Below are positions 1 to 35,538 of a stretch of 35,538 bases of DNA, piece by piece. The stretch's first letter is position 1. The number at the start of each line of letters is the position of its first letter. The position numbers were made by a program, and so were the translations under genes. The notes under the pieces are model-generated. The model saw nothing but the letters and a program-made list of their open reading frames with translations, had not been told where the DNA came from and did no database searches. This DNA is from an uncultured bacterium (lineage in GTDB: Bacteria; Planctomycetota; Phycisphaerae; Phycisphaerales; SM1A02): contig CAJCCX010000243.1 of NCBI GenBank assembly GCA_903961015.1, positions 1 through 35,538 on the forward strand, written 5' to 3'.

Positions 1-2
1 GC

Positions 3-587
3 GCATGGAGCGTTACGGATTGCGTGCGATATTTCCAGCAAGCGAAGCAACATGGACTTGGCATTCGAGTCCACACGGATCAATTCAATTCACTGGGAAT
101 GATTCCAGCAGCACTAGAACTTGGTGCAATCAGTGTTGATCATTTGGAGGCTGCAACCGATGCAGACTTGGACCTTGTTGCGCGAAGCAAGACAATCGCA
201 GTTGGTCTTCCTGCAACTGCATTTTGCTTGGGGACTCCATGCATTCAAGCGCGAAAATTTATCGACGCAGGTGGAGCACTTGCACTTGCGACGAATGCAA
301 ATCCTGGCAGCGCCCCCGTTCGAGCAATCCCGATTGTTCTTTCGTTTGCAGTTCGCGAAATGAAAATGACTCCTGCCGAAGCGATTACGAGCGTGACTTG
401 GAATGCCGCATGTGTGCTTGGAATGACTGACCAATGCGGATCGATCGCAGTTGGGAAATCTGCCGATATCGTTCTGTGGCCTTTCAAAGATGAACGCGCG
501 CTGGGCTACGAACTTTCTGGGGCACTTCCAGAAATCGTCATGGCTGGTGGCAGAGTCATCACCCCGCACTCGCTCGACGTGGGATAA
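3..587 (+). CDS. hutI: Imidazolonepropionase, C-terminal part (5' end outside window)
   Basis: Reading frame open to the left edge; HTDQFNSLGMIPAALELGAISVDHLEAATD, LPATAFCLG and the amidohydrolase tail (GSIAVGKSADIVLW) are typical of HutI. Confidence 0.9.
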   Translation, partial: AWSVTDCVRYFQQAKQHGLGIRVHTDQFNSLGMIPAALELGAISVDHLEAATDADLDLVARSKTIAVGLPATAFCLGTPCIQARKFIDAGGALALATNANPGSAPVRAIPIVLSFAVREMKMTPAEAITSVTWNAACVLGMTDQCGSIAVGKSADIVLWPFKDERALGYELSGALPEIVMAGGRVITPHSLDVG

Positions 588-593
588 TCTAGA

Positions 594-1403
594 ATGATGA
601 TTTCCGCACGAGAGATTGCATCAGCCACCGCAGCGGCAGCGTGCGTTTCACGTACGCATGAAGCGATCGCTGAATATCTCAAAGAAGGACAGACCCTTGC
701 AGAGATTGATTCATTTGTCGAGCGCACATTAAATCGCCTTGATTGCAAGTCATGCTTCTTGGGATACAAGGTGCGAGGCCATCCTCCATTCCCAAGTCAC
801 GCTTGCATTTCTGTCAATGAATGCGTTGTGCACGGAACGCATGACATGACAACGAAGGGAATCTTAGAAGGCGACTTGGTATCGATCGACATTGGCGTTC
901 GTCATCAAGGCTGGATCGGTGATGCGGCGTGGACATATTTGATCAAATCTGGCGATGACGTTTCGTATGCGCTGCTGCGAAGTGGACGAGAAAGTTTGCG
1001 GCGTGGGGTCGCTGCGATGCAGCCTGGGCGGCCCTTGATTGATTGGGCTCGCGCCGTGCAAAACTGCGTCGAAAAGGAAAGTGGCTTTTTTCTCGTGCGC
1101 GGATTGGGCGGTCATGGTTATGGAAAAACTCTGCACGCTCCCCCATTTGTCTCCAATGTTGTGCCGACATATCCTGGCGAGTGGAGCGAAGCCTGGACAA
1201 CGTTCAAGCCTGGAATGTTGATCGCAGTCGAACCGATGATCGCCGTCAGCACAACAGAGATTGTCTCGCAAGGAACTGCATGGCCGATCTTGACTTGTGA
1301 TGGTTCGCTGAGTGTTCATTATGAAGCCGATGTTCTTATCACCGCAGATGGACCAGTCAATCTGACCGCAGATCTTTTTGCGCTGCCCGATGTCGTGGGT
1401 TGA
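594..1403 (+). CDS. map: Type I methionyl aminopeptidase
   Basis: FPSHACISVNECVVHGT, GDLVSIDIGV, GHGYGKTLHAPPFV, GMLIAVEPM motifs. Confidence 0.93.
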   Translation: MMISAREIASATAAAACVSRTHEAIAEYLKEGQTLAEIDSFVERTLNRLDCKSCFLGYKVRGHPPFPSHACISVNECVVHGTHDMTTKGILEGDLVSIDIGVRHQGWIGDAAWTYLIKSGDDVSYALLRSGRESLRRGVAAMQPGRPLIDWARAVQNCVEKESGFFLVRGLGGHGYGKTLHAPPFVSNVVPTYPGEWSEAWTTFKPGMLIAVEPMIAVSTTEIVSQGTAWPILTCDGSLSVHYEADVLITADGPVNLTADLFALPDVVG

Positions 1404-1448
1404 TTTCGCAAGTCCACGGCGAATCGCAAGAGAGATACTCTTCACGAT

Positions 1449-2684
1449 ATGACAATTGCACCGAAGGCTTTACTTCTTGAATCGATTCATCCCGTTGCGG
1501 ATTCGATCTTGATCGAAGCTGGCTTTCAAGTGCAGCGCATCGCAAGCGCTCTTGCTGGAACAGAACTTGACCGTGCACTTGATGGCGTGAGCGTCGTGGG
1601 GATTCGATCCAAGACTGAAATGCGCGCGGCGCAGTTTGCCAATCATGCCAGCCTCGTTGCAGTCGGATGCTTCTGCATCGGTACGAATCAGGTTGATTTG
1701 CTTGCTGCCGAAGCAAGTGGATCCGCAGTTTTCAATTCGCCTTTCAGCAATACGCGCAGCGTTGCAGAGATGACTGTTGCAGAAGCAATTTGCCTTTTTC
1801 GAAGGCTTTTTGAAAAATCTGCGCAGTTGCATGCAGGTCGCTGGGACAAATCTGCAAGTCGTTCGCACGAAGTTCGCGGGCGAACGCTTGGGATCGTTGG
1901 ATACGGCCATATCGGCTCGCAAGTCAGCGTGCTGGCAGAATCGCTTGGAATGCGGGTGATTTTCTTCGATGTTGTTCGCAAGTTGCCACTTGGAAACGCA
2001 CAATCAAGACCATCGCTTGAAGCACTGCTGCGTGATGCAGATTGCGTCACGCTGCATGTTCCAGAAACGCAACAAACGATGGGATTCATCGGCGCGCGCC
2101 AAATTGCATTGATGAAGCCGGGTGCAATTTTGATCAACAATGCGCGTGGATCTGTTGTCGATCTTGATGCACTTGCTGCAGCACTGCGCGATGGGCGACT
2201 CGGCGGAGCTGCGCTCGATGTCTTTCCAACCGAACCTGCTGCGACAGGTGATCCATTCAATTCACCCATGCAGACGTGTCCAACGGCGATACTCACTCCA
2301 CACATTGGTGGATCAACCGAGGAGGCTCAAGAATCCATCGCCGCAGAAGTCGCAGAAAAACTTGTTCGTTTTTGGCATCACGGATCGACTGATACATCTG
2401 TCAATATTCCTCAAGTCGATTTGCCAGTACTTCGAGAAGGACAACTTCGCATTTTGCATGTGCACCGAAATGTTCCTGGCGTGTTGGGATCGATGCACAC
2501 ACTTTTGGCAAAGGCAGGAATCAATATCAACGCCGAATATCTGCAGTCCAATCCCCGAACGAGTTATGTGATCTTGGATGTCGAAGGCTTTGAAGATCCC
2601 AAGTTGCTCGATGGAATTGGAGCAATGCCAGAAACGATTCGGATGCGAACGACATCTGGACCAGCGATTTCATTTCAGTCGTAG
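1449..2684 (+). CDS. serA: D-3-phosphoglycerate dehydrogenase with C-terminal ACT domain
   Basis: 411 aa; GCFCIGTNQVDL, GIVGYGHIGSQVSVLAESLGM, NNARGSVVD, HIGGSTEEAQ, and ACT-like LHVHRNVPGVLGSMHTLLAKAGINI; resembles the E. coli-type SerA. Confidence 0.93.
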   Translation: MTIAPKALLLESIHPVADSILIEAGFQVQRIASALAGTELDRALDGVSVVGIRSKTEMRAAQFANHASLVAVGCFCIGTNQVDLLAAEASGSAVFNSPFSNTRSVAEMTVAEAICLFRRLFEKSAQLHAGRWDKSASRSHEVRGRTLGIVGYGHIGSQVSVLAESLGMRVIFFDVVRKLPLGNAQSRPSLEALLRDADCVTLHVPETQQTMGFIGARQIALMKPGAILINNARGSVVDLDALAAALRDGRLGGAALDVFPTEPAATGDPFNSPMQTCPTAILTPHIGGSTEEAQESIAAEVAEKLVRFWHHGSTDTSVNIPQVDLPVLREGQLRILHVHRNVPGVLGSMHTLLAKAGININAEYLQSNPRTSYVILDVEGFEDPKLLDGIGAMPETIRMRTTSGPAISFQS

Positions 2685-2694
2685 CATCGTCAAT

Positions 2695-4884
2695 ATGACA
2701 AATTTCACTCAGGTTCAAGCTCTTTCAACTATTTCCATTTCAACATTTTGCTTGTTCATTGCCATCGATTCATTTGCGGCTCCTCCCGCAACTCGCTCTG
2801 AACCAGTTTCAGATCTTGTGCAAGGCGAAACGATCACCGACGAATATCGGTGGCTTGAAATGCTCGAAAAAGATTCGCCTGAAGTTCTGGATTGGACGAC
2901 TGCTCAGAACGATCGCACGCAATCAATATTGAATGCACTTCCATGTCATGCGCAACTCGAAAAGCAACTCGCTCCACTCATGTCGATTGGATCGGTGGGA
3001 CTTCCCAAGCGCGAAGGCGCCAGTGCATTCTGGACCGAGCGAGAAGGAAATCAGAATCAGCCAATTTTGTATTTCGCACCAGACCTCTCCGCACCTGCGG
3101 TTTCTGGAAACGCTGTCGCTGTATCAAATGGACCTTCACGCGCTGACAAGAAAGTTCTGCTCGATGTCAACACAATCGATGCAAAAGGCCTGACAAGTTT
3201 GGATTGGTGGGAGCCATCACAAGATGGACGTCGCGTCGCATTTGGAACTTCAAAATCGGGAAGCGAAATGAGTGTTCTTCATGTGATGAATGTCGCGACA
3301 GGAGATTGGTTGAGCGATGAAATTTCTGGGAAGGTGTCTTTCGATGGTTGGTCTCCAAGCGGTGACGCGTTTTTATATTCGCAGCTGGCGGATCCCGCGG
3401 ATCCCTATTCGCGCGAAATTCGTTGGCATCAAATCGGACATCACACGCGCCATGATCCCCTGATTTATCGGCAAAAAGAACCAAGTGTGGTTCCAGGTGC
3501 GGGACTGTCGCGAGATGGTCGGTGGATCATCGTCTCGCAATCTCACGGCTGGCAATCAAACGATCTCTTTGTCGGCGACTTTGCTCAGTGGCAACGCGCA
3601 GGCATGCCAAGCGGTTCTTTGCCGCTTGTGCCAGTTGCGGTTGGACTTGATGGAAATTTTCGTCCTTCAGCGATCATCGGTGACACGATGTTTATGCTCT
3701 CATCGCTCGATACTCCAAAGGGATCGCTCTGGGCTGTCGACATGAATTCGCCTGCACGCGAAAATTGGAAACCGATCATTGCAACGCGTCCGGACGAAGT
3801 ACTGGAATCTGTGGCATATTGTGGCGGGTTGTTGGTTGCGTCCTATTCCAAAGATGTTTGCAGTCGGATTGAGCGATTCACATCGAGCGGGCTCAGCCTT
3901 GGCGAAATCAAATTGCCTGGCCTTGGCAGCGCGTCCGTTGCTACAGACGAGACGCGCACCACTGGCTTCGTGAGTTACACAAGTTTCAATGAACCGCGAT
4001 CGATTTATTCAGTTGATTTCAAGAGTGGGTCAATGACACTGTGGGCTCGTCCCACAGTGCCGATCAACCCATCAAGCGTGACGGTTTCGCAAGTTTTTGT
4101 CACAAGCAAGGACGGCACAAAGATTCCAATGTTCATCGTGCACAAGGCGGGATTGGTGCTCAACGGAGAATCCCCGACAATTCTCTATGGTTATGGCGGA
4201 TTTAATGTCAGCCTCGATCCAGCATTCAATGCAACAAATTGGCCTTGGTACGAAGGCGGCGGCGTCTATGCGATTGCAAATCTTCGCGGTGGCAGTGAAT
4301 ATGGAGAAGATTGGCACAAAGCTGGAATGCGTGCAAATAAGCAAAATGTATTTGATGATTTTTATGCGTGCGCCGAGTGGTTGATCTCATCAAAGTTTAC
4401 AAATTCAAAGCATCTTGCGATTCAAGGTGGATCAAATGGCGGACTCTTGACTGGCGTTGCAGTCACACAGAGGCCAGATCTTTTTTGTGCCGCGATTAGC
4501 GCTGTCCCCCTGCTTGACATGATTCGATATCACCAATTTTTGATCGCGAAGTTCTGGGTACCAGAGTATGGATCGAGCGAAGACGTCGAGCAATTCGGAT
4601 GGATTCGCAAGTACAGCCCATACCAGCATGTCACCAAAGGAACGAAGTATCCCGCAGTTTTGTTTACCGCCGGCGAAAATGATTCACGGGTTCATCCACT
4701 TCATGCGCGCAAGATGGCGGCTCGCATGCAAGCGCTCAGCGCGAATGATGATGCCAGTGATCCGATTCTGCTGTGGGTCGATCGCAATGCAGGACACGGA
4801 CAAGGAAAACCACTTGCAAATCGAATCGCAGAACAGGCTGATCAATGGGCATTCATGATGTGGCAGACTGGAATGTGTCGCTAG
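2695..4884 (+). CDS. Prolyl oligopeptidase family (S9A) serine peptidase, likely exported
   Basis: ATG at 2695 gives a hydrophobic signal-like N-terminus (STISISTFCLFIAIDSFA); DEYRWLEML, YGYGGFNVSL, NLRGGSEYGEDWHKAG, GGSNGGLL, AGHGQGKP motifs. Confidence 0.92.
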   Translation: MTNFTQVQALSTISISTFCLFIAIDSFAAPPATRSEPVSDLVQGETITDEYRWLEMLEKDSPEVLDWTTAQNDRTQSILNALPCHAQLEKQLAPLMSIGSVGLPKREGASAFWTEREGNQNQPILYFAPDLSAPAVSGNAVAVSNGPSRADKKVLLDVNTIDAKGLTSLDWWEPSQDGRRVAFGTSKSGSEMSVLHVMNVATGDWLSDEISGKVSFDGWSPSGDAFLYSQLADPADPYSREIRWHQIGHHTRHDPLIYRQKEPSVVPGAGLSRDGRWIIVSQSHGWQSNDLFVGDFAQWQRAGMPSGSLPLVPVAVGLDGNFRPSAIIGDTMFMLSSLDTPKGSLWAVDMNSPARENWKPIIATRPDEVLESVAYCGGLLVASYSKDVCSRIERFTSSGLSLGEIKLPGLGSASVATDETRTTGFVSYTSFNEPRSIYSVDFKSGSMTLWARPTVPINPSSVTVSQVFVTSKDGTKIPMFIVHKAGLVLNGESPTILYGYGGFNVSLDPAFNATNWPWYEGGGVYAIANLRGGSEYGEDWHKAGMRANKQNVFDDFYACAEWLISSKFTNSKHLAIQGGSNGGLLTGVAVTQRPDLFCAAISAVPLLDMIRYHQFLIAKFWVPEYGSSEDVEQFGWIRKYSPYQHVTKGTKYPAVLFTAGENDSRVHPLHARKMAARMQALSANDDASDPILLWVDRNAGHGQGKPLANRIAEQADQWAFMMWQTGMCR

Positions 4885-4937
4885 TGCACTCGAAGTAGAA
4901 TTCATCGCAGAATTCAGGGCAAAATTGCAACCAAAAT

Positions 4938-7211
4938 TCAGGCGATGACTTCCAACTTGGCATATTCCAACACCAGCGTCCGCACACCCGCGCTTCGAAA
5001 GCGAACTCGAACGCTCGTCAGACTTCCTCGCGGCAGAACTTCTTCGACAGTTCCAATACCAAACTGCGCATGACGAACGATGGTTCCTGCGGGAAATCCA
5101 CCATCGCCCCCACGGCGTGAACCTCCAACCCCCTGCCGACCTGCATGCCGCCGATTTTCATCCTGCCCGCGTGCGTCGTCTTCAAATTCCACGCGTTCTG
5201 TCAGGTCGAGGCGCTGAATATTATTACCACTGATTTCCCGTAGAAAACCACTTTCAATCGTTCGCATGCGAAGTCCGCGCATTGCACGAGTTGCTGCACA
5301 CGTCAGCAGCAGACTTCGTTCGCTTCGCGTGATGCCGACAAACAGGAGCCGACGTTCTTCCTCGACTGCCTGCGGCGAATCCATTGAACGCGCATGCGGC
5401 AAAAGTCCCTCTTCGATTCCCACGATTGCAACGGTGTGAAATTCCAGCCCCTTTGAAGCGTGGAGCGACATCAAAGTGACAACGCCACGCTCCGGATCCA
5501 CAGCATCAGAATCTGCGACGAGCGCGACGGATTCGAGAAAACCACGCAGCGCATCGCCGAGCGTCGGCGCGCGAGCATCTGGCTGAGATTCTGGCAGCAC
5601 ATACAGGCTGGCGGCGTTGGCGACTTCTTGAACATTCGACTTACGATCTGCGGCATCTTGATCGTCATCTGCGATTGCGGCAGCTGCTCGTTCGAGTCCC
5701 GCCTCGGTGATCAATCGCGCAACGAATGGCCCAAGATTTTCCGCAGGCTTCATCTCTAATTCGCTGCGATATCGAGCCAAAACCATCACAAGTCCATCGA
5801 TTGATTTTGCAGTTCTTTCGGCAATTCCAGCTTGTCGAGCCATCATCATCGCCTCTAGAAGCGAACACCCCCGAGCGACTGATATTGCAGCACATTTGCT
5901 GATCGATGTCGCACCGATTCCACGCGCCGGCACATTGATAATTCGGCGCAACGCTTGTTCATCCAGCGGATTCACCAGTGCACGCAGATAACTCAACGTA
6001 TCACGGACTTCTCGTCGTTCATAAAAAACCGTTCCGCGCGCAATGACATATGGGATATTTCGCCGCCGCAGCGCATCCTCCATCGTGCGGCTGAGCGAAT
6101 TCATTCTGTACAAAACCGCCATCTCTTTCCACTGAATTCCCTCACGATTTGCGCGCTGGAATTCTTCGACGACAAAATTTGCTTCGGATGTTTCATCAGA
6201 CAACATGGCTATTTTTGGCGGAACTCCTTCGCCAAGTCCGGTAAAAAGATCCTTGTGTCGGCGAGCAGAATTGCGGCGAATCAACTGATCTGCAACAGCG
6301 ACTATGTGGGATGTCGAACGAAAATTCTCGCCGAGTGGCACAACTGTCGCTCCGGGATAGTGCTCTTCAAATTCGAGAATGTTTGAAATATCCGCTCCGC
6401 GCCAGGCATAAATGGATTGGTCGGGATCGCCGACCACACAAATGTTGCGATGCTCGCGAGCGATTGAATGCGCGACCGTAAACTGCGCATGATTTGTGTC
6501 TTGATATTCATCGACCAAAACTTCTGCAAACCGCTCTTGTAATTGCGCTAAAACCACAGGATCGTCGCGAAGCATCCGAGCCGTTCGCATCAGCAAGTCA
6601 TCGAAGTCAAGTGCGTTCTGCCGAACCAACTCTTGTTCATAGATCGCATAGATGCGAGCGATGGTGCGCTGGCGGAAGTCAAGCGCATTTTGCGCATATT
6701 CCGCAGCAGAAAGCAACCGATTCTTCGCAGAAGAAATCTCCGTTGCCACCGAACCAACTTGCCACTGCGCAGTTTCGAGATTCGCTCGTCCGATCGCCGC
6801 TTTGATGACTGCATGCGCGTCATCCATGTCGAAGATGGAAAACTCTGCCGCAAGAGGTTTCTGCCCAATGCCAGCAGCGAGACTTTCTGGACCAAATCTG
6901 CGCAGAATCCCCGCAGAAAATGAGTGAAATGTACTGACGACCAATCCACGACGACCTGGTGCATCGGCAGGCACCAGCGCATCAACTCGAGCCTTCATTT
7001 CGCGTGCAGCTTTGTTCGTAAATGTCAGCGCAAGAATTTTCCACGCAGGAACACCTGCAGCGATTCTGCACGCAATTCTGCGTGTAATCACGCGTGTTTT
7101 TCCAGAGCCAGGCCCAGCGAGAACGAGAAGCGGACCGCCACAATGCATGACCGCTTGCCGTTGAGTTTCGGTCAAATCAACCAGCCACGGCTCATGAGAA
7201 TCGACGTCCAC
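4938..7211 (-). CDS. UvrD/PcrA-type superfamily 1 DNA helicase
   Basis: 757 aa; LAGPGSGKTRVITRR (Walker A), VDEYQDTNHAQF (Walker B), GDPDQSIYAWRGAD, LMSLHASKGLEF, VGITRSERSLLLTCA. Confidence 0.93.
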   Translation of the reverse strand: MDVDSHEPWLVDLTETQRQAVMHCGGPLLVLAGPGSGKTRVITRRIACRIAAGVPAWKILALTFTNKAAREMKARVDALVPADAPGRRGLVVSTFHSFSAGILRRFGPESLAAGIGQKPLAAEFSIFDMDDAHAVIKAAIGRANLETAQWQVGSVATEISSAKNRLLSAAEYAQNALDFRQRTIARIYAIYEQELVRQNALDFDDLLMRTARMLRDDPVVLAQLQERFAEVLVDEYQDTNHAQFTVAHSIAREHRNICVVGDPDQSIYAWRGADISNILEFEEHYPGATVVPLGENFRSTSHIVAVADQLIRRNSARRHKDLFTGLGEGVPPKIAMLSDETSEANFVVEEFQRANREGIQWKEMAVLYRMNSLSRTMEDALRRRNIPYVIARGTVFYERREVRDTLSYLRALVNPLDEQALRRIINVPARGIGATSISKCAAISVARGCSLLEAMMMARQAGIAERTAKSIDGLVMVLARYRSELEMKPAENLGPFVARLITEAGLERAAAAIADDDQDAADRKSNVQEVANAASLYVLPESQPDARAPTLGDALRGFLESVALVADSDAVDPERGVVTLMSLHASKGLEFHTVAIVGIEEGLLPHARSMDSPQAVEEERRLLFVGITRSERSLLLTCAATRAMRGLRMRTIESGFLREISGNNIQRLDLTERVEFEDDARGQDENRRHAGRQGVGGSRRGGDGGFPAGTIVRHAQFGIGTVEEVLPRGSLTSVRVRFRSAGVRTLVLEYAKLEVIA

Positions 7212-7466
7212 GCATGGAGTCTAATAGGCGAAAGAGACACCAACTGACAATCAGTCCACAAGGGATCTCAAACCATTGGTGGGCAAATCCAACCCCAAGT
7301 CTTTGTGTTTACAAGAGGTTAAGACCAAAAAGTCTATGTCCGACAAAATTCAAGATATTGTGGTGGATTTGCTATTGCCACCACAAGATGTTGGGGTAAA
7401 TTGGTTTGTGACCTCCTTTGTTGGAGCGCTCAGCGTGTGGGTTAGTCAGTGAGATTTACTTTTTTC

Positions 7467-7484
7467 GACTTTTTTGAAGGAGTC
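7467..7484 (+). promoter_or_regulatory. Possible hairpin occluding the dcd Shine-Dalgarno
   Basis: GACTTTTTTGAAGGAGTC: GACT/AGTC plus U-G/U-A pairs cover AAGGAG (7477-7482), upstream of ATG 7490. Confidence 0.3.
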
Positions 7485-7489
7485 AAACA

Positions 7490-8089
7490 ATGGGCATTCT
7501 GTGCGATACACAAATACGTGAATTGGTTGGAATCGAGCCCTTTGAAGAGAGCCGTAAACGAGACGGCGTGATTTCGTACGGCGTTTCAAGCTATGGATAC
7601 GACGTTCGCGTTGGAACGAAGTTCAAGATTTTCACCAATGCAACTTCAGGCGGAGTCGCCGTTGTTGACCCAAAGAATTTTTCAAGCGATCTCTTCATCT
7701 CAATCGACACCGAATTGACCAAGCGAGATCATGTCGTCATTCCACCAAATTCATTTGCGCTTGCTGAAACGATCGAAATTTTTTCCGTTCCGCGTGATGT
7801 CTTGGCCGTCTGCGTCGGAAAGTCCACCTATGCGCGCTGCGGAATTATTGTCAACGTCACACCTCTCGAGCCTGAATGGCGTGGCAAGGTCACGATTGAA
7901 ATTTCCAACACCACTCCCCTTCCAGCAAAGATTTATGCCAACGAAGGTATCGCACAAATGTTGTTCTTTAAGGCCGATCGCGTTTGCGCTACAAGTTACG
8001 CAGACAAAGGCGGCAAGTATCAAAATCAAAGCGGATTGACTCTCCCCCGAGTCGACGGTCACTCTCAAAATAAATCTGAACATCAGTAA
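7490..8089 (+). CDS. dcd: dCTP deaminase
   Basis: 199 aa; [80 protein letters not shown]. Confidence 0.95.
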
Positions 8090-8097
8090 GTTTTTCT

Positions 8098-8125
8098 CCC
8101 CAAAGGGGCTCACCGATGTTCGGTG
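8098..8125 (+). promoter_or_regulatory. Two adjacent short hairpins in the dcd-nrdJ intergenic region
   Basis: CCCC-AAA-GGGG (8098-8108) and CACCGA-TGT-TCGGTG (8111-8125), both perfect stems. Confidence 0.4.
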
Positions 8126-8182
8126 ATCCCATGCGTTTTATCTGTTCTCACATCATCAACCCAATTCCCGCAGGACGCACTC

Positions 8183-11100
8183 ATGAAAATTTCTCGACGA
8201 TTCACAACCAAAGACACGGATGTCTACACCACAACAGAATGGGCGACACGCTCAAGCAAGATCAAGAACCCGGACGGGTCCGTGGTTTTTGCGATGGATG
8301 ATGCCCAGATTCCAAAGGAGTGGAGTCAACTCGCAACCGATATTGTCGTCAGTAAATATTTCCGCAAGGCTGGAGTTCCACAAATCGGCGCTGACGGGAA
8401 GCCGACAACTGGACCAGAACGTTCAGTCAAGCAAGTCGTGCATCGACTTGCTGGATGTTGGAAACACTGGGGAGAAACGCACGGATATTTCGAAACAGCT
8501 GAAGATGCACAGGCGTTTTACGATGAAATCGCTTACATGCTCCTGAACCAAATGGCCGCCCCAAACAGCCCGCAGTGGTTCAACACAGGATTGGCCTGGG
8601 CGTATGGAATCAACGGCCCTGCCCAGGGACATTGGATCGCCGATCACCGAACCGGTGCTCTCGAACGCGCTCCCGATTCTTACACGCATCCACAGCCGCA
8701 CGCATGTTTCATTCAGTCCGTCAATGACGACTTGGTGAATGAAGGCGGCATTATGGATCTTTGGGTGCGCGAGGCGCGACTCTTCAAATATGGATCTGGA
8801 ACAGGCACAAATTTCTCCAGCCTTCGCGGAGACAGCGAGTCTCTTTCAGGTGGTGGAAAGAGTTCAGGCTTGATGAGTTTCCTCAAGATCGGCGACCGTG
8901 CTGCTGGAGCGATTAAGTCTGGCGGAACGACGCGACGCGCAGCAAAGATGTGTTGCTTGAATGTTGATCATCCAGATATCGAAGCGTTTGTAAATTGGAA
9001 AGTCCGAGAAGAAATTAAGGTTGCTGCGTTGGTCGAAGGAATGAAGAAGTTGAGCAAATCGCAGCATGCAGTTGCAGATCGACTCGGTTTGAAATTGGAT
9101 TATGACTTCAACGGTGAATCGTATTACACCGTCAGCGGTCAGAATTCCAATAACTCCGTACGACTCAGCGACGAGTTCATGGACGCCGTAAACACCGACG
9201 GAAATTGGAATCTCATTCGTCGTACCGATGGCGAAGTTGCCAAATCGCTCAATGCGCGCGAACTTTGGGGACAAATCAACGAAGCTGCATGGCACTGTGC
9301 AGACCCTGGCGTCCAATTCGATTCGACAATCAATGCTTGGCACACGTGCCCCGAAGGTGGACGAATCAATGCGAGTAATCCATGCAGCGAATACATGTTC
9401 CTCGACAACACGGCGTGCAATTTGGCGTCGATCAATCTGTTGAAGTTCTATGATTCACGAACGAGAAACTTCGACATTGCAGGCTACGAACATGCAATTC
9501 ACCTCTGGACGATGGTCTTGGAAATTTCGGTGTTGATGGCCTGTTTCCCATCGAAGGAAATCGCCGAACTCTCTTGGAAGTATCGCACGCTTGGATTGGG
9601 TTATGCCAATCTCGGCGCCATGCTGATGCAAGCGGGAACCCCGTACGACAGCGATGAAGGCCGCGCCATTTGCGGAACTCTCAGCGCAATTTTGACTGGT
9701 CGCTCATATGCATCGAGCGCCCTGCTTGCGGCGGAACACGGAGCTTTCGAAGGCTTTGACGAAAACCGCCAGCACATGCTGCGTGTCATTCGCAATCATC
9801 ACCGCGCTGCAAATGGTGTTGCTCGCGACAGCGATGATTATGAATCGCTGCGCTCGCGACCGGTGCCGATCAATCACAAACTCTTTCATGAAAACCGTAT
9901 TGCTCTTGCAAATGCTGACCAACTTCTAGCAAGCGCAACATCTGCGTGGGACGATGCACTCGCTCTGGGTGAGCAATTTGGTTATCGCAATGCGCAAGTC
10001 ACTGTGATTGCGCCGACTGGAACAATTGGCTTGTTGATGGATTGCGACACAACAGGTGTTGAGCCAGACTTCGCACTCACCAAATTCAAGAAGCTTGCTG
10101 GCGGTGGCTACTTCAAGATCGCAAATCAGTCCGTGCGACCCGCACTTTCTGCGCTTGGATATGACATCAAAGAAACAGATGCAATTCTCAAATATGTGAT
10201 GGGAACGCTGACTCTTGATGAGAAAATCCCAGCAACCGACGGTAGCGCTTCAGTCGGATTCCAGAGCCAAACGCTGAGTGAATTCCTGCTTGAGAAGGGT
10301 TTCACTAGCGCAGAATTGGTCAAAGTCGAAAATGGTTTGCCGACCGTCTTTGAATTGTCATTCGCATTTACTGCGTGGTCAATTCCAGAGCGCATTCTGA
10401 CTGGACTTGGAATCAACGCGGAAAAAGCTCGTGCGGACGAGAAATTCAATGGCCTTCGTGTGCTTGGACTGAATGGTCGACAGATCGACGCGCTCAATCG
10501 AACGATCTGCGGAACGCAGACGATCGAAGGCGCTCCACATCTTCTGCCAGAACATCTTGCGGTCTTTGATTGCGCGAACCGCTGCGGAGCACTTGGAACT
10601 CGATTCATCAAGCCGAGTGGTCACATTCACATGATGGCTGCAGCGCAACCATTCATCTCGGGAGCAATCTCGAAGACTGTCAATCTGCCCAACGATGCAA
10701 CTGTCGAAGAAATCGGCGCGTGCTATCAACTCTCTTGGGAACTTGGAATCAAGGCAAACGCGCTTTATCGAGATGGCTGCAAGTTGAGCCAGCCACTTTC
10801 AACAAAGTCTGAAGCTTCCGATCATGCTGAAGAGGAAGACCTTGATGGGCTTGAGGAAGAAAGCAAAAACGCAGAGAAGACACAGGTCGCAATCGTTGCG
10901 CTCGAACCTCGAATCATCGAAGTTGAACGCATCGTCGAGCGTGTCGTGGAACGAGTTGTCGAACGTGTCATCGAAAGACCGATGCGCCGGCGATTGCTTG
11001 ATACTCGTCACTCAATCACGCACAAATTTAATGTGGGTGGTCACGAGGGATATCTCATCGTTGGCCTCTATGAAGATGGACGACCCGGAGAGTTGTTCAT

Positions 11101-11908
11101 CACTATGGCCAAAGAAGGATCCACAATCGGCGGTCTTATGGACTCGCTGGGAACTGCGATCAGCGTTGCGTTGCAATACGGTGTTCCAGTCGAAAGTCTT
11201 GTCACGAAATTCGCTCATCAGCGATTCGAACCGATGGGAATCACGACGAATTCCGACATTCCATTCGCAAAGAGCTTGGTCGATTACATCTTCCGTTGGT
11301 TCGGCATGCAGTTTATTCAGGGCTACCGCGACGCGAATGCGCCAAAGCGTATTTCAGCAAGTGGACATTCCAATGATGGCTTCTCGCCGATGGACATCGG
11401 ACATATGGATCCCTCCATGACAACACCAGCTCCGGCTGCAACTGTTATCCCAACACCAAAGCCAACTTTGGCACCAACTCAGGAGACAACAACATGGTCG
11501 AGCAATCGATTCACAACAACTCAAGATTCACAAACAAAATTGTCCCAGAGCGGAACTCACATCATTGGTCGAACTTCCGACGGGGAGAAGATCGCAGACA
11601 TCTCATCGTCATCGAGAATCACAACATTCTTGCATGCGGACGACGCGAGGAGCAACGACGAATCTGCGATGACTCCAATGACACCAATTATCGTCGAGCA
11701 CGGAGAAATGCGACCGCTGGGACATCCAGCGCAATCGCTGGGACATCCAGCGCAATCGCTGGGAAGTCCCGCACTTACCGCGGCTGATCAGGCAAATGCC
11801 CAGTTGATGGGCGACGCGCCTGCGTGTGATTCTTGTGGCTCAATTACTGTTCGCAACGGCACGTGCTATCGCTGTTGGAATTGCGGTAGCAGCATGGGGT
11901 GCAGTTGA
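8183..11908 (+). CDS. nrdJ: Vitamin B12-dependent (class II) ribonucleotide reductase with TSCPD domain and C-terminal Zn-ribbon
   Basis: ATG 8183 ([15 protein letters not shown]); [82 protein letters not shown], TSCPD-like [27 protein letters not shown], C-terminal CDSCG..[8 protein letters not shown]. Confidence 0.95.
   Translation: [1241 protein letters not shown]
10929..10979 (+). repeat. In-frame degenerate ~12-bp tandem repeat encoding (R-[IV]-V-E)n in nrdJ
   Basis: Translation ..[19 protein letters not shown].., four 4-aa units before the TSCPD domain. Confidence 0.8.
11716..11764 (+). repeat. In-frame 21-bp tandem repeat (about 2.3 copies) in the nrdJ linker
   Basis: GCTGGGACATCCAGCGCAATC at 11716-11736 and 11737-11757, then a partial copy; encodes [19 protein letters not shown]. 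Each unit contains the inverted repeat GCTGG-gacat-CCAGC. Confidence 0.9.
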
Positions 11909-11925
11909 TTGGTGCTGATGAATAT

Positions 11926-11949
11926 TTCAACGACTCATTCAACGACTCA
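11926..11949 (+). repeat. Exact tandem duplication of a 12-mer just after nrdJ
   Basis: TTCAACGACTCA at 11926-11937 and 11938-11949. Confidence 0.9.
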
Positions 11950-11982
11950 AAGGGGGTCGGGCATCGATCTACTCCGACGATG

Positions 11983-12026
11983 CCTGATCCTCACAGTTTT
12001 CGCAGTGGTTCTGGTCAGGGTTTTTT
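11983..12026 (+). terminator. Putative intrinsic terminator after nrdJ, mutually exclusive with the upstream hairpin
   Basis: CCTGATC (11983-11989) pairs with GGTCAGG (12013-12019), possible inner TCAC/GTGG, then G and TTTTTT (12021-12026). Confidence 0.5.
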
Positions 12027-12209
12027 GAAACGGTTGGCGAGTGAATGGATTTTCCTTGCACTGGTTGGATACGCACGGAAACGGTGGATTCCAACCCCCT
12101 TATTTGGCGGGGAGAACCTGGCTACAAGAGGGTGACCGACTCTCAGGCTTGACCACTGCGGAATTTTGATCGAGGTTCAGGATGGACCTCGGAGTTCTTA
12201 CCCCGTCGT

Positions 12210-12238
12210 AGCGCACGCGCGCTGCGGCGGGTTTTTTG
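12210..12238 (+). terminator. Strong intrinsic terminator upstream of the DUF3754-like gene
   Basis: CCCGTCGTAGCGC..GCGCTGCGGCGGG stem (with two G-U pairs) followed by TTTTTT. Confidence 0.85.
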
Positions 12239-12262
12239 TTGGAGCTATCCTTCGTCATCACG

Positions 12263-13486
12263 ATGACTCCGAGTGCCCTCATCAAATCCGCCGTCAAGAA
12301 GAATCATGTGATCACCGTTTCGCAAGAACGAATTCTGAGTGTGATTGGTGAAGGGTTGACAGATGCGAATCACTTCACGCGAACACTTCGTCTCATTCGC
12401 CTCCTGTTGCGCACGGAAATCGATCAACAGTCGATCGAAATGCGACAGCGAATCGACACGATTGTGCATAGTTGCGATCGCAAATTGCCCATTGAACAAA
12501 GAGAAGCCGAGAGCACACGACTGACCAACGATATTCGTGCGATTCTGACCCGTGCAAACTATGCTGAACTCTCCGAAAGCGATCTTCAAACTGCGTTCAC
12601 AACTCAGTCACTGATTCGTCTGAACATACAAATCAATCGCAAACTCTGGAAGAGATCCGTCATTTTCGCGCGTGGAAGACACTTCACTTCCCAAACCGTC
12701 AGTGCTTGGTTCGGTCTGCGCAAGAAGACAATCAAACTTGAAGTCTTTGATCGCCTCTTTCTCTATGTGGAGCACCAACGAAAGCCCAATACAAAGCAGA
12801 AACCAAACGCAGCCAGTGAGCCCCCTTCGTTCTATGTTCGACTCTTCGAAAACATCCCCGTCGCAGATATGGAAATGCTCTTTCCAAACTGCGCGGTCGG
12901 AATGCACAACCTAGACAAATGCATCATGTTCGGCCCAGCGATTTTTGCCGTCATCGGAATCTCTGCTGGCATTCGCGCGAGTTGGATTGCGCTGTATAGT
13001 TCCGCTCGCTGGCAACTTGGAATCGATACCGCACCTCCTGATGTTCCTGGTGGCGCGCTCGCGGCCATAGGTGGCGGATTGGTCGCACTCATCATCTGGG
13101 GATATACGCAATTCAGTCGATACCAAAAAATGCGGTTGAAATATCTCAAGATCCTTGCGGACATGATCCTGTATCGAATGCTTGATCGAGATATGGGTGC
13201 AGCCGCACGCGTCTTGGATGAAGCGAGCGAAGAGGAATCGAAAGAGGCAATACTGGGCTACCGATTTCTGCTCGACGGCCCATCGACTGTGGATGCACTT
13301 GACGCAAAGATTGAGAGTTGGCTTCAAACACAATTCCAAGTGGAGATCGACTTTGAGGTCGACGACGCACTTGCGAAACTCGATCGACTTGGGATTGCGT
13401 CATGTTCGAATGGTGTTTGGACCGCAAAGTCGCCATCGGCCTTGATCCCTCACTTGCTTACTCAGTGGAATGCGTTGGCGCAGTAA
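12263..13486 (+). CDS. DUF3754 (TMEM143-like) family membrane protein
   Basis: Two TM segments (FGPAIFAVIGISAGIRASWIALY; GGALAAIGGGLVALIIWGYTQF) after an RLFENIPVADMEMLFPNC motif, as in DUF3754 proteins; ATG 12263 preferred over the ORF-track start 12236, which overlaps the terminator. Confidence 0.65.
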   Translation: MTPSALIKSAVKKNHVITVSQERILSVIGEGLTDANHFTRTLRLIRLLLRTEIDQQSIEMRQRIDTIVHSCDRKLPIEQREAESTRLTNDIRAILTRANYAELSESDLQTAFTTQSLIRLNIQINRKLWKRSVIFARGRHFTSQTVSAWFGLRKKTIKLEVFDRLFLYVEHQRKPNTKQKPNAASEPPSFYVRLFENIPVADMEMLFPNCAVGMHNLDKCIMFGPAIFAVIGISAGIRASWIALYSSARWQLGIDTAPPDVPGGALAAIGGGLVALIIWGYTQFSRYQKMRLKYLKILADMILYRMLDRDMGAAARVLDEASEEESKEAILGYRFLLDGPSTVDALDAKIESWLQTQFQVEIDFEVDDALAKLDRLGIASCSNGVWTAKSPSALIPHLLTQWNALAQ

Positions 13487-13495
13487 ACTGACTCC

Positions 13496-13966
13496 ATGCG
13501 AAAACTTTCACCCTGGATAAGCAGAAAACCAAGCACTTTTGTCGGTTCGTTGGCCTCGCTCGTTTTCGCAGCCACTTTGATCTCCTGCGGCGCGCCGGCA
13601 CTGCCACCCAGCGGGACGCTTCCACCAAACGCCGCCGCATCACAACCCCGCGCATCCGCCGCATCCCCGATCACGATCCAACATCTCGTGCTGATCAAAT
13701 TGAAAGACACGAATGATCGCGCAGCTCTTGAAAAAGATTGCAACGCGAAACTCTCTTCGATTCTTGGCGTCCTCGAATTTTCACTCGCCCGTCCAATAGA
13801 CATTGGCCGAAAAAATGTCGATGGTGATTACGACGTTGCCGTCAGTGTGGAGTTCGCATCCACCGATGCATACAAGGCATATCTTGTTCATCCAGATCAT
13901 CTTGCTCTTGTCGGCGCGTGGAAAGAAAAGTCCAAGTCCATGCGAATCTTTGACTATGGCAACTAA
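13496..13966 (+). CDS. Putative lipoprotein with Dabb (stress-responsive A/B barrel) domain
   Basis: N-terminal signal with lipobox-like LISCG; IQHLVLIKLKD..., DYDVAVSVEFASTDAYKAYLVHPDHLALV...RIFDY is Dabb-like. Confidence 0.7.
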   Translation: MRKLSPWISRKPSTFVGSLASLVFAATLISCGAPALPPSGTLPPNAAASQPRASAASPITIQHLVLIKLKDTNDRAALEKDCNAKLSSILGVLEFSLARPIDIGRKNVDGDYDVAVSVEFASTDAYKAYLVHPDHLALVGAWKEKSKSMRIFDYGN

Positions 13967-14011
13967 GTTGTGATCCTGAAAAAACTCGGCACCACTTCGT
14001 CAAACGCAAAA

Positions 14012-15010
14012 TCAACTCGCAGAGATATGTCGCATCACAGCTTTTACTTCATCACTGCTTCCCAGAACAAGCGGAACTCGTTCGTGCAGTTTTTTCGGCT
14101 GCACATCCAAAGTTGGCGTTTTTCCACAGATGCTCATTCCGCCGGCCTGCTCCATGATCATTGCCATCGGATTGGCTTCGTACAACAATCGCAATTTGCC
14201 ATCTGGGTGTGAAGTCGTAGGCGGATAGAGAAAGACGCCGCCATTGATCAGTGTGCGATGTACATCCGCACACAAACTTCCGGTGTAACGAGATGAATAA
14301 TAGTTTGCATGCGCCCACTTCAAATACTCCTGATATCCCTGTGGAAATGAAGAGGAATATGCCTCGTTGACCGAATAGACGCGTTTCGCTGGTGGAATGC
14401 GCATTCCTTTTTTAACCAAGATGAACGATCCAATATTTGGATTGAGTTCGAAGAGATCGACTCCAGAGCCCGTCGTGATCACAAACGCAGTGGAAGGACC
14501 ATACAAAATATATCCAGCCGCAATTTGCTTTCGACCTGACTGACAGACCGTTTCCTCGGCGGATTCGATCAGCGGATCATTTCGCAAGATTGTAAAAATC
14601 GATCCCACTGCCCCGTTGGTATCAAGCGTGCTCGATCCATCGAGTGGATCGAAGAGCACGCAATACTTCCCACCTTCAGTGCCGCGCCGCATGATCGTGG
14701 GTTCTTCGTCTTCTTCGCTGGCCAACACGGCAATGGACGCACGTGAACCAAGACATCGCATCAAAATATCATTGGCAATGATATCCATCCGTTGCTGAGA
14801 CTCTCCTTGCACATTGGTCGACCCATGTTCGCCAAGCACATTTTCTAAGCGTGCGCGACGAACTCGGTCGGCAATCGCTTTGCCTGCAAGCGAGATGGCG
14901 CTGATGATCCACGAAAAATCACCGCTTGCTCCAGGGTGAAGCGACTCTTCAGAGAGAATGTGACTTTGCAGCGAAAACAGATTGCTAGTGCTTGATCCAG
15001 TGTGGTCCAT
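14012..15010 (-). CDS. fbp: Fructose-1,6-bisphosphatase class I
   Basis: CVLFDPLDGSSTLDTNGAVGSIFTI, AAGYILYGPSTAFVIT, RYTGSLCADVHRTLINGGVFLYPPT, LRLLYEANPMAMIMEQAGG. Confidence 0.95.
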   Translation of the reverse strand: MDHTGSSTSNLFSLQSHILSEESLHPGASGDFSWIISAISLAGKAIADRVRRARLENVLGEHGSTNVQGESQQRMDIIANDILMRCLGSRASIAVLASEEDEEPTIMRRGTEGGKYCVLFDPLDGSSTLDTNGAVGSIFTILRNDPLIESAEETVCQSGRKQIAAGYILYGPSTAFVITTGSGVDLFELNPNIGSFILVKKGMRIPPAKRVYSVNEAYSSSFPQGYQEYLKWAHANYYSSRYTGSLCADVHRTLINGGVFLYPPTTSHPDGKLRLLYEANPMAMIMEQAGGMSICGKTPTLDVQPKKLHERVPLVLGSSDEVKAVMRHISAS

Positions 15011-15111
15011 GCGAAAATCTCCTAAGAGTCATTGAACCATAAATTACGCTCTTAAGAATTAATGCGACGCGCCACAGCGCAGTGTCCATGAACACCATCG
15101 GTCACGGACAT

Positions 15112-15123
15112 CGCCATGCATGG
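15112..15123. repeat. Perfect 12-bp palindrome upstream of fbp
   Basis: GCCATGCATGGC; possible regulator site, unproven. Confidence 0.4.
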
Positions 15124-15136
15124 CTGTGATTCTTTC

Positions 15137-15172
15137 AAAAAAAGACCGCACAACCCAAAGGGTCGAGCGGTC
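15137..15172 (-). terminator. Minus-strand intrinsic terminator in the fbp-thiolase divergent intergenic region
   Basis: On the minus strand: GACCGC..ACCC(A..) / GGGT..GCGGTC hairpin followed by seven T (A7 at 15137-15143 on +). Confidence 0.7.
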
Positions 15173-15391
15173 AAGGGGAAAAAATTGAGGTTGCACGCTG
15201 CTTCCTCTTCCAATTTGGTACGCCTCGAATTGCTCGGAGTTCAATTGTCCTGAGTATTTTTCTTGGCAAATTCGCACTTTTCGGCGATCGGTGTACTCTT
15301 CCGCCCCGATCGAGTCCGTCGTATCGATCACTGTTTCGAGAGATTTCACCGCATTCACAGGCACAATTTCAAAGGCAAAAGGAGATTCGCA

Positions 15392-16567
15392 ATGTCTCAA
15401 CCGCTCATTCTCGCCGCTCGCAGAACACCAACTGGCAAATTTCAGGGATCTCTTGCGCGAATTCCATCTCCGCAACTTGGCGCCTTCGCCATCGCGGCTG
15501 CCCTTGCTGATGTTCCTGGCGCTGCCGCAAAGATCGACGAGTGCATTATGGGATGCGTTTTACAGGCTGGGGTCGGTCAAAACCCAGCCCGTCAAGCTGG
15601 GCTACGCGCTGGACTCCCGTCGTCGCTCAGCGCCGTCACTGTCAATAAAGTGTGTGGGTCGGGTCTGCATGCAGTCATGATGGCCGCGCAATCAATCCGC
15701 GCAGGCGACAACCATCTTGTCGTAGCAGGTGGAATGGAAAATATGGATTTGGCTCCGCACTTGGCATCCGTTCGATCTGGTGTGCGTTATGGCAAGTTCG
15801 AAGCGCTCGATCACATGGAGTATGACGGTCTTCGCTGTGCGTTCGAAGGATGGGGCATGGGACTCGCAGCGGAACACATTGCAACATCTCACGGCATCTC
15901 TCGTGCGGAACAGGATCGATTCAGCGCGCAGAGTCATGTGCGAGCCGCGCATGCCACCACGCAAGGATGGTTTCGCAAGGAAATCGTTGCACTCACCGCA
16001 GAACAAATCAAGCAGAAGACTGGGCTTGATGTGGACGAAGGATTCCGCGCAGAGAGTTCTGCTGAAACCCTTGCGAAATTGAAACCTGCATTTAAGCCAG
16101 ACGGAACTGTCACTGCTGCGAATGCGAGCCAAATCTCAGATGGCGCGGCAGCATTGATCGTGGCATCAGAAGCGGCGGCGAAATTACTCAACGCGAAGGC
16201 TCTTGCACGCATCTTGGGTTCCAACACAGTTGGTGTCGAACCAAAGGAACTTTTTTTCGCCCCTGCTCTGGGCATCGAAAAAATCCTCAAAGATCATTCA
16301 CTTTCTGTGGATGACATCGATCTTTTCGAGATCAACGAAGCGTTTGCAGCGCAAGTTCTTTGCAATACGAAACACCTAAAAATCAGCGAAGAAAAGGTCA
16401 ATGTTGGCGGTGGCGGGATTGCGATGGGACACCCGATCGGTGCAAGTGGCGCGCGCGTTCTGGTCACACTGGTTCACCACCTCATTCGAACCAATGGGCG
16501 CAGAGGAATTTGCAGCCTGTGCTTGGGCGGTGGCAACGCAGTGACGATGTTGATCGAACGAGTCTGA
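15392..16567 (+). CDS. Acetyl-CoA C-acetyltransferase (thiolase)
   Basis: ATG 15392 after AAAGGAG; ARRTPTGKFQGSL, VNKVCGSGLHAVMMAAQSI, NEAFAAQ, GGGGIAMGHPIGASGARVLVTL, CLGGGNAV. Confidence 0.94.
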   Translation: MSQPLILAARRTPTGKFQGSLARIPSPQLGAFAIAAALADVPGAAAKIDECIMGCVLQAGVGQNPARQAGLRAGLPSSLSAVTVNKVCGSGLHAVMMAAQSIRAGDNHLVVAGGMENMDLAPHLASVRSGVRYGKFEALDHMEYDGLRCAFEGWGMGLAAEHIATSHGISRAEQDRFSAQSHVRAAHATTQGWFRKEIVALTAEQIKQKTGLDVDEGFRAESSAETLAKLKPAFKPDGTVTAANASQISDGAAALIVASEAAAKLLNAKALARILGSNTVGVEPKELFFAPALGIEKILKDHSLSVDDIDLFEINEAFAAQVLCNTKHLKISEEKVNVGGGGIAMGHPIGASGARVLVTLVHHLIRTNGRRGICSLCLGGGNAVTMLIERV

Positions 16568-16593
16568 AGCAGAATGCGCTCGACGCAGAGAAA

Positions 16594-17025
16594 TCACTCG
16601 CCTAAATCAGATTCGATACTCGCCATTTCGCCCACAACTTTCTTCTGGGCATACTTGCGCAGCCAATTCTCCCAGCTTTTTCCTGCTGCAGTATCTCGGC
16701 CAGAAAATTCCAAAGATTGAATTTCGTTGTAACGAACAACGATTCGGTCATCGCTCGTTCCAGTGAGAATTCTGACGAAAGAATCTTCTAGAGTCTTGCC
16801 AGAGCGAAGATCGAAAATATATCCCTCGATGCGGCGTGCATCTTTGGTGATGATCGTCACATCGCCTCGATACCCAAAGGCTTCATCAAGCGCAGCTTGG
16901 AGCACTGCCATATCTGCATGGGTTACAAGACTTCCTTGGGTAAGGTTGGAAACGGGATGCGAGGAGGAATTGGCAGCGGAATTGTCGACGACAATTGTTT
17001 GGGAATTTTGTTCAATTTGACTCAT
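16594..17025 (-). CDS. Hypothetical protein
   Basis: 143 aa; 4-bp overlap with the upstream minus-strand ORF; small globular-looking C-terminal part (GDVTIITKDARRIEGYIFDLRSG..GRDTAAGKSWENWLRKYAQKK). Confidence 0.65.
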   Translation of the reverse strand: MSQIEQNSQTIVVDNSAANSSSHPVSNLTQGSLVTHADMAVLQAALDEAFGYRGDVTIITKDARRIEGYIFDLRSGKTLEDSFVRILTGTSDDRIVVRYNEIQSLEFSGRDTAAGKSWENWLRKYAQKKVVGEMASIESDLGE

Positions 17026-17411
17026 GACTTCTTTTCTACTCGCTGTTGTGATTTCATGCCATCCATTTTGATTTCGATCATACGGATCATCGCCGCAACT
17101 TCAGCTGCACCACGTGCAAGGCTGTTCCTTCCAGTCACGGACTCCAAAGCGTCAACTCGACCCTGTGCCGCAGCTTGCTGCGAGACTTCTGCGGAGCCAG
17201 TTCGCAGGGCTTCCTCGATGACTTTGGCTGATTGCAATAACTCGAGAATCGAATCAACACTGCCAAGATTTGAGGGTGTGAAAGCTCCTCCACCTGAACT
17301 GGAATTCATCTGGCTGGAATTGACCTGGCTTGAAATCATCTGGTTGGAATGCGTAGACGTGGCGCCATGATGATCCGCTACCGTCGAGAAAGAACCCCTC
17401 ATTTGGTGCAT
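17022..17411 (-). CDS. Hypothetical protein with N-terminal S/N/Q-rich repeat
   Basis: 129 aa; translationally coupled to 16594-17025 by a 4-bp overlap. Confidence 0.55.
   Translation of the reverse strand: MHQMRGSFSTVADHHGATSTHSNQMISSQVNSSQMNSSSGGGAFTPSNLGSVDSILELLQSAKVIEEALRTGSAEVSQQAAAQGRVDALESVTGRNSLARGAAEVAAMIRMIEIKMDGMKSQQRVEKKS
17297..17352 (-). repeat. Degenerate 15-bp tandem repeat within the 129-aa ORF
   Basis: SNQMI-SSQVN-SSQMN-SS; + strand units similar to TGGCTGGAATTGACC / TGGCTTGAAATCATC / TGGTTGGAATGC. Confidence 0.7.
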
Positions 17412-17474
17412 TCTGTCATTCTCTCATAGCAATGGAGGTGATGCAAGGGCGAACCTTTGGATAGCCTTTGGAGA

Positions 17475-18521
17475 ATGCCCTTTGAGAGCCCAAAACGCAT
17501 CTTGGTGACTGGGGGAGCCGGATACATCGGTTCCCATATGGTGCTGCGCCTTGCAGAATCGGGGTATTCGGTGACGATCGTCGACAATTGTTTTCGAGGA
17601 CATGTTGGGGCAGTCGAGGCACTGCGTAAAGCTGCGCCCAATGCCACCATTTCATTCGAACAGCTTTCTGTTCACGAAACTGATCGCCTAGCACACATCA
17701 TGCGCGAGAATCGGATCGATGCAGTCATTCATTTCGCTGCGCTTGCATATGTCGGCGAATCTGTCGAGCGGCCACTGGATTATTGGTGGACCAATCTGGG
17801 TGGCACTCTTTCACTACTCAAAGCGATGAACAGTGCGAAAGTTGGACGCCTGATTTTCAGTTCAACCTGTGCGACATATGGCGTTCCTACTGCGGGCGCA
17901 AACTCGATTGACGAATCCTGCCCGCAGAATCCGATCAATCCATATGGCGCTGCAAAGTTGGCGGCGGAGCATGCGATTGCTGATCATCAGAATTCAATCT
18001 TGCGCAGCGGCGGCGACTTTGCATTTGCAGCACTTCGATACTTCAATGTCATTGGCAGCGATCCGCAAGGGCGTATCGGTGAAGATCACAGACCCGAATC
18101 ACATCTTGTCCCATCGTGCATGCTTGCAGTTCTGGGAAGGCGCGATCCACTGTGCATCATGGGGGATGACTATCCCACAAACGACGGAACTTGCGTTCGT
18201 GATTATGTCGACGTTGGCGATCTTTGCGCGGCGCATCTTGCTGCACTCAAAGCGTTGACCGCTCGCGAATCTCTGCGCTTGAATGTCGGAACTGGTCGAG
18301 GTCACTCCGTTCTGGAAGTTCTTCAAGCATGCGAAAAAGTTTGTCAACGCGCAGTTCCAGCAGTGCGTGGTGCCAGACGCGATGGAGATCCGCCGATGCT
18401 CGTTGCGAACGCAGCACAAATTCAGCGTCTTTTACGCTGGTCCCCTGCTGTGCGAACGCTTGACGAATCAATTGGAAATGCGTGGAAATGGCTATCTGCC
18501 AACCCAAATGGGTATGGTTGA
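17475..18521 (+). CDS. galE: UDP-glucose 4-epimerase
   Basis: ILVTGGAGYIGSHMVLRL, HFAALAYVGESVERPLDYW, SSTCATYGVP, NPYGAAKLAAE, LRYFNVIGSDP, CVRDYVDVGDL. Confidence 0.93.
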   Translation: MPFESPKRILVTGGAGYIGSHMVLRLAESGYSVTIVDNCFRGHVGAVEALRKAAPNATISFEQLSVHETDRLAHIMRENRIDAVIHFAALAYVGESVERPLDYWWTNLGGTLSLLKAMNSAKVGRLIFSSTCATYGVPTAGANSIDESCPQNPINPYGAAKLAAEHAIADHQNSILRSGGDFAFAALRYFNVIGSDPQGRIGEDHRPESHLVPSCMLAVLGRRDPLCIMGDDYPTNDGTCVRDYVDVGDLCAAHLAALKALTARESLRLNVGTGRGHSVLEVLQACEKVCQRAVPAVRGARRDGDPPMLVANAAQIQRLLRWSPAVRTLDESIGNAWKWLSANPNGYG

Positions 18522-18536
18522 ATCAGACGGGTTGAA

Positions 18537-19205
18537 TCAGAAGGGCACACTGAGCATCACATAGCCCATCAGGCTATTGCGCCCAGGATTCGTATCACCC
18601 GTGTTGGCATTAGAGATGTGATACCAACGAGCGCCGACCATCATTCGAAGATCGCGACAAATCTCCCACGAAACTCCCATGCCTGCTTGCGGTGTGAAAT
18701 TGAGCGATGTTCCGCCTGATGGAGTGTCGTATGCCGTTGCGATCAATCCAGAACCTGCATCGCCATAGATCGACCATGTATCCATACTGATGAAGTGCCA
18801 ACGAAAAAGAATTGTGACTCCACCGCCCCATGTGTTCTGAACAGGTTGCTCGATGTAATCGCCTTCGATCTGGAAATCAATGGAGAGATTGTCAACAAAG
18901 AACCAACTCAAACTCGCACCAAACTCTCCTTGCTCAGCACCATCGAAATCCGATGCGACTGCGTCGAGTAACTGCCAACGCCAAGAACCTTCTTCCCCGA
19001 ATCGCACTTTTTCAGATGATGCTGGCGCGGTCGTTGCAGCAGTCGGCGCGGGTGTTGACGATTGACCCGCATCTGGAATCAACTGCACGCCTGAGTTGAC
19101 AAAGTTGGGTTGAAAAGTGAAATCAATCGCATGCGCTTTCATATTCATGCAAGCAAGTACACAGGCTGCAATAGAGACAAATCGAATTTGATTTCGCATC
19201 TTCAT
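18537..19205 (-). CDS. PagL-like outer-membrane acyloxyacyl hydrolase / lipid A deacylase
   Basis: Start MKMRNQIRFVSIAACVLACMNMKAHA is signal-like; beta-barrel-like repeats; C-terminal GARWYHISNANTGDTNPGRNSLMGYVMLSVPF matches the PagL H-S-N / NPG..S pattern and ends in Phe. Confidence 0.75.
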   Translation of the reverse strand: MKMRNQIRFVSIAACVLACMNMKAHAIDFTFQPNFVNSGVQLIPDAGQSSTPAPTAATTAPASSEKVRFGEEGSWRWQLLDAVASDFDGAEQGEFGASLSWFFVDNLSIDFQIEGDYIEQPVQNTWGGGVTILFRWHFISMDTWSIYGDAGSGLIATAYDTPSGGTSLNFTPQAGMGVSWEICRDLRMMVGARWYHISNANTGDTNPGRNSLMGYVMLSVPF

Positions 19206-19224
19206 ATGCGCAGAGTATGACCAT

Positions 19225-19262
19225 AAAAAAAACCGCTCGATCGCTCCGACACGACCGAACGG
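19225..19262 (-). terminator. Strong minus-strand intrinsic terminator just upstream of the PagL-like gene
   Basis: Minus strand CCGTTCGGTCG-tgtcggag-CGATCGAGCGG (11 bp with two G-U) followed by eight T. Confidence 0.85.
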
Positions 19263-19398
19263 CATTAGTCACAACTTCCATCGGAAGCTGCAAAGAAGGC
19301 AAAGGGGGAGATGCACAGTATCTTCTCCACTCTGTGGCGGTCAATGGCATAAAACAATCTTTTTCCTGCATTTGTAAGCCATTCCCTGCAAAACACTT
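19225..19398 (-). ncRNA. Candidate small RNA or attenuator leader
   Basis: No recognised CDS; minus-strand hairpins AATGGC/GCCATT (19343-19383), CACAG/CTGTG (19314-19336) and CTTCC/GGAAG (19275-19287) precede the terminator at 19225-19262. Confidence 0.3.
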
Positions 19399-19887
19399 AT
19401 GAGCCACCCCCCCAACCTAAACCAGCAAATCCCCTCCTCCGGCGGTTCTTTTATCAATGTGGCCCTTGTAGCCCTTCGCCGAAAGGGAATATCTCGCAGC
19501 AGCCTTGAAATTCTCATAGCCAAGCGCCTTGCTGACGCAGAGATTCTTCCTGGGGTGTGGGAGATGCCAGGTGGCAAAGTCGAAGTAGGCGAAGCGCCCA
19601 ACATCGCCGCGGCGAGAGAATTGCTGGAAGAGACTGGAGTGGACTGCACAGATCCATCATGCGCTTGGATTGACGTTGGGGTGGTCGAGCCACCGGCACC
19701 AATTGGGCGCCCCGCTCCTCGGTTTCACATCTATTCGGTCGAGTTGCCGATGGGTTCAGTACCTCGGGCGTTGGCGGCTTCAAGCATCGCGTGGGTCGAG
19801 CTGGAGAAGCTGCACAAGATCGATTGGCCGTCAACGAATGACGCAGTTGTCAAGGCGCTGAGCACAGCGCTTCAGAAAACAAAATGA
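19399..19887 (+). CDS. Nudix hydrolase
   Basis: Nudix box GKVEVGEAPNIAAARELLEETGV fits GX5EX7REUXEEXGU. Confidence 0.92.
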   Translation: MSHPPNLNQQIPSSGGSFINVALVALRRKGISRSSLEILIAKRLADAEILPGVWEMPGGKVEVGEAPNIAAARELLEETGVDCTDPSCAWIDVGVVEPPAPIGRPAPRFHIYSVELPMGSVPRALAASSIAWVELEKLHKIDWPSTNDAVVKALSTALQKTK

Positions 19888-19923
19888 ATTCAGTCAATCA
19901 GATTTGAGCCTAGGGCTCGGATT

Positions 19924-20517
19924 TCACGCTGCGCTATTCGGCGCGGCATTCGGCCCGGCACCGGGAACATCAGGCGGTAGTTCCGTCGGAGGAACAGGGA
20001 TGGCAGATGACCCCTTCTGCGGCATTGCTCCCTGATCGTTTTTGACGGGTGCAATGATCGCATCCTGCACTGCTGTCTTTGGCTTTTTGATTTCGACTTC
20101 CGGAACAATTTCATCTGGTTCACTGCGGGCAGCAACTTGCATTTGGCGTGCACGAGCGAGCAAATCAACTGGATCATTGTTGACAGGTATGAAATCGAAA
20201 TGCCAATCAACACGGCTCTCCAAATCGAGCGGCGCAACTTCGACAAGCAAGTCTGCGCCAATAAAATCCCAGACTGGCGCTGATGCGGTTCCAGAACCGA
20301 CGATCGATTCATACCCTTCATGCTTCAATCGCACGTCGTATTCGCCATAAAAAAGGAAATCAACTTCGCATGGAGTTCGACCAACTTCACGGTCGTTGAC
20401 AAAGACCAATGCGTCAGATGGGGTTGATGTAATTGCGATCGTTCGGCGGACACAACCAATGCAAAGCACCGTTGCAAGTGCGGTCAAAGACAAGACGAAG
20501 ATTCGGCATCGGACCAT
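19924..20517 (-). CDS. PEGA-domain lipoprotein
   Basis: Lipobox-like VLCIGC; TIAITSTPSDALVFVNDREVGRTPCEVDFLFYGEYDVRLKHEGYE is PEGA-like; Pro/Ala-rich tail. Confidence 0.8.
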   Translation of the reverse strand: MVRCRIFVLSLTALATVLCIGCVRRTIAITSTPSDALVFVNDREVGRTPCEVDFLFYGEYDVRLKHEGYESIVGSGTASAPVWDFIGADLLVEVAPLDLESRVDWHFDFIPVNNDPVDLLARARQMQVAARSEPDEIVPEVEIKKPKTAVQDAIIAPVKNDQGAMPQKGSSAIPVPPTELPPDVPGAGPNAAPNSAA

Positions 20518-20554
20518 ACGACAATGATTCTAACGTCCCTCTACACTTCCAATC

Positions 20555-21289
20555 GTGGCACTGCTTGAAACACATGGACTTGTAAAAAGTTATAACGGCC
20601 GACGAGTCGTTGACAAGGTCTCTTTTACTGTGGATGCAGGAGAAATCGTTGGACTCTTGGGCAGAAATGGCGCAGGAAAGACCACAAGTTTTCGTATGGC
20701 AATTGGAATGATCTCTCCCGAAGCTGGCAGAGTGGTCTTTGCGGGCAAGGACATGACCAATGACCCGATGTATATCCACGCGCGTGCAGGCATGGGATAT
20801 CTCTCTCAAGAACCAAGCGTTTTTCAACGGCTTTCAGTCGAAGACAACTTAATGGCGATCTTGCAGACGCGGCCGATCAGTCGCGCAGAGCAACGATCTA
20901 CTTGCCAAAGCTTGCTCGCACAATTTGGGTTGGAACACAAACGCAAAGAACAAGCGCGAACATGTTCTGGCGGCGAAAGACGGCGTCTGGAAATTGCTCG
21001 TTCGCTGATCACCCGTCCACGTTTGATCCTTCTCGATGAGCCATTCGCTGCAGTTGATCCGCACACGGTCGAAGAATTGCAATCCGAAGTCCGCCGATTG
21101 GCTGAACAAGGAATCGCGATTCTTGTGACTGATCACAATGTTCAGCAGACGCTGCGGATCTGCACACGCGCGTACATCATTCATGAGGGGAAAAATCTGC
21201 GCGATGGCGATCCGAAAACCATCATCAACGATCCACTCGTGCGAGAGGCATATCTCGCATCAACATTCAAAGGCGATGAATTTGGTTAA
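20555..21289 (+). CDS. lptB: LPS export ABC transporter ATP-binding protein
   Basis: GTG start; GLLGRNGAGKTTSFRMAIGM, GMGYLSQEPSVFQRLSVEDN, CSGGERRRLEIARSL, ILLDEPFAAVDP, VTDHNVQQTL. Confidence 0.92.
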   Translation: MALLETHGLVKSYNGRRVVDKVSFTVDAGEIVGLLGRNGAGKTTSFRMAIGMISPEAGRVVFAGKDMTNDPMYIHARAGMGYLSQEPSVFQRLSVEDNLMAILQTRPISRAEQRSTCQSLLAQFGLEHKRKEQARTCSGGERRRLEIARSLITRPRLILLDEPFAAVDPHTVEELQSEVRRLAEQGIAILVTDHNVQQTLRICTRAYIIHEGKNLRDGDPKTIINDPLVREAYLASTFKGDEFG

Positions 21290-22581
21290 TGGCCAGAAGC
21301 TGACTCGGGATTTTTCTCTGATTGCTGAAGCAATTCGATTCGAATCTTAACGACGCGCACTGGCGTCGCAGAGAGCACAGTGAAACGTGCGCCATATCTG
21401 GAAAATGCTTCGCCTACCAGTGGAATGCGGCCGAATTCCAGGAGAATCAAACCAGCGATCGTGTCAAAATCTTCTTCAGTCGGCAATTCCAAAGCAGTCG
21501 CTGCAGCAATATCTACCAGGGGAATTCGGCCATCGGTTTCCCAGCCAGCCTCAGCGTTGCCTGTCAATTGAGGTTCAATTTCGCTCGATGGCTCGTGCTC
21601 GTCATAAATCTCTCCAACGATTTCTTCCAGCACATCTTCAATCGTGATCAATCCTGCAGTCCCACCAAATTCGTCGACCACCAATGCGAGATGAACTTCA
21701 GTTCGCTGAAATTCACTCAGGAGTTCGCTCACAGGTTTCGTCTCTGGAACGCGCGGCGGCTGCCGAAGGATTGGCCGCAACTTAAAGTCAGTCGGGGCCT
21801 GCCCAAGAAAGCGAACGAGATCCTTGAAGTACAAGATGCCAACCACTTGATCCATATTCTCTTGATAGACCGGCACGCGCGAATGCCCGGCGGTTTCGAT
21901 GAATGCACGAATAACCGCGATATCGTCGGTGTATGCGATTCCTTCGATCTGAGTCCGTGGAGTCATCACTTCTGAGACAACCGTTCCGTGAAACTCCACA
22001 GCATTTTGAATGATTCGTGCAGAGAGCTCGTCGATGCCGCCTGCACGTGCGCTATCAGTGATTGAGTGAATCAGATCCTGCTCGATCGTCTCATGATTCG
22101 GCAACGCTCCAAGCAATCTGCGAACTGCTTCATCGACAAATCCGCCGATCCATAAAATTGGATGTGTTGCCCAAAAGGAAATTCGCAAGATGGGATATGT
22201 TCCAATCACTAATCCAACGCCGCTATACCGCGCGATAGCGACTGCGATCACGCTGGTCGTCAACCACACCAAGATGCTTGCAGTTGCGAGTGCCATCAGA
22301 ATGGAGGGCCAATCCAAAGGAATCGTCGGATCGCTCTGACGAAACATGGCAAGAACCACAAGCAAGCATGAAAGTCGACCGAATGTGCGGAAAAACGCGA
22401 CTGCATGTTCGAGGTCAGTCGCGTGAGCGAGAATCCAAACTCCAGCTTGAACGCGTCCATACAAAGCACAGCGCCTCTCGATTGCGGTGGCACTGGCTGT
22501 ACCGAGTGCAAGGTTGAGTGCCGAGAGAAAGGTTGTGACCAACAGCAAACCAAAAAGAATCAGAATCAATCCAGTGGTCAT
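21286..22581 (-). CDS. CNNM/CorC-family hemolysin-like membrane protein with CBS domains
   Basis: N-terminal TM region; VMTPRTQIEGI, SRVPVYQENMDQVVGILYFKDLV, LALVVDEFGGTAGLITIEDVLEEIVGEIYDEHE. Confidence 0.92.
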   Translation of the reverse strand: MTTGLILILFGLLLVTTFLSALNLALGTASATAIERRCALYGRVQAGVWILAHATDLEHAVAFFRTFGRLSCLLVVLAMFRQSDPTIPLDWPSILMALATASILVWLTTSVIAVAIARYSGVGLVIGTYPILRISFWATHPILWIGGFVDEAVRRLLGALPNHETIEQDLIHSITDSARAGGIDELSARIIQNAVEFHGTVVSEVMTPRTQIEGIAYTDDIAVIRAFIETAGHSRVPVYQENMDQVVGILYFKDLVRFLGQAPTDFKLRPILRQPPRVPETKPVSELLSEFQRTEVHLALVVDEFGGTAGLITIEDVLEEIVGEIYDEHEPSSEIEPQLTGNAEAGWETDGRIPLVDIAAATALELPTEEDFDTIAGLILLEFGRIPLVGEAFSRYGARFTVLSATPVRVVKIRIELLQQSEKNPESASGH

Positions 22582-23057
22582 GGACTCTCCCCTCCTCGAG
22601 GTGCATAGACCGCACCGAGACCAAGCGAAGTGAGAATGCGATCTTCTTCGGCGTGCATTCGCTGCGCCTGAACTTCATCCTGATCGTCGAATCCGATTGC
22701 GTGCAGAAGTCCATGCACTGCGTATAAGGCCAGTTCATTTTCTACAGAATGCCCAAACTCCGCACACCGCCGCTCCGCTTCGTCGACGCACAGAGCAAGA
22801 TCGACTTCGATGCCAGATGCAGTATCGCCATGCACAAAGGTCAAGACATCAGTGGTTCCAGCGACATTGGAATATTTTTCATGAAGTTGCGACATCTCTT
22901 CATCAAGCACAATTCGAATTGAGATTTGGGAAAACGTCTGGGATTTCCCTTCGACTGCAGGCAAGAATTCGATCATGCTGCGCACCAACTCAAGCATCTT
23001 TGCCTCGGCCAGCGGGACCGCGGAAACCAGTTCGATTGATGTGCGTGGATTGCTCAA
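22578..23057 (-). CDS. ybeY: rRNA maturation endoribonuclease YbeY
   Basis: MSQLHEKYSNVAGTTDVLTFVHGD, AVHGLLHAIGFDDQDE (H-x3-H-x5-D/H-type metal site); TTG start at 23057. Confidence 0.88.
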   Translation of the reverse strand: MSNPRTSIELVSAVPLAEAKMLELVRSMIEFLPAVEGKSQTFSQISIRIVLDEEMSQLHEKYSNVAGTTDVLTFVHGDTASGIEVDLALCVDEAERRCAEFGHSVENELALYAVHGLLHAIGFDDQDEVQAQRMHAEEDRILTSLGLGAVYAPRGGESP

Positions 23058-24400
23058 CGGGCGACGAGATGCACAGGAATGAATTTCGGCTTTACGCGCC
23101 GTTCAAATTCACTGCGGAACTTGTTCACGATTGTTCGCACCAGCCAATTGTTTCCATCTGCCAAACCACAGATCGTGGTTCCTTCAGAAAGTCCCATCGA
23201 TCCTCCGAGTTCCAACAGCAAATCCAAATCAGCACTTGTTGCATCGCCACGCTCGATGCGTGTGAGCAACTTATAGATCCAACCAGATCCTTCACGACAC
23301 GGGGTGCACTGACCGCAAGACTCGTTCATGAAGAATCGGGCGCAATTGCGGGCAACGGCGACCATATCGGTGTCTTCGTCAAAGATCGTTGGGCATGCAG
23401 TTCCAAGACCAAGCACATCGCATCGTCGACCGATGTCGAAATCCATTGCTGCGTCGAATTGATCGGTGCCAAGCACGCCCATTGAGACGCCCCCTGCGAT
23501 TGCACCTTTAAATTTTTTCCCGCCACGCATGCCGCCACAATATTCGTTGACAAGTGTGCTGAGGGGGATTCCAAGCGGTGCTTCGAAGCATCCTGGGCGA
23601 GCAACGTGACCAGAAACTCCCATCAATTTGGTTCCATACGACGGCATTCCACCAAATGAACTTTCCACGCCAATTGACTTCCACCATGCAACTCCTCGGA
23701 GCATGATGTCTGGAACTGCAGCGAGTGTTTCAACATTATTCACAATCGTTGGACGGCCAAAGACTCCCTTGACTGCTGGGAATGGTGGCTTCACTCGCGG
23801 CCAACCGCGCTTGCCTTCGATCGCTTCAAGCAATCCAGTTTCTTCGCCACAAATGTATGCCCCAGCACTGCGATGCAGATAGCACTCGACTGCGTGCTTT
23901 GACTTTCCTCGCATCAAACCTTGCTTGCCGAAAATTCCTGCTGCGTATGCCTCTTGAATTGCACGTTCCATCACCCGCGCTTGATGGTGATACTCGCCTC
24001 GAATGAAGAAGTATGCGACATCTAACTTGCACGCCCAACACGCGATTGCAATTCCCTCGAGCACAAGATGCGGATCGAAATCAACGAGCAGTCGATCTTT
24101 GAATGTTCCTGGTTCTGCTTCGTCGCAGTTGATGCAGAGATAGCGCAGACCTTTGCCATCTTCTGGGGCAAGGAAAGACCACTTCAATCCCGCAGGAAAA
24201 CCAGCGCCGCCGCGCCCTCGAAGAATTGCATCCTTGACAGTTGAGACCACTTGGGCGGATTCCATATCAAGCGACTTTTCGAGGGCTTTGTATCCATCGG
24301 TCTTCACAAACTCGTCATAGCCGACGATGTGCCGAGTTTTTGGATCTCCGTGAGGAAATGACGGAATGCGCTTGGTCAGGATGGGCTCTGAGAGTTTCAT
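23054..24400 (-). CDS. nuoF: NADH-quinone oxidoreductase subunit F
   Basis: ILRGRGGAGFPAGLKWSF, CNCDEAEPGTFKDR-type motif (CINCDEAEPGTFKDR), ESCGQCTPCREGSGW, TTICGLADG; start at 24400 preferred over the ORF-track start 24592. Confidence 0.94.
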   Translation of the reverse strand: MKLSEPILTKRIPSFPHGDPKTRHIVGYDEFVKTDGYKALEKSLDMESAQVVSTVKDAILRGRGGAGFPAGLKWSFLAPEDGKGLRYLCINCDEAEPGTFKDRLLVDFDPHLVLEGIAIACWACKLDVAYFFIRGEYHHQARVMERAIQEAYAAGIFGKQGLMRGKSKHAVECYLHRSAGAYICGEETGLLEAIEGKRGWPRVKPPFPAVKGVFGRPTIVNNVETLAAVPDIMLRGVAWWKSIGVESSFGGMPSYGTKLMGVSGHVARPGCFEAPLGIPLSTLVNEYCGGMRGGKKFKGAIAGGVSMGVLGTDQFDAAMDFDIGRRCDVLGLGTACPTIFDEDTDMVAVARNCARFFMNESCGQCTPCREGSGWIYKLLTRIERGDATSADLDLLLELGGSMGLSEGTTICGLADGNNWLVRTIVNKFRSEFERRVKPKFIPVHLVAR

Positions 24401-24663
24401 AAGGTTGTGCCTTTTGGCATTTCTGGTGAATCGAGTTGAACGACTTGGTCGATGACGATGCGGCGATGCAAGACCGAGCCAACTTGTTCTTCGCGAACAG
24501 CAGCACGCACGGTTTGAACATTTTCTTGAGGAGAAGAAGGACTGATCGGCTTCACAGGCGTCTTGATCGCCTTGAGAATATGACCGATGCATTCACCGCA
24601 ACTTCGTGCAATGCTGTGCGGCTCTGCTGGGTGCGGAGTGTTCATAGGCGAAGTCATGCTCAT
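24397..24663 (-). CDS. Small hypothetical protein between nuoE and nuoF
   Basis: 88 aa; 4-bp overlaps with nuoE (24660-24663) and nuoF (24397-24400) argue for translational coupling; contains CGEC motif. Confidence 0.6.
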   Translation of the reverse strand: MSMTSPMNTPHPAEPHSIARSCGECIGHILKAIKTPVKPISPSSPQENVQTVRAAVREEQVGSVLHRRIVIDQVVQLDSPEMPKGTTL

Positions 24664-25214
24664 GTGTGACTTGTCGACTGTGATTTTTGCGCCAACACTT
24701 CATCGATCAGTTGATCGACCTTTGCAACGGTCAATTTTTCGTGCAAAACATCGTTGAACAACGCGACTGGCGCAGTGTCGCACGAACCAAGACATTCCAT
24801 CGTCAACAATGTGAAGGCACCATCTTCGGTGGTTTCGTGCGGCTCGATGCCCAATCTTTGGCGAACACGATCGAGGATCGCCTGATGTCCGCAGACTTCG
24901 CAAGCGAAAGTGTGGCAGACTCCGATGATGCATTTTCCCATAGGTTCGAGGGTGTATTCCTCATAAAAAGAAACAGTATCGAGCACATCGGATGGTGCGA
25001 TCTTGAGAAAGTTGGCGATCTCAATCATCGCCTGATATGGCACATGTCGGTATGTGTGTTGCACATCATGCAGAATCGGCATGAGAGCGCCGTGTGTAGT
25101 TGCATACTTTGGCAGCGTGGTGCTCTGCCAACGCGCGATCATTTGCGCAGTGCAGTATGGCTCACTTCGAGTTGGCACCTTCATGGTGCCCGATGGTTTT
25201 GTCTTCCAGGACAT
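24660..25214 (-). CDS. nuoE: NADH-quinone oxidoreductase subunit E
   Basis: GALMPILHDVQHTYRHVP, SFYEEYTLEPMGKCIIGVCHTFAC, ECLGSCDTAPVALFND. Confidence 0.92.
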   Translation of the reverse strand: MSWKTKPSGTMKVPTRSEPYCTAQMIARWQSTTLPKYATTHGALMPILHDVQHTYRHVPYQAMIEIANFLKIAPSDVLDTVSFYEEYTLEPMGKCIIGVCHTFACEVCGHQAILDRVRQRLGIEPHETTEDGAFTLLTMECLGSCDTAPVALFNDVLHEKLTVAKVDQLIDEVLAQKSQSTSHT

Positions 25215-25238
25215 TCGTGTTCTCCAATTTTATCGCGG

Positions 25239-26528
25239 TCAGCGATCGAGCTCTGCGGCAATGATGTTGAGAGATCCCAAAACCGCCACCGCATCGGCGA
25301 GTTGGTGTCCTTCAATCAGTTTCGGAAACAACTGAAAGTTATAAAAGATCGGTGGTCGTACACGAACGCGCCACGGGCATCGTCCACCATCAGCGACGAT
25401 GAGATATCCCAATTCTCCGTTGGGACCTTCAATGCCGCCATACGCTTCGCCGATGGGTGTGTCCCATCCACGGTTGTGCATCATCAATTCGAATTGTTGG
25501 ATAGTCCCTTCGATCGAACCATACACATCGCCTTTGTCTGGAAGACGGGCTTTGTTGTTCGCTGAAGAATCAATCGGCCCCTTTGGAATGCGATCGATGA
25601 GTTGACGAATAATCTCCACGGATTGCTTCAATTCCTCGAGGCGAACAAGATATCTGGACAAGCAATCGCCAGTTGTTGCGACGGGAACAATGAATTTGAC
25701 TGCATCCGCGCCCTCGCCATCCCAATTATTTGCGAAGCACAAGTATGGATCGTCTTTGCGCATATCGCGGCGAACGCCAGAGGCGCGCGCGATCGGTCCA
25801 GTTGCTCCCCAAGCGATTGCATCCGCGGCTGAGATCGCACCGACGCCATTCAGTCGATCAACGAAAATACGATTGCGATTGAGCAGTGTTTCAATATCAC
25901 CAATTGCCTTGGCCATGCGAACATTGATGAACTCTTTGACCATGCGAATGAAGACTTCATCATCGGGAAGGTCGCGCCACGCACCTCCAACGCGCGTCCA
26001 ATCGGGATGAAAGCGCTGACCAGAGACATAATCAAGAATGTCGTAGATGAATTCCCGTTCGTTAAATCCATACAAGAATCCCGTGAAAGCCCCTAAATCC
26101 AAGCCCGCAGCGCCGACGCACAATAAATGATTTTGAATACGACCAAGTTCGGCCATAATCGTGCGAATCACTTTGCAACGCGGGGTCAGATCGATGTCAA
26201 AGAGCGTTTCGACTGCTGTGTGCCACGCAACATCGTTGCAAATTGGCGACGCATAATCCATTCGACTGATCGTGCAAACATACTGGTTGTAATCATGATG
26301 CTCGCCAAGTTTTTCAAAACCCGAATGCAAATATCCAATGTGTGGCGTTGCGCGAGCGATGCGCTCGCCATCCAACTCGAGCACCAATCGCAATGTGGTG
26401 TGTGTTGCGGGATGCTGAGGACCGAAGTTGAGAATCCAACGATCGGGTGATTGAAAATGATCCTTCAGGTATTCGGTGGTCTCGATATCGAGACCGTAAC
26501 CCTCATCAGGTTGCAAGGTGAACGGCAT
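25239..26528 (-). CDS. nuoD: NADH-quinone oxidoreductase subunit D
   Basis: LNFGPQHPATHTTLRLVLELDGE, PHIGYLHSGFEKLGEH, SRMDYASP, GEAYGGIEGPNGELGYLIVADGG; start at 26528 preferred over the ORF-track start 26789. Confidence 0.94.
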   Translation of the reverse strand: MPFTLQPDEGYGLDIETTEYLKDHFQSPDRWILNFGPQHPATHTTLRLVLELDGERIARATPHIGYLHSGFEKLGEHHDYNQYVCTISRMDYASPICNDVAWHTAVETLFDIDLTPRCKVIRTIMAELGRIQNHLLCVGAAGLDLGAFTGFLYGFNEREFIYDILDYVSGQRFHPDWTRVGGAWRDLPDDEVFIRMVKEFINVRMAKAIGDIETLLNRNRIFVDRLNGVGAISAADAIAWGATGPIARASGVRRDMRKDDPYLCFANNWDGEGADAVKFIVPVATTGDCLSRYLVRLEELKQSVEIIRQLIDRIPKGPIDSSANNKARLPDKGDVYGSIEGTIQQFELMMHNRGWDTPIGEAYGGIEGPNGELGYLIVADGGRCPWRVRVRPPIFYNFQLFPKLIEGHQLADAVAVLGSLNIIAAELDR

Positions 26529-26547
26529 AGAACAATAAGTATAGGAA

Positions 26548-28335
26548 CTAGCCGCGGAACACGGCGCCCAAACGTTTGCCCAAGACGGAACTGGCAGCCA
26601 GCATCGTCGCAGCCAATAAAAGCATCGCCCAAGTTCCCATTGCACTTGCGATTGCAGGCCCATCGCCGAGCCGATCAAAGAGGGTATAGATCGCCTTTGT
26701 AACGGGGAAATCAGCCTCCCGCTGCGCAAGCAAAAGCGAATCGGAAACCTCCAGCATGGACAGACTGAACGCCAAGAGCCCCCCCGCAATCATGTTGGCT
26801 GCGACCAACGGGACGACGATCTTGCGCAAGATTCGGCCTGGCTTTGCCCCGACGCTTGCCGCAGCCTCTTCGAGATCGACGGGTGTCTGTTCCAATCCTG
26901 CAACAGTCGATCGCACAACATATGGCAATCGCCGAATGGCATATGCAATGATCAGAAATGGAAATGGATTTGGCTCAGCACCGACGATGTTTCCCCACGA
27001 AGCGAGCGGCGCTTGCGAAAACCATATCCACCACGATGTCGGCAGAATCGTCTGCATCCAACCGAGCCATGATGGAGCCGTCGCAGCAAATGGCCACTCC
27101 AAACTCATCGAGACGAATCCAAAAGCAAGCACGAGACCTGGAACTGCGATGGGCAACATCACCATCACATCGAGAAGCCAGCGAAGTGGAAGCTTTGTTC
27201 GCACCAAGATGCGCGCGGCTGCAACACCAAGAATCAGATCCAGCAAGACTGCGAAACCCGCCAGAAAAAGTGAGTTGCGAATCGCTCCCGCCACAAGCGG
27301 ATGTTGCAACGCGTGGGCAAAATTGGCCAATGTCCATGCTTGCGGAAGAATCGTTTGATACCAACTGCCTGAGACGCTGAAAGCAGAAAGCACAACGCCG
27401 ATATGAGGCAGGCACGCGATGAATGAGATGCCTCCCAGCAATGCCCACGCACCGATCGATCCTTTCCAACCCAGAGGAGTTTCCACTCTGCCGACGGACG
27501 CTTTCGTGGATGTCGTTGCGAGAGATCGCCCGAGCGTCGATCTTCCAATGAGATAAATGCTCGTTGCCACGACGAACATCACAACAGTCAGCGCATATGG
27601 CTGTCGCGATGTTTCGATTTCTTTCAGTCCATCGAAAATCTGCACACTTGTCACGGTGCGGAAACCAAACATCAGCGGCGTTCCGAGTTCGGTGAAGCTC
27701 CACACAAAGACAATTGTTGCTCCCGCAAAAAAGCCAGGTCGCAGCATCGGCAGTGTGATGCGTGTGAATCTGCGCCAAGGTCCAGCGCCAACATTGCGCG
27801 CGGCTTCTTCCAATCCTGGATCAATATTTGCCAGCGACGCCAAGAGATTCAAATAGAGAATCGGATACAGATGAAGCCCTTGCAACAAGATGATGAACAC
27901 AAATCCACCGTCGAGTAGAAAGTCAATTGGCGCAGAAATCGCACCAATATTAATCAGAATGGCATTGAGGCTTCCCGTCCGCCCGATGATCGCCTCGATG
28001 CCAATCGCCCCAACGAATGGTGGCAAAATCAACGGCGCTAAGAGCAGTGCATTGAGAAAACCCTTTCCAGCAAATGCACAGCGTGCAGAGACCATCGCCA
28101 TCGGAATCGAAAGGATTGTCGCGATGAGCGTCGTCAACAGACCAATCGCGAGCGCATTCCAAAGTCCAAGTCGAAGTTGCGGATCTCGAAAGACATCAAG
28201 AATATGAAAGAGAGTCCATCCCTTGGAATCATGCAGCGCGCCATGAACGGAATACCAAATTGGAAGTAATAAAAATACACCCAGAATTGCTAGAAGCCCA
28301 GCGAGAATAATCAAATCAATTCGACGCGCGCGCAC
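26548..28335 (-). CDS. Two-domain ABC transporter permease (iron(III)/thiamine-type)
   Basis: About 12 hydrophobic segments with two EAA-type loops (EEAARNVGAGPWRRFTRITLPMLRPG; EEAAASVGAKPGRILRKIVVPLVAANM). Confidence 0.85.
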   Translation of the reverse strand: MRARRIDLIILAGLLAILGVFLLLPIWYSVHGALHDSKGWTLFHILDVFRDPQLRLGLWNALAIGLLTTLIATILSIPMAMVSARCAFAGKGFLNALLLAPLILPPFVGAIGIEAIIGRTGSLNAILINIGAISAPIDFLLDGGFVFIILLQGLHLYPILYLNLLASLANIDPGLEEAARNVGAGPWRRFTRITLPMLRPGFFAGATIVFVWSFTELGTPLMFGFRTVTSVQIFDGLKEIETSRQPYALTVVMFVVATSIYLIGRSTLGRSLATTSTKASVGRVETPLGWKGSIGAWALLGGISFIACLPHIGVVLSAFSVSGSWYQTILPQAWTLANFAHALQHPLVAGAIRNSLFLAGFAVLLDLILGVAAARILVRTKLPLRWLLDVMVMLPIAVPGLVLAFGFVSMSLEWPFAATAPSWLGWMQTILPTSWWIWFSQAPLASWGNIVGAEPNPFPFLIIAYAIRRLPYVVRSTVAGLEQTPVDLEEAAASVGAKPGRILRKIVVPLVAANMIAGGLLAFSLSMLEVSDSLLLAQREADFPVTKAIYTLFDRLGDGPAIASAMGTWAMLLLAATMLAASSVLGKRLGAVFRG

Positions 28336-28387
28336 GATGGTGCAAGAGTAACCCCAAACTCAAAGACCAAAAATCAACCTGAACGCT

Positions 28388-29962
28388 TTATCCCCAGTTG
28401 GAAAGTAACCCAGCAAGATCCAGTCCGTCTGTGTTGCCATCACCATTCACGTCGCCACTACTGCCACCCCAACCACTCAGGAGTGTGGTGAGATCTATTC
28501 CGTCGACCCTTCCATCTTGATTCAGATCGCCAATCATCGGCGGCATAATCCATGCCAGCGCGAACGATGTTGCAGTAGTTGCGGTTCCAATTCTTTTCAC
28601 TTCGATTAAATAATCGCCCGCAACCAGGTTTTTCACATAGAGATGTTCGACATTGTCGACGGTTGATCTGCTAGCGACATTTCCACCAGAAAAATAGGCG
28701 GCACCTTGATCGGCCTCAAGCGACCAAATTCCACCTGTGCTATCCAAACGAAGCAAAGTCAGATTGATATCTGCAACTGTCGGCACCGAAATCGAAGTTA
28801 ACAAGGATCGATTCCATGTAGCAACAACCGAGAGTTCAGGGATTGTTTGCGACGTGCGAATCCGCCAATATCGTGTCGCCCCAGATGGAATGACCTCGAA
28901 ATCCCACCCAGCCGGTGGTGCGAAAGTCACGGCCGGAGTTGCCACACCATCACGCTCTCCTCCAGTCAAGATGCGATGACTTCGATCAACATTCACAACA
29001 TCGACACCATAAATCGGATCGAGCGGCTTCACAGTTAGTCCACGAGTCACACCGCTTGTCGCTGGATTATTCGTCCAACCTGCTCGATGTCGTGCGCCCG
29101 CCATCATGACCGCTTTGATCACAGTTGTCTCGTCCGCATTTGGATTTATTGAAACGCTCGGATGCGTTGCAGCCGTCTGAAAAAGCAGAGCTGCAACGGA
29201 GCTGACCACGGGAGTTGCCCAACTCGTGAGAGCGCCTGGAGCAACAATTTCAGGTTTCATTCGACCAACACCATCACCACCCGCTGGAACATCACCATGC
29301 GAGTGATTGCCGTCCATCAGTCCTACAGAAAGACCGTGATAACCCATCGCCATCAACGGATAAGTTGGAGCAGTCGCACCATTGTTCATTCCCACCATAT
29401 AAAGCGTGTCATCACGGTTCATCGCGAAATCAGCGCGACGCAGGATTTCATTGTCAACAGCAGTTGGAGTCGACCCAGATGCGCCACCGATCCAACTGTT
29501 GTTGTAAATCTTCAATGCATTCGATAGAGGGAGCGCAGGCGAAATAGATGCTCCTTGACCATATTTCAGCACCGAGTTGATAAAACTGTTTGCCTCCCAA
29601 AGATAAATCTGTGTCACACCACCAGCGATGCTTGCAGTATTGGAATAGAAAGATTGCGCAACAGTATTCGCGTGCCAACTGACTGTGGGAACGCCACTCT
29701 GAGGTAAGAATGTCTTGCCCGAAAATTCTGGAGCGATTAGATTTGGTCCATAGTTTGCAGCAGTTCCATCGCCACCCGCTTCAACTTGTGCAACATTTAT
29801 TCCCGCACCATTTGGAATCGCCTGCCCACTCAATCGTGCAACCAATGTGTCGTAGCCAATCTCATCTGCAAGCGCGCCTGTTATGAAAGAAAAGGAAACA
29901 GTGCTGCCGACAAATAGGTGCAGGAAAATCAATCGATTTTTTCCTAAACAGGAACGCCTCAT
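28388..29962 (-). CDS. Secreted S8-like serine protease with C-terminal dockerin type I-like tail
   Basis: Signal peptide; INVAQVEAGGD, WHANTVAQSFYS, MNNG, TSWATPVVSSVAALL correspond to subtilase blocks; C-terminal GDLNQDGRVDGIDLTTLLSGWGG..GDVNGDGNTDGLDLAGLLSNWG. Confidence 0.8.
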   Translation of the reverse strand: MRRSCLGKNRLIFLHLFVGSTVSFSFITGALADEIGYDTLVARLSGQAIPNGAGINVAQVEAGGDGTAANYGPNLIAPEFSGKTFLPQSGVPTVSWHANTVAQSFYSNTASIAGGVTQIYLWEANSFINSVLKYGQGASISPALPLSNALKIYNNSWIGGASGSTPTAVDNEILRRADFAMNRDDTLYMVGMNNGATAPTYPLMAMGYHGLSVGLMDGNHSHGDVPAGGDGVGRMKPEIVAPGALTSWATPVVSSVAALLFQTAATHPSVSINPNADETTVIKAVMMAGARHRAGWTNNPATSGVTRGLTVKPLDPIYGVDVVNVDRSHRILTGGERDGVATPAVTFAPPAGWDFEVIPSGATRYWRIRTSQTIPELSVVATWNRSLLTSISVPTVADINLTLLRLDSTGGIWSLEADQGAAYFSGGNVASRSTVDNVEHLYVKNLVAGDYLIEVKRIGTATTATSFALAWIMPPMIGDLNQDGRVDGIDLTTLLSGWGGSSGDVNGDGNTDGLDLAGLLSNWG

Positions 29963-29999
29963 ACTCTTACCGTAGCATTACATTCATAAAAGGCAAAAA

Positions 30000-30959
30000 A
30001 TGAGTATGAATAATCCAATAATTTTAGTCTGCGAACCCCTTGCGCAAGCCCCAATGGCTTGGCTGAAGGGCGTTTCGCGAGTCATTGAGGGCGGTTGCGC
30101 TTGCAATGACTTCGCCGCGAACGCCCAAGATGCAACTGGTTTGGTGGTGCGAACCTATACCAATGTCGACCGAGCGCTTTTGGAACGTCTACCGAATTTG
30201 AAGGTTGTTGGACGAGCGGGTGTTGGCGTCGACAACATCGATCTAGATGCATGCGCAGCGCGAGGTGTGAGGGTGGTTCACACTCCAGATGCGAACACGC
30301 AAGCAGTTGTTGAATATGTCGTTTGCCTTTTGGGAGATGCCCTTCGCCCTCGGGTTTTTCTTGACCATGCTTTGCCCCTTGATCAGTGGGAGAATGCACG
30401 CAGCGAGATTGTTGCAAGTCGCCAAATGAGCGAACTCACTCTTGGGATTCTTGGATATGGTCGCGTAGGAAGTCGCCTCGCTGAAGTTGCGCAAGCGATT
30501 GGTTTTCGCGTGCTCTTCAATGATCTGCTGAATGTCACGCCAGCACACACCAGCAGCGCGATACGCGTCGATGCTGCAACGCTCTTTCGAGAATCGGACG
30601 TCCTTTCGATTCACATCGACGGCCGACCATCGAATCGTGATTTCGTCAGCGCTTCAATGATTGGGCTGATGCGATCGGATGTGGTTGTGATCAATACAAG
30701 TCGAGGAATGGTTCTGCAGACTGAAGCACTTGCGCTTTTTCTCCAGGCAAATCCAATAGCGCGCGCGATTCTGGATGTCCACGATCCGGAACCATTCACT
30801 GCAGACAATCCACTTGTGAAATTGCCAAACGCATTTCTTGCTCCGCACTTGGCCAGCCGCACCGAAACAGCAATGACCAATATGAGTTGGGTTGTACGCG
30901 ATGTGATCGAAGTGGCAATGGGACGAAAGCCCAAGTTTGAAGTTGGTCTTGATGCTTGA
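30000..30959 (+). CDS. D-2-hydroxyacid dehydrogenase, phosphoglycerate-dehydrogenase family, no ACT domain
   Basis: GRAGVGVDNIDLDACAARGVRVVHTPDANTQAV, LGILGYGRVGSRLAEVA, INTSRGMV, LDVHDPEP, LAPHLASRTETA. Confidence 0.88.
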   Translation: MSMNNPIILVCEPLAQAPMAWLKGVSRVIEGGCACNDFAANAQDATGLVVRTYTNVDRALLERLPNLKVVGRAGVGVDNIDLDACAARGVRVVHTPDANTQAVVEYVVCLLGDALRPRVFLDHALPLDQWENARSEIVASRQMSELTLGILGYGRVGSRLAEVAQAIGFRVLFNDLLNVTPAHTSSAIRVDAATLFRESDVLSIHIDGRPSNRDFVSASMIGLMRSDVVVINTSRGMVLQTEALALFLQANPIARAILDVHDPEPFTADNPLVKLPNAFLAPHLASRTETAMTNMSWVVRDVIEVAMGRKPKFEVGLDA

Positions 30960-30981
30960 TATTTAACTTCTGCGAAATGAC

Positions 30982-32178
30982 TCAGCGTCCGCTCGAAGAA
31001 GAGCCTGAACAGACTGCAGCGCCTTCTGCAACTACTGCTGTAGCAGTCGAAGCGACATCGGTTGCAAGTCCAAGCTGCACCAGATGCGCACGAGGTCCAT
31101 GCAACTTCTTCGATTCTTCCTTCAATGCACGCTTCGCTTGCGGATTGGCATAGGTGCTGAAGACCATCGCCTTGACCGTCGCCCAAAGACCTGGAACACC
31201 AGAAAAAGTGTAATCCACGGCCGTAGGTTCGTGTCCGCAGTGCACCATGCAATTCTGACATTTGGCATTTCCGGAGGCGCGACCATAACGCTCCCACTCC
31301 GTTTCTTCCATCAATTCTGCGAAGGTGTCGACATATCCTTCATTCAAGAGATAGCACGGCTTCTGCCAACCAAATAAGTTGAATGTTGGATTTCCCCAAG
31401 GAGTGCATTCGAAGGAACGCTTGCCCATCAGATATTCCAGGAACAATGCGGACTGATTGAACCGCCAACGATTGCGACCATCACGACGATTGGACAGCAC
31501 CATCTGGAAAAGTTCGTGGGTCTTCTGACGCTTGAGAAAACTCTTTTGGTCAGGCGCTTTGTCATATGCATAACCAGGACTGACCATCATTCCTTCAACA
31601 CCGAGATCCATCATCTGATCGAAAAACTCTCGAATCGCATTCGGGTCTGCACCATCGAAGAGCGTTGTGTTTGTGGTGACGCGGAATCCGCGATCGACCG
31701 CCAATCGAATTCCTTCGATCGCTTTTTGGAAAGTCCCGTCGCGGCAAACAGCAAAATCGTGGTGTTCCTCGACGCCGTCCATATGCACGCTGAATGTCAG
31801 ATATTTGCTCGGCTCAAACCAACCCGCTTCAAGTTTTTCCTTCAAGAGAAGCGCATTCGTGCAGAGATAGATGTATTTCTTGCGCTTGACCAACTCTTTG
31901 ACGATTTGGGAAATCTGCGGATGCAGGAGCGGCTCGCCACCGGGAATAGAAACCATCGGAGCGCCACACTCATCCACGGCCTTCATGCACTCTGAAACGG
32001 AGAGGTCTCGCTTGAGAATATGGGCCGGAAACTGAATCTTCCCGCATCCCGCGCATGCCAAATTGCAGCGCAAAAGAGGTTCAAGCATCAGAACGAGAGG
32101 ATATTTCCGACGACCACGAAGCTTCTGTCCTAAGACATAACTTGCGACGGTCCACATCTGGCTAATTGGTACTGGCAT
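30982..32178 (-). CDS. hpnH: Adenosyl-hopene transferase, radical SAM protein HpnH
   Basis: MLEPLLRCNLACAGCGKIQ (CxxxCxxC), SIPGGEPLLHPQI, FSVHMDGVEEHHDFAVCRDGTFQKAIEGIR, SPGYAYDKAPDQ, WGNPTFNLFGWQKPCYLLNEGY. Confidence 0.9.
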   Translation of the reverse strand: MPVPISQMWTVASYVLGQKLRGRRKYPLVLMLEPLLRCNLACAGCGKIQFPAHILKRDLSVSECMKAVDECGAPMVSIPGGEPLLHPQISQIVKELVKRKKYIYLCTNALLLKEKLEAGWFEPSKYLTFSVHMDGVEEHHDFAVCRDGTFQKAIEGIRLAVDRGFRVTTNTTLFDGADPNAIREFFDQMMDLGVEGMMVSPGYAYDKAPDQKSFLKRQKTHELFQMVLSNRRDGRNRWRFNQSALFLEYLMGKRSFECTPWGNPTFNLFGWQKPCYLLNEGYVDTFAELMEETEWERYGRASGNAKCQNCMVHCGHEPTAVDYTFSGVPGLWATVKAMVFSTYANPQAKRALKEESKKLHGPRAHLVQLGLATDVASTATAVVAEGAAVCSGSSSSGR

Positions 32179-32377
32179 ATGAAATAGTTCCGAACAGAAT
32201 TGAGTTGTCAATCGTAGCACGGGGATGACGATTTGTGGAGTCTTTTCTTCTACTGGCTTCGACCAGAATTCAAGCCTGACAGAGACTCTCATTCAGCTCA
32301 CTGGATCCGCCTTCTCTCCCACTTCCACCCCAAGTGTCAATGGACGTTCTCCCAAGAGTGTTGCGCAGAGAATCACC

Positions 32378-33034
32378 ATGCCAGTTTGGTCGAGTACCTT
32401 CCCAAACACCATGGCATCGCGCGTTGAAGAAGTTCGCTCTGATGAATCACTTCTTCAGCTGCATCTGGAGGGTGACGCTGGAGCATTCCCCGCACTGCTT
32501 GGGCGTTATAAAAATGAACTCCATGGGTTTCTTGCGAAATTTCTTGGATCGGCATCGGCCGCTGACGATGTCTTTCAAGAGACTTTTCTGCAAATCCATT
32601 TGTCTGGAGCAACTTTTGATCAAACGAGAAAGTTTAAGCCGTGGCTTTATACGATCGCTGCAAACAAGGCTCGGGACTTTCATCGCAAGCGAAAGCGACG
32701 AATGATGGCGAGCCTTGAAGCTCCCATCGGAAAAAATCCTGATAGCGCCACGCTGCTTGACATGTTGAAATCGGATCAAGAGCAACCCGATGTGCAAAGC
32801 GAAAATGCAGATCAACAGGCGTTGGTCAAGCGCGTGCTTGATGGACTTCCAGATCATCACCGTGAAGTCATTCTGCTTGGATATTTTCAGCGAATGAGCT
32901 ATCAACAAGTTGCGGATGTACTTCAGATTCCACTGGGAACTGTGAAGAGCAGACTCCATACAGCTGTGGCACTCTTTTCAACGCATTGGCGGAAAGCAAC
33001 AAAAACACAAATGGGCACAGGCGAGAACGAATGA
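32378..33034 (+). CDS. ECF-type RNA polymerase sigma factor
   Basis: Sigma2-like DDVFQETFLQIHLSGATFDQTRKFKPWLYTIAANKARDFHRKRKRR and sigma4-like LDGLPDHHREVILLGYFQRMSYQQVADVLQIPLGTVKSRLHTA. Start uncertain (32378 or 32411). Confidence 0.9.
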   Translation: MPVWSSTFPNTMASRVEEVRSDESLLQLHLEGDAGAFPALLGRYKNELHGFLAKFLGSASAADDVFQETFLQIHLSGATFDQTRKFKPWLYTIAANKARDFHRKRKRRMMASLEAPIGKNPDSATLLDMLKSDQEQPDVQSENADQQALVKRVLDGLPDHHREVILLGYFQRMSYQQVADVLQIPLGTVKSRLHTAVALFSTHWRKATKTQMGTGENE

Positions 33035-33963
33035 ATAAACCAGAAGAAACAAACATCAATCCTGTCGAAGCCGAGGCTCTCGACTTTCTCATCGCGGCAG
33101 AATTTGACCCGACTGCAATCCAACGAATGCCCGAACATCTTCGAGCGAATGCACGAAGGTTTCTTGCTGAACTTCAAAATATCAACTCATATCCAGTCGA
33201 ATCGCCAAGCGATGCACTGATTGATACGACGCTGGCAAGAATTGCGCAGGAAGAACGGCGACAATCGCAGCGACTGCGTTTTTCGAATTCACAGCCATCG
33301 CTGCGAAAAAGACTTGGCATTCCCAACATTGTTGCGGTCGCAGCCATGTTGATCGTTGCAGCTGGAGTGGCAGTCCCCCTGACGAATCAAGTTCGCCAGA
33401 GCCAAACGCAATTGATGTGCGCCAACGGGCTTCGAACTGTGGGATCTGGACTTTCTGCGTATGCCGCCGACAACCGCGGAGTCTTACCTATGACCGCGGG
33501 GCTTGGATCATTTCTGACTGATTCGACTTCGACCGACAGCGGAATCATCGAGAACGCTCAACATCTGGACATGCTTGCGAAGAACGGATATTGCGATGCG
33601 AAATGCACGCGTTGCAATGGATCTCGGAATTTGTCTTACCGCATTCCAATGCATCATTCTCAGAAGAATCTGTCATCGATGCAGCGCAGTCCAGTCGCGG
33701 CGGACGCAAATCCTGTTCAGACGATGACGCGCAGAGGAATCACGCCAGTTCATTTCATGATGTCTTCCCAAAATCATGCTCAACGCGGACAGAATGTTCT
33801 TTTTTCCGACGGGAGCGTGATCTGGATGGTGACGCCAAATTTGTCCAACGGACCGAGAGGTCTCTTCGACAATATTTGGGTGATTCGCGACAAAAATGGC
33901 GTCGAAACGTTCAATCTGAGGTCAAACCCTAGACACGCACTCGAGATCTTGTTGGCGAACTAA
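33031..33963 (+). CDS. Putative anti-sigma-factor-like membrane protein with pseudopilin/DUF1559-like extracytoplasmic region
   Basis: ATGA overlap with the sigma gene; cytoplasmic N-terminus, single TM (IPNIVAVAAMLIVAAGVAVPLT), then CANGLRTVGSGLSAYAADNRGVLPM and GQNVLFSDGSVIWM. Confidence 0.7.
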   Translation: MNKPEETNINPVEAEALDFLIAAEFDPTAIQRMPEHLRANARRFLAELQNINSYPVESPSDALIDTTLARIAQEERRQSQRLRFSNSQPSLRKRLGIPNIVAVAAMLIVAAGVAVPLTNQVRQSQTQLMCANGLRTVGSGLSAYAADNRGVLPMTAGLGSFLTDSTSTDSGIIENAQHLDMLAKNGYCDAKCTRCNGSRNLSYRIPMHHSQKNLSSMQRSPVAADANPVQTMTRRGITPVHFMMSSQNHAQRGQNVLFSDGSVIWMVTPNLSNGPRGLFDNIWVIRDKNGVETFNLRSNPRHALEILLAN

Positions 33964-34006
33964 AACCAGACTCAGTCACTCAAGTTTTCGCCAATTGAAA
34001 AGGTTC

Positions 34007-34035
34007 TTGCGGAATTCGACCATCTCCTGTACCCT
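34007..34035 (+). promoter_or_regulatory. Possible sigma70-type promoter for rpmI-rplT
   Basis: TTGCGG - 17 nt - TACCCT, 25 nt upstream of the rpmI ATG. Confidence 0.3.
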
Positions 34036-34059
34036 TCTCGACCCAACGAATGGTTCTAT

Positions 34060-34323
34060 ATGCCAAAGCAAAAGACACACAAAGGTTTAGCGAAGCGGAT
34101 TAAAGTCACCAAGACCGGCAAGGTTCGGTTCTTCGGTCCAAATAGCCGCCATCTCAAAAGTAACAAACGCGGCACAACTGTGCAGACGTATCGCAAGGCT
34201 CGCTTTGCGCGCAATGGTGATACGAAAATGTACGGCAAGCTTCTCAATCGTTCGCTGCTTTCGCAGCAACAACACACTGCGGCGAAAGTCGCACGTGAAG
34301 ACAAAGCCGCTGAAGGCGGTTGA
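34060..34323 (+). CDS. rpmI: 50S ribosomal protein L35
   Basis: MPKQKTHKGLAKRIKVTKTGKVRF..SRHLKSNKR. Confidence 0.93.
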   Translation: MPKQKTHKGLAKRIKVTKTGKVRFFGPNSRHLKSNKRGTTVQTYRKARFARNGDTKMYGKLLNRSLLSQQQHTAAKVAREDKAAEGG

Positions 34324-34353
34324 TTTTTCGCACTGCCCGCCGGGTTCGAAAGT

Positions 34354-34369
34354 CCGTTCAAGTGAACGG
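34354..34369 (+). promoter_or_regulatory. Perfect short inverted repeat in the rpmI-rplT spacer
   Basis: CCGTTCAAGTGAACGG; may act as a hairpin in the rplT leader. Confidence 0.4.
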
Positions 34370-34425
34370 CCCCGTCGAGCGCAACCCCCGAGGACTGCAC
34401 ACTCTGGACATCGCAGGAGTATCGA

Positions 34426-34806
34426 ATGCCAAGAGCACGAAAAGGCGCCGCACGCACCCAAGCCCGACGAAAATTGCTGCGCGAAGCGCGAGGATATTTC
34501 GGGACCAAGAGTCGTCTAAAACAACAAGCCAAGGTTGCGCTGATGCGCGCTGGGCGCAATGCGTGGATTCATCGACGCCTTCGTCGCCGAGATTTCCGCA
34601 GCCTTTGGATCACTCGTATCACCGCAGCATGCAGAATGCGCGGAATTCGATATAGCCAATTCATCGCAGCTCTCAGCAATGCAAACATTTTGCTGAATCG
34701 AAAGATGCTCAGCGAAATTGCGATCCACGATCCGATGACCTTCGACAGTCTTGCTGCGCATGTCCCTGGAGCGCACAAGCCTCACGTTGAAGCTCTGGCG
34801 AAATGA
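34426..34806 (+). CDS. rplT: 50S ribosomal protein L20
   Basis: MPRARKGAARTQARRKLLREARGYFGTKSRL..AYRDRRxRKRDFR-like block, WITRITAACRMRGIRYSQFI. Confidence 0.95.
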   Translation: MPRARKGAARTQARRKLLREARGYFGTKSRLKQQAKVALMRAGRNAWIHRRLRRRDFRSLWITRITAACRMRGIRYSQFIAALSNANILLNRKMLSEIAIHDPMTFDSLAAHVPGAHKPHVEALAK

Positions 34807-35538
34807 CTCGTATAAAGCAGGGTCAGTCTGAAGACCTCGCTTCATTTGGAAATCCACCCCGCAATTCGCCTCGAGCGAGTGTGCGGGGTTTTTTATTTCG
34901 CGGCGTGTTTCTTGGGGAAAATCGAGTCGCCGGCGCCATTGCGCTGGGACTTCTTGTTCTGTGGATTTGGATTGGCGGCGCGCTGACGATTGATGAATCA
35001 CCTCGCGGAATAGTTGCGATACTTCGACTTCTGATTCATTTGCCTGGACCGCTTGCATGGATGCTTTCGGCACTGGGACTTGGAGTTGCTGTTGTAAAAA
35101 TCCTTGCGCTGGAACGAACGCGATGGATTTTTTCACTTGCAATTGGATGCGCTGCGATGCTTTTCATAGACGCTGCTGCAGGCGGGCTTGGATTTTTTGG
35201 CCTGCAACTCTTTGGTATCGGGGGCGGCCAGATTCCTGCTGCAATTCTGCTCTTGCCAGGGATTTTTTCCCTATGGCGAAACTTCGATCCAAACTGGACT
35301 CTTGCGCTGAACTCTGAAACTAGTGTTGGGAACAATGTGGCAAATGAAAGAGCCACCAATGGATCGTGGATTGCGTGGACGATGACGCCTGCTCTTGCAA
35401 CATTGCTTCTTGCCGCAGTGACAACTCCGGGGTGGCTTTGGTCGACCGAGTTTGGAGGCTATGACGCGCTCTCCTATCACCTTCAACTTCCCCGAGAATG
35501 GCTCGCACTGGGTCGAGTGCAGACACTTTCGCACAATA
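34803..35538 (+). CDS. Partial polytopic membrane protein, possibly a GT39/ArnT-like glycosyltransferase (3' end outside window)
   Basis: Stop-free frame to the window edge, missing from the ORF track; several hydrophobic segments and GGYDALSYHLQLPREWLALGRVQ near the end. Start uncertain: ATG 34803 overlaps the rplT stop, or a later GTG after the terminator. Confidence 0.65.
   Translation, partial: MTRIKQGQSEDLASFGNPPRNSPRASVRGFLFRGVFLGENRVAGAIALGLLVLWIWIGGALTIDESPRGIVAILRLLIHLPGPLAWMLSALGLGVAVVKILALERTRWIFSLAIGCAAMLFIDAAAGGLGFFGLQLFGIGGGQIPAAILLLPGIFSLWRNFDPNWTLALNSETSVGNNVANERATNGSWIAWTMTPALATLLLAAVTTPGWLWSTEFGGYDALSYHLQLPREWLALGRVQTLSHN
34857..34894 (+). terminator. Strong intrinsic terminator downstream of rplT
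   Basis: CCCCGCAATTCGC-ctcga-GCGAGTgTGCGGGG followed by TTTTTT. Confidence 0.88.

Follow-up and report, generated by a model that had tools for sequence, protein, structure and literature searches.

A putative CsrA-binding RNA conserved in the 3' region of nrdJ in a family of Phycisphaerales

CsrA is found in many phyla. In a review, control of CsrA by Csr small RNAs is tied to the Gammaproteobacteria, with protein antagonists such as FliW found elsewhere (PMC7652899). The loop contacted by RsmE/CsrA is an ANGGAN hexaloop in which N is variable, and the repeat of CsrB reads CAGGA(U/A/C)G (PMC7652899). In 2014, CsrA-binding RNAs were proposed for Clostridia and for Bacillales/Lactobacillales; TwoAYGGAY (RF01731) and Bacillaceae-1 (RF01690) are proposed RNAs of this type outside the Gammaproteobacteria (PMC4333381). 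In Xanthomonas, RsmU is an RsmA-sequestering RNA that is processed from a 3'-UTR (PMC7694677).

A stretch of 35,538 nucleotides from an uncultured member of the Phycisphaerales, referred to here as the window, was analyzed. The 287-base gap between nrdJ and a DUF3754 gene (11952-12238, + strand) holds an RNA directly downstream of nrdJ, as in every relative checked. Judged from sequence comparison, this RNA is probably of the Csr/Rsm type and would bind CsrA, either sequestering it, letting it act on the nrdJ mRNA, or both. It is like CsrB/CsrC and RsmX/RsmY/RsmZ (Rfam clan CL00106) in having GGA in many hairpin loops (ANGGAN, CAGGA(U/A/C)G), a terminator and CsrA in the same cell. In contrast to those RNAs, it has a different core with a conserved four-way junction, a constant position after nrdJ, no match in Rfam and a host outside the Gammaproteobacteria. 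Of the CsrB and RsmX/Y/Z family models, only rsmX gave a match, over the last hairpin and the terminator, at 17.9 bits (E 0.39) and below the cut-off of 56; the RNA is not a member of those Rfam families. This was the best of the matches to Rfam 15 at E<=10, all at chance level, and a search of the whole window at gathering scores returned nothing. No credible match was found at gathering and permissive thresholds in the window and in the loci of 20 relatives, where the TwoAYGGAY model (RF01731) also had no match, and a plasmid collection searched with the RNA gave none. TwoAYGGAY and Bacillaceae-1 share with the nrdJ RNA the paired hairpins, the AYGGA-type loops and a proposed sequestration of CsrA, but the nrdJ RNA occurs in different taxa, has a fixed nrdJ context and allows any second letter rather than only Y. 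RsmU is similar as an RsmA/CsrA-sequestering RNA from the 3'-UTR of a protein gene, although its host gene is comEA and not nrdJ, its binding is experimental while that of the nrdJ RNA is predicted, and the two were compared by description rather than by sequence similarity.

The features of the locus are listed in Table 1. A preliminary description of this DNA had proposed an unannotated, closed multi-helix RNA with a strong terminator at its 3' end. This was borne out: no Rfam family matched at 11952-12238, covariation was strong and the RNA is kept through the taxonomic family. All the pairings named in that description were found, and the terminator has a 13-bp stem and six T. The proposed GAAA tetraloop was not conserved, and comparison gave a larger P4 loop instead, ACGGANNNN. 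The separate hairpin CGAGGTTC-AGGAT-GGACCTCG is real and more telling than first described, because its loop, CAGGAUG, is the CsrB repeat. The stretch GGCGAGYGAAYGG may resemble part of the 23S rRNA.

Table 1. Features of the nrdJ RNA locus, in window coordinates.
Feature	Position	Strand	Basis
nrdJ, class II (B12-dependent) ribonucleotide reductase	8123..11908	+	Pfam PF08471, PF02867, PF12637
5' hairpin, conserved loop CUCCGAC (11972-11978)	11952..11992	+	folding, comparison
Stem of 5' hairpin	11954-11966/11978-11990	+	folding
Structured core, closed by P1	11998..12163	+	P1 covariation
Long-range helix P1	11998-12010/12151-12163	+	folding; covariation, 9/15 pairs changed on both sides
Four-way junction P2-P3-P4-P5 (model R2)	12031..12138	+	98.4 bits with R2 (built including this sequence); covariation, 57 sequences
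P2	12031-12035/12134-12138	+	model R2
P3 hairpin (GCGAG/CUUGC), loop AUGGA (12045-12049), first candidate ANGGA site	12037..12059	+	A,G,G,A in 57/57
P4 hairpin, loop ACGGA (12075-12079), second candidate ANGGA site	12063..12096	+	57-sequence alignment
P4 helix (GGUUGGA/UCCAACC; GGTTGGA/TCCAACC in the DNA)	12063-12069/12090-12096	+	folding
P5	12097-12101/12128-12132	+	model R2
3' hairpin, loop CAGGAUG (12178-12184), third candidate CsrA-type site	12171..12191	+	sequence; CsrB repeat CAGGA(U/A/C)G (PMC7652899)
Intrinsic terminator (stem 12202-12231, 13 bp, then six T)	12202-12237	+	sequence

The + strand of 11952-12238, which is present once in its own genome, folded to -141.2 kcal/mol compared to -99.9 +- 5.3 in 200 dinucleotide shuffles (z -7.9, no shuffle equal), with a pair probability >0.85 for most helices. 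The - strand reached a z of only -2.8. Covariation was examined in two alignments of relatives. The first, A1, contains 18 sequences of the genus and 47 pairs and was used to build covariance model R1. In A1, 93.7% of cells pair, against <=45% for slid structures, and 14 pairs are changed on both sides, against 7.2 in shuffles. The second, A3, contains 57 sequences from about 20 genera, including sequences found with R1, and gave covariance model R2 of the core P2-P5. In A3, 92.3% of cells pair, 132 cells are changed on both sides compared to 41 +- 9 in shuffles, and the covariation score is 0.383 against <=0.138 for slid structures. The helices are thus supported by compensatory changes, and 11952-12238 and its relatives are a conserved, covarying RNA. 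Chance folding, or a decayed coding sequence as might be read from a 78-aa GTG ORF overlapping the gap (11899-12135), has practically no probability next to the z score, the covariation and the family-wide conservation, and the covariation refutes it. That ORF is without support because the DNA there evolves by compensatory base changes, in agreement with the earlier reading that the gap has no credible ORF.

DNA similarity revealed the RNA in the majority of the genomes in the genus, and parts of it in other genera. With R1 at E<=0.1, matches came from 71 of the 301 genomes in the order, nearly all of them in the same family. R2 extended this to 125 of 181 family genomes, which cover 34 of 45 genera; nearly all of these genomes had just one copy. 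When R2 was run on a class-wide sample, the family matches all had E<=1.6e-5 and those outside the family all had E>=0.0057. A second match in genome G015 (24.8 bits) and one in G105 (24.7 bits) were treated as false since neither adjoins nrdJ, and the weak matches outside the family (E 0.006-0.05) were mostly dismissed. Two of these, L126 and L127, directly follow nrdJ and look like true diverged relatives. Diverged relatives downstream of nrdJ were also found elsewhere in the order, in other families (L128, L129 and L137 in f2; L132 in f3; L131 and L152 in f4). These six retain a GGCGAGUGGAUGGA-like stretch and several also have the CUCCGA hairpin. In families f5 and f6, some genomes have GGA loops alone in the nrdJ 3' region, and others have no such loops there.

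The elements follow each other as 5' hairpin, P1 closing the junction, P2, the P3, P4 and P5 hairpins, the 3' hairpin in this genus, and the terminator. Upstream of the core, 49 of 59 family loci have a hairpin that exposes UCCGA on a stem of differing sequence, and such a hairpin is seen in other families too. Pairing of the 5' CUCCGAC loop with GUYGG of P2 fits some sequences and fails in L015 and L023, and is therefore not claimed. P5 is variable, being minimal in L019 and carrying inserted hairpins in L020, L069, L081 and L025. The loop of the 3' hairpin is kept as C-AGGAC-G in members of the genus and in L017. Separately, the nrdJ 3' region of many genera (L158-L170) has a pyrimidine-rich, UUCUCUUCCCUCCCCC-like stretch in the 40 bases that precede its terminator, and similar C-rich runs occur in other families as well. 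Pairing with Shine-Dalgarno sequences or protein binding is conceivable for this stretch. In one relative, the interval from the nrdJ stop to the RNA contains a tandem repeat of GCACGTCATT (L013 ~1790-1860, - strand).

The only invariant columns of the 57-sequence core alignment are A18, G20, G21 and A22 in the P3 loop and G54 in the P4 loop. At the P3 site, A, G, G and A are found in every sequence, while the letter between is U in 42, C in 8 and A in 7. At the P4 site (n=57), A is found in 56, then C in 39, U in 10, A in 7 and G in 1, followed by G in 56, G in 57 and A in 56. A51, G53 and A55 are broken by one misaligned row only, L072 (AGGGA, shifted). The P3 and P4 loops are read as CsrA-type ANGGA because A and GGA are fixed and the letter between them is free in both. 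With the 3' hairpin, the window RNA has three candidate sites, in keeping with the several GGA loops of Csr/Rsm sRNAs. Against the Csr/Rsm reading, three sites are few compared to CsrB, and the loops of P3 (13 nt) and P4 (9 nt) exceed the optimal hexaloop in length. Also, the core sequence (e.g., GGCGAGUGRAUGGA) is conserved beyond the needs of known Csr sponges, which hints at an additional function.

GGA loops were then counted against shuffled sequences, with 40-60 shuffles per test. Outside P3 and P4, 25 representatives drawn from 20 genera have a total of 29 A(N)GGA hairpin loops, compared to 3.6 +- 1.5 (max 7 of 40) after everything except P2-P4 was shuffled; this test was not blind, since the loops of the same loci had already been seen. 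Among all 64 loop trinucleotides, GGA was the most enriched (35 vs 9.6 +- 3.1), and CTC, which occurs in the CUCCGAC loop, was second. Thirteen family members from previously examined loci, picked only for having nrdJ and no R2 match among those listed, had 29 A(N)GGA loops in the nrdJ 3' region, compared to 1.8 +- 1.1 in shuffles (max 5 of 60) and to one loop on the reverse complement. Examples are GGACA-AAGGAAC-UGUCC, GGGC-AGGAC-GCCC and GCCGA-ACGGAUC-UCGGC. Twenty-five loci from other families of the order had 16 A(N)GGA loops, compared to 2.3 +- 1.6. In 400 kb of the relative G052, scanned on both strands (8416 windows), three scan windows had three such loops and two of these were the nrdJ 3' region, making it one of only two places with that many. 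These last three tests are independent of the R2 alignment, except for the choice of the R2-negative genomes. Within the 35-kb window alone, the RNA locus is high in GGA loops and not unique; the case therefore rests on comparative evidence. A stretch of a thiolase gene (15793-16124, + strand) equals the RNA in this respect, folding with 3-4 GGA loops, probably by chance.

Another possible explanation is that the RNA is a ribozyme, a ligand-binding RNA or an antisense sRNA acting through the CUCCGAC loop, with ANGGA serving folding or a different protein. The strong sequence conservation around the loops and the separate conserved loop of the 5' hairpin are consistent with this. We consider it improbable, as the free N between fixed A and GGA speaks against it, as do the unrelated extra hairpins and the core-less relatives, which keep the GGA loops only.

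Linkage to nrdJ was checked for 100 strong matches. A nrdJ match on the same contig was listed for 98 and all 98 RNAs lay downstream of it on the same strand; the other two are loci already seen beside nrdJ. Distances were taken from where the nrdJ match ends, often short of the true C-terminus; where the stop codon was located, the core starts 93-557 bases past it. The gene that follows the RNA differs among relatives, with DUF3754 only in some close relatives. The riboswitch reading in the preliminary description is thus not supported, since the RNA is always downstream of nrdJ and is not the 5' leader of a kept regulated gene. Its other suggestion, a standalone 6S-like RNA, does not agree with a multi-branched fold that lacks the one long hairpin with a central bubble and has no match to the 6S model (RF00013). 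Size, compact fold and terminator would suit either a riboswitch acting on the gene that follows or a 6S-like RNA, but both are very improbable given the changing downstream gene, the constant upstream nrdJ and the Rfam results.

The strict linkage on one strand, the single copy in nearly all genomes and the absence of a sigma-70-like promoter site in 11500-12400, where a consensus scan proves little in this phylum, would also suit a cis-acting target. CsrA bound to the nrdJ 3' region would then mainly protect or destabilize the nrdJ mRNA, with no role as a sponge. This is rather unlikely, as CsrA normally represses at 5' leaders, and a stability element would not require so elaborate a core or as many as four additional GGA hairpins. 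The RNA could have both roles. Known Csr/Rsm sRNAs have a promoter of their own and control of the GacA/UvrY type. A 3'-UTR origin is at least as likely as a standalone ncRNA because the RNA is inseparable from the nrdJ 3' end and no promoter-like site was found.

The nrdJ gene was found in 104 of 104 good-quality family genomes. In the window, the C-terminal third of its product (8123-11908) has protein repeats in the linkers around the TSCPD domain (VERIVERVVERVVERVIE; GHPAQSL twice), and these linkers differ in length among relatives. In several relatives, nrdJ is broken by an in-frame insert near residue 420. In nrdJ of G067 (L157:2794-3900), the insert has intein splicing and LAGLIDADG domains, and a similar gap is seen in G097, G457 and G507.

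The genome of the window encodes CsrA (PF02599 at G000:C279:5380-5544; protein MLVITRREGEEVVIG...REVAVHRKEV). Another contig of the same assembly encodes PSD1, PSCyt1 and DUF1501 proteins, which suggest a planctomycete. CsrA was found in 178 of 181 family genomes and in all 104 of good quality. Since CsrA is nearly universal in the family, its co-occurrence with the RNA is uninformative on specificity; CsrA in the same genome is necessary and not specific. Many family genomes have two CsrA paralogues, one scoring ~80-90 bits and the other ~55. The window's genus and genera g2, g6, g18 and g43 have the weaker-scoring type only and still keep the RNA.

Under the Csr/Rsm reading, the RNA would form the 3' portion of the nrdJ transcript, be processed from it, or come from an unrecognised promoter at the end of nrdJ. 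The ANGGA motifs displayed in its hairpin loops would bind dimers of CsrA, a translational regulator. The P3 and P4 sites would fit two-site binding by one dimer, with a third site in the 3' hairpin. To an extent proportional to nrdJ transcription, CsrA would thereby be titrated off the mRNAs it targets, and its binding may also alter the stability of the nrdJ mRNA. Because the RNA is tied to nrdJ, its level would track ribonucleotide reductase expression. We infer CsrA binding, sequestration, processing and the physiological link to dNTP synthesis from these comparisons. The wider proposal, that the whole bacterial order may use the 3' region of the nrdJ transcript as a dedicated CsrA sponge, with DNA-precursor synthesis setting CsrA activity, is plausible and more tentative.

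If true, the mRNA of a ribonucleotide reductase would contain a Csr circuit. With a conserved RNA carrying invariant CsrA-type sites after nrdJ, a further phylum would be added to those in which RNAs control CsrA, and that control would be connected to dNTP synthesis; the RNA would also provide a handle for the study of CsrA in organisms that are hard to culture.
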